A stretch of DNA of 64,000 bases from Methylobacterium sp. FF17 (lineage in GTDB: Bacteria > Pseudomonadota > Alphaproteobacteria > Rhizobiales > Beijerinckiaceae): assembly GCF_025813715.1 (NCBI RefSeq), contig NZ_CP107532.1, positions 4,932,001 through 4,996,000 of the forward strand, in the 5' to 3' direction. This document shows positions 1-64,000 of the stretch, in pieces. The notes beneath the pieces are model-generated. The model was not told the origin of the DNA and ran no database searches. It saw only the letters and a program-made list of their open reading frames with translations. Numbering within the stretch: position 1 is the first letter of the stretch; every line of letters begins with the position of its first letter. A program made the translations under genes and the position numbers.

Positions 1-614
1 CGGTGATCGGTCCGAACGGCGCCGGCAAGACGACCCTCCTCGACGCCATCACGGGGATCAGCCGGCCGAAATCCGGGCGCATCCTGCTCGGCGACAGCCT
101 CGACCTGACGAAACGATCCGAGGCCGAGATCGCGCGGGCCGGGGTTCGCCGCAAGTTCCAGAAGCCGAGCGTCTTCCCGGCCCTGACGGTGCGCGAGAAT
201 CTGAGCCTCGGCTGCGGCCCCGACTGTCCCACGCGGGACCGGGCGGGCCGCCTCGCTTCCGCCCTGTCCGAGACCGGCCTGGAGGCGCGGGCCGACACCC
301 TCGCCGGGGCGCTGGCGCATGGCGAGAAGCAGTGGCTCGAGATCGGGATGGTGCTGGCCTCCGCGCCCCGCGTCCTCCTCCTCGACGAGCCGGTGGCGGG
401 CCTGTCCGATGCCGAGACCGCCCGCACCGCCGAACTGATCGGCGCGCTGCGTCGGCCCGACCGGGCGATCCTGGTGATCGAGCACGACATGGCCTTCGTC
501 GAGGCGGTGGCCGACCGGGTCACCGTGCTGCACGAAGGCCGGACCCTGTTCGAGGGCGGCATGGCCGCCGCCCGGGCCGATGCCCGCGTGATCGAGGTGT
601 TTCTCGGACGATGA
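1..614 (+). CDS. urtD: Urea ABC transporter ATP-binding protein UrtD (5' end outside window)
   Basis: This is an ABC ATPase of the branched-chain amino acid/urea type, expected to power urea uptake from the cytoplasmic face of the inner membrane. The visible part begins at the Walker A motif (GPNGAGKTT), so roughly the first 35 to 40 residues lie before the window. A degenerate signature reads LAHGEKQWLEIGM, which is characteristic of UrtD rather than LivG, followed by Walker B LLLDEP and the switch histidine in VIEHDM. The stop codon overlaps the next start (ATGA at 611..614), so it is translationally coupled to urtE. The rest of urtABC would be upstream. A transporter of short amides is an alternative, given the formamidase that follows. 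Confidence 0.85.
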   Translation, partial: VIGPNGAGKTTLLDAITGISRPKSGRILLGDSLDLTKRSEAEIARAGVRRKFQKPSVFPALTVRENLSLGCGPDCPTRDRAGRLASALSETGLEARADTLAGALAHGEKQWLEIGMVLASAPRVLLLDEPVAGLSDAETARTAELIGALRRPDRAILVIEHDMAFVEAVADRVTVLHEGRTLFEGGMAAARADARVIEVFLGR

Positions 615-1339
615 GCCACGCCCCGGACCCGACGCTCCATCCGCCGGTCGGCCTCGCGGTCACCGGCCTCGACCAGCATTACGGCAGTGCCCAGGTGCTG
701 CGGAACGTCGGCGTCTCCGTCGCGCCGGGGACCTGCCTCGCGGTGCTCGGACGGAACGGCGCCGGTAAGACCACCCTGCTGCGCTGCCTGACCGGGCTGA
801 TTCCGGTGAGCCGGGGCACCATCCGGCTCGACGGCGGCGATATCACCCGTTTGCCCCCGGACCGACGCGCGCGGGCGGGGCTCGCGATCGTGCCTCAGGG
901 ACGGGAGATCTTCGCCGATCTCAGCGTCGCCGAGAACCTGCGCGTCGCCGCCCGTGCCCACGGGCTGGAGCGCGGCAGCGCCGTCGAAGAGGCTGCAGCG
1001 CTCTTTCCGGCCTTGCGCGACCTCTGGCACCGGCCGGGCGGAAACCTCTCGGGCGGCCAGCAGCAGCAGCTCGCCATCGCGCGGGCTCTCGCCACCCGGC
1101 CGCGCATCCTGCTTCTCGACGAGCCGACGGAGGGCATCCAGCCGTCCATCGTCTCGGCGATCGAGGGGGTGATCGAAGGGCTCAAGGGCCGGATCACCGT
1201 GGTCCTCGTGGAGCAATATCTCGACTTCGCGATCCGTCTCGCCGACGCCTTCGTGGTGCTCTCGCGCGGCAGCGTGGTCGAGCAGGGCTCCCGCGAAGAC
1301 CTGAGCCACGACGCCGTTTCGCGTCACATCACCGTCTGA
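611..1339 (+). CDS. urtE: Urea ABC transporter ATP-binding protein UrtE
   Basis: This is the second ATPase (242 aa) of the urea/branched-chain amide importer and partner of the preceding UrtD-like subunit. Visible motifs are Walker A GRNGAGKTT, the Q-loop in VPQGREIF, signature LSGGQQQQLAIARAL and Walker B LLLDEPTEGIQPSIV. The EGIQPSIV extension is typical of UrtE. The ATG at 611 is chosen because it overlaps the upstream stop and gives a normal N-terminus; the frame stays open upstream, but that extension only shadows urtD. It is followed after 22 bases by an amidase, which suggests the imported compound is an amide or urea. Confidence 0.85.
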   Translation: MSHAPDPTLHPPVGLAVTGLDQHYGSAQVLRNVGVSVAPGTCLAVLGRNGAGKTTLLRCLTGLIPVSRGTIRLDGGDITRLPPDRRARAGLAIVPQGREIFADLSVAENLRVAARAHGLERGSAVEEAAALFPALRDLWHRPGGNLSGGQQQQLAIARALATRPRILLLDEPTEGIQPSIVSAIEGVIEGLKGRITVVLVEQYLDFAIRLADAFVVLSRGSVVEQGSREDLSHDAVSRHITV

Positions 1340-1361
1340 CACGCCGGACCCAGGAGCCCGC

Positions 1362-2333
1362 ATGGCCCAGCATCACGAGATCCCCGCGACCCCCGACACC
1401 ATGGTGCTGGGCTACTTCGACGCCGCCCTGCCGCCCGTGCTGGAGGTGGCCTCCGGTGATACCGTCACGCTGCACTCGTTCCCGGCGGGGGGACGGGAAT
1501 CGCTCCACCCCGATCCCGCGCGGGTGCCGGAGGATTATCGCCTCGCGCTCGATACGCTGGCGCAGGGGGCCGGCCCGCACTTCGTCACCGGGCCGGTGCA
1601 CGTGCGCGGCGCCGAACCCGGCGACGTGCTCCAGGTCGACATCCTCGACCTGAAGTTCCGCATGGACTGGGGCTTCGTGGCGATTCTGCCGCTCCTCGGC
1701 ACCCTGCCGGACGAGTTCACCGACTACGAGACCGTCCACCCGGACATCGACGTGGCCCGCGGCGTCGCCGTACTGCCCTGGGGCACGGAACTGCCCCTCG
1801 ATCCGTTCTTCGGGATCATGGGCACGGCCCCGCCCGCCGCCTGGGGCCGGGTCGGAACGCCGGTCCCGCGCGGCTTCGGCGGCAACATGGACAACAAGGA
1901 ACTCAAGGTCGGAACCACCCTCTACCTGCCGGTCTACAATCCGGGGGCGGGCTTCTACGCGGGCGACGGGCACGGGGTGCAGGGCGACGGCGAGGTCTGC
2001 ATCACCGCCCTGGAGACCGGGCTGACCGGCACGTTCCGGCTCACCGTGCGCAAGGATCTCGGCTATGCCTGGCCCTTCGCCGAGACGCCCACCGACCTGA
2101 TGTCGATCGGCCTGCACGAAAGCCTCGACGAGGCCATGCGGCAGGCCGTGCGCGAGATGGTGCGCCACGTCTGCGCACGCACGAACCTCACGCGCAACCA
2201 GGCCTACATGCTGTGCTCGCTGGCCGGGAACCTGCGCATCACGCAGACGGTGGACGGCAACAAGGGCGTGCACATGCTGATGCCGAAGAGCGCCCTGCTC
2301 GCGCGCGATGCGAAGGCCCCGGGAGCGCTCTGA
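1362..2333 (+). CDS. fmdA: Formamidase/acetamidase
   Basis: A 323-aa protein of the FmdA/AmdA acetamidase/formamidase family, cytoplasmic enzymes that hydrolyse short aliphatic amides to the acid and ammonia. Family features include the N-terminal beta-rich part (GDTVTLHSFPAGG), the central FFGIMGTAPP and GGNMDNKEL segments, and GDGHGVQGDGEVCITALE, which holds conserved acidic and histidine residues. The start at 1362 has a purine-rich leader (caggagcccgc). It lies 22 bases after urtE and is probably the last gene of the urea/amide transport operon, so formamide or acetamide is a plausible imported nitrogen source. The exact substrate cannot be told from sequence. Confidence 0.88.
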   Translation: MAQHHEIPATPDTMVLGYFDAALPPVLEVASGDTVTLHSFPAGGRESLHPDPARVPEDYRLALDTLAQGAGPHFVTGPVHVRGAEPGDVLQVDILDLKFRMDWGFVAILPLLGTLPDEFTDYETVHPDIDVARGVAVLPWGTELPLDPFFGIMGTAPPAAWGRVGTPVPRGFGGNMDNKELKVGTTLYLPVYNPGAGFYAGDGHGVQGDGEVCITALETGLTGTFRLTVRKDLGYAWPFAETPTDLMSIGLHESLDEAMRQAVREMVRHVCARTNLTRNQAYMLCSLAGNLRITQTVDGNKGVHMLMPKSALLARDAKAPGAL

Positions 2334-2654
2334 GCCGAAACGGTTGCTGGCCTATGCAGCGAGTACGCCGGATGTATTCGCCAACGGTCATCCCCTCGAA
2401 TCGTCGGACTGCCGCGATGAAGGGACCGTGGAGCGTTTCCTTCCGTACGTAAAACCTCGCTTGGCGCACGCTTTGCTTGGAGATGGGAGCAGCGCAGAGC
2501 CATCGGCTCTCATGGGTTGGCGTGCCCATCCGACGAGGCCCGTCCCGGACGGTGCTGCCGGCTCCGACTGCATCATACCCTCCCCGATGCAGTCCTGCGC
2601 CCGGCAGTCCCGAGGGGTACGGCGCCTTCGTCTTCTGCGGAACCGGAGAGCATC
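2334..2654. other. Intergenic region upstream of the NitT/TauT-type operon
   Basis: A 321-base gap between the formamidase and the next ABC operon. No reading frame here looks like a real gene. Its only recognisable content is the sigma-54-type promoter at 2462..2477, followed by a leader of about 165 bases that is longer than usual for this window. Confidence 0.5.
2462..2477 (+). promoter_or_regulatory. Candidate sigma-54 (-24/-12) promoter
   Basis: The sequence TGGCGCACGCTTTGCT matches the RpoN consensus TGGCACG-N4-TTGCW at all but two positions. The invariant GG and GC are present with exact spacing. Transcription would begin near 2489 and read into the substrate-binding protein gene. Sigma-54 control fits a nitrogen-scavenging transporter. 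No clear NtrC enhancer site was recognised upstream. Confidence 0.55.
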
Positions 2655-3710
2655 ATGTGCGAACGTGACGGCCTGTTCTTCCAACGCTTCTCGCGTCGCG
2701 GCCTGCTCCGCACCATGGGATCGGCGGGCGCGGCCATCGCGCTGCCGGGCCATCTGGCGGCCCTGATGGCGCCAGCCGCCGCGGCCGGCGCCATGACCAC
2801 CGTCAAGGCGACCCACGGCTCCGGCTTCTGCAACCTCGGCATGTTCCTCGCCCATGAGCGCAAGCTGACCGAGGCGGACGGGGTCACCCTGGATTTCGTG
2901 GTGACGCCCTCGAACGCCGAGATCACCACGATGTTCGGGGCCGGCCTCGTCGACATGTCGATGATCCCGTACTCGAACTTCATGACCCTCTACGATGCCG
3001 GCGCCCCGGTGAAGATCGTCGCGGGCGGCGGCGTCCAGGGCTGCATGATCGTGGCGCGCGAGGGCATCCGGTCCGCCGCCGACCTGAAGGGCAAGACCCT
3101 CGGGACCTTCCAGGCCGACACCCTCGAGGTGCTGCCGTTCGATTACCTGAAGAAGGCCGGCCTGACCTTCCGGGACCTCGATGTCCGCTATCTCGACACG
3201 TCCCCGGAACTGGCACAGGCCTTCATCGCCGGGGCCGTCGATGCGATCTGCCATATCGAGCCCTACGCGACGCAGTGCCTGCAATCGCGAAAAGGGGCCA
3301 CGCTCCTGTCGGATGGGACCGACGTCTACGGTGCCGGCTATTCCGACTGCGTCCTGGCGGCCCGGACGCCGTTCATCGAGAAGAACCCCGCCGCCGTGCG
3401 CGCGGTGATCAAGGCCCTGTTCACCGCGCAGGCGCAGATCGAATCCGACCGGGATGCGGCCCTGAAGGACACCGTCGGCAGCTACTACAAGACCACGATG
3501 GCGGCGGCGGTCGATGCCTCGGCCAAGCAGCCGGTCTGCACCGACCAGCGCAACCAGACCGACTTCATCATCGCCCGCGGCCAGTCGATGAAGGAGATGG
3601 GCTACGTCAAGACCGCCCCGGGCCGGGATGCCTTCGACTGGAGCCTGCTGGAGCAGGTGATCGCCGCGAATCGGCCGCTCTACGACGGACTCAAGCTGAA
3701 ATCGGCCTGA
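2655..3710 (+). CDS. ABC transporter substrate-binding protein, NMT1/ThiY-like (NitT/TauT type)
   Basis: A 351-aa periplasmic binding protein. The N-terminus from ATG 2655 carries a twin-arginine-like signal (FSRRGLLRTMGSAGAAIALPG), then about 320 residues of NMT1/ThiY-type fold with the typical segments SGFCNLGMFLAHERKLTEAD, PSNAEITTMFGAGLVD and LKGKTLGTFQADTLEVLPFDYL. The frame stays open further upstream but that stretch has no export signal, so 2655 is preferred. It heads an operon with a permease, an ATPase and an amidohydrolase, so it probably binds an N-heterocycle or substituted amine metabolised by the latter. Relatives bind pyrimidine precursors, taurine or nitrate; the ligand is unknown. 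Confidence 0.85.
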   Translation: MCERDGLFFQRFSRRGLLRTMGSAGAAIALPGHLAALMAPAAAAGAMTTVKATHGSGFCNLGMFLAHERKLTEADGVTLDFVVTPSNAEITTMFGAGLVDMSMIPYSNFMTLYDAGAPVKIVAGGGVQGCMIVAREGIRSAADLKGKTLGTFQADTLEVLPFDYLKKAGLTFRDLDVRYLDTSPELAQAFIAGAVDAICHIEPYATQCLQSRKGATLLSDGTDVYGAGYSDCVLAARTPFIEKNPAAVRAVIKALFTAQAQIESDRDAALKDTVGSYYKTTMAAAVDASAKQPVCTDQRNQTDFIIARGQSMKEMGYVKTAPGRDAFDWSLLEQVIAANRPLYDGLKLKSA

Positions 3711-3773
3711 TCGCCGCCTCGGTTCCTCGACCGGATGCCGGATTCACCCCCCGATCTCCCGAAAGGCAGCCTC

Positions 3774-4700
3774 ATGGCAGCAACGGACGTTTCCATCGAC
3801 GCGCTGGCGTCGGTTCCCGCGCGCGCGGCCCCGGTCGTTATGCCGGCCCCCGCCCCCGCGCCGCCCCGGTACCCGCGCCTGCGCGCCGCGCTCGCGACGC
3901 TCGGCTGGAGCGTCGCTTCGCTCGGCCTGTTCGCCGGCCTGTGGGAGGCCCTCTGGGCCCTCGGGTTCCTCAACCCCCTGCTCCTGCCGCCCCCACACCT
4001 GTTCCTGGCGGACCTGCCCGGGACCCTGATGTATTTCGACCGGGCCAACCGGGTCGGCAGCCGGGATAGCGGCGGGGGCGTGATGCCGCTCCTGGCCACC
4101 ATCGGGTGGACCACGATGCGGGTCGCGGTCGGGCTCGTGCTCGGCTTCGTCGGCGGCGTTCTGGTGGGGGCGCTCCTCCACTACGTCCGGCTGTTCCGCA
4201 ACCTCGTCCTGCCCACCGTGCTCCTGCTGGCGCCGATCTCTCCCGTGGCGTGGCTGCCGGTGGCGATCTTCGTGTTCGGCATCGGCGACGTGCCGGCGAT
4301 CTTCCTCGTGTTCATCACGCTGTTCTTCGCCATCGCGCTGACCACGAGCGCGCAGATCGCGGCGGTGCCGGTCACCTACCTCAACGTCGCGCGCATCATG
4401 GGAGCGGATGCGCGCCAGTCCTTCTTCCGCGTGGTGCTGCCCGCGATCCTGCCGGGACTGTTCATGACCCTGCGGCTCAACCTGTTCGCCGCCTGGATGG
4501 TGGTGCTGATCGCCGAGGCGGTGGGCGTCGGCAGCGGCCTCGGGCAGATCGTCTCGCTCGCCCGCTCGACCTTCAACGCCCGCCTCAGCTTCTTCACCAT
4601 GGCGATCATCGGCCTGCTCGGATTCAGCTTCGACTGGGCCCTGCGCCAGGTCCAGGCCCGCATGCTGTGGTGGATCGCGCCCCAGGGAGGCGGCCGATGA
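3774..4700 (+). CDS. ABC transporter permease, NitT/TauT type
   Basis: A 308-aa inner-membrane permease with the binding-protein-dependent transport fold (SsuC/TauC-like). After a proline/alanine-rich N-terminus there are about six hydrophobic segments. The EAA-like loop reads ARIMGADARQSFFRVVLPAILPG, around residues 205 to 227. The ATG at 3774 is preferred to one at 3735 because it has an AAGG Shine-Dalgarno about seven bases upstream. The stop overlaps the next start (ATGA). It would form the channel for the compound bound by the upstream receptor. A 70-odd-residue periplasmic stretch after the first helix is a little long for the family. Confidence 0.85.
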   Translation: MAATDVSIDALASVPARAAPVVMPAPAPAPPRYPRLRAALATLGWSVASLGLFAGLWEALWALGFLNPLLLPPPHLFLADLPGTLMYFDRANRVGSRDSGGGVMPLLATIGWTTMRVAVGLVLGFVGGVLVGALLHYVRLFRNLVLPTVLLLAPISPVAWLPVAIFVFGIGDVPAIFLVFITLFFAIALTTSAQIAAVPVTYLNVARIMGADARQSFFRVVLPAILPGLFMTLRLNLFAAWMVVLIAEAVGVGSGLGQIVSLARSTFNARLSFFTMAIIGLLGFSFDWALRQVQARMLWWIAPQGGGR

Positions 4701-5542
4701 CGACGCCCGCGATGAACGCCCCGGCTCCCCACCCCTCGCCTCCCCGCCCCTCGCCCGGCCGCCCGGCCGTGTGCCTGTCCGGTGTCGGGAAGACCTGGAC
4801 GCCCGCCGGCCGGGCCCCGGTCCAGGCCCTACGCGACATCGACCTCGACATCGCGCCCGGCGAGTTCGTGGTCTTCCTCGGGCCCTCCGGCTGCGGGAAG
4901 TCGACGCTGCTCTACATGATCGCCGGGCTGGAGCCGGCGAGCGCCGGCAGCATGGAGGCCGATGGCCGACCGATCACGGGCCCGTCGGCCGAGCGCGGCC
5001 TGATCTTCCAGGACGCCTCGCTGTTCCCGTGGCTGACGATCCTCGACAACGTCGCCTTCGGCCTCTCCATCGGCGCCGTGCAGAAGCTCAAGCGCCGGGA
5101 GATCGCCGCCGAGATGCTGCGGCGGGTCGGGCTCGGGGACATGATGGACAAGAAGCCGGACGAGCTCTCCGGCGGCATGCGCCAGCGCGCCGCCTGCGCC
5201 CGGGCGCTCGCCATGCGGCCGAAGGTGCTGATGATGGACGAGCCCTTCGCCGCCCTCGACGTTCAGACCCGGGCGAAGATGCAGGATTTCCTGCTTCAGA
5301 TCTGGCGCGACAGCGGCGCGTCCATCGTCCTCGTCACGCATTCCATCGACGAGGCGATCGCCCTGGCCGACCGCGTGGTGGTGTTCACCGCCCGGCCCGG
5401 GCGGGTGAAGACCGTCGTGCCGGTGGACCTGCCCCGTCCGCGCAACCCCCGCGACCCCCGCTTCCACGACCTGCGCGACCGCTTCGGCGAACTCCTCGCC
5501 GACGAGGTCGACCGCGCCTTCGCGGAGCAGGAGGCGCGCTGA
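4697..5542 (+). CDS. ABC transporter ATP-binding protein, NitT/TauT type
   Basis: A 281-aa ATPase of the SsuB/TauB/NrtD class. Motifs in order are Walker A GPSGCGKST, Q-loop LIFQDASLFPWLT, signature LSGGMRQRAACARALA, Walker B VLMMDEPFAALD and switch THSIDEA. The start at ATG 4697 overlaps the permease stop. The first 30 residues are proline-rich and precede the domain proper. The 3' end lies inside a 36-bp tandem repeat (5534..5627). It energises uptake with the adjacent permease and receptor. Confidence 0.88.
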   Translation: MTTPAMNAPAPHPSPPRPSPGRPAVCLSGVGKTWTPAGRAPVQALRDIDLDIAPGEFVVFLGPSGCGKSTLLYMIAGLEPASAGSMEADGRPITGPSAERGLIFQDASLFPWLTILDNVAFGLSIGAVQKLKRREIAAEMLRRVGLGDMMDKKPDELSGGMRQRAACARALAMRPKVLMMDEPFAALDVQTRAKMQDFLLQIWRDSGASIVLVTHSIDEAIALADRVVVFTARPGRVKTVVPVDLPRPRNPRDPRFHDLRDRFGELLADEVDRAFAEQEAR

Positions 5543-5627
5543 GCGCCGTCTCCGCCTCGTTGAGCTTCGGCGCGCTGAGCGCCGTCTCCGCCTCGTTGAG
5601 CTTCGGCGCGCCGAGCGCCGTCTCGCG
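5534..5627. repeat. 36-bp tandem repeat, about 2.6 copies
   Basis: Two identical 36-base units (5534..5569 and 5570..5605) are followed by a diverged partial third copy (5606..5627). Each unit starts gcgcgctgagcgccgtctcc. The first copy contains the stop codon of the ABC ATPase at 5540..5542, and the array fills most of the gap to the amidohydrolase. The unit length is a multiple of three and contains in-frame stops, so copy-number change would not extend the protein. Confidence 0.9.
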
Positions 5628-5656
5628 ATACACCATCCCCCAATCGAAGGTTCAGC

Positions 5657-7195
5657 ATGACCGAGATCATCGTCGAGGCCCGCACCGTCATCACGGGCGT
5701 CCAGGACCGGCAGACTCCGATCGTCCACGACAACGCCGCCGTGCTGGTGCGGGACGGCGTCATCGTCGAGGTCGGCGACCCGGCCGCCTTGCGCGCCAAG
5801 GCACCGGACGCGGCCGTGCATCGCTACCCGCGCCACGTGATGCTGCCGGGCTTCGTCAACAGCCACCACCATGTCGGGCTGACCCCCCTGCAACTCGGTT
5901 CGCCCGACCACGCCCTGGAGCTCTGGTTCGCCACCCGGATCGCCGCCAAGCGCGTCGACCACGAGCTCGACACCCTCTACTCGGCCTTCGAGATGCTCGC
6001 CTCCGGCGTCACCACCGTGCAGCACATCCACGGCTGGATGGCGGGTGGCTACGAGCAGGTCCACGGCGCGGCCTCGCAGGTGCTCGGCGCCTATCGCAAG
6101 ATCGGGATGCGCGCCTCCTACTGCTACGCCGTGCGCGAGCAGAACCGCCTCGTCTACGAGGCGGACGAGGCCTTTTGCGAGCGCCTGCCCCAGCCCGTGG
6201 CCGGGCAACTGATGGCGCATCTCAAGGCGCAGTCGATGCCGTTCGCCGATTTCATGACCCTGTTCGAGACGCTGAAAGCGGAGAACGAGGGCGAGCGCCT
6301 GACGCGGATCCAGCTGGCCCCGGCCAACCTGCACTGGTGCAGCGACGAGGCCCTGCAAACTCTTGATGCGGCCGCGCGCAAGCACGGCGTGCCCATGCAC
6401 ATGCACCTCCTTGAGACCGCTTACCAGAAGGAATACGCCCGGCGCCGGACCGGCAAGACGGCGGTGCGGCACCTGCACGACCTCGGCGTGCTCGGGCCGC
6501 ACCTGACCCTCGGCCATGGCGTCTGGCTGACGGCGGAGGATGCCGACATTGCCGCCGACACCGGCACCTGCATCTGCCACAACTGCTCGTCGAACTTCCG
6601 CCTGCGCTCCGGCATGGCGCCCCTCAACCTCTACGAGGCGAAGGGCATGACCGTCGGGATGGGCCTCGACGAGGCTGGCCTCAACGAGGACCGGGACATG
6701 CTCCAGGAACTGCGCCTCGTCCTGCGGGCCCACCGCACCCCCGGCATGGACGACGCCGTGCCCACCTGCCCGCAGGTGCTGCGGATGGCGACCGAGCACG
6801 GCGCCAAGACCACGGCCTTCGGCCAGAGCATCGGCCGGCTCGATCCGGGCTGCTTCTTCGACGCCGTGCTGATCGACTACGACCGGGCGACCTATCCCTA
6901 CCAGGACACCGACATCCCGATCCTCGACGCGCTGATGCAGCGCGCCAAGACCGGAGCCGTCGATGCGGTGTTCGTCGATGGGCAGATCGTCTACGCGGAT
7001 GGGCGCTTCACCCAGGTCGATCGCGATGCCGTGCTGGCGGAGATCGCCGAAACCCTCGGCAAGCCGCGCACGCCCGAGGAGGTCGCCCGGCGCGAACTCG
7101 GGCTCGCCGTCACGCCCTACGTCAAGGCCTTCTACGACGGCTACCTGCCCGAGACCCCGCGCCAGCCCTTCTACGCCCCGTCCTCGCGCACATGA
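5657..7195 (+). CDS. Amidohydrolase, AtzB/TrzN/8-oxoguanine deaminase-like
   Basis: A 512-aa metal-dependent hydrolase of the cytosine deaminase/atrazine chlorohydrolase-like superfamily, longer than the usual 450 to 480 residues. Metal-site motifs are PGFVNSHHHVGL (first HxH, near residue 70), MHMHLLETAYQKEYARR (third metal His), LGHGVWL and GLDEAGLNEDRDM, which carries the catalytic Asp. It hydrolytically removes amino or other groups from N-heterocycles in related enzymes. It follows the ABC genes after the tandem repeat and is probably in the same operon, so it likely acts on the transported compound. It differs from the 8-oxoguanine deaminase at 24731, which has the diagnostic NTHHHFFQTL motif. 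Substrate unknown. Confidence 0.8.
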   Translation: MTEIIVEARTVITGVQDRQTPIVHDNAAVLVRDGVIVEVGDPAALRAKAPDAAVHRYPRHVMLPGFVNSHHHVGLTPLQLGSPDHALELWFATRIAAKRVDHELDTLYSAFEMLASGVTTVQHIHGWMAGGYEQVHGAASQVLGAYRKIGMRASYCYAVREQNRLVYEADEAFCERLPQPVAGQLMAHLKAQSMPFADFMTLFETLKAENEGERLTRIQLAPANLHWCSDEALQTLDAAARKHGVPMHMHLLETAYQKEYARRRTGKTAVRHLHDLGVLGPHLTLGHGVWLTAEDADIAADTGTCICHNCSSNFRLRSGMAPLNLYEAKGMTVGMGLDEAGLNEDRDMLQELRLVLRAHRTPGMDDAVPTCPQVLRMATEHGAKTTAFGQSIGRLDPGCFFDAVLIDYDRATYPYQDTDIPILDALMQRAKTGAVDAVFVDGQIVYADGRFTQVDRDAVLAEIAETLGKPRTPEEVARRELGLAVTPYVKAFYDGYLPETPRQPFYAPSSRT

Positions 7196-7295
7196 CGATC
7201 CGCCGCGCGGACCTGGCCTTCGGGGTCCGTCGCTGCCGTCCGCCCTGTCCTCCGGAAGTTCCCGGTCGATCACGGGATGCGCCCGCGCCGCGCCA

Positions 7296-7335
7296 GACGA
7301 CAAAGCCCCGGCGTTCAGGCCGGGGCTTTGTCGTC
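7296..7335. terminator. Bidirectional rho-independent-type terminator
   Basis: A perfect 16-bp inverted repeat with an 8-base loop; the left arm is gacgacaaagccccgg (7296..7311) and the right arm 7320..7335. The GC core is flanked by aaag and cttt within the stem, a form common in GC-rich alphaproteobacteria. It lies about 100 bases after the amidohydrolase and probably ends that operon. Confidence 0.75.
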
Positions 7336-7483
7336 CAGGCACTGGATTCGTGGTGGCGCGCGGGAGCCGCGAAGTCCCGACACGAGGATGATGAGCGGGG
7401 CGGGAGCCGGTCTCCGGGCTCGATGCCCGGAGCACCCTTGCGGGTCGTGCGCCCCAGGTCTCAGGCGGCCGGCAAGGTTCTCG

Positions 7484-7684
7484 TCAAACGAGAGACAGGA
7501 TCGCACCCAGGACGACGACGAGCGCCAAACACGCTGCAATCTGTGCTCCGGGCCGTGCTCCCGACAGATTGCTACGGTTGTCGTTGGCCGCTCGCGGCCG
7601 CAGGCGAAGCAGGTAGCGGTTCAGCGCAGACTCAGGCGGCTTGATCCACTGTTCGACGCCTCCGAGCGACTTGGCAGCATACAT
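7484..7684 (-). CDS. Small hypothetical protein with C-terminal membrane segment
   Basis: A predicted 66-aa protein. It has a basic N-terminal half (YLLRLRPRAANDNRSN) and a single hydrophobic C-terminal helix (AQIAACLALVVVLGAILSLV), a tail-anchored topology. The AANDN stretch is often seen in small Rhizobiales proteins. A start at 7711 would add nine residues, but neither start has a strong ribosome-binding site; 7684 has a weak GAGAG leader. No function is recognised and no neighbour suggests one. It could be spurious, but the clean C-terminal helix argues for a real gene. Confidence 0.45.
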   Translation of the reverse strand: MYAAKSLGGVEQWIKPPESALNRYLLRLRPRAANDNRSNLSGARPGAQIAACLALVVVLGAILSLV

Positions 7685-7988
7685 GCGGGATACTCTCGAT
7701 GCCTCGATCATCGAACCCGATGTGCGGTCGGGATCTTGTCTGGGGGTTGTCTGGCCCGGCGAAGGGCTTTCGAGGCGAGCTAACAGGTCTCAGGGCCCGA
7801 GTCCATGCAGAATAGCGCCGGGCGCGGCGCCAGACGGCAGCATACTGCGAAAAGCGCCGCCTGGAACGAGCTTCGGCTCAAGCGGTCCCGCCCGCGTGGC
7901 GGGCGATCGATCCACCCGGGCGGCGGCCTCGGATCGGGATTCCGTCACGTATCAGCCGACGAACGCTCACCGGATCGGCCGAGGCATC
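7685..7988. other. Gene-free intergenic stretch
   Basis: About 300 bases with no convincing gene. A short GC hairpin (GCCCGC, gtg loop, GCGGGC) sits at 7890..7904, downstream of the minus-strand hydrolase gene, and might contribute to termination, but it has no T run. Nothing else recognised. Confidence 0.4.
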
Positions 7989-9158
7989 TCACTGAGTCCG
8001 GCCCTCGACCCAGCCGATGATCGCGTCCGCCACGTCCCGGTTGTTGGCCTCGAGCATCATCATGTGGCCATTCCCCCTGATCCCGTGCTCGGCAAGCGCG
8101 AGCCGGTCCGGCTTGGCGAGGGCCTGCGTGAGGAAGGCGGCCGTGCAGTCGTCCATCGTTGCGCGAAACGAGGCTTCGCCCGTCACGATCACTGCCGGGA
8201 CCTTCGCGAGGTTCGGAAGCTGCCGCGCCGGTTCGGCTTGCAGCCAGCACCTGATCTGATCGGCCTTGAGCGGTTTGTCGGCCTGCACCACCGTCAGATC
8301 CTCCGGCGCGGTGACGGGCGGTTCGAAGCGGAGCGGCACGCGGGTGATGCCATAGGGGCGGGCCCGGGCCTCCCCGACCCGCTCGTACCATGCGTCCCCG
8401 CCCTTGAAGCGGATGTCGAAGAAGGTCGGGCCATTCGGTTCGACCGCCACATGCGCTTTCACCAACTCGGGTCGTTGGTCGGACACGGCCCAGCCGAACA
8501 CGCCGGCCTGCGAGTGGGTCAGCAGGACCGCGGGCCCGATCTTCTCGAGGAGCGTGATCAGCGCCGTATCGACCAGCTCCTCGCTCTTCAGCGCGTTGGC
8601 GATGTAGGGCACCTGCGAGAGGTAGAACTGATCGAACGCCTGGTTGCCCTTCAGCCCCGGACCGCCCGGCCATTGGGTGTGCAGCTTGGCCTGCGGGAAC
8701 AGGTTGAACATCTCCTGCCCCGTGAAGATGCTTTCCAGATCGCCCGTCGTCAGGCGCGAATAGGGACCGTAGGCGTCCGGATTGTCGCCCGAGCGGCCGC
8801 GCCCGACCTGGTCGACGACGTAGACGGCAAAGCCGCGTTCGATGAAGCGGTCCACCCAGCCCGGCCGGCCGTCGGGCGTACCGAGGAAGTTGACCCCGGT
8901 CTGTGCGGTGCCGTGGACCATCACGATGGGCCAGGGCTGGGTCACCTTGGGCGGGGCGTGGTACTGAACGAACATCTGCCCGACGGCGATGTCCTTGCCG
9001 GCGATCGTCGCGTAACGCCCGCCGACGAAGAAGTAGCCCTCCCGCTGCTCCGGTTTGAACGTGGCGGGAACGTCGGGGGTCACGGGGTCGGGAGCGGCCT
9101 CGGCCGCCATGGTCGATCCCAAGAGGGCACACGCCAGGGTCAGTACCGCCTTGAGCAT
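7989..9158 (-). CDS. Exported alpha/beta hydrolase (esterase-like)
   Basis: A 389-aa protein with a Sec signal peptide (MLKAVLTLACALLGSTMAAEA) and an alpha/beta-hydrolase fold. The oxyanion region is VMVHGTAQTG. The nucleophile elbow reads THSQAGVFGWAV, with Ser in H-S-Q-A-G, and a late GNGHMMM supplies the catalytic His. An Asp-containing acid loop is less clear. The start at 9158 is chosen because of a GGAGG Shine-Dalgarno (cacggaggcgatcga) and the signal peptide; an extension to 9299 has neither. It is probably a periplasmic esterase or lipase of unknown substrate. It stands alone. Confidence 0.75.
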   Translation of the reverse strand: MLKAVLTLACALLGSTMAAEAAPDPVTPDVPATFKPEQREGYFFVGGRYATIAGKDIAVGQMFVQYHAPPKVTQPWPIVMVHGTAQTGVNFLGTPDGRPGWVDRFIERGFAVYVVDQVGRGRSGDNPDAYGPYSRLTTGDLESIFTGQEMFNLFPQAKLHTQWPGGPGLKGNQAFDQFYLSQVPYIANALKSEELVDTALITLLEKIGPAVLLTHSQAGVFGWAVSDQRPELVKAHVAVEPNGPTFFDIRFKGGDAWYERVGEARARPYGITRVPLRFEPPVTAPEDLTVVQADKPLKADQIRCWLQAEPARQLPNLAKVPAVIVTGEASFRATMDDCTAAFLTQALAKPDRLALAEHGIRGNGHMMMLEANNRDVADAIIGWVEGRTQ

Positions 9159-9324
9159 TCGATCGCCTCCGTGAGGGTCTTGGAGCCCCCGCCCGAGTAT
9201 CGACACTCTTCGGCCCGAAGGTCCAGGTGTCGAAGACCCGGACCGGTGGCCCTCGTCACGAGCTTTGCAGGCCGATATCTCGCGGCAACCATCGCGCAAG
9301 CAGCACCGTGCGAATGCGTTTCAT

Positions 9325-9351
9325 GCACCCGTCGAGGCATGATCCGGGTGC
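9325..9351. terminator. Hairpin after the DUF3597 gene
   Basis: Inverted repeat GCACCCG (9325..9331) and CGGGTGC (9345..9351) with a 13-base loop, directly downstream of the DUF3597 stop on the minus strand. There is no T run, so a terminator role is only suggested. Confidence 0.3.
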
Positions 9352-9355
9352 GTGC

Positions 9356-9823
9356 TCATGCGTGGTGGAAATCCGCCGGGATCCGGCCGCCGTTCTCCGC
9401 GAGCTTCTGCACCACCTGCTTGTGCAGCCAGACATTCATCGTCGCCGAGTCTTCCTTGTCGCCCGTGTACTGCAACTCGTCGGCCAGTTGCTTACGGGCG
9501 CTCAGGCTGCTGTCGAGGTCCAGCACCTTGAGGAGATCGACGATGGACTGCTTGTAATTCGAGGTCTCTCCCTTCCGCTCGGCCATGTCCCTGAGAACCT
9601 GTCCCACGTCGACGGTCTGCGACCCCAGGGAGGGGCTGTCGGCGACCGGGGAGGCTGCTCCGGCCATGGAGGGAGCGGCCGCGCTGCTGGATGACGAGCC
9701 GGCAACGCTCGAGCCCAGGGTGGCGGCGGACACGTTCGGGGTTTCGGAGGCATCAGGGGCTGCAGCCTGCGCGCTCGCGCTCCCGCCGAAGATCTTCGTC
9801 ATGATCGATCCGAAGAGGCTCAT
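9356..9823 (-). CDS. DUF3597 domain protein
   Basis: A 155-aa protein matching the DUF3597 pattern. It starts MSLFGSIMTKIFGG, continues with a low-complexity Ala/Ser linker (residues about 15 to 65), and ends with a conserved helical domain: VDVGQVLRDMAERKGE, YKQSIVDLLKVLDLDSSL, ELQYTGDKEDSATMN and LHKQVVQKLAENGG. The final part resembles a LysM-adjacent or peptidoglycan-associated helical fold, but no function is established. The start at 9823 has an AAGGAG ribosome-binding site; the 16-residue upstream extension lacks the family's conserved N-terminus. Confidence 0.8.
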   Translation of the reverse strand: MSLFGSIMTKIFGGSASAQAAAPDASETPNVSAATLGSSVAGSSSSSAAAPSMAGAASPVADSPSLGSQTVDVGQVLRDMAERKGETSNYKQSIVDLLKVLDLDSSLSARKQLADELQYTGDKEDSATMNVWLHKQVVQKLAENGGRIPADFHHA

Positions 9824-10052
9824 CGTGTTCTCCTTCGCTGCGGCGGCGGGCTGGGTGTTGCTGCTCGACAACCGGAACCGCGCTCCGGCGTTCCAGGAAC
9901 GCGACGGACGATCCCCCGCGGGACGGCGAGACGAGGGCTTTCGGATGGATGCCCATGCGTTGTGATTAAGGTGTACGAAGGTCGGGTGCTGGTATCAGGC
10001 CGTGGAACAACGTCACGCTTCGCCCGTCAGTGCAGGAAACACCGGGATCATC

Positions 10053-10292
10053 ATGGCCGAAAACCCATCGAACTTCGTGCGAGACTGGATCAGCGAGAAC
10101 GTTCGTCCTGATCCGGCGTTTCAGGGGGACGCCGAAGGGCACGTCGCAGCCATCGCGCGTCGTCTGGTGGCCGCGTCCCGAGAGGCAGAGATCCCGCAGG
10201 ATGACCCGGAGTTGGCACCGGACCTCCTGCATGATCTTATCCAGGCTGCCATCGAGGCCGACGAGAAGCCGGAGGCAGGAGGACGCCGATGA
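10053..10292 (+). CDS. Small DUF768-like protein
   Basis: A 79-aa acidic, helical protein. The N-terminal NFVRDWISENVRPD, followed by a helix with AAIARRLVAASREAEIP and a final DLLHDLIQAAIEADEK, resembles the DUF768 pattern of Rhizobiales, where several paralogues often occur. Starts at 10002 and 10053 are both possible; the conserved-looking part begins at 10053. The stop overlaps the next gene (ATGATGA), so they are co-translated. Function unknown. Confidence 0.55.
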   Translation: MAENPSNFVRDWISENVRPDPAFQGDAEGHVAAIARRLVAASREAEIPQDDPELAPDLLHDLIQAAIEADEKPEAGGRR

Positions 10293-10624
10293 TGACCACA
10301 AATATTCCGGATGACGCCAAGCCGGGCGATATCCTCACGCCTGAGGGGCATATTCTCTGCCGGGACCGCGAACTCCACGCGTTCGGTTACTTCTCCGTCA
10401 GCTACGAGCAGGCGCAGGTCGCACGGGCCCATGGCTGGGGCTGTCGATCGGGCCTGTTCCTCGAAGCGGAACACTCGGACGCGGCAAGCTGGGCCCACGC
10501 CGAGGAAGAGCGTCTCGACGCGATCGAGAATGGCGAAGATCCGCCGCTGGTGCGGATCTACCGTGAGGCACCGCCGTCCTGTGCCATCGACACACCGGCG
10601 TCCTGCCGGATACCCCCGCGATAG
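10289..10624 (+). CDS. Hypothetical protein (111 aa)
   Basis: A soluble 111-aa acidic protein translationally coupled to the DUF768-like gene (four-base overlap). The best-formed segment reads DDAKPGDILTPEGHILCRDRELHAFGYFSVSYEQAQVARAHGW split by no repeats, with no membrane helix or export signal. Two tryptophans and a Glu-rich helix (AHAEEERLDAIENGED) follow. I do not recognise the family. The last 15 residues (after ASCRIPPR-like sequence) may be a poorly conserved tail. Confidence 0.5.
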   Translation: MMTTNIPDDAKPGDILTPEGHILCRDRELHAFGYFSVSYEQAQVARAHGWGCRSGLFLEAEHSDAASWAHAEEERLDAIENGEDPPLVRIYREAPPSCAIDTPASCRIPPR

Positions 10625-10651
10625 GGTGAGCGGAGCCGTCGCTTCGCGCGT

Positions 10652-10831
10652 CTACCGCGCACGTCCCGGCTTGATCGAGCCGGTGACGGCGGGCTCGGCG
10701 AGGGCGGCGGAGAACGGGTTCAGGCCGTTGCGGTCCACCACATTGGCCGAATAGAGCGATCCGGTCGCGAGAAGGCCCACCGCGAGTATCGCCTTCGCGG
10801 TGATCCAGAGCCGGCGGAGTGCTGCGTGCAT
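10652..10831 (-). CDS. Small membrane-anchored protein (59 aa)
   Basis: A 59-residue frame found by reading the minus strand. It has a basic start (MHAALRRLWITAK), one hydrophobic helix (AILAVGLLATGSLYSANVV) and a short tail ending TGSIKPGRAR. The pattern is that of an uncleaved signal anchor with a periplasmic tail. A purine run (ggataggga) precedes the ATG at 10831. It lies between the hypothetical pair and the zinc-ribbon gene. Function unknown. Confidence 0.5.
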   Translation of the reverse strand: MHAALRRLWITAKAILAVGLLATGSLYSANVVDRNGLNPFSAALAEPAVTGSIKPGRAR

Positions 10832-10900
10832 GGTCCCTATCCGAGGTTGCGTTCAGGGTGATCCCATGCGGTTAGGATTCGCTTAACGGCGAACCGCTTT

Positions 10901-10946
10901 CAGGCGGGTCGCTTTGTCAGGCGGGTCGCTTTGTCAGGCGGGTCGT
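10901..10946. repeat. 17-bp tandem repeat across a stop codon
   Basis: The unit caggcgggtcgctttgt occurs twice exactly (10901..10917 and 10918..10934) and then 12 bases of a third copy follow. The stop codon of the zinc-ribbon gene (10934..10936) lies at the junction of the second and third copies, so the array covers the 3' end of that gene. Unit length is not a multiple of three. Confidence 0.85.
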
Positions 10947-11977
10947 GCGGCGGGCGTTCCGCAGGCGTAGCAGAAGCGCTCGAAGGTGCTCTTGCGGTGG
11001 GTGCAGGCCGGGCAGCGCTCGAACATACCGATCCCGCAATGCGGGCAGAAGTTCGCCTCCGGGTTGGCGAGATCCACGGGCCGCTCGCAGCCGGGGCAGA
11101 CCTTCTTGGCGAGGCGGAGCAGGGCCTGGTCGGTGGCGATCTCCGTCCGGCGCTCCTCGTTCGGCCGCGCCTCGGCCGCCTTCTGGCGCTCATTGTAGGC
11201 ATGCAGCGCGTTGATCGCCGCGCGCCCGGCCACGAGGGTCACGATGACCCCGACGCCGTACTGAACGTAGCCGCCGTAGCTCGGGAGGTAGGGCACGAGC
11301 TCGACGAAGAAGGCGAAAACCGCCGCGAAGGCGAAGCCCCACACGAAGGGCCAGTTCCGCGTGCGCTGCCGCTTCAGCAGCAGCCACCCGGCCAGGGCCA
11401 GCAGCGGCAGCGTGAGAGCGAGGCGATAGCCGAAGACGCGCAGCTCCTGCTCCCGCTCGGCCGCGTCGAGTTTCGCCTGGGCGGAGGCACGCAGGTCGCC
11501 GTCGACCCGCTCCTGCGCCGCCTCGCGCTCGGAGAGGCCGAGCTGCCGGCTCGCCCGCTCCTCCAGGCGCTCCTCGATGGCGCGTTCCGCAGCCTTGAGG
11601 GCATCGAGCTGCTGGGTGCGGGCGATCAGGCCGGGATCCTGGTCGACCCGCCGGGTGGCATCGCGGGTCTTCAGCCAGTTGGCGAAGGTTTCCTGCGCGG
11701 CCTCCGAGGCGGAGCGTGCGGCCGCAAGGGCAAGCTGGTCCTGCTCCGTCCGGCGCTGGCTGTCGGCCTGCTCGCGCCGGGTCTCCCGCAGGGCATCGGC
11801 AGCCGGGCGCGCCTGGTCCGCGTCGAGGAACTGCTCGAGGGTGTAGCGGTGCTCGACCTGGGGCAGGTCGCCGACCACGAGGGAGCCGAGCCCGATCAGG
11901 AACCAGGCGAAGAGAAAGGCCACCAGCCAGAGCAGGAGCGTGAACCAGCGTTCCGAGAGGCGACGACCGGATGCCAT
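10934..11977 (-). CDS. Membrane protein with coiled coil and C-terminal zinc ribbon
   Basis: A 347-aa protein with one N-terminal helix (WFTLLLWLVAFLFAWFLIGL), a long charged coiled coil (residues about 50 to 190, rich in Ala, Glu, Arg and Gln), two or three further helices (LALTLPLLALAGWLLL, FAFAAVFAFFVELVPYL, VGVIVTLVAGRAAI) and a double zinc ribbon with CPGC, CPHC, CPAC and CYAC pairs. The start at 11977 is preferred because the region upstream lacks a signal and shadows other sequence. The coiled coil is probably periplasmic and the ribbon cytoplasmic. Function unknown; no operon partner. Confidence 0.7.
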   Translation of the reverse strand: MASGRRLSERWFTLLLWLVAFLFAWFLIGLGSLVVGDLPQVEHRYTLEQFLDADQARPAADALRETRREQADSQRRTEQDQLALAAARSASEAAQETFANWLKTRDATRRVDQDPGLIARTQQLDALKAAERAIEERLEERASRQLGLSEREAAQERVDGDLRASAQAKLDAAEREQELRVFGYRLALTLPLLALAGWLLLKRQRTRNWPFVWGFAFAAVFAFFVELVPYLPSYGGYVQYGVGVIVTLVAGRAAINALHAYNERQKAAEARPNEERRTEIATDQALLRLAKKVCPGCERPVDLANPEANFCPHCGIGMFERCPACTHRKSTFERFCYACGTPAARPA

Positions 11978-12305
11978 TTCGGGGACCTCGTGCGGCAATG
12001 ACGGGCGCGCATCCGTCGATGCGCGACGCCTGCCTAGCAGAGACCATCGCCTTCGGCTGCCCGAGAAGCGCGCAGCGAAGCGTTCGCTTTCGCGCACAGG
12101 CTGTCGAAGGTCGTGCCGGCAAGACGATTGGCGTTCGATGCGTCGCCGGGCGCTGCCGGGAAGGGGGCGAGATCCGCCCTGGACCCCAGGGCCTCGAACC
12201 GGCGGACCCGCGCGGCGCGGGGTGAGGCTGGTCGAGAGCAGCCGGGGCATCGACCCTCGGGCACGGCGGCCGGCAAGCTGCGTGCCCGACCGCGACGTGC
12301 GGGGG
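11978..12305. other. Gene-free intergenic stretch
   Basis: About 330 bases between two minus-strand genes. Minus-strand frames here have codon-like periodicity but no start with a ribosome-binding site and no recognisable domain. I see no RNA gene or repeat. Confidence 0.4.
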
Positions 12306-12965
12306 TCAGGCCGCCGCGGTCCAGCCGATCACGGCCGTCAGCGGATCGCCGGATCCCTGCTCCGGGATCAGCGGACGGATGTCGGTCCGCACGAAGCCAG
12401 CGTCCTGAAGGTAGCGTTCGACCAGCCGCGCGCGTCCGGCCCCATCCAAGGCGCCCCAGATCGCCACAGCCTTGGTGGGATAGCAGCGGTTCGAGAAGCT
12501 GATCGCCACCGGCGCCTCCGGGCGCAGCACGCGCGCGACCTCGGACAGGACCTCGACGGGCCGCTGCAGGTACTGGATCGAGACGCACATCACTGCCGCG
12601 TCGGCGCTGGCCGTGTCCAGGGGCAGGTGTGGCATGGCGTTCAGGTCCTGAACGAAATGCCGGGTCAGGCGCGGGTTGGCCGTGAGTTCCGCGGCGTTCA
12701 AGCCATGGCCGATGACCTGCGCGTAGGTCGCGTCGTTCGGGAGGTGGCTGACCCAACTGGACATCAGATCGAGGACGACGCCTCTGGCCGGAACCACGTC
12801 CCGGTAGAGGTTCGTGACCGCCGCGATGGCCGCATCGTCGATATGCGTGACGAAGCGCGGCTGGCGGTAGAACAGCGGGTCCGGCCCCGGATCGCGTTTG
12901 GCGAACGCTTCCGGCGGGAAACCTGGAGGCCGTGTCAGGGGGCTCTCGCGATGGCTGCCGCTCAT
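12306..12965 (-). CDS. Class I SAM-dependent methyltransferase
   Basis: About 219 aa with a UbiE/methyltransferase-11-like fold. Motif I is replaced by VVLDLMSSWVSHLP, typical of a distinct bacterial subfamily in which DLMSSW replaces the usual glycine-rich loop. This is followed by VIGHGLNAAELTANPRL, HFVQDLNAMPHLP and ADAAVMCVSIQYLQRPVEVLSEVARVLRP. ATG codons at 13016, 12998 and 12965 are all possible; none has a strong ribosome-binding site and the conserved part begins after 12965. Substrate unknown. It lies next to a truncated haemoglobin on the same strand. Confidence 0.7.
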   Translation of the reverse strand: MSGSHRESPLTRPPGFPPEAFAKRDPGPDPLFYRQPRFVTHIDDAAIAAVTNLYRDVVPARGVVLDLMSSWVSHLPNDATYAQVIGHGLNAAELTANPRLTRHFVQDLNAMPHLPLDTASADAAVMCVSIQYLQRPVEVLSEVARVLRPEAPVAISFSNRCYPTKAVAIWGALDGAGRARLVERYLQDAGFVRTDIRPLIPEQGSGDPLTAVIGWTAAA

Positions 12966-13132
12966 ACGACGGTCGAAGGAAGAGTCATCGGAAGCCATCC
13001 AGCCGGCGCGGGTCATCCCCGGGTCCAACGGCTCCGCCGAGGGATCGATCCCCCCAGTCCGGCAATGCGGCCATGGCGAAACAGCGCGGCTGCCGTGGGA
13101 CGGAGCGCCTCGGGCGCGCGACTTGCCCGAAC

Positions 13133-13525
13133 TCAACGGTCGTGAAGCCGGGTTTCCGGTCGGAAGAACAGGCCCGCTTTCAAACTGTCGCCGATCCGGT
13201 TGGCACGCTCGGTAAGAAGCATCGCCACGTCGGCGGTAAACATTTCCCCGGCCGTTTGCTCGAACAGGCTCAGCCAACGGGCGAAATGGGAGGGGGTCAG
13301 CTCAGCGAGCCCCCGATGCTTGCCGAACGGATTGCCCTTGTAGCGCCCGGATTTCAGCAGCACCGAGGACCAGAAATCCTGAATGACCGCGAGGTGGCGC
13401 GGCCAATCTCCCTCGGGAATGACCCGGGCGAAGACCGGCCCGATCAGGGGATCACGCTGCACCTTCGCGTAGAAGGCCGGCAGGAACGTGTGAAGGCTCG
13501 CTTCCGTGAGTGTGTGCTCGGGCAT
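13133..13525 (-). CDS. Group 3 truncated haemoglobin
   Basis: A 130-aa haem protein of the TrHb3 class. The N-terminal helix (FLPAFYAKVQRDPLIGPVF), the proximal and CD-region FWSSVLLKSGRYKGNPFGKHRGL and HFARWLSLFEQT fit the family; HF before the F helix supplies the proximal-side His pattern. TrHb3 proteins bind O2 or NO, and a role in detoxification or electron transfer has been suggested. ATG 13525 gives the usual family length. The frame is open well beyond it but that part shows no homology. Confidence 0.85.
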   Translation of the reverse strand: MPEHTLTEASLHTFLPAFYAKVQRDPLIGPVFARVIPEGDWPRHLAVIQDFWSSVLLKSGRYKGNPFGKHRGLAELTPSHFARWLSLFEQTAGEMFTADVAMLLTERANRIGDSLKAGLFFRPETRLHDR

Positions 13526-13890
13526 CGGGGCCTGATCAGAGTTCCAAGCCGGACATGGCGGCTCGGCATGGGGCGCTGAGGCGGATATGCGGCGACGCGC
13601 TGTCTCCAGCAAGGAACGCGCGACCACGGAGGTGTCGCCGCTCGCCGCGCCGGCAAGCGTATTGATTGGGATCTCGCTGGTGGCGATGTCGAAGTGGTGA
13701 TGCCGGAGCCGGCATCGCAGTCTCGATCCCGACCCGGCGTTCCTCGGTACCCTGATCGACGGAAAGGCAGAACCGAATGATTGCGCAGCCACTTCAATCC
13801 GCTCGAAGTGGCGTTCTCCAAACTCAGTCCAGGATTGCACAAGGCGGCCGAGCGCACCCCGGTGCGTCGTCTGCCTCGACACGGGGCATG
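13526..13890. other. Gene-free stretch upstream of truncated haemoglobin
   Basis: About 365 bases. The haemoglobin frame remains open across it, but the translated sequence (Arg/Ser/His-rich, no domain) does not look coding and no ribosome-binding site supports an earlier start. No RNA, repeat or clear promoter recognised. Confidence 0.4.
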
Positions 13891-13922
13891 AAAAAACCCG
13901 CTAAGTCAGTGACCTAACGGGC
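13891..13922 (-). terminator. Rho-independent terminator of tRNA-Gln
   Basis: On the minus strand the sequence CCCGTTAG, an 8-base loop and CTTAGCGGG is followed by TTTTTT (the aaaaaa at 13891..13896 on the plus strand). This classical hairpin plus T run sits just downstream of the tRNA gene. Confidence 0.85.
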
Positions 13923-13930
13923 TGAAACGA

Positions 13931-14004
13931 TGGCTGGGGGACCAGGATTCGAACCTGGACTAGAGGAGTCAGAGTCCACTGTTCTACCGTTAAACTATCC
14001 CCCA
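13931..14004 (-). tRNA. tRNA-Gln (anticodon CTG)
   Basis: A 74-base tRNA read on the minus strand. The 7-bp acceptor stem is TGGGGGA with TCCCCCA, the discriminator is G and CCA is encoded. The T arm is CCAGG-TTCGAAT-CCTGG. The anticodon loop is CTCTGAC, giving anticodon CTG for the Gln codon CAG. The anticodon stem contains one T-T apposition. A strong terminator follows. No integrase or direct-repeat sign of use as an attachment site. Confidence 0.95.
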
Positions 14005-14158
14005 AAATCCTCGCGTGGCTCGAGGATGGATCCGGTTGTTGCCGATATCTCGGTGGGCTGTGCTCACCGCCTCGGGCCCGGTCCGTTCCGGTGGAGGGGC
14101 GATAGCATGGCTTTCCGGGCTGAGGCAAGTGCGGGCGGCCATGTATTCCGCGACGGGT

Positions 14159-14476
14159 TCAGGCGCTGTCGAGGGGCTCGCCGCGGGCCTCGATCATGCC
14201 GAGGGTGCGCAGGATCGCGAGGGCCACGATCTCGGAATCCGTGTCGCCCTCCGGCGTTGCCGGGAGGATCGCCACGGTGCTGACCTCGTCGTCGCTGAGG
14301 AAGCCCACAACCACCTTGTAGACGTCGCCCTCGGGGGCGTCCGCGTCGTGCACGAGGCAGACGCGGCAGCCGTTCGCCTCCCCGTAGACACGCTGGGTCA
14401 GGACCTGGACGCGTTGGTCATCGGTCTGGGCCGTGCGGCGCGGGGCGCCGAAGGTCGGGCGGATGATGTTGTCCAT
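14159..14476 (-). CDS. Hypothetical protein (105 aa)
   Basis: A 105-aa soluble protein starting MDNIIRPTFG, a type of N-terminus common among conserved alphaproteobacterial hypotheticals. The middle is a predicted beta-rich part (RVCLVHDADAPEGDVYKVVVGFLSDD split over two strands) and the end a helix (SEIVALAILRTLGMIEARG). No domain recognised. A TATAA sequence about 12 bases before the start could be its -10 element. It lies downstream of the dTDP-rhamnose genes but is separated from them by a hairpin. Confidence 0.65.
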   Translation of the reverse strand: MDNIIRPTFGAPRRTAQTDDQRVQVLTQRVYGEANGCRVCLVHDADAPEGDVYKVVVGFLSDDEVSTVAILPATPEGDTDSEIVALAILRTLGMIEARGEPLDSA

Positions 14477-14495
14477 GGGCGTCTTTATAACCGAA

Positions 14496-14525
14496 CGGCC
14501 GCGCGTCGGGGAGACCCCGCGGCCG
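14496..14525. terminator. GC hairpin between rfbA and the next gene
   Basis: Outer arms CGGCCGC (14496..14502) and GCGGCCG (14519..14525) enclose an inner GGGG/CCCC pair. It starts 13 bases after the rfbA stop on the minus strand and could terminate the dTDP-rhamnose operon; there is no pronounced T run. Confidence 0.45.
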
Positions 14526-14538
14526 CTCGGGCCGACCC

Positions 14539-15429
14539 TTACCGATTGAGGAAGCTGTCCGGGTCTTCCTGGGCGAGTTTGAGCAGGTTCTGTCCGTAGG
14601 CGGTCTTGGCGAACAGCTTGCCGCGGGCGACGAGCTGATCCTTTCCGATGAAGCCCTGCAGGTAGGCGATCTCCTCCAGGCAGGCCACCTGCAGCCCCTG
14701 TCGGTGCTGCAGCGTACGCACGAACTCGGAAGCCTCCAGCAGGCTGTCATGGGTGCCCGTGTCGAGCCAGGCATAGCCCCGCGACATCCGCTCCACGTGG
14801 AGTTCGCCCCGCTCCAGGTAGGCTTCGTTGATGCTCGTGATCTCGAGCTCCCCCCGCGCCGAGGGCTTCACGGCGGCGGCGATGTCGATCACCTGGTTGT
14901 CGTAGAAGTACAGGCCGGTGACCGCCCAGGGGCTCTCGGGCTCGGGCGGCTTCTCCACGAGGCGCAAGGGGCGGCCGTCCTTGTCGAGGGTGACGACGCC
15001 GTAGGCCGCCGGGTTGTCGACGTGGTAGGCGAACACCGTGGCGCCGGTCTTGCGCTCGCGGGCACGGCCGAGCAGCTCGCTCATGCCGTTGCCGAAGAAC
15101 AGGTTGTCGCCGAGCACCAGGGCGACGTCGTCCGTCCCGATGAAGTCGCGCCCGATGATGAAGGCCTGCGCCAGTCCCTCCGGCCGGGGCTGGATCGCGT
15201 AGGTGAAGTGCAGCCCGAACTGCTCGCCGGTGCCGAACAGGCGCTTGTAGTTGTCGAGGTGCTCGGGGCTCGAGATGATCAGGATCTCGCGGATGCCGGC
15301 CAGCATCAGCACCGAGACCGGGTAGTAGATCATCGGCTTGTCGTAGACCGGCAGCAGCTGCTTGTTGATCGACAGGGTCGCCGGGTGCAGGCGCGTGCCC
15401 GTGCCCCCCGCCAGGACGATGCCCTTCAT
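14539..15429 (-). CDS. rfbA: Glucose-1-phosphate thymidylyltransferase
   Basis: This 296-aa enzyme makes dTDP-glucose from dTTP and glucose 1-phosphate, the first step of dTDP-L-rhamnose synthesis for cell-surface polysaccharide. The N-terminal nucleotide-binding motif is GGTGTRLHPAT, followed by QLLPVYDKPMIYYP, VLGDNLFFG and the sugar-binding EKPPEPES and GTHDSLLEAS. ATG 15429 overlaps the rfbD stop (ATGA), indicating coupling. Length is normal for RmlA/RfbA. Confidence 0.95.
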   Translation of the reverse strand: MKGIVLAGGTGTRLHPATLSINKQLLPVYDKPMIYYPVSVLMLAGIREILIISSPEHLDNYKRLFGTGEQFGLHFTYAIQPRPEGLAQAFIIGRDFIGTDDVALVLGDNLFFGNGMSELLGRARERKTGATVFAYHVDNPAAYGVVTLDKDGRPLRLVEKPPEPESPWAVTGLYFYDNQVIDIAAAVKPSARGELEITSINEAYLERGELHVERMSRGYAWLDTGTHDSLLEASEFVRTLQHRQGLQVACLEEIAYLQGFIGKDQLVARGKLFAKTAYGQNLLKLAQEDPDSFLNR

Positions 15430-16367
15430 GCCCGTGTCTCCTTGCTGTCTTGCGCCCGAACCGGCCCCACCAGCCGGTCGAGGATGTCTTCCAGCGCCTC
15501 CGCCCAGGGGCGGGGCGTCAGGCCGTAGGCGTCCGTCAGGCTCTGGGTCGAGAGCCTGGAGTTGGCCGGGCGCCGGGCCGGGGTCGGGAAGGCGGAGGTC
15601 GGGATCGCGTCCACCGGTACCGCGCGAGCGCCCCGCCGAGCGGAGGCCGCGAGGATGCCGCGGGCGAACCCGCACCAGGTCGTGGGACCGTCATTGACGA
15701 AGTGGTGCGTACCCGTGGGCGCGGCGGCGTCGCGGGCCAGTCTCTGCGCGATCACCGCCAAGCCGGCGGCCAGGTCCCCCGCGCTGGTGGGGTTGCCGTG
15801 CTGGTCATCGACCACGCTCAGGCGTTCGCGCTCCCCGGCGAGCCGCAGCATCGTCTTCACGAAGTTGCCCCGGTGGGGGCTCACCACCCAGGCCGTGCGG
15901 ATGATGGCATGGCGCGGGTTGGCCGCCCGCACCGCCATCTCGCCGGCCGCCTTGCTCGCCCCGTAGACGCTCTGGGGGTTCACCGGCGTGTCGGGGGTGC
16001 AGGCGCCCTGCCCTTGGCCGTCGAAGACGTAATCGGTGGAGACGTGGACGAGGGGGATGCCGACCCGCGCCGTCGCGGCGGCGAGCAGCGCCGGCGCCAC
16101 CGCGTTCAGGGCCCAGGCGGCGGCGATGTCCGCTTCCGCCTTGTCGACGGCCGTATAGGCCGCCGCATTGACCACGGCCGCGTAGGGGCGCGCGGCGAGC
16201 GCCGCATCGATCGCGGCCCCGTCGGTGATGTCGAGCGCCTCCCGGCCCGGGGCGGACAGGCGCGTGCCCGCCGCCCAGAGGTCCGGGTTCCGCAGCTCGG
16301 TGCCGACTTGGCCGGCGCCACCGAGGATGAGGATGTCGAGCGGCTCGGGATTCCTGAGTTCCGGCAT
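15426..16367 (-). CDS. rfbD: dTDP-4-dehydrorhamnose reductase
   Basis: This 313-aa SDR-superfamily reductase performs the last step of dTDP-L-rhamnose synthesis with NAD(P)H. Motifs are the Rossmann LILGGAGQVGTEL, AAVVNAAAYTAVDKAE, STDYVFDG and the catalytic YGASKAAGE (Tyr-x3-Lys). ATG 16367 lies five bases after the rfbB stop, so the genes are in one operon. The C-terminal WAEALEDILDRLVG is typical. Confidence 0.95.
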   Translation of the reverse strand: MPELRNPEPLDILILGGAGQVGTELRNPDLWAAGTRLSAPGREALDITDGAAIDAALAARPYAAVVNAAAYTAVDKAEADIAAAWALNAVAPALLAAATARVGIPLVHVSTDYVFDGQGQGACTPDTPVNPQSVYGASKAAGEMAVRAANPRHAIIRTAWVVSPHRGNFVKTMLRLAGERERLSVVDDQHGNPTSAGDLAAGLAVIAQRLARDAAAPTGTHHFVNDGPTTWCGFARGILAASARRGARAVPVDAIPTSAFPTPARRPANSRLSTQSLTDAYGLTPRPWAEALEDILDRLVGPVRAQDSKETRA

Positions 16368-16372
16368 CGGGC

Positions 16373-17437
16373 TCAACCCGCCTTCGGGGCGAGCCCCAGG
16401 CCGAGGCGCTCGCCGGTGTAGCGGCCTTCGCGGATGGGGCGCCACCAGCCCTCGTTGGCGAGGTACCAGCGCACGGTCTCCTCCAGCGCCTGCTCGAAGT
16501 CCTTGGTCGGATGCCAGCCGAGCTCGGCTTCCGCCTTCGATGGGTCGATGGCGTAGCGCCGATCGTGGCCGGGTCGGTCGGTGACGTAGGTGATCAGGCG
16601 GTCATGCGAGGCCTGCTCCGGGCGCAGGCGGTCGAAGGCGGCGCAGAGCGCCTTGACCACGGCGAGGTTGTTGCGCACCGAGCGTCCGCCGAGGAGGTAG
16701 GTCTCGCCGAGCCGTCCCCGCTCCAGCACCGCCACGAGGCCGCGGGCATGGTCCTCCACGTGGATCCAGTCGCGCTCGTTCAGGCCGTCGCCGTAGACCG
16801 GCAGGTTCCGGCCCTCCAGCGCGTTGAGGATCATCAGCGGGATCAGCTTCTCGGGGAAGTGGCGCGGGCCGTAATTGTTCGAGCAGTTCGTCACCAGGAC
16901 CGGCAGGCCGTAGGTCTCGTGCCAGGCGCGGGCCAGGTGGTCGGAGGCGGCCTTGGAGGCCGAGTAGGGCGAGCGCGGATCGTAGCGGCTCTCCTCGGTG
17001 AAGAACGCATCCGGCGGCAGCGAGCCGTAGACCTCGTCGGTGGAGACGTGGAGGAAGCGGAAGGCCGCCTTGGCCTCCCCCGTCAGCCCGTCCCAATGGG
17101 TGCGGGCGCCGTCGAGCATGACCTGGGTGCCCACCACGTTCGTGCGGATGAAGGCACCCGGATCGGTGATCGAGCGGTCGACGTGGCTCTCGGCGGCGAG
17201 ATGCATCACGGCCTCGGGCCGGAAGTCGGCGTAGAGAGCGTGCACGGCCGCCGGATCGCAGATGTCGGCCTCGACCAGCCGGTGGCGGGGATCCTCCGCC
17301 AGCGGCTGAAGCGAGATGGGGTTGGCCGCGTAGGTCAGCGCGTCGAGCGTCGCGACCTCGTGTCCGAGGTCCTGCACGAGGTGCAGGACGAGGGCTGATC
17401 CGATGAAGCCGCAGCCGCCGGTAACCAAGATGCGCAT
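16373..17437 (-). CDS. rfbB: dTDP-glucose 4,6-dehydratase
   Basis: A 354-aa extended SDR enzyme that converts dTDP-glucose to dTDP-4-keto-6-deoxyglucose. Motifs are MRILVTGGCGFIGSALV, HLAAESHVDRSI, STDEVYGSLPPDAFF and the catalytic YSASKAASDHLARAW (Tyr-x3-Lys). NCSNNYGPRHFPEKLIPL follows. All the family's active-site segments are present and the length is usual. It is in the middle of the dTDP-rhamnose operon. Confidence 0.96.
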   Translation of the reverse strand: MRILVTGGCGFIGSALVLHLVQDLGHEVATLDALTYAANPISLQPLAEDPRHRLVEADICDPAAVHALYADFRPEAVMHLAAESHVDRSITDPGAFIRTNVVGTQVMLDGARTHWDGLTGEAKAAFRFLHVSTDEVYGSLPPDAFFTEESRYDPRSPYSASKAASDHLARAWHETYGLPVLVTNCSNNYGPRHFPEKLIPLMILNALEGRNLPVYGDGLNERDWIHVEDHARGLVAVLERGRLGETYLLGGRSVRNNLAVVKALCAAFDRLRPEQASHDRLITYVTDRPGHDRRYAIDPSKAEAELGWHPTKDFEQALEETVRWYLANEGWWRPIREGRYTGERLGLGLAPKAG

Positions 17438-17550
17438 GGGAGGATCGGGATCTCTGGAGGGAACGGGGCCGGGGCCCGCGACGGGGGCTGGCCCGGATGG
17501 ACCTTGCCCGGATGGAGTGTGCCCAGGGGCCGCGTGCCGGGCAGGAGGCG

Positions 17551-18105
17551 TCAGAAAAGCGGCGGAAGATCGGCCAGACGCGGAGCGACCCGGTCCTTGG
17601 CGGAAAGCTGCGCCTCCGCGTCCGTGACGGGCCAGTCGATGCCGAGATCCGGATCGTTCCAGAGCACGGCACCGTCGTGCTCGGGGCTGTAGACGCCGCC
17701 CGCCACTTTGTAGGCCACCATGGTATCGGGCACGAGGGTGCAGAAGCCGTGCCCGAAGCCGACGGGCACGTAGAGTTGCTCGCCGTTCTCGGCATCGAGG
17801 CGGACCGCCACGTGCCGGCCGTAGGTGGGCGAGTCACGCCTGAGGTCCACCGCGACATCCAGGATGGCGCCGGCGAGCACCCGGATCAGCTTGGCCTGGG
17901 CCATGGGATGGCGCTGGAAGTGCAGGCCGCGCACGGTGCCCTGGGGGGCGGAGAAAGACTGGTTGTCCTGGATGAAGACGTCCGCGATCCCGCCACGGGC
18001 CAAGACATCCGCCCGGTACGTCTCCGAGAACCAGCCCCGCGCATCGCCGAACCGCTGGGGCACCACGCGCTTGACCGCCGGAAGGGTCGTCTCGATCACC
18101 TGCAT
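17551..18105 (-). CDS. rfbC: dTDP-4-dehydrorhamnose 3,5-epimerase
   Basis: A 184-aa cupin-fold epimerase for the third step of dTDP-L-rhamnose synthesis. Recognisable parts are the substrate-binding DNQSFSAPQGTVRGLHFQ (catalytic His in RGLHFQ), VAVDLRRDSPTYG, YVPVGFGHGFCTL and the Tyr-containing AYKVAGGVYSPEHDGAVLWNDPD divided over two strands. It is the first gene of the minus-strand operon, separated from rfbB by 113 bases of GC-rich sequence with several ATGG/GGAC repeats. Confidence 0.95.
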   Translation of the reverse strand: MQVIETTLPAVKRVVPQRFGDARGWFSETYRADVLARGGIADVFIQDNQSFSAPQGTVRGLHFQRHPMAQAKLIRVLAGAILDVAVDLRRDSPTYGRHVAVRLDAENGEQLYVPVGFGHGFCTLVPDTMVAYKVAGGVYSPEHDGAVLWNDPDLGIDWPVTDAEAQLSAKDRVAPRLADLPPLF

Positions 18106-18315
18106 TGTGCAAGCCTCTCACATCCGTGAACTTGCCCGTTCTAGGCAGTTCTCAACACCGCCCTGTCAAGGGGTGGGCCGGTTTACCGCGACGTGCGCAA
18201 CCTGGGATCGTTCGCCCACGTGCTTCCCCCCGGAGGGGCAGCCGTGTTTTCGACACATGTCCCTGAGACGACAGACAGCAGCCTCAAATACTGAAGATCG
18301 CGCTCGTCGCCCGTC

Positions 18316-18388
18316 GAGGATTTTGCGGCTCGTTGAGGATCTTGGCGCCATCGAAGATCTTGCGGCCCTTGGAAGATCTTCGCATCCG
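18316..18388. repeat. Imperfect 18-19-bp tandem repeat, four units
   Basis: Units begin at 18316, 18335, 18353 and 18372 and share the core gaagatcttgcgg (first two units gaggat). A possible extra half unit starts at 18293. The array ends about 25 bases before the start of the hypothetical gene at 18413. Spacing of 18 to 19 bases is nearly two helical turns, so it could be a protein-binding array, but nothing further supports this. Confidence 0.6.
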
Positions 18389-18412
18389 AAATCGTGCGAG
18401 CGGAACAAGCCC

Positions 18413-19000
18413 ATGATCGAGATCGTGATCCTTGCAGGAACCTGCGGCGCAGGGTCGGGGACCTATGAACTCGGCCTCTTTCACCTGCCGGACGGAAGCG
18501 CGCGGGGCGTCGAGGATCTGACGGACCTGATCGTGCCGCCTGATCCGGTCGTGAGCATGGCCACGTGCCGGGTCGGCATCGCGCGCGGTCTGCGCGAGGC
18601 CCTGGCGGCGACCGGTCCCCTGCCCCGGCCCCTCGGTCTGGCGGCCTCCGTCCTGGGAGCCGGCCTCGACGTGCTCGGGGGCGACGGGCGATCCGGCCTG
18701 TCCGTCGAACTCCGCTTCGCGGACGGCGCCACGGCGACGATCCGCACGGATGCCGAAGGGGTCGCCCGGATCGGCCGGGATCGCGACGTGGTTCGGCGGG
18801 CCGCCCTGCGGTTCGCGGCCCGCTCGGCCGAGGACACCCCGGCGGAATCGTTGGCCGAGCCGCCGGGCGGCGAGCCCGCGACGCTGGGACCGGACGCGCG
18901 CGCGCTTGCCTCGATCTTCGCCTACGAGAAGCGTGGGGGTCGCCTGCGCCGGCTTTCGGCCAAGACCTCGATGATGCGCGCGACTTCGGATGATACTTGA
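18413..19000 (+). CDS. Hypothetical protein (195 aa)
   Basis: A 195-aa soluble protein starting MIEIVILAGTCGAGSGTYELGL. It has an alternating hydrophobic pattern up to residue 60 (VSMATCRVGIARGLREAL), a likely beta-rich middle (LSVELRFADGATATIRTD) and an Arg-rich C-terminus. No domain recognised. The frame is open far upstream across rfbC, so the coding call rests on the first residues, a weak purine leader (gagcggaacaag) and codon pattern. The minus strand is also open here, so it may be spurious. It is convergent with the HpxZ-like gene. Confidence 0.45.
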   Translation: MIEIVILAGTCGAGSGTYELGLFHLPDGSARGVEDLTDLIVPPDPVVSMATCRVGIARGLREALAATGPLPRPLGLAASVLGAGLDVLGGDGRSGLSVELRFADGATATIRTDAEGVARIGRDRDVVRRAALRFAARSAEDTPAESLAEPPGGEPATLGPDARALASIFAYEKRGGRLRRLSAKTSMMRATSDDT

Positions 19001-19011
19001 GACTTCACTCC

Positions 19012-19047
19012 TGCGTGAGATCCCGGGCGACGCCTGACGCTCACGCA
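19012..19047. terminator. Inverted repeat between convergent genes
   Basis: A perfect 8-bp inverted repeat, TGCGTGAG (19012..19019) and CTCACGCA (19040..19047), with a 20-base loop. It sits between the plus-strand hypothetical gene and the minus-strand HpxZ-like gene and overlaps the last codons of the latter. The long loop and lack of a T run keep confidence low. Confidence 0.35.
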
Positions 19048-19439
19048 CCGTGATCGGGGCTGGCCTCGATGACGCTGACATGGGCGGCGACGACCTTCCA
19101 GCCGTCGGGGAAGCGGATCCAGGTCTGGCTCTGGCGCCCGATCCGGCCCGGGGCGCTCGTGCGCGTGAACAGCGTCATCGCGATCCCCGTATCCGCTCCG
19201 TAGGTGGTGATGACGGTCTCCTGCAGGTCGCGGGCCAGCCCCTCGGGCGAGCGCCCCCGGCGGAAGGCGCGGATCGCCGCCATGCCGTAGAGGTTTTCGC
19301 CGCCGCCGTAGCGGATGGTGCGCGGATCGTCGTGGAACAGGGCCTCCAGGGTCGGCACGTCGTTGCCGACCAGGGCGGCCTCGTAGGCCCTGAAGGCGGC
19401 CTCCACCTCGGCCTTCACCGCCGGATCGTCGATCGTCAT
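19041..19439 (-). CDS. HpxZ/AtzH-like DUF3225 protein
   Basis: A 132-aa protein of the SnoaL/NTF2-like DUF3225 family. Recognisable parts are VEAAFRAYEAALVGNDVPTL, ALFHDDPRTIRYGGGENLYG and FTRTSAPGRIGRQSQTWIRF split by short loops. Members are HpxZ, associated with oxalurate catabolism, and AtzH, which deaminates a dicarboxyurea intermediate of cyanuric acid breakdown. It lies 118 bases downstream of the AtzE-like amidase on the same strand, which supports either assignment. The residues that would separate HpxZ from AtzH cannot be judged by eye. Confidence 0.8.
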   Translation of the reverse strand: MTIDDPAVKAEVEAAFRAYEAALVGNDVPTLEALFHDDPRTIRYGGGENLYGMAAIRAFRRGRSPEGLARDLQETVITTYGADTGIAMTLFTRTSAPGRIGRQSQTWIRFPDGWKVVAAHVSVIEASPDHGA

Positions 19440-19557
19440 CGCTGTCTCACTGATTGGATATCCGTTTGACCGCTTCGCGGCGGCAGGCAGCGGCTTCGCT
19501 CGCGTGCCTGGCGCGCTCGTCGGGACGGTTGCCGCCCCGATCGAGCGGCGGCCGTTC

Positions 19558-20970
19558 TCACAGGTCCGCGACGGGAGCCCGCACGATGCCGTCCCGTTCG
19601 AGGCGGCGGGCGACGCGCAGGGCGAGATCCTCGCGCCAGGGCGCGGCGATGACCTGGACGCCGAGCGGCAGGCCGTCGTCGAGGCGGACCGGCACCGCCA
19701 CCACCGGCAGGCCGATGAAGGAGATCGGCTGCGTGAACACGCCGATATTGGCCCGCACCGGCAGGGTCACGCCGTCGAGGACGAAGGTGGTCTGCCCGGA
19801 GCGCGGCGCCCGGCACGGGGTGGCGGGTGCCAGGATCACGTCGACCTCGCGGAACAGGTCGAGCACCGCCGCCCGATACCAGCGGCGGAAGCGTTGCGCG
19901 CGCTCGACGAGGGGGGCCGGCATCATCGCCCCGGCGATCAGGCGGTCGCGGACGGCGGGGTCGAAATCGTGGCCCTGGCTGCGCAGACGTTCGAGATGCA
20001 GGGCCGCCCCCTCGGCGGCGGTGATGAGGTAGGCCGCCGCCCGGGCGCGCGCCGCCTCCGGAATCGTGACGCGGCGCGTGCCGTCGAGGGCCCGGGCGAC
20101 ATGGGCCACGGCCTCGAACGCCTCCGCATCGCCGCCGCGCGCGAAGTAGCCGTCCGCCACGGCGACGCGCAGGCCGCCGAGGCCCTCGTCGAGGATCGGC
20201 CCCACCGGTTCGGCGGACCGGGTGGTCGCGACCGGGTCGTCCGGGTCCGGCCCCTGCATGGCGTCGTAGGCCAGCGCGAGGTCCGCGACGCTGCGCGCCA
20301 TGGGACCGAGATGGTCGAGGCTGCCCACGAAGGGGAAGCTGCCCGCCCGCGTCAGCCGGCCATAGGTGGGCTTGAGCCCGAAGCAGCCGCAGAAGGCCGA
20401 GGGCACCCGGATCGAACCGTTGGTGTCGGAGCCGAGCGCGATGGGCACCAGACCCGCGCCGACTGCGCCGCCGGAGCCCCCCGACGAGCCGCCGGACATG
20501 TGCCCGAGGTCGTGCGGGTTGCGGGTCGACCCGTCATGGACGTTCTCGCCGGTGAAGTCGTAGGCGTACTCGCCCATGTTGAGGCCGCCGACGAGGATCG
20601 CGCCCGCCGCTTCCATCCGGCGTACCAGGGCGCCGTCGCGGGAGGCCGGGGGCCGCACGCGGTTGATCTTCGAACCTGCCCGCGTCGGCAGGCCGGCGAT
20701 GTCGAACAGGTTCTTGACCGCGAAGGGCACGCCGGCGAGGGGCCCCATGGGCTCGCCCCGCGCGCGGGCCGCATCCAACGTCGCGGCGCGCGCGGTCGCG
20801 CGCTTGGACAGGACGTCCGTGAAGGCGTTCACCGCGGGATCGACCCGTTCGATCCGCGCCAGCACCGCCGCGACGGTGGCGCTGGCGCTGACGGTTCCGT
20901 CCCGGAACGCCCCCGCCAGCGCCTCGGCCGTCATCGTGCTCGGGTCCGTCATCGTGTCCGGGCCGCTCAT
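19558..20970 (-). CDS. AtzE-family amidohydrolase (HpxY-like)
   Basis: A 470-aa amidase-signature protein. The Ser-cisSer-Lys triad is visible: Lys in PFAVKNLFDIAG, Ser residues in the glycine/serine-rich HMSGGSSGGSGGAVGAGL, then IALGSDTNGSIRVPSAFCG. The AtzE family includes 1-carboxybiuret hydrolase (with AtzG) and HpxY. The ATG at 20970 overlaps the AtzG-like stop (ATGA), as expected for partners of one complex. It sits in the biuret hydrolase-like cluster. Whether the substrate is carboxybiuret or oxalurate is open. Confidence 0.85.
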   Translation of the reverse strand: MSGPDTMTDPSTMTAEALAGAFRDGTVSASATVAAVLARIERVDPAVNAFTDVLSKRATARAATLDAARARGEPMGPLAGVPFAVKNLFDIAGLPTRAGSKINRVRPPASRDGALVRRMEAAGAILVGGLNMGEYAYDFTGENVHDGSTRNPHDLGHMSGGSSGGSGGAVGAGLVPIALGSDTNGSIRVPSAFCGCFGLKPTYGRLTRAGSFPFVGSLDHLGPMARSVADLALAYDAMQGPDPDDPVATTRSAEPVGPILDEGLGGLRVAVADGYFARGGDAEAFEAVAHVARALDGTRRVTIPEAARARAAAYLITAAEGAALHLERLRSQGHDFDPAVRDRLIAGAMMPAPLVERAQRFRRWYRAAVLDLFREVDVILAPATPCRAPRSGQTTFVLDGVTLPVRANIGVFTQPISFIGLPVVAVPVRLDDGLPLGVQVIAAPWREDLALRVARRLERDGIVRAPVADL

Positions 20971-21170
20971 GCCGTGTAGACCGGGGCGGCTTCCGCCTCG
21001 TCGGGCAGGGCGAAATCGCCGACCTGCGTCGCGGCGGCGTGCAGGACCGTGAGGTTGCTGCCGATGGCCCCGATCCAGGCCGGATCGAGGGGGATCGCGA
21101 GCAGGCGGGCCGCAGCGGCGATGTAGGCGTCGAGGCCGCCGTCCGGCGGTGTGTCGTTGGACTCTGACAC
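20967..21170 (-). CDS. AtzG-like DUF4089 subunit
   Basis: A 67-aa protein of the DUF4089 family, the small subunit that pairs with AtzE in 1-carboxybiuret hydrolase and its HpxX equivalent. Its helices read LDAYIAAAARLLAIPLDP and IGSNLTVLHAAATQVGDF, ending in a Glu/Asp tail. The start is a GTG at 21170 with an AGGA ribosome-binding site; the frame upstream is Arg/Pro-rich and does not look coding. It overlaps the AtzE-like gene by four bases. Confidence 0.8.
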   Translation of the reverse strand: MSESNDTPPDGGLDAYIAAAARLLAIPLDPAWIGAIGSNLTVLHAAATQVGDFALPDEAEAAPVYTA

Positions 21171-21228
21171 GGAAGCTTCCTGGCATTTCGACCCGGGGAC
21201 CGGGTCCTGGTTGGATGGTGTCGGGACC

Positions 21229-22842
21229 CTACTCCGCCGGAAGGGCGGCGTGGGCCGGGACCGGCGCCGGCGGCGCGACGGCCGTGGTCCGCGCGGCGGC
21301 ATAGAGAAGCCCCGCCACCAGGGCGTAGGCAAGAGCCAGGCCGGGCGTCACCGCGATGCCGACGGCGGGCCCGTGCATGAAGCCGAAGAAGGTGAGCACC
21401 GCCCCGGCGAGCGCGAAGGCGGCGGCCTTGGCGAAGTCGCGCTCGATGATGAAGACCGCGATGGCCCCGAGGATCAGGCCGCCGAGGATCGCGCCCTCGC
21501 CGAGGATCCCGAGGCCCGCGTAGAGCACGCCCGCCTGGCCGAGCTTGTCGAGGCCCACCGCCGCCGCGCTGGTGCCGGCCGCTCCCAGCGCCCCGTCGAT
21601 CAGGGTCTTGGCCCAGGCGGCCAGATGTGGCGCGAAGGCGAGCACGATGGCCGGCGCATGCGCATGCGGCGTCTCCTGGAAGGCCTGCGCGCCGATCAGC
21701 ATGCCGATGTAGAGCAGGATCGGGGCGATCGCGACCACGGGCACGACGCTGGAGAGCAGCGAGACCAGGTTGAGCCAGGTCAGCAGCAGGATCACCGCGC
21801 CGGTGGCGAAGGAATAGCCGATGCGTCCGCCCATCGCCTTCCAGCCGGGATGGCCGATATAGACCGCGTTGATGAACGGGTTGCCCATGAGGCATCCGAT
21901 CAGGCTCACCACCCCGTCCGCCGTGAGCACCCGCGTGGTGGGATAGGGGTCGCCCGCCACCTCGGCGCTCTCGACGTTGTCCATGGCCTCCACGAGGTCG
22001 TAGATGCCGAACGGGATCGCGGTGACGAGGATGATCCCGATGAAGTCGAAGCCCGAGAAGACGTGGCCGACGGCCGGCAGCGGCACCGAGAAGCCGATGC
22101 CCTGGAGGGCCGCCGCGAGGCCCGGCCCGCTCACCCCGCCCATCTCAAGGCCGAAGAGCTTGGCGCCCCAGGCCACCACCATCCCGAACAGGATCGCGAC
22201 GAGCCCCGCCGGCAGGCGGCCGGGATAGCGCAGGCCCCCGAACCAGGCGAGCAGGATGATCGCGAAGGCGACCACCCCGATCACCGGCGTGGTGATGAGT
22301 TCGAGCGCGGGGCGCATGGCGATGAAGGTGACGGAGACGCCGGCCAGCGTCCCCAGCAGCGCCGCGCGCGGGGTGATCCGCCGGATCACCGGGGCGGCGA
22401 ACCCGCCGATCATCAGGATGAAGCTCTGGATGAAGACCCAGGCCAGCCCCGCCTCCCAGGCTTTGACCGGGTCGCCGGTGGCGAGCTTGATCGGCAGCAT
22501 GATCACGAACACCACGATGAACATGTGCGGCACGCTGATGCCGGAGGGCAGCGCGCAGACGTCGTCGCGCCCGGTCTCGCGCGCCAGACGATAGGCGAGC
22601 CAGCCGTAATAGGCGGTGGAGAGGCAGAGCATCAGCCCGACCGCCGGCAGGATGCGCCCGAAGGTGACGGCGTCCGGCATGCCGAGCACGAAGCGCAGGA
22701 GGCCGGTGAGCACCAGCAGGTTGACGAGGATGTTGGTGCCGAACCCGAAGAAGGCATTCCAGTCGCCCGGCACCCAGAGGGCGGGCCGGAAGGCTGTCGT
22801 GATCCCGGCTCCGGCCGGTCCCGTCCCGTGTACGCCCGTCAT
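21229..22842 (-). CDS. NCS2-family purine/xanthine-type permease
   Basis: A 537-aa inner-membrane carrier of the NCS2 (AzgA-like) permease family with about 12 to 14 hydrophobic segments. Recognisable parts are GDWNAFFGFGTNILVNLLVL, ALPSGISVPHMFIVVFVIML, DLVEAMDNVESAEVAGDPYP and GNPFINAVYIGHPGWKAMGG (each from a separate region). It is longer than most members. It lies between the biuret hydrolase-like and AtzG-like genes on the same strand (72- and 58-base gaps), so it probably brings in the substrate of that pathway. Actual substrate unknown. Confidence 0.8.
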   Translation of the reverse strand: MTGVHGTGPAGAGITTAFRPALWVPGDWNAFFGFGTNILVNLLVLTGLLRFVLGMPDAVTFGRILPAVGLMLCLSTAYYGWLAYRLARETGRDDVCALPSGISVPHMFIVVFVIMLPIKLATGDPVKAWEAGLAWVFIQSFILMIGGFAAPVIRRITPRAALLGTLAGVSVTFIAMRPALELITTPVIGVVAFAIILLAWFGGLRYPGRLPAGLVAILFGMVVAWGAKLFGLEMGGVSGPGLAAALQGIGFSVPLPAVGHVFSGFDFIGIILVTAIPFGIYDLVEAMDNVESAEVAGDPYPTTRVLTADGVVSLIGCLMGNPFINAVYIGHPGWKAMGGRIGYSFATGAVILLLTWLNLVSLLSSVVPVVAIAPILLYIGMLIGAQAFQETPHAHAPAIVLAFAPHLAAWAKTLIDGALGAAGTSAAAVGLDKLGQAGVLYAGLGILGEGAILGGLILGAIAVFIIERDFAKAAAFALAGAVLTFFGFMHGPAVGIAVTPGLALAYALVAGLLYAAARTTAVAPPAPVPAHAALPAE

Positions 22843-22914
22843 GGCCGTGATCCTCCGGTTGCTGTTCTGCCGCTCCCGCGTGCTTCTGGAGACCCGTCGT
22901 GAAGGGGGGCGCCC

Positions 22915-23586
22915 TCAGGGGGCGCTGAGGGCTTCGACAACGGCGCCCGAGTCGGAGACCCAGCCGAAGATGCCGCCCTGGGCCGCGATCATCGCGAGGC
23001 CGACCCGGTGGAACTCGGGGAAGTAGGACGCGCAGCCGTCCCCGATCGCGACGCAGCGATAGCCGCGGTCGTTGCCCTCGCGGATCGTGGTGTGCACGCA
23101 GACCTCGGTGGTGACGCCGCAGACCAGCAGCGTGGCGATGCGGCGGGCGGACAGGATGGCGCCGAGGTCGGTGGCGTAGAAGGCGCCCTTGCCCGGCTTG
23201 TCGATCACCACCTCCCCCCGGACGGGCGCCAGGTCGGGCACGATGCCGTGGCCGGGTTCGCCCCGGATCAGGATGCGGCCCATCGGGCCGGCCGCGCCGA
23301 TGCGCGCGGTGGGCGCACCCCGCTCGAGCTTGGCCGGCGGCGCGTCGGACAGGTCGGGCTTGTGGCCCTCGCGCGTATGCACGACGAGGAGGCCGGCGGC
23401 CCGCGCCGCCCGCAGCACGGCCTGGATCGGCGCCACGGCGGCCTGCAGCAGCGACACGTCGTTGCCCAGGCTCTCGCCGAAGCCGCCCGGCTCCAGGAAG
23501 TCGCGCTGCATGTCGATGATCACCAGTGCGGTGGTCGCCGGGTCGAAGGAGAGCGCGGCGGGCTCGGCCGTGAGGGTCAGGGGCAT
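22915..23586 (-). CDS. biuH: Isochorismatase-family hydrolase, biuret hydrolase (BiuH)-like
   Basis: A 223-aa cysteine hydrolase. The Asp-Lys-Cys triad is visible as Asp in [16 protein letters not shown], Lys in [14 protein letters not shown] and Cys in [20 protein letters not shown]. The run [36 protein letters not shown] closely follows characterised biuret hydrolase, which cleaves biuret to allophanate and ammonia. ATG 23586 is chosen; an ATG at 23658 would add 24 unlikely residues. Its start codon shares the CATG tetranucleotide with the divergent Tsx-like gene. It heads an operon with permease, AtzG-, AtzE- and HpxZ-like genes. Confidence 0.78.
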
Positions 23587-24571
23587 GCCGGGGCACCGGG
23601 CCGGAGAGATCGTCCCCGCGACGGTCCGGAGCGTGTCTGTCCTGGGCCTGTCCGCCATGACCCCGGCCCTGTCCGCCGACCTCGGCCTGGAGAAGGCGCC
23701 GGTGGCCCCCAAGGAGATCCCCTCCTCCTTCTTCCTCTTCTCCGATACGCAGGTCAGCTATCGCTACGTGATGGATTCCCGCGAGCCCGGCGTCCCGGCC
23801 ACGAAGGGCGATCCGCTGGCGGGACGCAGCATCCCGAAGAACGTCATCAACATCTCGCACGCCGACGCCTGGGCCTACGGCACCAACTTCTTCTCCCTCG
23901 ACATCCTGAAATCGGGCAACCAGGATCCGAGCGGCTTCGCCTTCCCGCGTCTGAGCGAGCAGACGGGCGTCGGTGCCACCGAGGCCTACGGCCTCTATCG
24001 CGGCACCCTGAGCGGCAACGCCCTGACCGGCAGCAAGGCCTTCGCCGTTCCGGGCTTCGTGAAGGACATCTCCCTGTCCTACGGCACGGACCTGAACTCC
24101 AAGAACACCAGCTTCGGCTCCGAGAAACGCCTCGTCGTCGCGGGCCTGAACTTCGCCCTCGACGTGCCCGCCGGCTTCCTCAACGTGTCGGTCCATGCCT
24201 CGAAGGAGTTCAACCGCAACGGCATCGTGCCGCTGCCCGCCCGGGCGGTCGAGTTCGATTTCACGCCCGAGATCGAGATCGTCTACAACATCCCGCTCGC
24301 CTTCACGGGGCTTCCCTTGAGCCTCGCCGGCTTCAACAACGTCGTCATGCCCAAGGGCCGCGACGGGTTCGGCGCCCAGACCGTGACGGAGTTCCTGTCC
24401 CGCACCAACCTCGTGCTCGACATCGGCAAGCTCGTCTACGACCAGCCCAACAAGGTCGATGCCTTCGTGGGCTTCCAGTACTGGCGCAACAAGTTCGGCA
24501 ACGACATGCGCCGCGTCGCCGGCTCCGAGGAGAAGACCTTCCTCGCGGGCTTCGCTTTCCATATCCTGTGA
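23585..24571 (+). CDS. Tsx-like outer-membrane nucleoside channel
   Basis: A 328-aa outer-membrane beta-barrel of the nucleoside-specific porin (Tsx) family. The N-terminus ([20 protein letters not shown], then [11 protein letters not shown]) is an export signal cleaved before DLGLEK. The mature part has Tsx-like stretches: [43 protein letters not shown]-like [28 protein letters not shown] and [17 protein letters not shown]. It would let nucleosides or nucleobases cross the outer membrane, matching the purine ABC transporter downstream. The C-terminal residue is Leu rather than the usual aromatic. A GTG at 23633 is an alternative start. Confidence 0.72.
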
Positions 24572-24730
24572 TACGGCCGCCGCTCGATCGAAGCCGGGAC
24601 CGTATCGCCAGGCCCGCGCGGCGCTCGAGCGAGGCCCGGTTCCGCCATCCCGAAGGGGATCGACCGGGTCCGGCATGAGGCCTCGGGCGCGCCACGCGGG
24701 CCGAGGCGGTTCCTGCGATCGAGGATGGGA

Positions 24731-26092
24731 ATGACGCAACCCACGAAGACCAAGCGCCTCTGGATCAAGGCGCCGCTGGCGATCCTCGCGCCGGATGCCG
24801 CCGGCGGCCTCGTGGTCGAGGGCACCCGGATCGTCGAGTGCCTGGCCGCGGGGGCGTCCCCCGCCGGCCCGGTGGACGAGACCTTCGACGCGAGCCGCCA
24901 CGTGGTCATCCCGGGCCTCGTCAACACCCATCACCACTTCTTCCAGACGCTCACTCGCGCCCATCCGGTGGCGATCAACAAGCCGCTCTTCCCGTGGCTG
25001 CAGGCGCTCTACACGGTCTGGGACAAGATCACCCCGGAGGCGTTCCGGTTGGCGACGCGGCTCGCCTATACCGAACTCCTGCTCTCCGGCTGCACCACGG
25101 CCGGCGACCACCATTACCTCTTCCCCAAGGGCCTGGAATCCTCCGTGGACATCCAGGTCGAGGAGGCCCGGGCGCTCGGCATCCGCGCCGTCGTCACCCG
25201 GGGCTCGATGAGCCTGTCCGTGCGCGACGGCGGCCTGCCCCCCGAGTGCCTGACCCAGGACGACGACACGATCCTCGCCGACAGCGAGCGGGTGCTGCGC
25301 CTGTTCCACGACCCCGAGCCCGGCGCGATGGTGCAGATCGGGCTCGCTCCCTGCTCGCCCTTCAACGTGACGAAGCGGCTGATGCGCGAGAGCGCGGCGC
25401 TGGCCGAAGCCCACGATTGCCGCCTGCACACCCATCTCGGCGAGACCCTGGACGAGGATCGCTACTGCCTCGAGATGTTCGGCCAGCGCCCCGTCGATTA
25501 CCTCGAGGAGGTGGGCTGGCTCGGCCCGCGCACCTGGCTCGCCCACGGCATCCACTTCGACGACGCGGAGGTGAAGCGGCTCGGCGCCGCCGGGGTGGGC
25601 GTCTGCCACTGCCCGACCTCGAACATGACGCTGGCCTCCGGCTCCTGCCGGACCTGCGAGCTGGAGGCCGCCGGGTCTCCCGTCGGCCTCGGCGTCGACG
25701 GCTCGGCCTCGAACGACAGCTCGAACCTGATGGAGGGCGTGCGCCACGCCCTGATGCTCAACCGCCTGACCTACGGGGCGGAGGCCGTCACCCATCTCGA
25801 CGCCCTGCGCTGGGGGACGGAAGGCTCGGCCGCCTGCCTCGGACGCAGCGATATCGGCCGGCTCGCGGTAGGCCGCGAGGCGGATCTCGCCCTGTTCACC
25901 CTCGACGAACTGCGCTTCTCCGGCGCGCACGATCCCCTCGCCGCCCTGGTGCTCTGCGGGGCGCACCGGGCCGACCGGGTGATGGTGGCCGGGACTTGGC
26001 GGGTCATCGACGGTCAGCCCCTCGGGATCGAGACGGGGCAGCTGCGCGAGGCCCATACCCGCCTCGCCCACGCGCTGTTCGGGACGACCTGA
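24731..26092 (+). CDS. 8-oxoguanine deaminase
   Basis: A 453-aa amidohydrolase of the 8-oxoguanine deaminase group, converting 8-oxoguanine to urate and ammonia. Diagnostic parts are the metal-site PGLVNTHHHFFQTLTR, HTHLGETLDED, WLAHGIHFDD, CHCPTSNM and the catalytic GVDGSASNDSSNLM. ATG 24731 is preferred to 24725 because a GAGG Shine-Dalgarno lies six bases before it. It overlaps the following ABC ATPase by one base (TGATG). Its product urate feeds the urate oxidase pathway. Some relatives act on isoxanthopterin or other purines. Confidence 0.88.
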   Translation: MTQPTKTKRLWIKAPLAILAPDAAGGLVVEGTRIVECLAAGASPAGPVDETFDASRHVVIPGLVNTHHHFFQTLTRAHPVAINKPLFPWLQALYTVWDKITPEAFRLATRLAYTELLLSGCTTAGDHHYLFPKGLESSVDIQVEEARALGIRAVVTRGSMSLSVRDGGLPPECLTQDDDTILADSERVLRLFHDPEPGAMVQIGLAPCSPFNVTKRLMRESAALAEAHDCRLHTHLGETLDEDRYCLEMFGQRPVDYLEEVGWLGPRTWLAHGIHFDDAEVKRLGAAGVGVCHCPTSNMTLASGSCRTCELEAAGSPVGLGVDGSASNDSSNLMEGVRHALMLNRLTYGAEAVTHLDALRWGTEGSAACLGRSDIGRLAVGREADLALFTLDELRFSGAHDPLAALVLCGAHRADRVMVAGTWRVIDGQPLGIETGQLREAHTRLAHALFGTT

Positions 26093-27693
26093 TGGTGGCC
26101 GCCCCCCCGATCCGCACGGAGGGGCCGACGCCTCTGTTCGGCGCCTACGGCATCGTCAAGCGCTTCGGCGCGTTCACGGCCAATGACGGGATCGACCTGG
26201 AGATCCGGGCCGGCGAGATCCATGCGCTGCTCGGCGAGAACGGGGCCGGCAAGTCGACCCTGATGAAGATCCTCTACGGGCTCCTGGAGCCGACCGAGGG
26301 CGTCGTCACCCACCGGGGCGACCGCGTGCGGCTCGCCAACCCGGAGGCCGCCCGGGCGCTCGGCATCGGCATGGTGTTCCAGCACTTCTCCCTGTGCGAG
26401 AACCTGAGCGTGGCCGAGAACATCGCCCTCGTGATGCCCGGGGGCCTGAACGGCCGGGCCCTGAGCGCCCGCATCGCGGAGGTCGGTGCGGCCTACGGCC
26501 TCCACCTCGACCCCGGCCGGCCGGTCTGGTCCCTCTCGGCCGGCGAGCGCCAGCGCATCGAGATCATCCGCTGCCTCCTGCAGGACCCCAGGCTCCTCAT
26601 CCTCGACGAGCCGACCTCGGTGCTGACGCCCGGCGAGGCGGAGGCCCTGTTCGTGGTGCTGGAGCGCCTGCGCGACGAGGGGCGGGCGCTGCTCTACATC
26701 TCGCACCGCCTCGACGAGGTGCGCCGCCTCTGCACCCGCGCCACCATCCTGCGCGGCGGCCGGGTGGTGGGGGCCTGCGACCCGCGCGCCGAGACCGCCC
26801 GCTCCCTCGCCGCCATGATGGTGGGCGTGCAGGTCGGCGAGGTCCGGCCGTCCTCGGGCGCACCGACGGGCCCGGAACGCCTCGTCCTGACGTCGCTCTC
26901 CCGCCCCGCCCCCGGACTGCACGGTACGGCCCTGAAGGACGTGTCGCTGAGCGTCCGGGGCGGCGAGATCGTGGGCATCGCCGGGATCGCCGGCAACGGT
27001 CAGGCGGAGCTCTTCGACGCCCTGTCCGGCGAGGCGTTGGCGCCGGAGCCCGGCATGCTGCGCCTCGACGGCGAGGAATCCGGCCGCCTCGGCATCACCG
27101 CCCGGCGGCGCAAGGGCGGCGGCTTCGTGCCGGAGGAGCGCAACGGGCACGGCGCGGCGCCCGCCCTGAGCCTGTCGGACAACGCGATCCTCTCGCGCCA
27201 CGCCACCGCCGGCCTGACCCGGTTCGGCTTCCTGCGCCGTGGAGCCGCCCGAACCCTCGCCCAGGCGGTGATCCGCGCCTTCGACGTGCGCAAGGCCGGT
27301 CCCGACCCCGCCGCGGGCACCCTCTCGGGCGGCAACCTGCAGAAATACCTGATGGGACGCGAGATCCTGGCCGAGCCCGGCATCCTCGTGGTCAACCAGC
27401 CCACCTGGGGCGTCGATGCCCTGGCCGCCGCGCAGATCCGGCTGGCGCTGATCGACCTCGCGGCCCGGGGCGCCGCGATCCTGGTGATCAGCCAGGACCT
27501 CGACGAGGTGTTCGAGATCGCCGGACGCATCGCCGTGCTCCATGACGGCACCCTGTCGCCGGCCGTACCGGCCGCCGAGACCACCCGCGAGACCCTGGGC
27601 CTGCTCATGGGCGGAGCGCTGCCGGCATCCGTCGCCCCGCCGCCGGCGACGATCACACCGGATCTCGCCCGGGAGCCGATCCATGCGCATTGA
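26092..27693 (+). CDS. Nucleoside-type ABC transporter ATP-binding protein (two ABC domains)
   Basis: A 533-aa duplicated ATPase of the YufO/NupO type. First domain: Walker A GENGAGKSTLMK, signature LSAGERQRIEI, Walker B LLILDEPTSVL. The second has the degenerate Walker A GIAGNGQAELFD, a typical signature LSGGNLQKYLMGREI, and VVNQPTWGVD in place of Walker B. This architecture serves BMP-type purine nucleoside importers. It overlaps the deaminase stop by one base and the next permease by 11 bases. Confidence 0.9.
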   Translation: MVAAPPIRTEGPTPLFGAYGIVKRFGAFTANDGIDLEIRAGEIHALLGENGAGKSTLMKILYGLLEPTEGVVTHRGDRVRLANPEAARALGIGMVFQHFSLCENLSVAENIALVMPGGLNGRALSARIAEVGAAYGLHLDPGRPVWSLSAGERQRIEIIRCLLQDPRLLILDEPTSVLTPGEAEALFVVLERLRDEGRALLYISHRLDEVRRLCTRATILRGGRVVGACDPRAETARSLAAMMVGVQVGEVRPSSGAPTGPERLVLTSLSRPAPGLHGTALKDVSLSVRGGEIVGIAGIAGNGQAELFDALSGEALAPEPGMLRLDGEESGRLGITARRRKGGGFVPEERNGHGAAPALSLSDNAILSRHATAGLTRFGFLRRGAARTLAQAVIRAFDVRKAGPDPAAGTLSGGNLQKYLMGREILAEPGILVVNQPTWGVDALAAAQIRLALIDLAARGAAILVISQDLDEVFEIAGRIAVLHDGTLSPAVPAAETTRETLGLLMGGALPASVAPPPATITPDLAREPIHAH

Positions 27694-28759
27694 CCTGACG
27701 CCGCGCGCGAACCGTTCGGCCCTGGCGGACGCGCTCGCGCCCTTCCTCGCTTTCCTGGCCGCCCTCCTCGTCGGCGGGATCGTGGTGGCCGCCATGGGCC
27801 GCTCGCCGGCGGCCGCCTTCGCCACCTACTTCGTGGCCCCCTTGAGCGAGGTCTGGTCCCTGCAGGAGGTGGCCCTGAAGGCCGCGCCGCTCGCCCTCAT
27901 CGCCACCGGCCTCGCCTTCTGCTTTCGGGCTAACATCTGGAATATCGGCGCGGAGGGACAGTTCGTGGTCGGCGGCCTGTGCGGCGGCTGGATCGGCGTC
28001 GCCAGCCACGGCGCCGGGGGCAACACCCTCTGGGTGCTGCCCCTGATGCTCGCCGTCGGCACGCTGGCCGGCATGCTCTACGGACTGATCCCGGGGCTGC
28101 TGAAGGTCCGCCCCGGGGTCTCGGAAATCCTCACCAGCCTGATGCTGGTCTATGTGGCCGAACTCCTGCTCGACTACATGGCCCGCGGTCCCTTGCGCGA
28201 CCCGGCCGGCTTCAACTTCCCCCAGAGCGTCACCTTCGATGACGCCGCCCGCCTGCCCTACCTGATGGAGGGCGACAGCCTGCACGCGGGCGTCGCCGTC
28301 GCGCTGGCGGCGATCGTCGTCGCCACCCTGGTGCTCGGGCGCACCCTGTTCGGGTTCACCGTGCGGGTGGTGGGGGCGAGCCCGCGCGCGGCCCGGTTCG
28401 CCGGCTTCAGCGACGCGCGCCTGACGCTCGCGGTCTTCGCCGTCTCCGGCGGCGCGGCGGGTCTGGCCGGGATCTGCGAGGTGGCGGGCAAGATCGGTCA
28501 GCTCCAGCCCTCGATCTCGCCGGGCTACGGCTTCACCGCCATCATCGTGGCCTTCCTCGGGCGCCTCTCCCCGGCGGGGATCCTGGTCGCGGCCCTCGTC
28601 ATCGCCCTCACCACCATCGGCGGCGAGGGCGCGCAGATCGACCTCAAGCTGCCCCTCGACCTCACTCGTGCCTTCCAGGGCCTGCTCCTCGCCCTGGTGC
28701 TGGGGGCCGACGCCCTCTCGCGCTACCGGGTCCGCCTCGTGCCGGGAGCGACGGCATGA
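27683..28759 (+). CDS. Nucleoside-type ABC transporter permease 1
   Basis: A 358-aa inner-membrane permease of the BPD_transp_2 (YufP/NupP) type with about nine to ten helices. Recognised segments are FRANIWNIGAEGQFVVGGLC, GVSEILTSLMLVYVAELLLD and FAVSGGAAGLAGICEVAGKI. ATG 27683 lies inside the end of the ATPase gene and gives an N-terminus with a basic cytoplasmic tail and the first helix. The stop overlaps permease 2 (ATGA). Confidence 0.88.
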   Translation: MRIDLTPRANRSALADALAPFLAFLAALLVGGIVVAAMGRSPAAAFATYFVAPLSEVWSLQEVALKAAPLALIATGLAFCFRANIWNIGAEGQFVVGGLCGGWIGVASHGAGGNTLWVLPLMLAVGTLAGMLYGLIPGLLKVRPGVSEILTSLMLVYVAELLLDYMARGPLRDPAGFNFPQSVTFDDAARLPYLMEGDSLHAGVAVALAAIVVATLVLGRTLFGFTVRVVGASPRAARFAGFSDARLTLAVFAVSGGAAGLAGICEVAGKIGQLQPSISPGYGFTAIIVAFLGRLSPAGILVAALVIALTTIGGEGAQIDLKLPLDLTRAFQGLLLALVLGADALSRYRVRLVPGATA

Positions 28760-29682
28760 CCCCCGATATCGTCCAGATGGTCCTCGTCACCATCGTGGCC
28801 GCCGCGACCCCGCTGATGATCGCGGCGATCGGCGAACTCGTGGCGGAGCGGGCCGGCGTCCTCAACCTCGGGGTCGAGGGCATGATGGTGCTGGGGGCGG
28901 CCGCCGGATTCGCGGTGGCGGTGGAGACCGGCTCGACGCTTCTCGGCGCGCTGGCTGGCGCCGGTGCCGGGCTCGCCCTCTCGGCCCTGTTCGGCATCCT
29001 CACCGTGGTGCTCAGCGCCAACCAGGTCGCCTCGGGTCTCGCCATGACCATCCTCGGCCTCGGGCTCTCGGGCCTCGTCGGCGGGTCCTATGTGGGCCTC
29101 AAGCGCGAGGCGGCGCCGCACCTGGACTGGCCCGGGCTGACCGACCTGCCCGGCATCGGTCGCCTCCTCTTCGGGCAGGACGCCTTCGTCTACCTCGCCT
29201 TCGCGCTGGTGGCGGGCGTGTGGTGGTTCCTGTGGCGCACCCGCGCCGGCCTGACCCTGCGCGCCATCGGCGACGACCACACCGCCACCCATGCGCTCGG
29301 GCTCAAGGTCCGAAAGGTGCGCTTCCTCGCCGTCCTGTTCGGCGGCGCCTGCGCGGGGCTCGCCGGGGCCTACCTGTCGCTCGCCTACACGCCGTTCTGG
29401 GCGCCGGCGATGACGGCCGGGCGCGGCTGGATCGCCCTCGCCCTCGTGGTCTTCGCCTCCTGGCGCCCGCTGCGGGTGCTCGCCGGCGCGATGCTGTTCG
29501 GGGGCGCCACCGTGCTCCAGCTGCACGCCCAGGCCGCCGGCCTCGGCCTGCCCGGCCAGGCGCTCTCCGCCCTGCCCTACCTCGCCACCATCCTGGCCCT
29601 GGTCTTGCTCTCCCTCGGGCGACGCCACGGCGGTTCCCTCGCCCCGGCCGCGCTGGGCCGGGTCTTCACGCCGCACCGTTGA
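28756..29682 (+). CDS. Nucleoside-type ABC transporter permease 2
   Basis: A 308-aa partner permease (YufQ/NupQ type) with about eight helices. Typical segments are AERAGVLNLGVEGMMVLGAA, LSANQVASGLAMTILGLGLS and LGLKVRKVRFLAVLFGGACA. Coupled by a four-base overlap with permease 1. The usual order ATPase, permease, permease, BMP receptor is kept. Confidence 0.88.
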   Translation: MTPDIVQMVLVTIVAAATPLMIAAIGELVAERAGVLNLGVEGMMVLGAAAGFAVAVETGSTLLGALAGAGAGLALSALFGILTVVLSANQVASGLAMTILGLGLSGLVGGSYVGLKREAAPHLDWPGLTDLPGIGRLLFGQDAFVYLAFALVAGVWWFLWRTRAGLTLRAIGDDHTATHALGLKVRKVRFLAVLFGGACAGLAGAYLSLAYTPFWAPAMTAGRGWIALALVVFASWRPLRVLAGAMLFGGATVLQLHAQAAGLGLPGQALSALPYLATILALVLLSLGRRHGGSLAPAALGRVFTPHR

Positions 29683-29714
29683 GGCGCGCTCCTCCATCCA
29701 AGGACATCGGAACG

Positions 29715-30788
29715 ATGCGGATTCTTCAGGGGGCCGTGCTGGCCATCCTCGCCCTCGGAATCGGCGGGGCGCAGGCACAGGAGAAGCCGGGCGCGAAGCT
29801 GAAGGTCGGCTTCGTCTACGTGGGTCCGGTCGCCGATTACGGCTACTCGTTCCAGCACGATCAGAGCCGAAAGGCGCTCGCCGCGGCGCTGGGCGACCGG
29901 GTCGAGACCAGCTTCCTCGAGAACGTGCCGGAGGCCGACAGCGAGCGCTCCATCGAAAGCCTGGCCCGCTCCGGCCACGGCCTGATCTTCACCACCTCGT
30001 TCGGCTTCATGGAGCCGACCCTGAAGGTTGCCAGGAAATTCCCCAAGCTGAAGTTCGAGCACGCCACGGGCTACAAGCGCTCGGCCAACGTCGCCACCTA
30101 CTCGGCCCGGTTCTACGAGGGGCGCTACATCTGCGGCGAGATCGCGGGCCGCCTTTCGAAGACCGGCACGCTCGGCTACATCGCCTCCTTCCCGATCCCC
30201 GAGGTGGTGAGCGGCATCAACGCCTTCATGCTCGGCGCGCAGAGCGTGAACCCCAACATCAAGCTCAAGATCGTCTGGGTGAACACCTGGTTCGACCCGG
30301 GCAAGGAGGCCGAGGCCGCGAAAGCCCTGCTGGCGCAGGGCGCCGACATCCTGTCCCAGCATACGGATTCGGCGGCCCCCCTCCAGGAGGCCGAGAAGCA
30401 GGGGAAACGCGCCTTCGGCCAGTCCTCCGACCAGATGCGCTTCGCCCCCAAGGCCCAGCTCACCTCCATCGTGGACGACTGGGACGGCTACGTCGTCGGG
30501 CGCGCCAAGGCCGTCCTCGACGGCACCTGGGCAAGCCAGGACACCTGGGGCGGCATCAAGGACGGCATGGTCGTGCTGGCGCCCTTCGCCAACATGCCCG
30601 ATGATGTGAAGGCCAAGGCCGAGGCCAGCAAGAAGGCGATCGCGGACGGCACGCTCCACCCGTTCCGCGGCCCGGTGATCAAGCAGGACGGCACCGAGGC
30701 GGTGAAGGGGGGCGAGACCGCTCCCGACCCGATGATCCTGGGCATGAACTGGTACGTGAAGGGCATCGACGACAAGCTGCCGCAATAG
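29715..30788 (+). CDS. BMP-family nucleoside/purine-binding lipoprotein-like receptor
   Basis: A 357-aa periplasmic binding protein of the basic membrane protein (BMP/PnrA) family, which bind purine nucleosides. The signal peptide is MRILQGAVLAILALGIGGAQAQ with no lipobox Cys. Family parts are KVGFVYVGPVADYGYSFQHD, IFTTSFGFMEPTLKVA, RYICGEIAGRLSKTGTLGYI and DILSQHTDSAAPLQEAEKQG. ATG 29715 fits the signal peptide; the frame upstream shadows permease 2. It is 33 bases from xdhA, so transporter and dehydrogenase are probably co-transcribed. Confidence 0.9.
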   Translation: MRILQGAVLAILALGIGGAQAQEKPGAKLKVGFVYVGPVADYGYSFQHDQSRKALAAALGDRVETSFLENVPEADSERSIESLARSGHGLIFTTSFGFMEPTLKVARKFPKLKFEHATGYKRSANVATYSARFYEGRYICGEIAGRLSKTGTLGYIASFPIPEVVSGINAFMLGAQSVNPNIKLKIVWVNTWFDPGKEAEAAKALLAQGADILSQHTDSAAPLQEAEKQGKRAFGQSSDQMRFAPKAQLTSIVDDWDGYVVGRAKAVLDGTWASQDTWGGIKDGMVVLAPFANMPDDVKAKAEASKKAIADGTLHPFRGPVIKQDGTEAVKGGETAPDPMILGMNWYVKGIDDKLPQ

Positions 30789-30821
30789 GCGCGACGGGAT
30801 GCGCAGGACACCGGGGCACGC

Positions 30822-32318
30822 ATGAGACACGCCATCCGCTTCCTCCTCGGCCACGAGGAGCGCACGATCGAGGCCTGCGACCCGACGCTGACGGTGCTCG
30901 ACTGGCTGCGCGGCCCTGAGCGGCTGACCGGCACCAAGGAGGGCTGCAACGAGGGCGATTGCGGCGCCTGTACCGTCGTCGTCGTCCGCCCCGAGGGGCC
31001 GCCCGGCACCGAGCGCCTGCGCTACCGGACCGTGGATGCCTGCATCACGTTCCTCGGCATGCTCGACGGTTGTCAGCTTCTCACCGTCGAGCACCTGCGC
31101 GGGACCGACGGCAGTCTGCACCCGGTTCAGCGCCTGATGGTGGAGGAGCACGGCTCGCAATGCGGCTTCTGCACGCCGGGCTTCGTGATGTCCCTGTTCG
31201 CGATGACCAAGGACCTGCCGGCCGCGCGCGGCGAGGTCTGGCAATCGGCAAGCCCCATCGACGACGCGCTCGCGGGCAACCTCTGCCGCTGCACCGGCTA
31301 CGCGCCCATCGTGCGTGCCGCCGAGCGGGCGCTGGCAGCCCCCGAGGTGGATGCCTTCGATGTCGCCCGCGACGCCACCCTCGCCCGGCTGCTGGCCCTG
31401 CGGGACGACGAGACCGTGGCGGTCTCCGGCCCCAGGGGCCGCTTCTTCGCCCCCGCCACCGTCCCGGCCCTGACCGACCTCGTCGCCGAATACCCGCACG
31501 CCACGATCGTGGCCGGCGCCACCGACGTCGCCCTCTGGGTCACCAAGGGCCTGCGCGTGCTCGATCCGGTGATCTGGCTGGGGCGGGTCCGCGACCTCGC
31601 CACCGTCGCGGACACGCCGCAGGGCCTGCAGATCGGGGCCGGCGTGACCCTGGCGGCGGCCGGCGCGGCCCTGGCCGAACTCCATCCCGACCTCGGCGAA
31701 CTCTTCCGGCGCCACGGCGCGGCCCAGACCCGCAATGCCGGCACGCTGGGCGGCAACATCGCCAACGGCTCGCCCATCGGCGACGCGGCGCCCGCCCTCA
31801 TCGCGCTCGGCGCCACGCTCCATCTCGCGAGCCGGCGTGGCACCCGCACCCTGCCCCTGGAGGACTTCTTCGTCGCCTATGGCCGCCAGGACCGGGCCGC
31901 CGACGAGATCGTCACGGGTGTCACGATCCCGCGGCTGCCGGATGGCGCGCGGCTGGCCGTCCATAAGATCTCGAAGCGCTTCGACGAGGACATCTCCGCC
32001 GTCCTCGGGGCCTTCCGGCTGACCCTGGAAAACGGCACGATCCGGCAGGCGCGCATCGCCTACGGGGGCATGGCCGGGACCCCGAAGCGGGCAGTGCAGG
32101 CCGAGGCCGCGCTGGTGGGCCAAGCCCTCGACGCCGCCGTGGTGCCCGCCTTCAAGGCGGCGCTCGCGCAGGATTTCACGCCGCTCTCGGACATGCGCGC
32201 CTCGGCCGGCTACCGTCTCAAGGTCGCCGGAAACCTGATCGAGCGCCTGATCTACGAGAGCGCCCCGGAGGCGCCGGAAACCCGCCTCGCGGCGATCGGG
32301 AGCCCGGCCCATGCTTGA
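30822..32318 (+). CDS. xdhA: Xanthine dehydrogenase small subunit (Fe-S/FAD)
   Basis: A 498-aa subunit carrying both [2Fe-2S] clusters and FAD. The plant-type ferredoxin motif is CNEGDCGACTVV (about residues 43 to 54), the second cluster has CGFCTPGFVMS and CRCTGYAPI, and the FAD domain has TIVAGATDVALWV and TRNAGTLGGNIANGSPIGD. With XdhB it oxidises hypoxanthine and xanthine to urate, passing electrons to NAD. It overlaps xdhB by eight bases. Confidence 0.95.
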   Translation: MRHAIRFLLGHEERTIEACDPTLTVLDWLRGPERLTGTKEGCNEGDCGACTVVVVRPEGPPGTERLRYRTVDACITFLGMLDGCQLLTVEHLRGTDGSLHPVQRLMVEEHGSQCGFCTPGFVMSLFAMTKDLPAARGEVWQSASPIDDALAGNLCRCTGYAPIVRAAERALAAPEVDAFDVARDATLARLLALRDDETVAVSGPRGRFFAPATVPALTDLVAEYPHATIVAGATDVALWVTKGLRVLDPVIWLGRVRDLATVADTPQGLQIGAGVTLAAAGAALAELHPDLGELFRRHGAAQTRNAGTLGGNIANGSPIGDAAPALIALGATLHLASRRGTRTLPLEDFFVAYGRQDRAADEIVTGVTIPRLPDGARLAVHKISKRFDEDISAVLGAFRLTLENGTIRQARIAYGGMAGTPKRAVQAEAALVGQALDAAVVPAFKAALAQDFTPLSDMRASAGYRLKVAGNLIERLIYESAPEAPETRLAAIGSPAHA

Positions 32319-34656
32319 CCACACGCCCCCGCCCCCGAAGGCGGACGACCGGATCGCCGGTGGCGCCCACGCGCCGCGCATCCACGACAGCGCGGTCCGC
32401 CATGTCAGCGGTGGGGCCACCTACATCGACGACATGCCCGAGCCGGCCGGGCTGCTGCATGTCTGCCTGGGCCTCAGCGAGCGGGCCCATGCCCGCCTCG
32501 TCTCGGTGGACCTCGACCCCGTGCGCGCGGCGCATGGCGTGGTGGCGGTGTTCACGGCCGCCGACGTGCCGGGCGTCAACGAGATCTCGTCCTCGCACCG
32601 CAATGACGAGCCGATGCTGGCCGAGGACACCGTCTCTTATCGCGGCCAGCCGATCTTCGCGGTGGCGGCCCTGACCCGCGACGCGGCGCGCCGGGCCGCG
32701 CGTCTCGCGCAGATCGCCTACGAGGATCTCGCGCCCGTCCTGACCTATCGCGAGGCCCGCGCGGACGGCACCTTGGTCTGGCCGCCCATGACCCTGAAGC
32801 GCGGCGATGCGGACGCGGTGCTGGCGGAAAGCCCCGGCATCGTTCGGGGCCGCATGGGCATCGGCGGCCAGGAGCACTTCTACCTCGAGGGACAGATCGC
32901 CCTGGCGATGCCGGGCGAGGACGACGAGGTCACGGTCCATACCTCGACGCAGCACCCCTCCGAGGCCCAGGCCCTGGTGGCCAAGGTGCTGGGTACCGTG
33001 AATTCCGCCGTGACGGCCGAGGTGCGCCGCATGGGCGGCGGCTTCGGCGGCAAGGAGAGCCAGTCGAACCTGTTCGCCTGCGTGGCGGCCCTGGTGGCGA
33101 AGAAGACCGGCCGCGCCGCCAAGATCCGGCCCGACCGCGACGACGACATGGTCATCACCGGCAAGCGCCACGATTTCGAGGTGGACTACCTCGTGGGCCA
33201 CGATGCCGAGGGGAAGATTCTCGCGGTGGACATGCAGCTCGCCGCGCGCTGCGGCTGGGCCGCCGACCTGTCGGGCCCGGTCACCGACCGTGCCCTGTTC
33301 CACGCCGACAATTGCTACCACTACCCGGCGGTGCACCTGACCTCGCGGCCCTACCGCACGAACACTCAGTCGAACACCGCCTTCCGGGGCTTCGGCGGGC
33401 CGCAGGGCATGGTGGCGGCCGAGCGGGTGATCGAGGAGGTGGCCTATGCCTGCGGCCTCGACCCGCTGGAGGTGCGCAAGCGCAACTTCTACGGGACCGG
33501 GAGCGACAACGTCACGCCCTACCACCAGACGATTTCCGACAACTGCATCCGGGACTTGGTGGCACAGCTGGAAGCCGATTGTGATTATGCCGGTCGTCGC
33601 GCGGCCCTGCATGCAGCCAATGCATCGAGCCCGGTGATCAAGCGGGGCATCGCGCTGACGCCGGTGAAATTCGGCATCTCCTTCACCTCCACCGCCTACA
33701 ACCAGGCCGGCGCCCTGGTGCACATCTACAACGACGGCTCGGTGGGGCTGAATCACGGCGGCACCGAGATGGGCCAGGGCCTCTACGTCAAGGTGGCGCA
33801 GGTGGTGGCGGAGGAGTTCCAGATCGACGCCGACCGGGTCCGCATCACCGCGACAACCACGGGCAAGGTGCCCAACACCTCGGCCACCGCCGCGTCCTCC
33901 GGGGCCGACCTCAACGGCATGGCCGCGCAGGCCGCTGCCCGGACGCTGAAGGAGCGTCTCGTCTCCTTCGCGGCCGAAGCCTGGAGCGTCGCTCCGGAAA
34001 CGGTGCTGTTCCTGCCCAACCGGGTCCGGGTGGGGAACCAGGAGATCGCCTGGGGCGAGCTGATCCACAAGGCGTATCTCGCCCGCGTGCAGCTCTCGGC
34101 CACGGGCTTCTACAAGACGCCGACCATCCACTGGGACCGGGACGCGGGCCGGGGCCACCCGTTCTACTACTTCGCCTACGGTGCGGCCTGCGTGCAGGCG
34201 GCGGTCGACACGCTGACCGGCGAGTACCGGATCGAGCGGGCCGACATCCTGCACGATTGCGGCCGTTCCCTGAACCCGGCGGTGGACAAGGGCCAGATCG
34301 AGGGCGGCTTCATCCAGGGCCTCGGCTGGCTCACCACGGAGGAATTGTGGTGGGACGACCGGGGCTCGCTACGCACTCACGCCCCCTCCACCTACAAGAT
34401 CCCCGCCTGTGGCGACCGCCCGCGCATCTTCAACGTGGCCCTCTACGCGAACGAGAACCGCGAGGCGACGATCTACCGCTCCAAGGCGGTGGGCGAGCCG
34501 CCCCTGATGCTCGGCATCGCCGGCCTGCACGCGCTCTCGGACGCGGTGGCGAGCGTCGCCGGTCACCGGTACTGCCCCCGCCTCGACGCGCCGGCGACCC
34601 CGGAGCGCGTACTGGATGCCGTCGAGCGGATGCGGGCGCTGGCCGGGTTGCCGTGA
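32311..34656 (+). CDS. xdhB: Xanthine dehydrogenase molybdenum-binding subunit
   Basis: A 781-aa molybdopterin subunit. Segments for cofactor and substrate binding are MGGGFGGKESQ, FRGFGGPQGMVAAE, HGGTEMGQGLYVK, and the catalytic Glu in KAVGEPPLMLGI near the C-terminus. The length is usual for the bacterial two-gene enzyme. GTGA at its end overlaps xdhC. It forms a heterodimer or higher assembly with XdhA in the cytoplasm. Confidence 0.95.
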   Translation: MLDHTPPPPKADDRIAGGAHAPRIHDSAVRHVSGGATYIDDMPEPAGLLHVCLGLSERAHARLVSVDLDPVRAAHGVVAVFTAADVPGVNEISSSHRNDEPMLAEDTVSYRGQPIFAVAALTRDAARRAARLAQIAYEDLAPVLTYREARADGTLVWPPMTLKRGDADAVLAESPGIVRGRMGIGGQEHFYLEGQIALAMPGEDDEVTVHTSTQHPSEAQALVAKVLGTVNSAVTAEVRRMGGGFGGKESQSNLFACVAALVAKKTGRAAKIRPDRDDDMVITGKRHDFEVDYLVGHDAEGKILAVDMQLAARCGWAADLSGPVTDRALFHADNCYHYPAVHLTSRPYRTNTQSNTAFRGFGGPQGMVAAERVIEEVAYACGLDPLEVRKRNFYGTGSDNVTPYHQTISDNCIRDLVAQLEADCDYAGRRAALHAANASSPVIKRGIALTPVKFGISFTSTAYNQAGALVHIYNDGSVGLNHGGTEMGQGLYVKVAQVVAEEFQIDADRVRITATTTGKVPNTSATAASSGADLNGMAAQAAARTLKERLVSFAAEAWSVAPETVLFLPNRVRVGNQEIAWGELIHKAYLARVQLSATGFYKTPTIHWDRDAGRGHPFYYFAYGAACVQAAVDTLTGEYRIERADILHDCGRSLNPAVDKGQIEGGFIQGLGWLTTEELWWDDRGSLRTHAPSTYKIPACGDRPRIFNVALYANENREATIYRSKAVGEPPLMLGIAGLHALSDAVASVAGHRYCPRLDAPATPERVLDAVERMRALAGLP

Positions 34657-35471
34657 GCGCCGGCTCATCCGAGTCGCTGTCCGAGGCCCTGGCGGCCGCC
34701 CTCGTGGCGGGCGAGCCGGCGGCCCTGGTTACCCTGTCGGAAGCGCGGGGATCGACACCCCGCGAGGCCGGCACCGCCATGCTGGTGATGCCGGATCTGG
34801 TCGTCGGCACCATCGGCGGCGGCACCTGCGAGTGGGCGGGCGTTGCCCGTGCCCGGCAACTCCTGGCCGAGGGAGAGGCCGAGGCCGGGCTGCGCATGCC
34901 GCTCGGGCCCGAGACCGGCCAGTGCTGCGGCGGGCACGTCACCCTGGCGATCCGCCGGGCCGATGCCGGCACCCTCGCGGCCCTGCGCGACCGGGAGGCG
35001 CAGGGCGCGGCGCGCGAGCCTGCCGTGGTGATCTACGGGGCCGGCCATGTCGGACGGGCCCTGGCGCTGGCCCTCGACCCGCTGCCCTTCCGCACCCGGA
35101 TCGTCGATGCCCGGGCGGAAGAGGTCGCGCGCGTCTCGGGGGCTCGCATCGCGCGCACGGTCGGCGCGCCGGACGCCGTGGCCGAGGCCGCGCCACCGGG
35201 CGCGGCCCACGTGGTGGTCACGCACAGCCACGCCCTCGACAGCCTGATCTGCGCCAGCCTGCTGGAAGCGAACACCTTCGCCTATCTCGGCCTGATCGGG
35301 TCCGCCACGAAGCGGGCCACCTTCCTCTCCGCCTTCCGGGCGATGGGGCTCGACGCGGCCGCGCTCGACCGCCTCGTCTGCCCGATCGGCGGCACGGCGG
35401 TGCGCGACAAGCGCCCGGCCGTGATCGCCGCCCTGGTGGCGGCCGAACTGATCGCGACCTTCGCGACCTGA
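34653..35471 (+). CDS. xdhC: Xanthine dehydrogenase accessory protein XdhC
   Basis: A 272-aa chaperone that binds, sulfurates and delivers the molybdenum cofactor to XdhB. The GTG at 34653 overlaps the xdhB stop and gives the normal N-terminus (SEALAAALVAGEPAALVTL). Family parts are EARGSTPREAGTAMLV, GPETGQCCGGHVTLAI, VIYGAGHVGRALALAL and LGLIGSATKRATFLS. It ends three bases before the convergent small gene at 35475. Confidence 0.93.
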   Translation: MSAGSSESLSEALAAALVAGEPAALVTLSEARGSTPREAGTAMLVMPDLVVGTIGGGTCEWAGVARARQLLAEGEAEAGLRMPLGPETGQCCGGHVTLAIRRADAGTLAALRDREAQGAAREPAVVIYGAGHVGRALALALDPLPFRTRIVDARAEEVARVSGARIARTVGAPDAVAEAAPPGAAHVVVTHSHALDSLICASLLEANTFAYLGLIGSATKRATFLSAFRAMGLDAAALDRLVCPIGGTAVRDKRPAVIAALVAAELIATFAT

Positions 35472-35474
35472 GGG

Positions 35475-35744
35475 TCAGGGACGCGATGGCGCTGTCGGGG
35501 CTGCCCCCGGTGACGGCACGCTTTCGACGGGCCGTCCTTCGACCGGAAGCCCCCCGGCCCGTGGCGGCACCGGGATCGCGTCGCCGCTGCGGATCGCCTC
35601 CGCCTCGTTGCGGGCCCCTGCCCGGCCCTCCGTGCCGCCCGGGGCGGTGGCACCCTCCATTCCGGCGGGGGCGCCGACGCTCTGAGCCAGGGCCGGCCCC
35701 GCGAGGCCCAGCGACAGGGCGAGGAAAGTCATCTGACGGATCAT
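35475..35744 (-). CDS. Small exported protein, APAG/APGG family member 1
   Basis: An 89-aa protein with a signal peptide (MIRQMTFLALSLGLAGPALA, cleaved before QSVG). The mature part opens with the motif APAGMEGATAPGGTEGRA, followed by a Pro/Gly-rich tail. The same APAG-x5-APGG-x2-GR pattern occurs in the genes at 35773 and 42861. ATG 35744 is chosen for the signal peptide. It follows the second family member by 28 bases on the same strand, so the two are probably co-transcribed from the sigma-54 promoter at 36040. Function unknown; probably periplasmic or secreted. Confidence 0.65.
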   Translation of the reverse strand: MIRQMTFLALSLGLAGPALAQSVGAPAGMEGATAPGGTEGRAGARNEAEAIRSGDAIPVPPRAGGLPVEGRPVESVPSPGAAPTAPSRP

Positions 35745-35772
35745 GCGCGCGACTCCTGGACGGGATGAGGGA

Positions 35773-36000
35773 TCAGCGGTGCCGGTGGGGGCGGGTCGCC
35801 CGGTGCCGGGCCGCATGTCGGTGCTTCAGGGCCGTGCGTCCGCGCAGGCCGCCGGGCGCGGTGACGCGGGACTGGCCAGCGGGGGCGATCAGGCTGCCCT
35901 GGGCGCGCGGCGCCGGCGTCAGGACGGACAGGCCGGCGGTCACGAGGGCGGCCATCAGGGTCCTGGCTATCAGGCCCCTCACCGAAAACCGATGCGTCAC
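35773..36000 (-). CDS. Small exported protein, APAG/APGG family member 2
   Basis: A 75-aa protein starting at a GTG (36000) with a strong GGAGG ribosome-binding site seven bases upstream. Export signal: THRFSVRGLIARTLM, then AALVTAGLSVLTPAPRA. The mature part reads APAGQSRVTAPGGLRGRT and ends in a His/Arg-rich tail (KHRHAARHRATRPHRHR), which could bind metal or polyanions. A near-consensus sigma-54 promoter lies 40 bases before the start. Located between xdhC and the HIU hydrolase gene. Function unknown. Confidence 0.65.
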   Translation of the reverse strand: MTHRFSVRGLIARTLMAALVTAGLSVLTPAPRAQGSLIAPAGQSRVTAPGGLRGRTALKHRHAARHRATRPHRHR

Positions 36001-36356
36001 CGCCTGTCCTCCCCGGGCCCGCCGCCCGCTCGGGACGGCAGCAAGGAACGTGCCGGATTCGCTCAAAATCTCAGGGGCTTGCGAGGCCGGCGGCCTCCGC
36101 TACCGAGTCACACGGCCGTGAACCATGGTCGGCCTCCGCGAGCCCCTCCAGGGTCGCGAAAGGCGGCCCGTTCCGGAAGGCCGTTTCCCGCGCCGGGCCC
36201 CGCCGCGAGGGTGCCACCGCGCCGACGAAGTTGGGCTCGGCCGCGCCGCGCGACGACGGCGAGAGCTATCGGCGGGCGGGAAGGTGGGCCAGGGAAAGCA
36301 GGTCAGGGAAAGCGGGACCAGCGGAACCGGAGCAAGGGGCTCGGGGCTCGTCTCGG
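36001..36356. other. Intergenic region with sigma-54-type promoter
   Basis: A 356-base gap between the small-protein pair and the OHCU/HIU gene, both on the minus strand. It holds the promoter element at 36040..36055 and a short direct repeat of cagggaaagc (about 36292 to 36320). No gene recognised in the rest. Confidence 0.45.
36040..36055 (-). promoter_or_regulatory. Sigma-54 (-24/-12) promoter of the small exported proteins
   Basis: Read on the minus strand, CGGCACGTTCCTTGCT matches TGGCACG-N4-TTGCW at every defined position except the first T. Transcription would start near 36028, about 28 bases before the GTG of family member 2. This suggests nitrogen (RpoN/NtrC) control of the small-protein operon. 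Confidence 0.65.
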
Positions 36357-37238
36357 TCAGCTCCCGCGATAGGTCTGGTAGCTCCACGGACTCGCCACCA
36401 GCGGCACGTGGTAGTGCCCCTCCGGGTCGGCGGCGCCGAAGCGCAGCGCGACGATGTCCAGGAAGGGCGGCTCGGGCAGACCCGGCTGGGTCGCCCGGAA
36501 ATGGTCGCCGATCCGGAAGCGCAGTTCGTAGGCAGCGATCGGCACCGGGCGTCCGTGGATCAGGGGCGCGTCCGTGCGTCCGTCCGCGTTGGTCACGGCC
36601 CGGGCGACCAGCGCCGTCTCGGTGTCCGATACCCATTCGTGGAGCTCCACCGCCACCCCCGGCGCCGGTCGACCCGCCGCCGTGTCGAGGACATGGGTGG
36701 AGACCCGCCCCGTGGTGCGCGGTGTTCCGGGCCCGTCGACCAGGGTGGCGAGGCGGATTGCGGCGATGCGGAAGACTTCCGCGAGGGCGGTGGCGCGCTC
36801 CGTCTCCGGGTCACTGGCGAGGCGGGTCGCGAAGGCCCCCAGCAGCGAGGCGCGGCCATGGCGCTTGACGCAGAGGATGAAGGGGAACCCGAAGCGGGCG
36901 CGGTAATCCGCATTGAGCGCCGCGAAGCGCGCGTATTCCGCCTCCGAGAGCCGGTCGAGCCCGGCCGAGGCCTGCTCGGCGATGGAATCGGGCGCGATCG
37001 CGCCGTCGCGGGCCGCGCGTCCGGCAAGCTCGGGGTGGTTGGTCAGAAGTTCGAGCCGGGCCGCCTCGGGGGCAGCCTCCACCGCCTCCCGCATGGCGCC
37101 GAGCAGGGCCTCCACGGTGGCGAAGGGCCGTCGCCCGGCGGCCGCCTCGGCGACCCAGGGCGCGTGCTCGAACACCGCCCCGAGGGTGGCGACGACATCG
37201 CCGGGGGCGGCGTGGTTCAGGTCGTCGAGGGTCGGCAT
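36357..37238 (-). CDS. Fused OHCU decarboxylase / 5-hydroxyisourate hydrolase
   Basis: A 293-aa bifunctional protein. Residues about 1 to 170 are the OHCU decarboxylase (UraD-like) domain with LTNHPELAGRA, EYARFAALNADYRARFGFPF and CVKRHGRASLLG. Residues 178 to 293 are HIU hydrolase (transthyretin-like) with STHVLDTAAGRPAPG and the diagnostic C-terminal YRGS. It turns 5-hydroxyisourate, the urate oxidase product, into S-allantoin, keeping the unstable intermediates together. Domain order is decarboxylase first. A candidate sigma-54 promoter lies 43 bases upstream. Confidence 0.92.
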   Translation of the reverse strand: MPTLDDLNHAAPGDVVATLGAVFEHAPWVAEAAAGRRPFATVEALLGAMREAVEAAPEAARLELLTNHPELAGRAARDGAIAPDSIAEQASAGLDRLSEAEYARFAALNADYRARFGFPFILCVKRHGRASLLGAFATRLASDPETERATALAEVFRIAAIRLATLVDGPGTPRTTGRVSTHVLDTAAGRPAPGVAVELHEWVSDTETALVARAVTNADGRTDAPLIHGRPVPIAAYELRFRIGDHFRATQPGLPEPPFLDIVALRFGAADPEGHYHVPLVASPWSYQTYRGS

Positions 37239-37280
37239 CGCGTTCCTTCCTGCGCGCTGGCGGGCGCCGCCGCTCTAGCA

Positions 37281-37296
37281 GGCAACGGGCCAGCCG
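37281..37296 (-). promoter_or_regulatory. Candidate sigma-54 promoter of the OHCU/HIU gene
   Basis: On the minus strand CGGCTGGCCCGTTGCC has GG and GC at the required spacing, C after GG and TTGC, but deviates at the first, fifth, seventh and last positions. It is 43 bases before the start codon. Weaker than the sites at 36040 and 40215. Confidence 0.35.
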
Positions 37297-37373
37297 GCAC
37301 CGGCTCGCCAGGGCCCCCGAAATGTGATCTTGCGCGGGCCCGGCCGCAGAGCCGGACAACGAGGCAAGGCGCC

Positions 37374-37739
37374 ATGACCCCCAGGACGCATCTCCCGCCC
37401 GACGCGACGCTGATCGAGGTCGCGGGCGACCTCACCGAACCCGAGGAATACCTGCGCCGGCTCCTCGGCAACATGCGCTTCTGCCAGAAGCGGCACGGCG
37501 ACGCCCTGGTGCGCATCGGCGTGACCGGGAAGGGCCGGAAGGGGTTCAGTCCCTCATACCGCATCGATTATCATGCGGACGGGGTCGAGACCGTCTTCAA
37601 CGGCTTCGGCGGCACCTCGCACAGCGCCTTCACCGAGACCAACGTCCGCGAGACGAACTGGAGCCGCGGCCACGCGACGATCCAGGAGGTGCAGCGCCTC
37701 TACGACGCGTTGCGCAAGGGGCCGGCGCGCGCACCGTGA
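37374..37739 (+). CDS. Hypothetical protein (121 aa)
   Basis: A soluble 121-aa protein starting at 37374 with an AAGG ribosome-binding site. It has a first helix (EPEEYLRRLLGNMRFCQKRH), a beta-rich middle (ALVRIGVTGKGRKGFSPSYR, IDYHADGVETVFNGFGGTSH) and a last helix (HATIQEVQRLYDALRKG). No domain recognised. It is divergent from the OHCU/HIU gene and is the only gene between it and the diguanylate cyclase protein. The frame is open far upstream, but that part shadows the OHCU/HIU gene. Confidence 0.65.
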   Translation: MTPRTHLPPDATLIEVAGDLTEPEEYLRRLLGNMRFCQKRHGDALVRIGVTGKGRKGFSPSYRIDYHADGVETVFNGFGGTSHSAFTETNVRETNWSRGHATIQEVQRLYDALRKGPARAP

Positions 37740-37908
37740 GCCCGTCCTCGGCGTATCCCCGCAGGCGGGGTGGGGCCACCCGCACCGGTCCCGGCGGGTG
37801 CGGGATCGCCGTGGGCGAACGCGTATCGGGCGAGTGAGTATAATGTGCTCGGGATGTTTCGGAAACGAGGATTGACATAAGTTAGAGCGACAATCGATCC
37901 TGTATTTT

Positions 37909-37922
37909 CCTTCGTTCGAAGG
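37909..37922. promoter_or_regulatory. Short palindrome upstream of the GGDEF-EAL gene
   Basis: CCTTCG-TT-CGAAGG is a perfect 6-bp inverted repeat with a 2-base centre, 37 bases before the start codon at 37959, in a locally AT-richer stretch. A TTGACA hexamer lies at 37872..37877, but no -10 box at standard spacing is clear. It may be an operator. Confidence 0.3.
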
Positions 37923-37958
37923 TCGTAGGAGAGTTCTCGCGTCGCGTGAGCCCGTAGA

Positions 37959-40172
37959 ATGGCGGAAATGGTCGGAGCCTCCCTATCCGGAATCGGGTGC
38001 GATGACGCCACGGAGCCGGGTGAGCCTGCCGCGGATCTTCAGCTCGACGCTGTCTGCCGGACGGCGGCCGCGCTCTTCGGCGTTCGTTACGCCTTCGTCT
38101 CGCGGGTGGGCGAGGCCCGGCAATGGTTCCTTGGCCGGGAGGGGCTGAGTCTGTCCGGCACGCCGAAGTCCGTGGCGTTCTGCGCCCACACCGTCCTGGG
38201 CGAAGCTCATGTGCCCTTCGTGGTGCTCGACACCCATCGCGACCCACGCTTCTCCAACCATCCCCTCGTCCTCGGCGCGCCCTTCCTGCGCTTCTACGCG
38301 GGCGTGCCGATCGCCCTGTCCGAGGGGGTCGATGCCGCCACCGTCTGCATCGCCGACCCGGAGCCGCGCGCCCGGTTCGGCGCGGCGGAGCGCCAGCGCC
38401 TCGTGGACCTGGCCCTGTTCGTTGAGGCGACGCTGCGGGGCCGGGTCGCCGAGGCCGAGGCGGATCGCGCGCATCGCCGGCTCGAGACCTCGGACTCCCT
38501 CCTGCGCGTCACCCTGGAGAGCATGGATCAGGGCCTGCTCATGACGGACGGCGAGGATCGCGTGCGGGTCTATAACCGGCGCGTCGCCGGCATGATGGGG
38601 GTGCCGCAGGACCTGCTCTACGACGGCGCGCCCTTCGAGGCCGTGCGGTCCTACCAGAGGGCACAGGGCGAGTTCGCCCACCTGCCCGATGGTCTCCGGG
38701 CCTGGCTGGAGCGCGGCGAGCCGGCGGCGCGGATCTACGATTACGAGCGCGCCCGCCCGGACGGAACCGTGCTCCAGGTCCGCACCCTGCCCCTGCCCCA
38801 GGGCGGCCTCGTGCGCACCTTCACGGACGTGACGGGACGCCGCGCGGCCGAGGAGCGGGTCCGGCACATGGCCCTGCACGATGCGCTGACGGGACTGCCC
38901 AACCGCACGCTGTTCCGCGACCGCCTGGAGCAGGCCATCACCCATGCGGGCCGGGCCCGCACCGCCTTCGCGGTGCTGGCCTGCGACCTCGACCGCTTCA
39001 AGGCCGTCAACGACAGCCTCGGCCATCCGGCCGGCGACGCGCTGCTGCGCGTCGTGGCCGAGCGGATGCAGGCGGTGCTTCGCCCCACCGATACGATCGC
39101 GCGCCTCGGCGGCGACGAGTTCGCCGTCGTGCTCACCTATCTCGACGCGCCCGACGAGGCGGCGGAGCTGGCGGAGCGGCTGATCGCGGCAGTGAGCAAG
39201 CCCCACGACCTCGACGGGCAGAGCGTCGAGGTCGGCGTCAGCATCGGCGTTGCTATCGCGACGCAGGCGGACCGGGACCCCGACGAAGTGTTCAAGCGCG
39301 CCGATATCGCCCTGTACGAGGCCAAGGCGGCGGGGCGCAACACCCACCGGGCGTTCGAGCCGGCTGCGGGCGCGCGCATCGCCACGCGCGGCCGCCTCGC
39401 CCTCGACATGAAGGAGGCGATCCGGCGGCGGGAGTTCCACCTCGCCTACCAGCCCGTGATCGACGCCGACACGGGGGCCATCGTCAGCTTCGAGGCGCTA
39501 ATGCGCTGGCGCCATCCGGTCCGGGGCGAGATCGCGCCGGGCGCCTTCATCGCGCTCGCCGAGGAGACGGGGCTGATCGTGCCGCTCGGCGCCTGGGCCC
39601 TGCAGGAGGCCTGCCGCGAGGCGACCGCCTGGCCCCTGCCCCTGCGCGTGGCGGTGAACGTCTCGCCGGTGCAGCTGCGGCGCCCGGGCCTCGAGGCAAC
39701 GGTGCTGGCGGCCCTCGCGGCGAGCGGCCTGCCGGCGGAACGCCTCAAGCTCGAGGTGACCGAGAGCGTGCTGATGCAGGATGCCGACGAGGTGCTCGGC
39801 CGCCTGCATCGCCTGCGCGCCCTCGGCGTGCTCATCGCGCTCGACGATTTCGGCACCGGCTACTCGTCCCTGAGCTACCTGCGCCGCTTTCCCTTCGACC
39901 GGATCAAGATCGACCGCGCCTTCATCCGTGACATCGCCGATCCGGACGCGGCGGCGATCGTGCGCGCGGTGGTCGGCATCGGCGAGCGCCTGGGCATGGG
40001 CATCGTGGCCGAGGGCGTGGAGACTGCCGAGCAACTCGCCCTCGTGCGCCGGGAAGGCTGCGCGCAGGTGCAGGGATTCCTGTTCAGCCCGCCGCTGCCG
40101 CCCCACGCGGTGCGGCTCTTCATGCGGGACTGGGAGGGCGGGTGCGCTCGGGCGCTGCTCGCGCGGGGCTGA
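37959..40172 (+). CDS. GAF-PAS-GGDEF-EAL cyclic-di-GMP signalling protein
   Basis: A 737-aa cytoplasmic protein. An N-terminal GAF domain spans residues about 25 to 165, then a PAS domain (about 185 to 305, with SMDQGLLMTDGEDRVRVYNR), a GGDEF domain (about 315 to 470) and an EAL domain (about 480 to 730). The active site is intact GGDEF (residues 384 to 388), with the inhibitory RxxD site as RPTD five residues before. The EAL domain has FEALMRWRHP, ALDDFGTGYSSLSYL and VQGFLFSPPL, so both activities may be present. No membrane helices. It interrupts the purine genes; whether it responds to nitrogen compounds is unknown. Confidence 0.92.
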   Translation: MAEMVGASLSGIGCDDATEPGEPAADLQLDAVCRTAAALFGVRYAFVSRVGEARQWFLGREGLSLSGTPKSVAFCAHTVLGEAHVPFVVLDTHRDPRFSNHPLVLGAPFLRFYAGVPIALSEGVDAATVCIADPEPRARFGAAERQRLVDLALFVEATLRGRVAEAEADRAHRRLETSDSLLRVTLESMDQGLLMTDGEDRVRVYNRRVAGMMGVPQDLLYDGAPFEAVRSYQRAQGEFAHLPDGLRAWLERGEPAARIYDYERARPDGTVLQVRTLPLPQGGLVRTFTDVTGRRAAEERVRHMALHDALTGLPNRTLFRDRLEQAITHAGRARTAFAVLACDLDRFKAVNDSLGHPAGDALLRVVAERMQAVLRPTDTIARLGGDEFAVVLTYLDAPDEAAELAERLIAAVSKPHDLDGQSVEVGVSIGVAIATQADRDPDEVFKRADIALYEAKAAGRNTHRAFEPAAGARIATRGRLALDMKEAIRRREFHLAYQPVIDADTGAIVSFEALMRWRHPVRGEIAPGAFIALAEETGLIVPLGAWALQEACREATAWPLPLRVAVNVSPVQLRRPGLEATVLAALAASGLPAERLKLEVTESVLMQDADEVLGRLHRLRALGVLIALDDFGTGYSSLSYLRRFPFDRIKIDRAFIRDIADPDAAAIVRAVVGIGERLGMGIVAEGVETAEQLALVRREGCAQVQGFLFSPPLPPHAVRLFMRDWEGGCARALLARG

Positions 40173-40214
40173 TCCGCAGGCCCGGTGCGGTCCGCCGGAG
40201 CCTGCGCCCAGGGG

Positions 40215-40230
40215 TGGCACGTGGTTTGCG
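40215..40230 (+). promoter_or_regulatory. Sigma-54 (-24/-12) promoter of the urate permease/urate oxidase operon
   Basis: TGGCACGTGGTTTGCG matches all defined consensus positions TGGCACG-N4-TTGC; only the final W differs. The start codon of the permease is 50 bases downstream and transcription would begin near 40242. This is the best sigma-54 element in the window and implies RpoN plus an enhancer-binding activator such as NtrC. Confidence 0.75.
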
Positions 40231-40279
40231 GACCCTGCTCCGGAGAGCCGGTCCGGCTCGCCAGACGAGGGACCATCGC

Positions 40280-41647
40280 GTGGAACACGGCCCTTCCCCC
40301 TCCGTTCCGGCGGCGCCGGCCCGCACGGTTCCGCCCGCGGCCCTCGGCCTCCTTGGCCTCCAGCACGTGCTGGTGATGTATGCCGGGGCCGTGGCGGTGC
40401 CGCTGATCGTCGGGCGCGCCCTCAAGCTGCCCCCCGAGCAGGTGGCGATGCTGGTCAGCGCCGACCTGTTCGCCTGCGGCCTCGCCACCCTGATCCAGAG
40501 CTGGGGCCTGCCCGGCATCGGCATCCGCATGCCGGTGATGATGGGCGTGACCTTCGCGGCGGTGACGCCGATGATCGCCATGGGCACCAGCCCGGATCTC
40601 GGGCTCACCGGCATCTACGGCGCCGTCATCGTCGCCGGCCTGTTCGCCCTCTTCGCCGCCCCCCTGGTCGGGCGCCTGCTGCCGCTGTTCCCGCCGGTGG
40701 TGACCGGGACGGTCATCCTCGTCATCGGCATCTCACTGATGCGGGTGGGAGTGAACTGGGCGGCGGGCGGGGTCGGTAACCCGCAATACGGGGCGCCGCT
40801 CTACCTCGGCATCGCCCTGTTCGTCCTCCTCGTCATCCTCGCCCTGACCCGCTACACGCGGGGCTTCGTGGCCTCGGCCTCCGTGCTCATCGGGATCGTC
40901 GCCGGCATGGCGGCGGCAGGCGCCTTCGGCCTCGTGGACCTGTCGCGGGTGGCCGCGGCGCCGTGGTTCGACGTGGTGCGCCCCTTCGCCTTCGGCATGC
41001 CGACCTTCGACCTCGTGGCCAGCCTCACCCTCTGCCTGGTCATGGTGGTGGTGATGATCGAATCCACCGGCATGTTCCTGGCGCTCGCCGAGATCACCGG
41101 CGAGACCGTGGACGAGCCCCGCCTCGTCAGGGGCCTGCGCGCCGACGGGCTCGGCACCGCGCTCGGCGGCATCTTCAACACCTTTCCCTACACCTCCTTC
41201 TCGCAGAACATCGGCCTCGTCGGCGTCACCGGCGTGCGCTCCCGCTGGGTCACGGTCATCGGCGGCTTCATCATGCTCGGCCTCGGGCTCATCCCCAAGC
41301 TCGCGGCCCTGGTGGAAGCGGTGCCGCCCTGCGTCCTGGGCGGCGCCGGGCTCGTGATGTTCGGCATGGTGGCGGCCACGGGCGCACGCATCCTCGGGGC
41401 CGTGGATTTCGCCGGCAACCGCAACAACCTGTTCATCGTCGCCGTCTCGGTGGGCTTCGGGCTGATTCCCCTGGTGGCGCCGAACTTCTTCCGGCAGATG
41501 CCCGACGCCCTGCATCCGCTGCTCGAATCCGGCATCCTGCTCGCGGCCCTGTCGGCGCTCGCCCTGAACCTGTTCTTCAACGGGCTCGGCAGCCAGGCCG
41601 GGGCCCGCGCCGAGGCGACCCGCCTCGCCCACGCCGCCGAGGCGTGA
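40280..41647 (+). CDS. NAT/NCS2 permease, probably urate/xanthine
   Basis: A 455-aa nucleobase-cation symporter with about 12 to 14 helices. The N-terminal helix has the family's QHVLVMYAGAVAVPLIVG, and the NAT signature reads SFSQNIGLVGVTGVRSR. Members with this form next to uricase genes usually carry urate or xanthine. The GTG at 40280 is chosen: a gaggg purine run precedes it and it begins just before the first helix. It is 34 bases from the urate oxidase gene, so they form one operon. Confidence 0.85.
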   Translation: MEHGPSPSVPAAPARTVPPAALGLLGLQHVLVMYAGAVAVPLIVGRALKLPPEQVAMLVSADLFACGLATLIQSWGLPGIGIRMPVMMGVTFAAVTPMIAMGTSPDLGLTGIYGAVIVAGLFALFAAPLVGRLLPLFPPVVTGTVILVIGISLMRVGVNWAAGGVGNPQYGAPLYLGIALFVLLVILALTRYTRGFVASASVLIGIVAGMAAAGAFGLVDLSRVAAAPWFDVVRPFAFGMPTFDLVASLTLCLVMVVVMIESTGMFLALAEITGETVDEPRLVRGLRADGLGTALGGIFNTFPYTSFSQNIGLVGVTGVRSRWVTVIGGFIMLGLGLIPKLAALVEAVPPCVLGGAGLVMFGMVAATGARILGAVDFAGNRNNLFIVAVSVGFGLIPLVAPNFFRQMPDALHPLLESGILLAALSALALNLFFNGLGSQAGARAEATRLAHAAEA

Positions 41648-41681
41648 GCCTCGTTTTCCCGACGACGAAAGGACCGGCATC

Positions 41682-42524
41682 ATGGCGCTGACGAAGGCAC
41701 GCTACGGCAAGGGCCGCGTGCGGGTGCTCCGGCTCGCCCGCGGAGCCGAGCGCCACGACGTGCGCGAACTCTCCCTGACGGTGCTGCTGGAGGGCGATTT
41801 CGGAGCCTCCTGGACGGCGGGGGACAACCGGCAGGTCATCGCCACCGACAGCATCAAGAACATCGTCAACATCACCGCCGCCCGGCACGTGGAGGCCGAG
41901 ACCGAAGCCTTCGTCGGACACGTCGCGGCCCTGTTCCTGGAGCGCTACGCGCAGGTCGCCTCCGTCAGCATCGAGTCCCTGGAAACCCGCTGGCTGCGCC
42001 GGGACGTGCAGGGGGCGCCCCACGCCCACACCTTCACCCTCGACGGCAACGGCCAGCCCTTCGTGCGGCTGGTGGCCGACCGGGGCGGCTCGGTGCTGGA
42101 ATCGGGCCTGCGCGGCTACACCCTGATGAAGACGACGCAATCCGGCTGGGAGGACTTCGTCGACGACGCGTACCGCACCCTGCCCGATACCGGCGACCGC
42201 ATCTGCGCCACCAGCATGGACGCGACCTGGACCTGGGCCGCGCCGCCCGCCGACCCGGTGGCGACCAACGCGGCGGTGCTCGACACGATGATCACGGTCT
42301 TCGCCACCACCTACAGCGCGGGGGTGCAGGACAGCATGTATCGCATGGGCGAAGCGGTGCTCGCCGCCCGGCCCGACATCGCCGAGATCCACTTCGCGAT
42401 GCCCAACAAGCACTACATCCCGATGAATCTCGGGGCGTTCGGCATCGATCACGGGGGGCAGGTCTTCCTGCCGACCGACGAGCCGCACGGCCAGATCGAG
42501 GCCACCATCGGCCGGGCCGACTGA
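41682..42524 (+). CDS. uox: Urate oxidase (cofactor-free uricase)
   Basis: A 280-aa two-T-fold enzyme that oxidises urate to 5-hydroxyisourate with O2, giving H2O2. Visible active-site parts are Lys in RYGKGRVRVLR, Thr in ATDSIKNIVNI, the substrate-binding SGLRGYTLMKTTQSGWEDF and His in PNKHYIPMNL. It lacks flavin motifs, so it is not HpxO. The product is processed by the fused protein at 36357. Confidence 0.95.
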   Translation: MALTKARYGKGRVRVLRLARGAERHDVRELSLTVLLEGDFGASWTAGDNRQVIATDSIKNIVNITAARHVEAETEAFVGHVAALFLERYAQVASVSIESLETRWLRRDVQGAPHAHTFTLDGNGQPFVRLVADRGGSVLESGLRGYTLMKTTQSGWEDFVDDAYRTLPDTGDRICATSMDATWTWAAPPADPVATNAAVLDTMITVFATTYSAGVQDSMYRMGEAVLAARPDIAEIHFAMPNKHYIPMNLGAFGIDHGGQVFLPTDEPHGQIEATIGRAD

Positions 42525-42860
42525 TTTCATTCGACCTGCGGCCGAATCGGGTCGACGTGGGCGCTGACGCGACGCGGTAGAGCATGGCGCGCCCCAGCCC
42601 GGTCGCGGATCATGCCAGGCCGCGCGTTCGCGTGCGAAAATCGTAGGCGGACGAATAAGGGTTTGATCGGGTTGATGTTTTTAGCGCAGGCATCCCAACC
42701 GGAGCCAAGCGAGCAGCGATAATCTGAAAACTGCTCATCTTCGTTGCATAGTCTGCAAGCAAGTCTTGTTGTTTTCTGAAGCAGGTGTGCTCAATTTCTG
42801 GGAACTTGGATGCCGCGTCGCGCGTCGTGGCGGCAACCGTTCAGACCCAGGACTTGCGCC
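42525..42860. other. AT-richer intergenic region upstream of small exported protein 3
   Basis: A 336-base gap after urate oxidase. The stretch 42650..42800 is clearly less GC-rich than the surroundings, as promoters here tend to be. A weak sigma-54-like element (TTGGATGCCGCGTCGCG, 42806..42822) has GG and GC at correct spacing but a poor -12 box. No gene recognised. Confidence 0.4.
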
Positions 42861-43112
42861 ATGATCCGTCACAGCCTCACCGCTGCCCTCGCCGTCGCCC
42901 TCGGCCTGTCCGCCTCGGGCGCTCTGGCCCAGAGCTACACTGCACCGGCGGGGATACCAGCCGCGTTGGCGCCCGGCGGGCTCGAAGGCCGGGCCGCCGA
43001 ACGCAATGTCCATCAGCTGCACGGCGGACGCGTGCACGCCGTCACGCCGCTGAGGCACCAGGACGAGATCGCCACCGGCTCGGTCCGCCCCCGCCGCGAC
43101 GACCGGCGATAG
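42861..43112 (+). CDS. Small exported protein, APAG/APGG family member 3
   Basis: An 83-aa protein with a classical signal peptide (MIRHSLTAALAVALGLSASG then ALA, cleaved before QSYT). The mature protein opens with APAGIPAALAPGGLEGRA and has a basic, His-containing tail (RVHAVTPLRHQDE, RPRRDDRR). The motif is shared with the two genes at 35475 and 35773. It lies between urate oxidase and the convergent rutF. Function unknown. Confidence 0.65.
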   Translation: MIRHSLTAALAVALGLSASGALAQSYTAPAGIPAALAPGGLEGRAAERNVHQLHGGRVHAVTPLRHQDEIATGSVRPRRDDRR

Positions 43113-43135
43113 GGCCTGCCGCCATCGGCCTGTCC

Positions 43136-43681
43136 TCAGGCGGCGGCCTCCTGCGGGGACGCCGCGCCGAGGGGCAGGCTGTGGTAGGCGCGGTCCGCGT
43201 AGACGAGGGCCGGTCCGTCACCGGGCTCGGCGAGGCCGATGACCTCGCAATAGAGTACGTCGTGTGTGCCCACCGGGTGGCGGGCGACGATCCGGCAATC
43301 GAAGGCGGTACGTGCGCCCTGGAGCGCCGGCGCGCCCGTCGCGAGGGTCGTCCAGGTTCCGGCGGCGAAGCGGGTCTCCATGGGCGTGCGGCCGCCGAAG
43401 GCCGCTGCAATCCCGGATTGGTCGGCCGCCAGGGTGTTGACGCAGAGCGCGGTGTTGGCGCTCAGCGCCGCATGGGCCGAGGATGCCCGGTTGACACAGA
43501 CGAGGAGAGTCGGCGGCGCGTCGCTGACGCTGCACACGGCGGAGGCGGTGAAGCCTGCCCGCCCTCCCGGCCCGTCGGTGGTGACGAGATGGACCGCGCT
43601 GGCGACCCGGGCCATCGCGCCGCGAAAGGCGCCGCCCTCGACGCACGGGGGGGCCGTTCCGGTCGGCCTCGTCTGGGTCAC
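43136..43681 (-). CDS. rutF: RutF, flavin reductase of pyrimidine degradation
   Basis: A 181-aa FMN reductase of the flavin reductase-like family that supplies reduced FMN to RutA. Typical parts are [40 protein letters not shown] and [16 protein letters not shown]. The start is a GTG (43681), with AGGAG at the end of rutD acting as ribosome-binding site; the family's first helix begins soon after. It is the last gene of the minus-strand rut operon. Confidence 0.88.
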
Positions 43682-43686
43682 GGCGG

Positions 43687-44466
43687 TTACTCCTGTCGGT
43701 CGAGGAACGCCACGAGCGTCCGGTTGAAGCTGTCGGCGCGGGTCACGCTGTGGGCGTGGCCGCCGCTCAAGACCCGGTCGAGGCGGGCATTGGGCAGGCC
43801 CTGCGCGAGCGCCTCCGAACACAGATAGGGCACGAGGACGTCGTCGTCCGCCGCCATCACCAGGGTCTCGTGCGGAATCTGGTGCAGATCCGCCGTCAGG
43901 TCGAAGGCCTCCAGCGCCGCGATCCGCGCCAGCACCGTCTCGCGACCGGGGAATTGCGCCAGCGCGTGCGCCTCGTCCTCGGCGATGCGGGCCGCGTTCT
44001 GCGACAGCCACGGGGCCGGGTAGAGGAAGATGGCTTGCGCCCGCACATACGCCTCGGGGCTCGCCTCCAGCAGCCGCTTGCGGGCGGCAAAGCAGCGCTT
44101 CGTCGCGGAATCCGCCCGCGCCCAGGCGTTGATCGCGACGAGGCGGCCGACGCGCTCCGGATGCGAGCGGGCGAGTTCGAGGCCGATGAGACCGCCGAGC
44201 GCGTGCCCGACGATATCGCAGCGCGCGACCCCGCAGGCATCCATCACCGCCAGGGCATCGCGGGCCATGGCGGCGATGTCGTGGCCCGGTTCCAGGCGCC
44301 CGGGGGAGCGTCCGGTGCCGCGATGATCGTAGGTGATGACCCGGAACCGCGCGGTGAGCGCCGCCATCTGCGGTGCGAAATAGGCGGCCGAGCCGCCAAG
44401 GCCCGGCGAGAGCAGCACCGTCCGGGTGCCCTCCCCCTCGACGGCGTGGTGGATCGCGGTCGTCAT
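43687..44466 (-). CDS. rutD: RutD, alpha/beta hydrolase-fold aminoacrylate hydrolase
   Basis: A 259-aa alpha/beta-hydrolase protein assigned to the aminoacrylate step of the Rut pathway. The nucleophile elbow reads [14 protein letters not shown]: the catalytic Ser of true hydrolases is replaced by Ala, as known for Rut[12 protein letters not shown] and SGGHAHSV are also typical. Starts at 44466 and 44490 are possible; 44490 lies inside rutC. It is eight bases from rutC and five from rutF, clearly one operon. Confidence 0.88.
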
Positions 44467-44473
44467 GCGCGCG

Positions 44474-44863
44474 TCAGGGCCGGCCGACATGCGCCACCGT
44501 CGCGATCTCTACCAGCGCGTCGGGCTTCACGAGACCGCACTGGATGCAGTAGCGGGCCGGCTTCTCGCCGGGGAAGTACGCCGCATAGACCGCGTTGATC
44601 GCGGCATAGTCGGCCCAGTCCTTCAGGAAGACGTGGTTGAAGGTGACGTCGTCCATGGTGCCGCCGGCGGCGGTGACGACGCCCTTGATGGTTTCCAGCA
44701 CATGCCGGGTCTGGGCGGCGGCATCGCCGACGTGGACGACGTTCGCCTCCGCATCGAGGGGCAGCGTGCCCGAGACGTAGAGCACGCCGTCGGCGAGCGT
44801 GCCGGGGACGTAGGGCGCCAGCGGCTTGCCGGTGCCGGGCGGGATGATCGCGGTCTTGGGCAT
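44474..44863 (-). CDS. rutC: RutC, RidA-like aminoacrylate peracid reductase/deaminase
   Basis: A 129-aa protein of the YjgF/YER057c/UK114 (RidA) family, which handles aminoacrylate-type intermediates after RutB. Markers are [52 protein letters not shown], and a C-terminal [23 protein letters not shown] 44863 matches the family N-terminus. The 140-base gap to rutB holds no clear promoter. Confidence 0.9.
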
Positions 44864-45003
44864 GTCTGTTACGATGCTCCTGGGGGAGTCTCGATGGTGC
44901 CGGGTGGCTGAACTGCTCTCGCTGGGTTGGCTCGGTGTCGGGCGGTTTCCGACCTGTGCGGGTCCGACATCCGGGGTCGTCAGACCGGTCCCCTGTGGCC
45001 GCC

Positions 45004-45756
45004 CTATTCCGCCGCCGTGCGGGCGAGATCCGGCGAGAGGGCCGCCTCGAAGGCGGCGACATCCGAGACCCAGCCGAAGAAGGTCTCGATGTTGGACAGC
45101 GCCCCGGCCTGCAGGGCCGGCGGCCCGGCCTGGTGGGTGGCGTCGGCCAGCACGATGCCGAAATATTCGAGGAAGAAGCCGTCGCGCAGGGTCGATTCCA
45201 CGCAGACGTTGGTGGCGATGCCGGTGAACACCAGGGTGCGGATGCCGGCCGCGCGCAGCAGGCTGTCGAGCTGCGTGTTGTAGAAGCCGCTGTAGCGGGG
45301 TTTGCCGAGCACGATGTCGCCGGGCTCCGGCCTGAGAGCCTCCACCAGGGCATAGTCCCAGGTTCCCTTGGCGAGCAGGCGCTCGTTCATCCCGGGCTTC
45401 GCGCGCATGGTCTTGAGGGCGTTGGACTTGTGCCAGTTCGGCGAGCCCGGTCCCCCCGCTTCCACGTAGTCGGGATCCCAGCCGTTCTGAAACCAGACGA
45501 TCCGGATGCCGGCCGCCCGCGCCGCCGCCACCGCGCGGGCGATCGCCTCCACCACCGGCCCGGTGCCCGAGACGTCGAAGCCGGCGAGATCGAGGTAGCC
45601 GCCCTTCGTCGTGTAGGCGTTCTGCATGTCGACCACGATGAGCGCGGTGGCCGCCGCGTCGAAGGCGATGGATTCCGGGCGTGCGGCCAGGGTGAGGTCG
45701 CCCTGGCGCCCCGCCGCGTCGGTGTAGCCCGCCGGCCTGTCGATCCCGCCCATCAT
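45004..45756 (-). CDS. rutB: RutB, ureidoacrylate amidohydrolase
   Basis: A 250-aa isochorismatase-family hydrolase that cleaves ureidoacrylate (peracid) to carbamate and aminoacrylate. The Asp-Lys-Cys triad lies in [34 protein letters not shown] and [20 protein letters not shown] (each separate). The [12 protein letters not shown] segment is specific for RutB. Its ATG (45756) overlaps the rutA stop (ATGA). Confidence 0.92.
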
Positions 45757-46847
45757 GCCACCTGTGCCATCGATTGGGCCGCCACATGCGCCCGGCTCGT
45801 CATCAGGGGCTGGATCCGGGTGCCGAAGGCGTCGAGGCCTTTGAGGAAATCATCGAACACGAGGAGCACGCCCTCGGTGCCCGGCACCGTGGCGACCGCG
45901 TCGAGCATGCGCGCCACCTCCGCGTAGGATCCGACGAGCGTCCCCATGTTGATGTTCACGGCGGAGGTCGGGTCGGCCATCTGACGCACGTTGGTGTCGG
46001 CCCCCGACTTGGTGTCGGCGGCGCCCTGGACGCCGAGCCAGGCGATGGCCTCGGCATCCGCCCCGGCCTTGTAGTGCTCCCAGGTGGCGCGGGCGGCCTC
46101 GTCGGTCTCGTCCGCGATGATCATGAACAGCACGTAGGAGGAGACATCGCGCCCCGTCGCGGCCTTGGCGGCCTCCAGCCGCTCCACGGTTGGGGCGAAG
46201 GCGGTCGGGGTGTTGACCCCCTTGCCGAAGCAGAAATTGTAGTCGGCGTATCGCGCGGTGAACTCCATGCCCGCCGTGGACTGGCCGGCGCAGATGATCT
46301 TCATGTCGGCCTGCGGGCGCGGGCTCAGGCGGCAATCCTCCATCTGGAAGAATTCGCCCTTGCGGTCGCAGACGCCGGTGTCCCAGAGGTCGCGCAGGAC
46401 CTGGGCGTATTCACCAAGATACTCATAGCGGCGGGAGAAGTAGTCGTCGCCCGGCCAGAGGCCCATCTGCGAATATTCCGGCCGCTGCCAGCCGGTGACG
46501 AGGTTGAGGCCGAAGCGCCCGTTCGAGATCGAGTCGATGGTCGAGGCCATGCGCGCGGTGATGGCCGGGGGCATGCACAGGGTGGCGGCGGTGGCGAACA
46601 GCTTGATCCGGCTGGTCACGGCGGCGAGGCCCGCCATCAGGGTAAAGGATTCGAGGTTGTGGTCCCAGAACTCCGTCTTGCCGCCGAAGCCCCGCAGCTT
46701 GATCATCGAGAGGGCGAAGTCGAGGCCGTAGCCCTCCGCTTTCAGCACCACCTGCTTGTTCAGCTCGAAGCTCGGTTTGTATTGCGGCGCATTCTCCGAA
46801 AGGAGCCAGCCGTTGTTTCCGATCGGAATGAAGACGCCGACATTCAT
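45753..46847 (-). CDS. rutA: RutA, pyrimidine monooxygenase
   Basis: A 364-aa luciferase-like flavin-dependent monooxygenase that opens the uracil ring with O2 and FMNH2 to ureidoacrylate. Typical parts are [47 protein letters not shown] [40 protein letters not shown] and [23 protein letters not shown] 46847 matches the family start. It is first in the rutABCDF operon, preceded by a 275-base region with RutR-like operators. Confidence 0.93.
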
Positions 46848-46939
46848 GGGAGCCTCGCGCGGGAACGAACCCAGGACACACGAACCTTGATAGATGAACC
46901 TTCGATAGACCAGGACTGGACAGGTGTAACCTGGACAAA

Positions 46940-46955
46940 GGCAAGTCCGGGGCCC
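46940..46955 (-). promoter_or_regulatory. Weak sigma-54-like element upstream of rutA
   Basis: On the minus strand GGGCCCCGGACTTGCC has GG and GC at the correct spacing and TTGC, but the -24 box is poor (GGGCCCC instead of TGGCACG). It is about 93 bases before the rutA start. The low-complexity G/C run could produce such a match by chance. Confidence 0.25.
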
Positions 46956-47011
46956 GACGATCCGGTCTCGGACGGGGCGAGCCACCGCGACCCCAGTGAG
47001 AGAAGATCATT

Positions 47012-47027
47012 CAGACCAGATGGTCAA
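47012..47027. promoter_or_regulatory. RutR-like operator, site 1
   Basis: CAGACCA-ga-TGGTCAA matches the E. coli RutR box TTGACCA-N2-TGGTCAA at 12 of 14 defined positions. It lies between rutR and rutA, about 165 bases before the rutA start on the minus strand. RutR in E. coli releases DNA when uracil or thymine binds. Confidence 0.65.
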
Positions 47028-47044
47028 ACTCAGGTTCGCGAATT

Positions 47045-47060
47045 CAGACCGTTTGCTCAA
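47045..47060. promoter_or_regulatory. RutR-like operator, site 2
   Basis: CAGACCG-tt-TGCTCAA is a weaker version of site 1 (10 of 14 consensus positions). The two sites and flanks form a 23-base direct repeat with 19 identities, spaced exactly 33 bases, about three helical turns, which suggests binding on one DNA face. Confidence 0.45.
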
Positions 47061-47122
47061 ACTCTCTCCGGTTTGCCCGTCCGGTGTGCGCGGCTTGCCC
47101 GCGCCAGCGGCGCGTGGCCCTC

Positions 47123-47764
47123 TCAGCGCAGGCCGAGGCCGGCGAGGATCAGGGCCTGGGTGCTGGCGACGGTGCGCTCGAAGAAGTCCGGATCGTCGAG
47201 ATCGCGCCCGGTGACGGCGTCCACCTGCACGGCGAAATCCGCGTAATGCTGGGTGATGGCCCAGATCGAGAAGATGAGGTGATGGGGATCGTGCGCGGCG
47301 ATCCGGCCCGCCGCGCTCCAGCCCCGGATGATCGCCGCCTTGGCCTCCACGAGGTCGCGTAAGGGACCCTCCAGCTCCGGTCGCAGCAGGGGCGCGCCCT
47401 GAACGATCTCCAGGCAGAACAGCCGTGAGGCCTCGGGCGCGTCCCGCGACAGGGTGAGCTTGGCGCGAATGTAGCCCCGGAACGCGGCGGCCGGCTCGCT
47501 GCCGGCGTCGAGGGACTGGAGCGGATCGAGCCAGACCGCGAGCACCCGGCGCAGCACCGCGACGTAGAGTTCCTCCTTGGAGGGGAAGTAGTAGAGCAGG
47601 TTGGTCTTCGAGAGCCCGGCCCGCTCGGCGATGGCGTCGACGCTCGCCCCGTGCAGCCCCAGGCTCGAGAAGAGCGCGAGCCCTGCATCGAGGATCGCCT
47701 CGCGCCGCGCCTCGCCGTCCTTGCGGCGGCGGCGCGCGGGTCGGGAGGGAGTGGCCTGCTGCAC
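47123..47764 (-). CDS. rutR: RutR, TetR-family pyrimidine-responsive regulator
   Basis: A 213-aa TetR-family regulator. The N-terminal helix-turn-helix (ILDAGLALFSSLGLHGASVD, AIAERAGLSKTNLLYYFPSK) is followed by a RutR-like ligand domain with VLAVWLDPLQSLD, YIRAKLTLSRDAPEASRLFC, EIVQGAPLL and IFSIWAITQHYADFAVQV. It is just upstream of rutA on the same strand with RutR-like boxes in between. In E. coli RutR binds uracil and controls rut, carAB and purine genes, so wider control here is possible. Confidence 0.88.
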   Translation of the reverse strand: MQQATPSRPARRRRKDGEARREAILDAGLALFSSLGLHGASVDAIAERAGLSKTNLLYYFPSKEELYVAVLRRVLAVWLDPLQSLDAGSEPAAAFRGYIRAKLTLSRDAPEASRLFCLEIVQGAPLLRPELEGPLRDLVEAKAAIIRGWSAAGRIAAHDPHHLIFSIWAITQHYADFAVQVDAVTGRDLDDPDFFERTVASTQALILAGLGLR

Positions 47765-47800
47765 GAAGGGATTGTTCCTCAGGGTCGAGCTGCGCCGGGA

Positions 47801-48700
47801 TCAGGCCGGCGGGTGTGTCCGGATCCAGTGCTCGGCGATATCGATGCGCCGCGCGACCCAGACCCGCTCATGGGCGGCGATATGGTCGAGGAAGCGGATC
47901 AGCGCGCCGATCCGCCCCGGCCGGCCGGCGAGCCGGCAATGCAGGCCCACCGACATCATCTTGGGCGCCTCCGCCCCCTCCGCGTAGAGCGCGTCGAAGG
48001 TGTCCCGGAGATAGGTGAAGAGGTGCTCGCCGGTGTTGAAGCCCTGCAGGGCGGCGCATTTCATGTCGTTGGCGTCCAGCGTGTAGGGCACCACAAGGCC
48101 CCGGCCGCTCGGCTCCGTGATCCAGTAGGGCAGGTCGTCGGCGTAGGAATCCGCCAGATACGTCATGCCGGCCTCGATCGCGAGGTCGAGGGTGTGGGGC
48201 GAGGAGCGCCCGGTGTACCAGCCGCGCGGGCGGGTCCCCGTGACCGCGGTGTGGATGCGGATCGCCTCGTCCATGTGCGCTTTCTCCGCCTCGCGGGCGA
48301 AGTCGCGGTAGTCGATCCACTTTAGGCCGTGGCAGGCGATCTCCCAATCCGCTTCGGCCATGGCGTCGGCCACCTCGGGATGGCGGGCGAGGGCGGTGGC
48401 GACCCCGAACACCGTCACGGGAATCTTCCGCGACCGGAACAGCCGCCACAGGCGCCAGAATCCGGCGCGCGAGCCGTACTCGAACAGCGATTCCATGCTC
48501 ATGTGGCGCTGGCCCGGCCAGGGCTGCGCCCCGACGAGTTCCGACAGGAAGGCTTCCGAAGCCGCGTCCCCATGCAGGATGCAGTTCTCGCCCCCCTCCT
48601 CGTAATTGAGCACGATCTGCACCGCGATCCGCGCATCTTTCGGCCAATGCGGGTGCGGCGGGTTGCGGCCGTAGCCGACGAGGTCGCGGGGATAGGTCAA
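47801..48700 (-). CDS. puuE: Allantoinase PuuE (polysaccharide deacetylase-like)
   Basis: A 299-aa NodB-fold allantoinase that hydrolyses S-allantoin to allantoate without the metal site of amidohydrolase-type allantoinases. Markers are [29 protein letters not shown] [37 protein letters not shown] and [20 protein letters not shown]. It is 36 bases upstream of rutR on the same strand. It continues the purine pathway from the fused UraD/UraH protein. Confidence 0.92.
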
Positions 48701-48909
48701 CGGCCGGCCCTTGGCTCACGGGTGAGGGTCGGTCCCGCTGTTCGACCGAGGGGGCGGCCCCTGTCAACCAGAGGATGCGAGCGGATGGGTGCTTGCGCTC
48801 GGGCCCCGGGGATGCATGCATGCGCGCCGCGTTCTTCGCCGCAAGGTCCCGCCGCGCACGGTCCTTGCCTGCACCGACACGTCCGCGCGCCAACCCCGAG
48901 GTTCTCTCC

Positions 48910-49530
48910 GTGCTCCTGACCCCTCGCGAAAAGGATAAGCTCCTCCTCGCCATGGCCGCGCAGGTGGCCCGCAACCGGCTCGGCCGCGGGGTGAAGCTGA
49001 ACTACCCGGAGGCGGTGGCGCTGATCAGCGACTTCGTGGTTGAGGGCGCCCGCGACGGGCGCTCGGTCTCGGAACTCATGCAGGCGGGCGGGCACGTGCT
49101 CACCGCCGAGCAGTGCATGGACGGCATCCCCGAGATGATCCACGACATCCAGGTCGAGGCCACCTTCCCGGACGGCACCAAGCTCGTGACCGTGCACCAC
49201 CCGATTCGGGGCGCGGCCTCGGCCGAGGTGCCCGGCACCGTGACCACGCTGCCCGGCGACATCGTTTTCAACGAGGGTGCACCCCGCACCCTGCTGAGCG
49301 TGTCCAATGTCGGCGACCGGCCGATCCAGGTCGGCTCGCACTACCACTTCTACGAGGTCAACCCCGGCCTGACCTTCGAGCGTGAGAAGGCGCGCGGCCA
49401 GCGCCTCGACATCGCGCCGGGCACGGCGGTGCGCTTCGAGCCCGGCGTGACCCGCGACGTGGTCCTGGTTCCGCTCGGCGGAAACCGCACCGTGTACGGC
49501 TTCCGCGGCGACGTGATGGGAGCGCTCTGA
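48910..49530 (+). CDS. ureAB: Urease gamma/beta fused subunit
   Basis: A 206-aa protein with urease gamma (residues 1 to about 100: [40 protein letters not shown]) fused to beta (about 105 to 206: [40 protein letters not shown]). Fusion of these chains occurs in several alphaproteobacteria and in Helicobacter UreA. The GTG at 48910 has GAGG nine bases before and gives the normal family start. The frame is open to 48775, but that part is not urease-like. It heads the urease operon; ureD is not adjacent. Confidence 0.93.
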
Positions 49531-49534
49531 CACC

Positions 49535-51262
49535 ATGGCCACCATGCCCCCCCGCGCCGCCCTGCCCCGCGCCGCCTATGCCGACATGTTCGGCCCCACC
49601 ACCGGCGACCGCATCCGGCTCGCCGATACCTCGCTCGTGATCGAGGTCGAGCGCGACCACACCACCTACGGCGAGGAGGTGAAGTTCGGCGGCGGCAAGG
49701 TGATTCGCGATGGAATGGGGCAGTCCCAGGTCACCAACCAGGACGGGGCGGTCGACACCGTCATCACCAACGCGGTGGTCCTCGACCATTGGGGCGTGGT
49801 GAAGTGCGACGTCGGCATCGTGAAGGGCCGCATCGCCAAGCTCGGCAAGGCCGGCAACCCGGATATCCAGCCGGGCGTCGACATCGTCGTCGGCCCCGGC
49901 ACGGAAGTGATCGCGGGTGAAGGCAAGATCCTCACGGCGGGCGGGTTCGACAGCCACATCCACTACATCTGCCCGCAGCAGATCGACGAGGCCCTGTGCT
50001 CCGGCGTCACCACGATGCTGGGCGGCGGCACCGGCCCGGCGCACGGCACCTTCGCCACCACCTGCACGCCCGGCCCCTGGCACCTCGCCCGGATGATCGA
50101 GGCGGCGGAGTCGTTTCCGATGAACCTCGCCTTCGCGGGCAAGGGCAACGCGGCGCGGCCCGAGAGCCTGGTGGAGATGATCCGGGCCGGGGCCTGCGCC
50201 CTCAAGCTGCACGAGGATTGGGGCACCACCCCCGCCGCCATCGACACCTGCCTCACCGTGGCCGACCTCCACGACGTGCAGGTGATGATTCACTCCGACA
50301 CGCTCAACGAATCCGGCTTCGTGGAGGACACGATCCGCGCCTTCGCGGGGCGGACCATCCACGCCTTCCACACCGAGGGCGCGGGCGGCGGCCATGCGCC
50401 GGACATCATCAAGGTGGCGGGCCTCGCCAACGTCCTGCCCTCCTCGACCAACCCCACGCGCCCCTACACGAAGAACACCATCGACGAGCATCTCGACATG
50501 CTGATGGTGTGCCACCACCTCGATCCGGCCATCCCCGAGGACCTCGCCTTCGCGGAGAGCCGCATCCGCCGCGAGACCATCGCGGCCGAGGACATCCTGC
50601 ACGACATCGGCGCCCTCTCGATGATGTCCTCGGACAGCCAGGCCATGGGCCGGGTCGGCGAGGTCGTCATCCGCACCTGGCAGACGGCCGACAAGATGAA
50701 GCGCCAGCGCGGCGCCCTGTCCGGCGACGCCAGCGGCAACGACAACCTGCGTGCCCGCCGCTACGTGGCGAAGTACACCATCAACCCGGCCATCGCGCAC
50801 GGCGTCTCGAAGCACATCGGCTCGGTGGAGCCCGGCAAGCTCGCGGACCTCGTGCTGTGGACGCCCGCCTTCTTCGGCGTGAAGCCCGACCTCGTGATCA
50901 AGGGCGGCGCCATCGCCACCGCGCCGATGGGCGACCCCAACGCCTCGATCCCGACGCCGCAGCCGGTCCATTACCGCCCGATGTTCGGCGCCTACGGCCG
51001 GGTGCCCTTCGCCACCGCGCTGACCTTCGTGTCGAAGGCCGCCATCGAGGATGGCCTCGGCGACAGGCTCGGGCTGCAGAAGCGCCTCGTCGCCGTCGAG
51101 AACGTGCGCGGCGGCATCTCCAAGAAGAGCATGATCCTCAACGACGCCACCCCGAACATCGAGGTCGACCCCGAGACCTACGATGTCCGTGCCGACGGGG
51201 AACTGCTGGTCTGCGAGCCGGCGGATGTGCTGCCGATGGCGCAGCGGTACTTCCTGTTTTGA
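49535..51262 (+). CDS. ureC: Urease alpha (catalytic) subunit
   Basis: A 575-aa nickel hydrolase splitting urea to ammonia and carbamate. Metal ligands are in [14 protein letters not shown] (HxH), the carbamylated Lys in [14 protein letters not shown], and His in [13 protein letters not shown] and [15 protein letters not shown]. The flap Cys/His pair is MVCHHLD. The C-terminal [11 protein letters not shown] is typical. It is four bases from ureAB; length is usual. Confidence 0.97.
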
Positions 51263-51422
51263 GCCAAAGCACTGCGTTGGGGTGTGGGGCTCCGCGGCAC
51301 CCTGCCCGTGCAATGCGGCGCGGCTCCTGAACGAGGATTTTGACCCTGCCACATCGAACCCGGATTCCCATGACGCCATCGCTCCGCCGCGTGAAACGAG
51401 GCGCCACTCTGTCTTCGCAACC
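51263..51422. other. Unusual 160-base gap inside the urease operon
   Basis: The space between ureC and ureE is longer than the other gaps in this operon (4, 10 or overlap). It holds no gene. No promoter consensus was found. The minus strand is open here but shows no recognised protein. Confidence 0.4.
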
Positions 51423-51965
51423 ATGATCCGCGCGACGAAAGTCCTGCGCCGCGACGCGCTGGCGGGTGAGATCGTCGACCGCATCGTCCTCGACCACGGC
51501 GATCGGCATCGCCGGCGCATGGCGATGCGCACCGTGGGCGGCCTGTCGTTCCTGCTCGATCTGCCCGAGCCGACGGTCCTCGACGACGGCGACGCCCTGG
51601 TGCTGCAGGATGGGCGGCTGGTCTGGGTCGAGGCCGCGCCCGAACCGCTGCTGGAGATCCGCGCGCCCGACGACCGCGCCCTCAAGCGCCTGATCTGGCA
51701 CATCGGCAACCGGCACATCCCGGCCGAGATCGGCGCGGACGCGGTCTATATCGGTTTCGACCACGTGCTCGCCGAGATGGTGCGGGGTCTGGGCGGCAGC
51801 GCCGAGGCGGTGGAGCGTCCGTTCCGGCCCGAGGGCGGCGCCTATGCGGGCGAGGCCGCCGGGCACCACCACCACGGCCATCACCACCACGACCACGACG
51901 ATCACCACCACGGCGGTCATCATCACGGCGGTCACCATCACGACTTGCCGCCTGCCCATGATTGA
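51423..51965 (+). CDS. ureE: Urease accessory protein UreE (nickel metallochaperone)
   Basis: A 180-aa nickel carrier. The N-terminal peptide-binding domain ([20 protein letters not shown]) and the C-terminal metal domain ([29 protein letters not shown]) are normal. Residues about 147 to 175 form a very His-rich tail of repeated HHH, HD and HHGG units, which can bind several nickel ions. ATG 51423 gives the family start. It overlaps ureF by eight bases. Confidence 0.93.
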
Positions 51966-52632
51966 GGTCCTGCGCCTGATGGCATGGCTGTGGCCGGGCT
52001 ATCCGGTGGGCGCCTATGCCTATTCGCACGGGCTCGAGGGGGCGGTGGAGAGCGGCGATGTCGGCGACGAGGCCTCGCTGACGGACTGGCTGGCCGACGT
52101 GCTCGAACGCGGATCGGGCCGCAACGACCTCATCCTCTTGGCGCACGCCCATGCGGCGGCGCTGGCGGGGGATGCCGTCGCGCTCGCCGAACTCAACGAC
52201 CTCGCCCTGGCGCTGGCCCCCTCGCGCGAACTCCACCTGGAAACGAGCCAGCAGGGGCGCAGCTTCCTCGACGCCACCGTGGCGGCCTGGGGCGCGCCGG
52301 GCCTCGACCGCCTCGCCGCCACCCTCGACGCGGCCGTGGCCTACCCGGTCGCAGTCGGCCTCGCGGCCGGCGCCCACCGGATGGCGCGCGCGCCGGTGCT
52401 GGCCGGCTTCGGCCTCGCCTTCCTGCAGAACCTCGTCTCGGCGGCCCTGCGCTGCGCACCCATCGGCCAGAGCGCCGGCACGCGGATCATCGCCGCCCTC
52501 ACGCCACGGGTGACGGCGCTGGCCGCCACGATCCCGGCGCTGACCCTCGACGATCTCGGCAGCGCCACGTTCCGCCTCGACCTCGGCTCGTTCCGGCACG
52601 AGACCCAGTATTCCCGGATTTTTCGCTCTTGA
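51958..52632 (+). CDS. ureF: Urease accessory protein UreF
   Basis: A 224-aa helical chaperone that couples UreG GTP hydrolysis to nickel delivery. Markers are [47 protein letters not shown] and the C-terminal [21 protein letters not shown] 51958 lies in the end of ureE; the frame upstream only shadows its His tail. Confidence 0.93.
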
Positions 52633-52642
52633 GGAGCCTGCG

Positions 52643-53257
52643 ATGACCTCCCCCAACGGCCCGCTCCGCGTCGGCATCGGTGGCCCCGTGGGCTCCGGCA
52701 AGACCGCGCTGATGGAGCAGCTCTGCAAGCGGTTCCGCGAGACCTACGAGATCTGCGCGATCACCAACGACATCTACACCAAGGAGGATGCCCGCCTCCT
52801 CACCGTGGCCGGGGCGCTTCCCGAAGAGCGGATCATGGGTGTCGAGACGGGGGGCTGCCCGCACACCGCGATCCGCGAGGACGCCTCGATCAACCTCGCG
52901 GCGGTGGCCGAGATGCGCCGGCGTTTCCCGAAGCTCGACCTCATCCTGATCGAGTCCGGGGGCGACAACCTCGCGGCGACCTTCTCGCCGGAGCTTGCCG
53001 ACATCACCCTCTACGTCATCGATGTCGCGGGCGGCGAGAAGATCCCCCGGAAGGGGGGCCCCGGCATTACCCGCTCGGACCTCCTCATCGTCAACAAGAC
53101 CGACCTCGCCCCCCTGGTGGGCGCCGATCTCGACATCATGGAATCCGACACGAAGCGCATGCGCGGCGCCCGCCCCTACGTGTTCGCCTCGCTGCGGGAG
53201 GGCCACGGGGCCGACGCCATCGCGCGCTTCGTGGTGGAGGCCGGCGGGCTGGGCTGA
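52643..53257 (+). CDS. ureG: Urease accessory GTPase UreG
   Basis: A 204-aa SIMIBI GTPase for nickel insertion. The P-loop is [16 protein letters not shown], the metal-binding CPH motif is in [15 protein letters not shown], then [19 protein letters not shown] and [16 protein letters not shown]. The gene follows ureF by 10 bases and has a good GAGG ribosome-binding site (ttgaggagcctgcg). Confidence 0.96.
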
Positions 53258-53328
53258 TCCCCCGTTCGCACGGATCACGACCGAGGGGGGATCCTGTCCC
53301 CGGTTCGATTCGCCGGAGACGGGATCAG
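53254..53328. terminator. Double inverted repeat between convergent ureG and tetR
   Basis: GATCCCCC (53254..53261) pairs with GGGGGATC (53286..53293). A second stem pairs 53290..53303 with about 53315..53328 (gatcctgtccccgg with ccggagacgggatc, two mismatches). Both lie between the ends of convergent genes and overlap the regulator's stop, so termination for either direction is plausible. No T run. Confidence 0.5.
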
Positions 53329-53867
53329 CGCGTGACGGAGGCCTGCGCGGCCTGGAGCAGATCCGTCGCCAGGGCCTCGTCGTTGACCGCACGGGCCAGG
53401 ACGACGGCACCCACGAGCGTCGACAGCGTCGCCAGCGAACGCTGCCGGCGGCGCTCACGCGAAGCCTTGGGCGTCAGGTCCGCCAGGATGGAGGCCAGAT
53501 GCTCGACGGCATGGCTGAAGCGCGTCCGGACCGGGCTGTCGGCCGGTTCCCGCGAGACGTCGTTCGCCAGGGCCGCCAGGGGGCACCCCTTGCCCGGCGA
53601 CTGGACGTGTCCGGACGAGAGATAGTTCGCGATGATGGTGTCCACTGCACCGCGCCGGTCCTCGGCGACGGCGGAATCGAACGCCTCGGCCACCAGGGCG
53701 TCCTTGTTGGCGAACTGCCCGTAGAACCCGCCATGGGTGAGGCCGGCGGACGCCATGATGTCCGCCACACCGACGCCATGGAGACCACGCTCCCGGAACA
53801 GGGACGCGGCGACCTCGACGACGCGCTGACGGTTCAGCCTGGCCTGCTCCTGCGAAACTCTCGGCAT
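53325..53867 (-). CDS. TetR-family regulator, probably of the RND pump
   Basis: A 180-aa TetR/AcrR-family repressor. The DNA-binding part is RQRVVEVAASLFRERGLHGV, GVADIMASAGLTHGGFYGQF, ANKDALVAEAFD, typical of the subgroup with HGGFYGHF-like recognition. The C-terminal domain contains SPGKGCPLAALANDVSREP. ATG 53867 is preferred because of GAAGGA eight bases before. It lies 218 bases downstream of the efflux genes on the same strand and probably controls them. Confidence 0.8.
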   Translation of the reverse strand: MPRVSQEQARLNRQRVVEVAASLFRERGLHGVGVADIMASAGLTHGGFYGQFANKDALVAEAFDSAVAEDRRGAVDTIIANYLSSGHVQSPGKGCPLAALANDVSREPADSPVRTRFSHAVEHLASILADLTPKASRERRRQRSLATLSTLVGAVVLARAVNDEALATDLLQAAQASVTR

Positions 53868-54085
53868 TCCCGGATCCTTCGGCGTTCTGGGTCCCACTAT
53901 AAATGCGTCGCGTCATCCAAAGAAGGGCGGGCCCGGCGGTGTTCCCGCGCGTCCGGCGCATGAGGACAATCGACCGGCCCGCGCGAGGGGGCAGGAGCGC
54001 GGGCCGGTCGTCGTACCGCACGCTCCGTTGCGGAGCGCGCGATCCTGCGGACCCCGGAGCGGGGCCGTGCGTCGTTCCGCCCGCG

Positions 54086-57000
54086 TCAGGGGCCGGCCGG
54101 GAGCGGCATCCCGCCGGTGTCCGGCGCAACGGCCCCTCCCCTCGGGGCCCGTGCCACCCGGAACCACAGGGCATAGAGTGCCGGCAGGAAGAGCAGCGTC
54201 AGCAGGGTGCCCACGCCGACCCCGCCGATGAGCACGTAGGCCAGCGCCCCCCAGAACACCGAGTGGGTGAGCGGAATGAAGGCCAGCATCGCGGCGGCGG
54301 CCGTCAGGATGACGGGGCGCGCCCGGCGCACCGTCGATTCCACGATGGCGTCGTAGTCGGACAGGCCCGCTTCCCGGTCGTGGTGGATCTGATCCACCAG
54401 GATCAGGGTGTTGCGCATCAGGATGCCCGACAGGGCAATGAGGCCGAGGATCGCGTTGAAGCCGAAGGGCTGGTTGAAGATCAGCAGGGTCGGCGCGGCC
54501 CCGACGAGGCCGAGCGGGGCGGTGGCGAACACCATGAACATGGTGGTGAATGAGCGCACCTGGATCATGATGACGGTCAGCGTCACGATCAGCATCAGCG
54601 GGAAGACCGCGACCAGCGACATCATCGCCTTGGCGCTCTCCTCCACCGCGCCGGCGGTGTCGATGCGATAGCCCGGCGGGAGCTTCGCCTTGATCGGGTC
54701 GAGGAGCGGCAGCACCTCGGCGTGGATGTCCGGCGGCTGACGGCCGTCGCGCACGTCACCCTGCACCCGGATGTAGGTTTCCCGGTTGTAGCGCTTCAGC
54801 ACCGCGTCCTCGCTGGTGCTCTCCAGCCGTGCCACCTGGGAGACCGGCACCTGGCGCCCGTCCTTCGTCGCCAGCGTCAGGTCGCCGATCTCGCCGAGCG
54901 AGCGTCGCTCTGGGCCGGGGCTGCGCAGCAGCACGTCGACGGAGCGCAGGTTCTCGCGCACCTGGGTGGCGGGCGTGCCGTTGAGGTAGCTCTGCAGTTG
55001 CTGTCCGGCTTCCTTCGGGGTCAGGCCGATCAGGCGCAGGCGCTCCTGGTCGAGGGCGAGGCGCAGGCTCGGCGTCCTGTTGCCCCAGTCGAGGTGGACG
55101 AGGCGCATGTTGGGGTTGGCGGCCATGACCTCCCGAACCTCGGCGGCGAGCCCGCGGATGACGTCGAGGTCGGGTCCGACCACCCGGAAGGCCACGGGAA
55201 AGCGGATCGGCGGGCCGAACACGATCTGCAGCACGCGCACGCGGGCCTCGGGGAAGCGGCCCGCGTCGACGAGCTTGCGGACCTTGACCCTCAGGGCGTC
55301 GCGGGCATGGGCGTCGGCCGTCTGCACGACGATCTGCGCGAAGGCGGGGTCGGGCAGCTCGGGGTCGAAGGAGAGCACGAAGCGCGGCATGCCCTGGCCG
55401 ATGTAACTCGTGATCTCGCCCGCCTCGGGCAGGTCCCGCAATGCGGATTCGACCTTCCGGACGCTGGCCTCCGTGGTGGCGAAGGCGGATCCGGTCGGCA
55501 GCGTCACCTCGACGATGAGCTCGGACCGCTCGGAATTCGGGAAGAACTGCTGCTCGACCTTGCTCATGGCGACCACGGCACCCGCGAACAGGGCCACGAT
55601 GATGCCGGCGGCCATCCACTTGTGGTCGACCGACATCCGCACGATGCGGCGCAGGCGCTGGTAGTTCTTGGTGGCGTAGATCGCCTCGTGGCCGCCCTCG
55701 ACCCGGCGGATGTTCGGTAGGAGCTTGACGCCGAGATAGGGCGTGAAGGTCACGGCCACGATCCACGAGATGATCAGCGAGAACGAGACCACCCAGAAGA
55801 TGTTGCCGGCATACTCGCCCGCCGTGGAGGCGGCGAAGCCCACGGGGAGGAAGCCCGCGATGGTCACGAGGGTGCCGGTGAGCATCGGCGCGGCGGTGGC
55901 GCTCCAGGCATAGGTCGCCGCCTCGATCCGGTCGGCCCCCTCCTCCATGCGCACCACCATCATCTCGATGGCGATGATGGCGTCGTCGACGAGGAGCCCC
56001 AGCGAGATGATGAGGGCCCCGAGCGTGATCCGGTCGAAGTCGCGGCCGGTGACCATCATCACCACGAACACCGCCGAGAGGGTGAGCGGCACGGCGAGCG
56101 CCACCACGATGCCGACCCGGAAGCCGAGCGCCACCAGGGACACGACGATCACCACCGCCAGCGCGGTGAAGAACTTCACCATGAACTCGTGGATGGCCTC
56201 CTCGATGACCTTGGCCTGGTCGGTGATCTTGGTGAACGCGATGCCGGTGGGCATCTCGTGATGGATCGCCACCTCCTCGGCGTTCAGGGCCGCGCCGAGG
56301 GTCAGGCCGTTGAAGCCGGGCTTCATCACGAGGCCGAGCATCAGGGCGGCCTCGCCGTCGTTGCGGATCGCGAAGGTCCCGGGGTCCTCGTAGCCGCGCT
56401 TCACCTCGGCGATGTCGCCGAGCTTGAGGCTGCGGTCGCCGGCCGCCACCGGCAGGTTGCGGATCGCGTCGAGCCCGTCGATGGCGCCGTCGAGGCGCAG
56501 GTACACGCGCGGCCCCGCCGATTCCACGAAGCCGGCCGGCGTCACGTCGTTCTGGTTGGCCAGCGAGGCCAGGAGTTGCTGCCCCGTGATGCCCAGGGTC
56601 GCGAGGCGCTGGTAGGAGATCTCGACGAAGATCTTCTGGGCCTGCTCGCCCAGGATGTTGATCTTCTCGACGCCGGGCACGCGCAGCAGGCGCTGGCGCA
56701 GGTCCTCGGCGCGCAGCACGAGGTGGCGGTGCGGAAGGCCCTTGGCCTGGAGCGCGTAGAGGGCGAAGTAGATGTCCGAGAATTCGTCGTTGAACAGCGG
56801 TCCCATCACCCCGCGCGGCAGGCTGGAGGCCTGGTCGGAGAGCTTCTTGCGGGCCTGATAGAACTCCCCCTGCAGCTTGGCCGGCGGCATGTTGTCCCTG
56901 AACATCAGCTTCATCAGCATCAGTCCGGGCCGGACCGTGGTCTCGACGCGGTCGTAGTGGACGAGCTCCTGCAGGCGCTTCTCCAGCGGGTCGGCGACCT

Positions 57001-57193
57001 GTCGCTGCACCTCCTCGGCGGTCGCCCCGGGCCAGGCGGCCGAGACGGTCATCGCCTTGACGGTGAAGGCCGGATCCTCGGCGCGTCCGAGCTTCTCGAA
57101 GGCGAAGAAGCCCGCACCCGTGAGCGCGAGGAGGAGGAAGAGCGTGACGGCCCGCTCGCGGACCGCCAGGGCGGACAGGTTGAAGCCGGTCAT
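54086..57193 (-). CDS. RND efflux transporter, inner-membrane pump subunit
   Basis: A 1035-aa AcrB/MexF-type proton-driven pump. Twelve helices are arranged in the usual 1+5+1+5 pattern; the first is LSALAVRERAVTLFLLLALT. The proton-relay helix has LGLLVDDAIIAIEMMVVRME, which is the conserved region with two Asp. It most resembles the HAE-1-like group with a short C-terminus. It overlaps the adaptor gene by four bases. No outer-membrane factor gene is present in the window, so the pump must use one encoded elsewhere. Confidence 0.93.
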   Translation of the reverse strand: MTGFNLSALAVRERAVTLFLLLALTGAGFFAFEKLGRAEDPAFTVKAMTVSAAWPGATAEEVQRQVADPLEKRLQELVHYDRVETTVRPGLMLMKLMFRDNMPPAKLQGEFYQARKKLSDQASSLPRGVMGPLFNDEFSDIYFALYALQAKGLPHRHLVLRAEDLRQRLLRVPGVEKINILGEQAQKIFVEISYQRLATLGITGQQLLASLANQNDVTPAGFVESAGPRVYLRLDGAIDGLDAIRNLPVAAGDRSLKLGDIAEVKRGYEDPGTFAIRNDGEAALMLGLVMKPGFNGLTLGAALNAEEVAIHHEMPTGIAFTKITDQAKVIEEAIHEFMVKFFTALAVVIVVSLVALGFRVGIVVALAVPLTLSAVFVVMMVTGRDFDRITLGALIISLGLLVDDAIIAIEMMVVRMEEGADRIEAATYAWSATAAPMLTGTLVTIAGFLPVGFAASTAGEYAGNIFWVVSFSLIISWIVAVTFTPYLGVKLLPNIRRVEGGHEAIYATKNYQRLRRIVRMSVDHKWMAAGIIVALFAGAVVAMSKVEQQFFPNSERSELIVEVTLPTGSAFATTEASVRKVESALRDLPEAGEITSYIGQGMPRFVLSFDPELPDPAFAQIVVQTADAHARDALRVKVRKLVDAGRFPEARVRVLQIVFGPPIRFPVAFRVVGPDLDVIRGLAAEVREVMAANPNMRLVHLDWGNRTPSLRLALDQERLRLIGLTPKEAGQQLQSYLNGTPATQVRENLRSVDVLLRSPGPERRSLGEIGDLTLATKDGRQVPVSQVARLESTSEDAVLKRYNRETYIRVQGDVRDGRQPPDIHAEVLPLLDPIKAKLPPGYRIDTAGAVEESAKAMMSLVAVFPLMLIVTLTVIMIQVRSFTTMFMVFATAPLGLVGAAPTLLIFNQPFGFNAILGLIALSGILMRNTLILVDQIHHDREAGLSDYDAIVESTVRRARPVILTAAAAMLAFIPLTHSVFWGALAYVLIGGVGVGTLLTLLFLPALYALWFRVARAPRGGAVAPDTGGMPLPAGP

Positions 57194-58275
57194 CGGGCCA
57201 CGCCCGTCATGCTGGCGGGGGCCAGGCGCACGCTCTGGCCGGCCTTGAGGAGGTGGGCGCCGAGCGACACGATCCGGTCGCCGGGGTTGAGCCCGGTGGC
57301 GACCTCCGCGCTCTCCTCCGACAGGCGGACGATGGCGACGGGCTGGGCCGTGACGGTTCCCGTGGCGGTGTCGAAGCGCCAGACCGCAGAGCCGGAGCCC
57401 GGGTCGAACAGGGCCCCGAGCGGCACCGAAACGCCCGAGGCATGCCCGGCCTCCGTGGACTTGAGCCTGAGCGTCACCGTCGCGCCCAGCGGCGCCCCCT
57501 CGCCGGCTTCCGAGAGGATGTAGCGTGCCCGGTAGGTGCGGGTGGCGGGGTCGGCGGTGGCGGAGAGCTCGCGCAGGCGCGCCGGATAGGTCGCCTCGCC
57601 CTCGGCATAGAGCGTGGCCGAGGCCTCGCCCCGCGCGAGGCGCCGGCTCGCCTCGGGCAGGAACACCTCCGCCTCGCGGGCGCCGTCACGGGCGAGCTTG
57701 ACCACGGTCTGCCCGGCCGCGACCACCTGGCCGGGCTCGGACGGCACCTCCATCACGACGCCGTCGGCATCGGCCCGAAGCTCGGAATAGCCGGCCTGGT
57801 TCTCGATCTGGCTCGCCTGGGCCTCGGCGTTGTTGAACTGGGCGATGGCGGCATCGGCCGCGCCCCTGTTCTGGTCGTAGGTCTGCTTCGAGGTCCAACC
57901 GTCCGAGACGAGCTTGCGGCTGCGCTCCTCGTCGGCCCTGGCCCTGATCATCTGCGCACGGGCGGCCTCGACGGAGGCCCGGGCCGCGTTGAGGGCCAGC
58001 GTGAAGTCCGTCCGGTCGAGGCGCATCAGGGGCTGGCCGCGCGTCACCCGGTCCCCCGGATCGACGAGGCGCTCCAGGATCTTGCCGCCGACGCGAAAGC
58101 CGAGGTTGCTCTCGGTACGGGCCCGGACCACGCCCGTGTAGCGGCTGACGCCCCCTACCCCCGGGGCCACCGCGACGGTCTGGACCAGGGGCGGCTCCGG
58201 CGTCACCGCCGTCTCGGCCGGCGAGCAGGCCGCGAGGGCCAGGCCCGTGAGACCGATCACCCATCTCGTATCCAT
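57190..58275 (-). CDS. RND efflux periplasmic adaptor lipoprotein
   Basis: A 361-aa membrane fusion protein. The signal ends in a lipobox (MDTRWVIGLTGLALAACSPA, Cys 17), followed by barrel-sandwich and coiled-coil hairpin (RASVEAARAQMIRARADEER), lipoyl (GVVMEVPSEPGQVVAAGQTV) and beta-barrel domains. The ATG at 58275 is 4-base coupled to the pump. Together with the pump and an unlinked TolC-like protein it exports drugs or toxic compounds. Confidence 0.92.
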   Translation of the reverse strand: MDTRWVIGLTGLALAACSPAETAVTPEPPLVQTVAVAPGVGGVSRYTGVVRARTESNLGFRVGGKILERLVDPGDRVTRGQPLMRLDRTDFTLALNAARASVEAARAQMIRARADEERSRKLVSDGWTSKQTYDQNRGAADAAIAQFNNAEAQASQIENQAGYSELRADADGVVMEVPSEPGQVVAAGQTVVKLARDGAREAEVFLPEASRRLARGEASATLYAEGEATYPARLRELSATADPATRTYRARYILSEAGEGAPLGATVTLRLKSTEAGHASGVSVPLGALFDPGSGSAVWRFDTATGTVTAQPVAIVRLSEESAEVATGLNPGDRIVSLGAHLLKAGQSVRLAPASMTGVAR

Positions 58276-58305
58276 CGCCCGACTCCCTGTCCCGCCTCAA
58301 GCGAT

Positions 58306-58331
58306 CTAATATGATGATCAACATCTATTAG
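58306..58331. promoter_or_regulatory. Imperfect palindrome upstream of the RND operon (likely TetR operator)
   Basis: The AT-rich sequence ctaatatgatg-atca-acatctattag has CTAATA/TATTAG ends and GATG/CATC inner arms with one offset. It is 31 bases before the adaptor start. TetR/AcrR operators of this type overlap pump promoters, and the adjacent TetR gene is the obvious candidate regulator. Confidence 0.55.
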
Positions 58332-58533
58332 GGCGGGAGGAGGCCGTCAATGGTTCTTCGTTCGAGGCGTGACCATCGCCCCTTCCGCGAGGGGATTCCC
58401 GGTCCCCGGGCGACGGGTACCAGGCATCATGCAGGTTGCGAGGGATGTCCCGGCGCAGGCGCAGGGGCCCTCATGCGACCGGTCTTCTCAGGAGAATCAC
58501 GAGCGGTCGCGCGGTCCACGACGGGACCGGTCC

Positions 58534-59274
58534 TCAGATTCCCGCGTACCAGGGGAAGCCGAGTTCGGCGACCATGCTGCCGCGTCCCTTGCCCAGGCCG
58601 TCGACGCGGTCGACCGCCTCGATGGCGCTGACGTATTTCAGGCTCTTGTAGCCGAGCTGGCGCTCCACCCGCAGGCGGACGGGGGCACCGTGCGCCACCG
58701 GCAGGTCGCCGCCGTTCATGCCGTAGGCGAGGATCGTCTGCGCGTGGAGGGCGTCGAAGAGGTCGTAGCTGTCCCACCAGCCGTCGACGCTGCGGATGAC
58801 GATGAAGCGGGCCTCGGGCTCGAGACCCACATGCGCCAGGAGGTGCGCCAGCGGCACGCCGGTCCAGCCGCCGATGGCCGACCAGCCCTGCTCGCAGGCA
58901 TGCAGCGTGATCTGCGAGCGCGCCGGCATCGCCCTGAGGTCGGCCAGCGAGAAAGCCCCCGGCCGCGCCACGAGTCCGCTGACGGGCAGCTTCCAGTCGG
59001 CGAAGCCCAGCGCCTTCGAGCGCCGGTAGCCGGCGTCGTCCGGGTCCGTGGTGTTGATGGTCGGGAACACCGCCGAGATGGATTCCGGACCGAACTCGCG
59101 CACCAGGGGCTGGCGGCGCTGGAGCCAGCGCTGGACCGCGAAGGTGAGGCCGTTGCTCCAGTCGTAGGGGGTGGCGAGGTGTGACAGGGCCGGGGCCTCG
59201 CAGCCGCCGAGCCAGCCGGTGCCGAGGAGCGTGCCCGAGCCGATGAGGAGGCGGCGGCGCGAGAGGTCACGCAT
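58534..59274 (-). CDS. Molybdopterin-dependent oxidoreductase (sulfite oxidase/MsrP fold)
   Basis: A 246-aa protein of the sulfite-oxidase superfamily. It has a twin-arginine signal (LSRRRLLIGSGTLLGTGWLG) ending in a possible lipobox (LGGC). The Mo-coordinating Cys is in TLHACEQGWSAIGGWTGVPL, and RLRVERQLGYKSLKYVSAIE is a typical late segment. It overlaps the cytochrome b gene by eight bases, so the cytochrome probably exchanges electrons with it as MsrQ does for MsrP. Substrate unknown; sulfite, methionine sulfoxide or other sulfur compounds are possible. Confidence 0.85.
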   Translation of the reverse strand: MRDLSRRRLLIGSGTLLGTGWLGGCEAPALSHLATPYDWSNGLTFAVQRWLQRRQPLVREFGPESISAVFPTINTTDPDDAGYRRSKALGFADWKLPVSGLVARPGAFSLADLRAMPARSQITLHACEQGWSAIGGWTGVPLAHLLAHVGLEPEARFIVIRSVDGWWDSYDLFDALHAQTILAYGMNGGDLPVAHGAPVRLRVERQLGYKSLKYVSAIEAVDRVDGLGKGRGSMVAELGFPWYAGI

Positions 59275-59980
59275 CGGGTCTCTCCACCGGGATCTCGGGA
59301 GGAACGCGGAACCGCCCGGTGATCATCGAGCGCATCAGGTTGCCGGCCCCGCCGACGAAGACCTGCGCGACGTGGACCACGAGGAACAGTACGAGGAGGC
59401 AGGCGGCCAGGAAGTGCAGCGTGCGCGCCGATTGCCGGCCCCCGAACAGAGCGAACAGTTCCGGATAGGCCGCCGTGACCCCCGGGGACATGGTGAGGCC
59501 GGTGAGCACCATCAGGGGAAACAGCAGGAGCAGGACCGCCAGGTAGGCGAATTTCTGCAGCGCGTTGTAGCGCAGGGCCTCGTGCCCGCGCGCGACCCTG
59601 AGGCGGGCATGGTCGGCGAACTCGCGGGCGAGGTGGCGCGGGGCCAGCTGGTCCCGGTCGGGTACGAGGTCGCGGGCGAAATGACCGCCGACGAAGGCGA
59701 CGATGAGGTAGACGATCCCGTTGAGGACCAGCACCCAGGCCGCGAGGAAGTGGAGATTGCGGCCCCAGCCCGTCTGTTCGAGGTTCACCGGCAGGGGCAG
59801 GTCGAAGGCCGCCGGAGCGTCGTTGGCGCCGGTCTCACCCCAGAACAGGCGCGGCAGGGCGAGCAGGATCGCGATGCCGCTGACGACGAGCGCGAGGAAG
59901 GCGGCGGTGTTGATCCAGTGAGTCAGGCGCACCCAGGTGGCATGGCGCCGGACGATGTCCGGGGGCGTGGTCCGCGTCAT
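59267..59980 (-). CDS. Cytochrome b561-type membrane protein
   Basis: A 237-aa inner-membrane cytochrome b with four to five helices. Haem-ligand candidates are His in RLTHWINTAAFLALVVSGIA, NLHFLAAWVLVLNGIVYLIV, TLHFLAACLLVLFLVVHVAQ (two His in the last). It matches the thiosulfate reductase/Ni-Fe hydrogenase cytochrome b family. ATG 59980 is used; the upstream extension is not membrane-like. It likely links the Mo protein to the quinone pool. Confidence 0.85.
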   Translation of the reverse strand: MTRTTPPDIVRRHATWVRLTHWINTAAFLALVVSGIAILLALPRLFWGETGANDAPAAFDLPLPVNLEQTGWGRNLHFLAAWVLVLNGIVYLIVAFVGGHFARDLVPDRDQLAPRHLAREFADHARLRVARGHEALRYNALQKFAYLAVLLLLFPLMVLTGLTMSPGVTAAYPELFALFGGRQSARTLHFLAACLLVLFLVVHVAQVFVGGAGNLMRSMITGRFRVPPEIPVERPDA

Positions 59981-59993
59981 CGGGGAACGCGCC

Positions 59994-60581
59994 TCACGCG
60001 CGCGCCCGCAGCACGTCGAGGCGGTAGCGGTCGGTGCGCTCCTGGCGATGGGGTTCGAGATGGTCTCGCGTCCGCGCGATGATCGTCTCCACGGCGTCGT
60101 CCGCACTGACGGGGTAGTTCGTCTCCCCGAGCCAGTGCACGAGGACGACCTCCGTGCCCGGCTTCAGGGCCGCGACGAGGTGGTCGGCGATGCCCGCGAG
60201 ATCCTCCGGCGTGAAGAAGTAGAGCACCTCCGACAGGACGATGAGGTCGAACCGGCCCGGGGGCCATTCCGCCGGCACCGCCGCACGCAGGAAGGCGACC
60301 TGCGGGCAGTCCGCGCAGCGCGCCTGCGCAGCCTCGAGGGCGCTTGGCGCCACGTCGAGGGCGAGCAGGCGCCCGCAGCGTTCCGCCAGCCGCCGGGTGA
60401 GCACCCCGATGGAGCACCCCACCTCGAGGGCCTCGGCGTAGTTCGCTTGGCCGAGGCTCGCCAGGGTGGCCTCGTACTTGGCCTGCTCGTAGGCACTGGT
60501 CGTGAAGCCCCAGGGATCGGGATTCGACGCGTAGAGCTCGGTGAAATAGTCCGGCGTGAGCGAATGTGTGGAGCGTGTCAT
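59994..60581 (-). CDS. NodS-like SAM-dependent methyltransferase
   Basis: A 195-aa class I methyltransferase like NodS, the N-methyltransferase of Nod-factor synthesis. The family start YFTELYASNPDPWGFTTSAY, motif I ALEVGCSIGVLTRRLAERC and FDLIVLSEVLYFFTPEDLAG are clear. No nodulation genes are nearby. In many alphaproteobacteria this type is next to an acyl-CoA dehydrogenase-like gene, as here (12 bases). Substrate unknown. Confidence 0.85.
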   Translation of the reverse strand: MTRSTHSLTPDYFTELYASNPDPWGFTTSAYEQAKYEATLASLGQANYAEALEVGCSIGVLTRRLAERCGRLLALDVAPSALEAAQARCADCPQVAFLRAAVPAEWPPGRFDLIVLSEVLYFFTPEDLAGIADHLVAALKPGTEVVLVHWLGETNYPVSADDAVETIIARTRDHLEPHRQERTDRYRLDVLRARA

Positions 60582-60593
60582 GGACCCTCGCCG

Positions 60594-61790
60594 CTAACGA
60601 TCAGCCGGAACCTCAGGAATAAAGGGCTCCGCCGGATCGCGCCAGAGGAGGTCGGCGGGCCGCGCATCCGCCAGGACATGGGCGGCTGCGCTGGTGAGCG
60701 CCCGGTCGGGGCCGGGCTGGCGCAGGTAGGTCGCGAGATCCCGGGTCAGCCGCTCCAGGGGATGCGGCGCCAGGAACCCGGAGAGCCCCACCGAGCGCTG
60801 GGTGCGTTCCAGGACGTCGAGCCCGGCCCGCTCGACCGCCAGCCGAGTCAGGTTGACGTAGGCGATGACCCGGGCCGGATCGGCCTCGGGGTCGCTGGCG
60901 AGCCGCGCCGCCTGGGTGACGAACAGGCGAGCCGTCTCCACAGCGATCGCGGCCTCGCCGAGACGGGCCGCCTGGTGCGGGTCGCCGCCCCGTCCGGTTT
61001 GCCCGAGATGGTCCCGCAGGGCATCGAACACCGCCTCGACGCCCCCGAGCTGCACGGCGGCGAAGCGCCAAGCCCCGCCGGAGAAGTGCGGTTCGGCAAA
61101 GTAGGCGTCGGGACCGCCAACGAATCCGCCGGGGTCGGCGGGCAGCCCCGTGAAGTCGAGGATGCCCGAGTGCGAGGCGCGCATGCCCTGCGCCCGCCAG
61201 CCCGAGAGGTCGGCCCGGGTTCCGGCCTCCAGGTCCACCACCATCATCTGCTGGCGCCCGTCGGGCCGGCGCGCGGTGACGAGGGGGCGGGTGACGGAGC
61301 CGGCACCGGAGGCGAAGGACTTGACCCCGCGCAGCGTCGCTGCGCCGTCCGCCTCCTCGAGGGTGAGGCCGCCCGCCTGAGGCTGCGTGTTCCAGACCCC
61401 GAACAGGTGGCCGTCGCAGGCGTCGCCCGCCAGGCGTTCGGCCACCGCCGGCTCGGCGTAGCGGACGACGAGGGCCAGCGCGTTGACATGCCCCTCGTAG
61501 AGCCGCCCGAGGGCGAGGCTGCCGCGCCCGATCTGCGCCAGGAGATCGGCGAGAGCCGGCGCCATCTCCGGCGCATCGAGGCCGCCTCCCCCCAGGGCCA
61601 CCGGCAGCGGCGCAGCGAGCAGGCCCGTCGCGTGGGCGTGGGCGATATCCTCTGCGGGAAACCCGCCCTCCCGGTCGAGGGCATCGGCACGCTCGGCCGC
61701 GCGGCGCGACACCGCGCGCGCGGCGGCCCTGATCCGGGCCGGGCCGGTCTCGATACGGTCGTGGGGGACGAAGTTCATGCGAAGGGACAT
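60594..61790 (-). CDS. Acyl-CoA dehydrogenase-fold protein
   Basis: A 398-aa protein related to acyl-CoA dehydrogenases and the SfnB/DszC group. It has the N-terminal helical domain (ALGGGGLDAPEMAPALADLL), a middle beta domain (WRAQGMRASHSGILDFTGLP) and C-terminal helices (RTQRSVGLSGFLAPHPLERL, TRDLATYLRQPGPDRALTSA). The catalytic Glu of true dehydrogenases is not identifiable, so the reaction may differ. It lies 80 bases after sfnB and 12 bases before the NodS-like gene. Confidence 0.8.
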   Translation of the reverse strand: MSLRMNFVPHDRIETGPARIRAAARAVSRRAAERADALDREGGFPAEDIAHAHATGLLAAPLPVALGGGGLDAPEMAPALADLLAQIGRGSLALGRLYEGHVNALALVVRYAEPAVAERLAGDACDGHLFGVWNTQPQAGGLTLEEADGAATLRGVKSFASGAGSVTRPLVTARRPDGRQQMMVVDLEAGTRADLSGWRAQGMRASHSGILDFTGLPADPGGFVGGPDAYFAEPHFSGGAWRFAAVQLGGVEAVFDALRDHLGQTGRGGDPHQAARLGEAAIAVETARLFVTQAARLASDPEADPARVIAYVNLTRLAVERAGLDVLERTQRSVGLSGFLAPHPLERLTRDLATYLRQPGPDRALTSAAAHVLADARPADLLWRDPAEPFIPEVPADR

Positions 61791-61870
61791 GGATCACGCG
61801 CGCGCGACCGCCAGATGGCGGACGCGTACGAAACCCGACTTTGTCCCGCGTCAAAGGCGCCGGAGACGCC

Positions 61871-63130
61871 TCAGCTCCAGGCGTGGAAGGGTGGGTTCAC
61901 CCCGTTCAGGGCGTGATTGCCGATGATCGCGTATTTCCAGCGCACGGGATCGTGGAGCGTGTGGGTGCGGGCGTTGCGCCAGTGCCGGTCGAGGTTGTGC
62001 TCGGAGAGCGTCGCGCGGGTCCCGGCCAGCTCGAACAGGGTGTTGGCGGCGGCGAGCGCCACCTCGGTGGTGAGTACCTTCGCCTCGGCCACCGCGAGTT
62101 GCGCGGCCGCGACCGTGTCGGCATCCGGGGCCACCACGGCGGTATCGATGGCGAGCCCCGCCCGGTCGAGGAGCGCTTCCGCCGCGTGCAGCCGGATCGT
62201 CAGGTCTCCGACGATCCGGATGGTGTGGGGGTCGTCGGAGGCGCGCTCCAGGCCGCTGTCGATCCAGGGCCGGGACTTGGTGCGCACGAACGCGATGGTC
62301 TCGGCCAGCGCCGCCCGGGCGATGCCCGCATCCACCGCGGCCTGGATGATCTGGAAGATCGCCCCGTCGGCGCTCGGGCGCGCGTAGCCCTTCCAGGCCG
62401 GCACCAGATGGGTCTTCGGCACGCGCACGTCCGCGATCTCGACGGTGCCGCTCGCGGTGGTGCGCTGGCCGAAGCTCGACCAGTCGTCGATCACGGTCAG
62501 GCCGGGGGCGTCGCGCTCCGCGATGGCGTACCAGGGCCGGCCCTCGCCATCGAGGGCGACGATGGGGACGAGGTGCGCCAGCAGCGCGCCGGTGGCGTAG
62601 AACTTGGTGCCCCGCACCACCACGTGGTCGCCGTCCTCCACGAAGGCCGTCCGGAAATCGGCCGCCCGCGGTGTGCCGATCTCCGAGAACGCATTGCCGA
62701 AGCGGGTGCCGGCGAGCACGAGGCCGAACAGCAGGGCCTTCTGCTCCGTGTCCGAGACCGTGTCGATGGCGGCGACGATGCCGAGGTGGTTCTGGGCGAT
62801 CTGACCGATGGAGGGGTCGGCCGCCGAGATGATGGCGATCACCTGGGCCAGGGTGCGGTAGGAGACCCCCGGCCCGCCATGGACCTTCGGGACGTTGATC
62901 GACCAGAGGCCGCTCTGCGAGAATGCGTCGAGTTCGGCGTGCGGACGGCGCCCGGTGCGGTCGCGCTCGGAGGCTCCGACCTGGAACGCCGCCGCGAGGC
63001 GTTTCGCGATCTCCAGCGCTTCCGCATCGTCCCGGACGACGTGCGCCGGGTCGGACGGCCGGGCGGGGCCGGGCGCCCCGGTCGGCAGGTGGAAGGCATC
63101 GCGCGCGCCGGCGCTGATGGCGATGGTCAT
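61871..63130 (-). CDS. sfnB: SfnB-family FMN-dependent sulfur-acquisition oxidoreductase
   Basis: A 419-aa flavoprotein with the acyl-CoA dehydrogenase fold, similar to SfnB and DszC, which use reduced flavin and O2 on organosulfur compounds. Markers are SGLWSINVPKVHGGPGVSYR, AVISAADPSIGQIAQNHLGI (approximately), GNAFSEIGTPRAADF and the C-terminal LDRHWRNARTHTLHDPVRWK. ATG 63130 gives the usual start. It is 34 bases from sfnG. Confidence 0.85.
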   Translation of the reverse strand: MTIAISAGARDAFHLPTGAPGPARPSDPAHVVRDDAEALEIAKRLAAAFQVGASERDRTGRRPHAELDAFSQSGLWSINVPKVHGGPGVSYRTLAQVIAIISAADPSIGQIAQNHLGIVAAIDTVSDTEQKALLFGLVLAGTRFGNAFSEIGTPRAADFRTAFVEDGDHVVVRGTKFYATGALLAHLVPIVALDGEGRPWYAIAERDAPGLTVIDDWSSFGQRTTASGTVEIADVRVPKTHLVPAWKGYARPSADGAIFQIIQAAVDAGIARAALAETIAFVRTKSRPWIDSGLERASDDPHTIRIVGDLTIRLHAAEALLDRAGLAIDTAVVAPDADTVAAAQLAVAEAKVLTTEVALAAANTLFELAGTRATLSEHNLDRHWRNARTHTLHDPVRWKYAIIGNHALNGVNPPFHAWS

Positions 63131-63164
63131 GGGCTCACTCCCTGCGGTCGGATGACGGAACGGC

Positions 63165-64000
63165 TCAGGCGGCCTCGGCCCGCTGGCGGCGTGCGGCCTC
63201 CAGCGCCCGAACCCGGGGAATGACGTGTTCCCCGAAATACGCGACCTCCTCCTGGAAGTGCAGGAAGGCGAGGAGCGCGAGGTCCACGCCGACATCCTTC
63301 AGGGCCACGATGCGCTCGGCGATCTGGTCCGGCGTGCCGATGAGGTTGGTCTTGAAGCCGTCATTGTACTGGACGAGGTCCTCGAAGCTCGATTTCGCCC
63401 AATTGCCTTCCCCTTCCGGCGAGGCCTTGCCGGCGTTCTTCGCCTCGTGGCCGAAGGCCTTCACGGCTTCAGGATCGGCGTGGTCGATGATGTCCTGCAG
63501 GACGGCACGGGCTTCCGCCTCCGTCTCACGGGCGATGACGAAGGCGTTGACGCCGACCTTCACGGAATGCCCGTTGGCGCGCGCCTTGGCCTGGATGTCG
63601 TCCACCTGGGCCGCGATGCCCTCGGGCGTGTTGCCGTTGGTGAAGTACCAGTCGGACACCCGCGCGGCCATGTCCCGCGCCGCCCGCGAGGAGCCACCCT
63701 GGAAGACCTCCGGCTGCGGGTCGGCCGGCTTCGGCTTCAGGGTGTAGTTGGTGAAGCGGTAGAAATCGCCCCGGAAGGTGAAGGCGTCCTGGGTCCAGAT
63801 CCCCCGCAGGGCGCGGATGAACTCCTCCGAGCGGCGGTAGCGCTCGTCATGGTCGAGCCAGGGCTCGCCGATGGCGCGGAACTCGCCCGAGAACCAGCCC
63901 GAGACCACGTTGACGGCGATGCGCCCCTCCGTGAGCTGGCTGATCGTGGCGATCTGCTTGGCGGCGAGCGTCGGGTTCCAGGGACCGGGCAGCAGCGCCG
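63165..64000 (-). CDS. sfnG: Dimethylsulfone monooxygenase SfnG (5' end outside window)
   Basis: The C-terminal 278 residues of a luciferase-like FMNH2-dependent monooxygenase. Recognised parts are LLPGPWNPTLAAKQIATISQ, LTEGRIAVNVVSGWFSGEFR, IGEPWLDHDERYRRSEEFIR and KPKPADPQPEVFQGGSSRAA. SfnG oxidises dimethylsulfone to methanesulfinate for sulfur supply. The frame is open to the window edge without a start, so the beginning is missing. It starts or lies near the start of the minus-strand operon with sfnB. Confidence 0.88.
   Translation of the reverse strand, partial: ALLPGPWNPTLAAKQIATISQLTEGRIAVNVVSGWFSGEFRAIGEPWLDHDERYRRSEEFIRALRGIWTQDAFTFRGDFYRFTNYTLKPKPADPQPEVFQGGSSRAARDMAARVSDWYFTNGNTPEGIAAQVDDIQAKARANGHSVKVGVNAFVIARETEAEARAVLQDIIDHADPEAVKAFGHEAKNAGKASPEGEGNWAKSSFEDLVQYNDGFKTNLIGTPDQIAERIVALKDVGVDLALLAFLHFQEEVAYFGEHVIPRVRALEAARRQRAEAA

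Follow-up and report, generated by a model that had tools for sequence, protein, structure and literature searches.

RESULTS

Three genes for predicted exported proteins lie among purine catabolism genes

The window, i.e., the whole 64,000-nucleotide stretch of Methylobacterium sp. FF17 DNA analyzed here, contains three genes for small proteins, designated types A, B, and C (the subtype letters A to F are labels introduced in this analysis). These genes, their neighbors, and the associated upstream elements are arranged as follows:

35475..35744, minus strand: type A small exported protein (predicted), 89 amino acids (aa), ATG start; core SVGAPAGMEGATAPGGTEGRAGARNEAEAIRSGDAI, Pro-rich tail
35773..36000, minus strand: type B small exported protein (predicted), 75 aa, GTG start; core APAGQSRVTAPGGLRGR, His/Arg-rich tail
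36041..36055, minus strand: sigma-54-type −24/−12 site CGGCACGTTCCTTGC, 5′ of type B (exact match and conservation)
36357..37238, minus strand: OHCU decarboxylase fused to HIU hydrolase (HIUase/transthyretin), neighbor (Pfam PF09349 and PF00576)
37277..37292, minus strand: sigma-54-type site TGGCCCGTTGCCTGCT, 5′ of the OHCU/HIU gene (conservation)
40215..40229, plus strand: sigma-54-type site TGGCACGTGGTTTGC, 5′ of the xanthine/uracil permease gene (exact match and conservation)
40280..41647, plus strand: xanthine/uracil permease, first gene of the permease-uricase pair, neighbor (Pfam PF00860)
41682..42524, plus strand: urate oxidase, neighbor (Pfam PF01014)
42767..42793, plus strand: type C promoter-region element TGTTG...GCA...TGCTCA (conserved across type C upstreams)
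42861..43112, plus strand: type C small exported protein (predicted), 83 aa, ATG start; core QSYTAPAGIPAALAPGGLEGRA, basic tail with ATGSVR

The coordinates and lengths of the three open reading frames (ORFs) agree with those given in an earlier sequence-only reading of this DNA, and the neighbors named there (XdhC, the OHCU/HIU protein, and uricase) are borne out by Pfam; a xanthine/uracil permease is also present. The motif proposed to unite the three proteins is apparent as well: A-P-A-G, A-P-G-G, and G-R are invariant in their three-row alignment. Gene B comes first and is separated from gene A by 28 bases, the two forming an apparent two-gene operon. The element upstream of type C overlaps a possible TTGTTT-N17-CAATTT promoter.

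The family has additional branches and is essentially restricted to Methylobacterium and Methylorubrum at the sensitivity used

Searching the genome with a profile built from the three sequences revealed one additional copy, which lies ~50 kb beyond the window (C1:4882526-4882627, E = 1.6e-6). The proposal of a three-copy family was thus correct as to the existence of a family but not as to its size, since the genes number more than three and include further branches, D, E, and F, which are located away from purine genes. The profile search for homologs that had been suggested located the family in many genomes of the genus: the A/E/F and C/D profiles each produced matches in 71 of 111 genus genomes (E ≤ 1e-5), with 40 of 111 having no match to the former and likewise 40 of 111 no match to the latter, and the type B profile matched in 40 of 111. 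Common to the subtypes are a predicted signal peptide and the APAG...APGG core directly behind it, followed by tails that vary. Type A conforms to the pattern APAG..ATAPGGTEG.AG.RNE.EAIRSGDAI with a Pro-rich tail, type B to PPAGQPRVTAPGGLRGR with an Arg/His-rich tail, and type C to QSYTAPAGIPAATAPGGLEG with a TTGSVR-like tail. Three false or misplaced rows of the motif-based lists were removed by hand before alignment.

When loci of relatives were collected by a DNA scan, 55 of 56 came from Methylobacterium or Methylorubrum, and the remaining one came from a Beijerinckiaceae metagenome bin. A draw of 248 genomes from the taxonomic family gave nine matches, eight in the same genus and one elsewhere (E = 2.6e-4), and a draw of 297 genomes from the order gave seven, five in the same genus and two elsewhere (E = 9.6e-5 and 7.4e-4), with 21 and 18 candidates scored per genome, respectively, a depth at which distant relatives could be missed. 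In the profile search at E ≤ 0.1, seven genomes outside the genus matched (best E of ~0.002). Plasmid records contained no match to types A and C. Overall, these searches suggest that, at the sensitivity used, the family is essentially restricted to Methylobacterium and Methylorubrum.

Cores are conserved and tails vary

In the clade to which the window belongs, dN/dS values of the core (Nei-Gojobori, 8 to 9 sequences) were 0.10, 0.21, and 0.04 for types A, B, and C, respectively, compared to 0.59, 0.45, and 0.76 for the tails. The corresponding values in the Methylorubrum-type set (5 to 8 sequences) were 0.18, 0.11, and 0.00 for cores and 0.45, 0.10, and 0.29 for tails. In a third clade, the cores of types A and C yielded 0.17 and 0.04 and the tails 0.89 and 0.68. 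These ratios indicate that the core is under purifying selection, with much looser constraint on the tails, and that A, B, and C are protein-coding.

The mature chains have mean lengths of 39 to 64 residues and are nearly cysteine-free; the mean net charge of type B is near +10, and type C is weakly basic. The signal peptides ascribed to the three proteins are supported by Sec-type features that can be read from the subtype alignments, namely, a positive start, a hydrophobic stretch, and A-x-A before the predicted cleavage site. AlphaFold models of types A and C were of low confidence (mean pLDDT of 66.7 and pTM of 0.28 for type A, whose model shows nothing but the signal helix and a single short helix; mean pLDDT of 59.2 and pTM of 0.26 for type C), which is consistent with proteins that are mostly disordered.

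A sigma-54-type site is conserved upstream of the B-A pair

Sigma-54 promoters carry GG at −24 and GC at −12 with 10 bases between them, in a context close to TGGCAC-N5-TTGC. We scanned 200 bases 5′ of called starts for a strict form of the site, YGGCAY-N5-TTGC, with genes assigned to types by profile and simple rules. The strict site was found before type B in 31 of 33 distinct upstreams, 30 of them directly and one (L084) inside a mis-called B start; the other two upstreams contain a variant site (L094) and no site (L089). The sites are located 55 to 105 bases 5′ of the called starts, and the background expectation, calculated from the density over the scanned loci, is 0.008 per 200-base upstream. 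Before type A, which lies downstream of B, the strict site occurs in 1 of 47 upstreams, and in three loci without B, CGGCCAAAGACTTGCT is kept before A (as judged by eye). The strict site was absent before types C (0/52), D (0/6), E (0/14), and F (0/6).

The only exact strict matches in the window are those at 36041-36055 and 40215-40229. In a single-genome count, the bare site occurred once versus twice for the reversed control, and a looser form occurred 13 times versus 11 for the control. Since the bare pattern is genome-wide at control level, the case for the site rests on its conservation and not on its count. All nine Methylorubrum-type B genes retain the strict site, and in four of these cases the genome has no uricase match. 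The sigma-54-type promoter that the sequence-only reading had placed ahead of two of the genes is, judged by this conservation, well supported as a real promoter of B-A. Simple patterns revealed no NtrC-like palindrome before B (0/13), nor did three such patterns before the permease (0/31). A dedicated nearby activator was considered and rejected: the genome encodes seven sigma-54 activator domains, the nearest ~46 kb from the B promoter.

Of 35 upstreams of the xanthine/uracil permease, 31 carry a sigma-54 site of the same class as that of B, and two of the four misses are 54 to 55% paralogs. Upstream of OHCU/HIU, a fixed TGGCCCGTTGCCTGC-type site is present in 27 of 30 cases (expected, 0.016 per 300 bases), and GG-N10-GC is retained, by eye, in the remaining 3. 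The strict site was not found before guaD (0/16), xdhA (0/9), or uox itself (0/28); xdhC was left out of the site counts. Type C has its own conserved, non–sigma-54 promoter-region element: it is present in 25 of 39 type C upstreams, and a scan of 2.16 million strand-bases gave 27 occurrences overall. An EcfG-type promoter, GGAAC-N17-CGTC, which occurs in the window and at loci L037 and L046, was discarded as a candidate for type C, being absent in its strict form before most type C genes.

The B genes are also kept in genomes without uricase

Neighborhoods were counted for 40 of the 41 listed B matches. Since the data for A and C rest on the stronger among the matches listed, the counts for B alone were used as totals. 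In 38 of 40 genomes, no more than 700 bases separate B from A. A uricase match is present in 29 of 40 and lies within 20 kb of B on the same contig in 27 of these 29, bearing out the expected bias toward purine-gene neighbors; in the other two, B and uricase are on different contigs. No uricase match (E ≤ 1e-20) was found in 11 of 40 B genomes. In one genome without a match (G312), the locus retains only a 59-residue uricase stretch. B and C are ~0.8 to 1 kb apart in uricase-less genomes G005, G027, and G332 and ~14.5 to 15 kb apart in five uricase-less genomes. Neighbors in G005 include PnrA/Bmp-type substrate-binding proteins, permeases, an ABC ATPase, LysR regulators, and a xanthine-dehydrogenase-like protein.

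In a midpoint-rooted tree of neighboring permeases (34 rows, with uricase labels covering the fetched stretch only), uricase-bearing loci are found in each of three larger groups, and three uricase-less Methylorubrum-type loci nest in one of them (99/98 support for the small group). This topology would fit loss of uricase. The proposed link to purines holds for promoter class and for location, but it does not depend on urate oxidase, for which 11 of the 40 genomes with B gave no match. Because uricase-less genomes, where checked, keep both the promoter and purifying selection, a dedicated urate link is not supported; because the family is kept in species that probably lost urate oxidase, its job seems broader than urate breakdown.

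DISCUSSION

A possible envelope role under nitrogen scavenging

The reading that we prefer, and to which we give about an even chance, is that these are small exported, mostly disordered proteins of a sigma-54 nitrogen-scavenging regulon that act at the envelope as accessories, adaptors, or chaperones. A, B, and C would be members of a genus-restricted, Sec-exported, Cys-poor family in which the signal peptide is followed, directly past the cleavage site, by the conserved core and then by a tail that is free to vary. The B-A operon would be read by sigma-54 RNA polymerase alongside the divergent OHCU/HIU and permease-uricase operons, with NtrC as a possible activator, which is a guess from precedent; type C would be transcribed from its own conserved promoter. 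Once exported, the proteins would most likely dock through this core on a single shared partner in the periplasm or envelope, and the tails (Pro-rich in A, with a charge of ~+10 in B, weakly basic in C) may determine the site or target of action. The role at the envelope would come into play as purines and related compounds become the nitrogen source of the cell. The family, coding selection, promoters, and neighborhood are directly supported by the data; export itself, the nitrogen signal, the partner, and the role are inferred, as is any biochemical function deduced from the promoter.

Several points count against this reading. The Arg/His-rich type B is costly under nitrogen limitation. No NtrC-like site was found with the patterns used, no strict sigma-54 site precedes C, D, E, or F, and 40 of 111 genus genomes are unmatched by each profile. 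The better growth on uric acid reported for a Burkholderia cenocepacia ntrC mutant (PMC5491218) also speaks against it. A more elaborate scheme, which we regard as unlikely, is a genus-specific modular periplasmic system in which paralogs combining one docking core with differing tails would give one envelope partner different specificities, B-A being turned on by sigma-54 together with purine nitrogen scavenging, and the remaining branches responding to different signals.

The best-surviving alternative is positional hitch-hiking, whereby a genus-specific exported family with a general envelope role of its own has A, B, and C by chance in an old nitrogen island. The location of D, E, and F outside the island, the retention of the genes after the probable loss of uricase, and the different, non–sigma-54 promoter element of type C speak for it. 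However, the strict site is present in 31 of 33 B upstreams and belongs to the same class as in the flanking purine operons, and none was seen before guaD (0/16), xdhA (0/9), or uox (0/28). We consider chance placement somewhat improbable, though still worth weighing.

A dedicated accessory of urate breakdown, existing only for that pathway and aiding urate uptake or protecting the envelope from its products, would account for the sigma-54 promoter class common to B-A, OHCU/HIU, and permease-uricase and for the proximity of B and uricase (≤20 kb) in all but 2 of the 29 genomes that possess both. Yet 11 of 40 B genomes lack a uricase match, with only the 59-residue stretch in G312; B and C stay ~0.8 to 1 kb apart in uricase-less G005, G027, and G332; the strict site persists in all nine Methylorubrum-type loci, including the four from genomes without a uricase match, and the core of the Methylorubrum-type set stays under purifying selection; and D, E, and F are located elsewhere. 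So narrow a function is decidedly unlikely. Even less probable are secreted peptide signals or propeptides, in which further cleavage of the mature chain would free an active peptide, perhaps the conserved core: the proteins, short and predicted to be secreted, resemble such precursors in pairing a conserved segment with a variable remainder and in having several paralogs per genome, but no processing protease, modifying enzyme, or receptor was identified among the partly annotated neighbors, and the conserved stretch lies at the mature N terminus and differs among subtypes. Spurious ORFs are hardly credible, since despite the many chance ORFs of high-GC DNA (87 of at least 50 aa in a 13-kb stretch), the core is under purifying selection, and starts, promoters, and gene order are conserved in many genomes.

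The present analysis names an undescribed, selected, and regulated family in a well-studied plant-associated genus. From sequence conservation alone, it predicts that Methylobacterium uses urate by means of a sigma-54 regulon comprising permease-uricase, OHCU/HIU, and the small proteins. It also makes an orphan family testable: the promoter tells when to look, and uricase-less species indicate that urate is not the whole answer.

Comparison with known families and systems

The statement of the sequence-only reading that no described family has this motif agrees with our searches. No window protein, and neither of the first rows of alignments A2 and A3, scored over a Pfam-A gathering cut-off; other alignment rows gave scattered single-row matches (best E = 0.0011), which we judged to be at noise level. 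No NCBIfam model fits the window proteins, and a PDB search returned nothing below E = 0.65. Literature listings on Methylobacterium sigma-54, nitrogen, uricase, or small exported proteins, on BRANT, on sigma-54 and urate, and on disordered chaperones showed nothing on this family.

Two NCBIfam models resemble the family in general character. NF047414 (His-rich protein BRANT), by name small and His-rich, matched weakly 1 of 10 type B rows (E = 0.036) and 2 of 25 type C/D rows (best E = 0.043); membership was rejected, as 0 of 41 genomes reach the curated cut-off of 44 bits (best, 25.5). The acid-shock protein Asr (NF033636) is likewise small, basic, and exported, and a chaperone idea exists for it. 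Its model matched 1 of 20 type A/E/F rows (E = 0.031), and we rejected identity with Asr because the match is at noise level, the family is without repeats of the Asr kind, and genus and setting differ.

The closest regulatory parallel is found in B. cenocepacia, where sigma-54 and NtrC are reported to control a urate oxidase cluster and xanthine dehydrogenase, and the ntrC mutant to grow better, not worse, on uric acid (PMC5491218). Compared with that regulon as described there, the present loci differ in that an NtrC-like site was not found before B or the permease. They resemble it in that conserved sigma-54 sites are located on the urate genes and, here, on the B-A pair as well.

Sigma-54-type sites and promoters

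Three sigma-54-type sites were recognized in the window by their conservation; a further gene lies between the OHCU/HIU gene (OHCU decarboxylase fused to HIU hydrolase) and the permease gene.

36041–36055, minus strand: sigma-54-type site before the gene of the small exported type B protein
37277–37292, minus strand: sigma-54-type site before the OHCU/HIU gene
40215–40229, plus strand: sigma-54-type site before the xanthine/uracil permease gene
37959–40172: PAS-GGDEF-EAL gene

Since the sites before the OHCU/HIU and permease-uricase operons are conserved across the genus, comparison of these sequences suggests that urate use in these bacteria is a sigma-54 regulon. The PAS-GGDEF-EAL gene has matches at ≥45% identity in few related loci.

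Type D genes of the small-protein family (related loci L065, L066, L067, L072, L073, and L076) are preceded by a long conserved stretch particular to this branch, and therefore each subtype seems to have a separate promoter. These type D copies are located elsewhere, apart from the purine genes.

Type C-like starts and reduced or missing uricase

Small exported proteins with a type C-like beginning (AQSYTAP after the signal peptide) are encoded in five related loci:

L043: 18133–18366
L064: 621–863
L089: 18243–18485
L094: 18538–18780
L105: 17551–17793

Their bodies (KADRK..CTQEADRRNMRGLSRQQ) are unrelated to type C, and the one protein of the five that was scanned had no Pfam match. In genome G020, the type A-like core at L047:9605–10012 leads into a reading frame that is unrelated; this is probably a frameshifted copy.

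The uricase of genome G312 is down to a 59-residue matching stretch (L173:8675–8851), while the permease and small-protein genes are still present. The sequence TGTTTCACGTGAAAC, found at L056:8918, at L104:4897, and upstream of type B in L054, is close to the spot where Methylorubrum-type genomes are without OHCU and uricase; it resembles a parS site.
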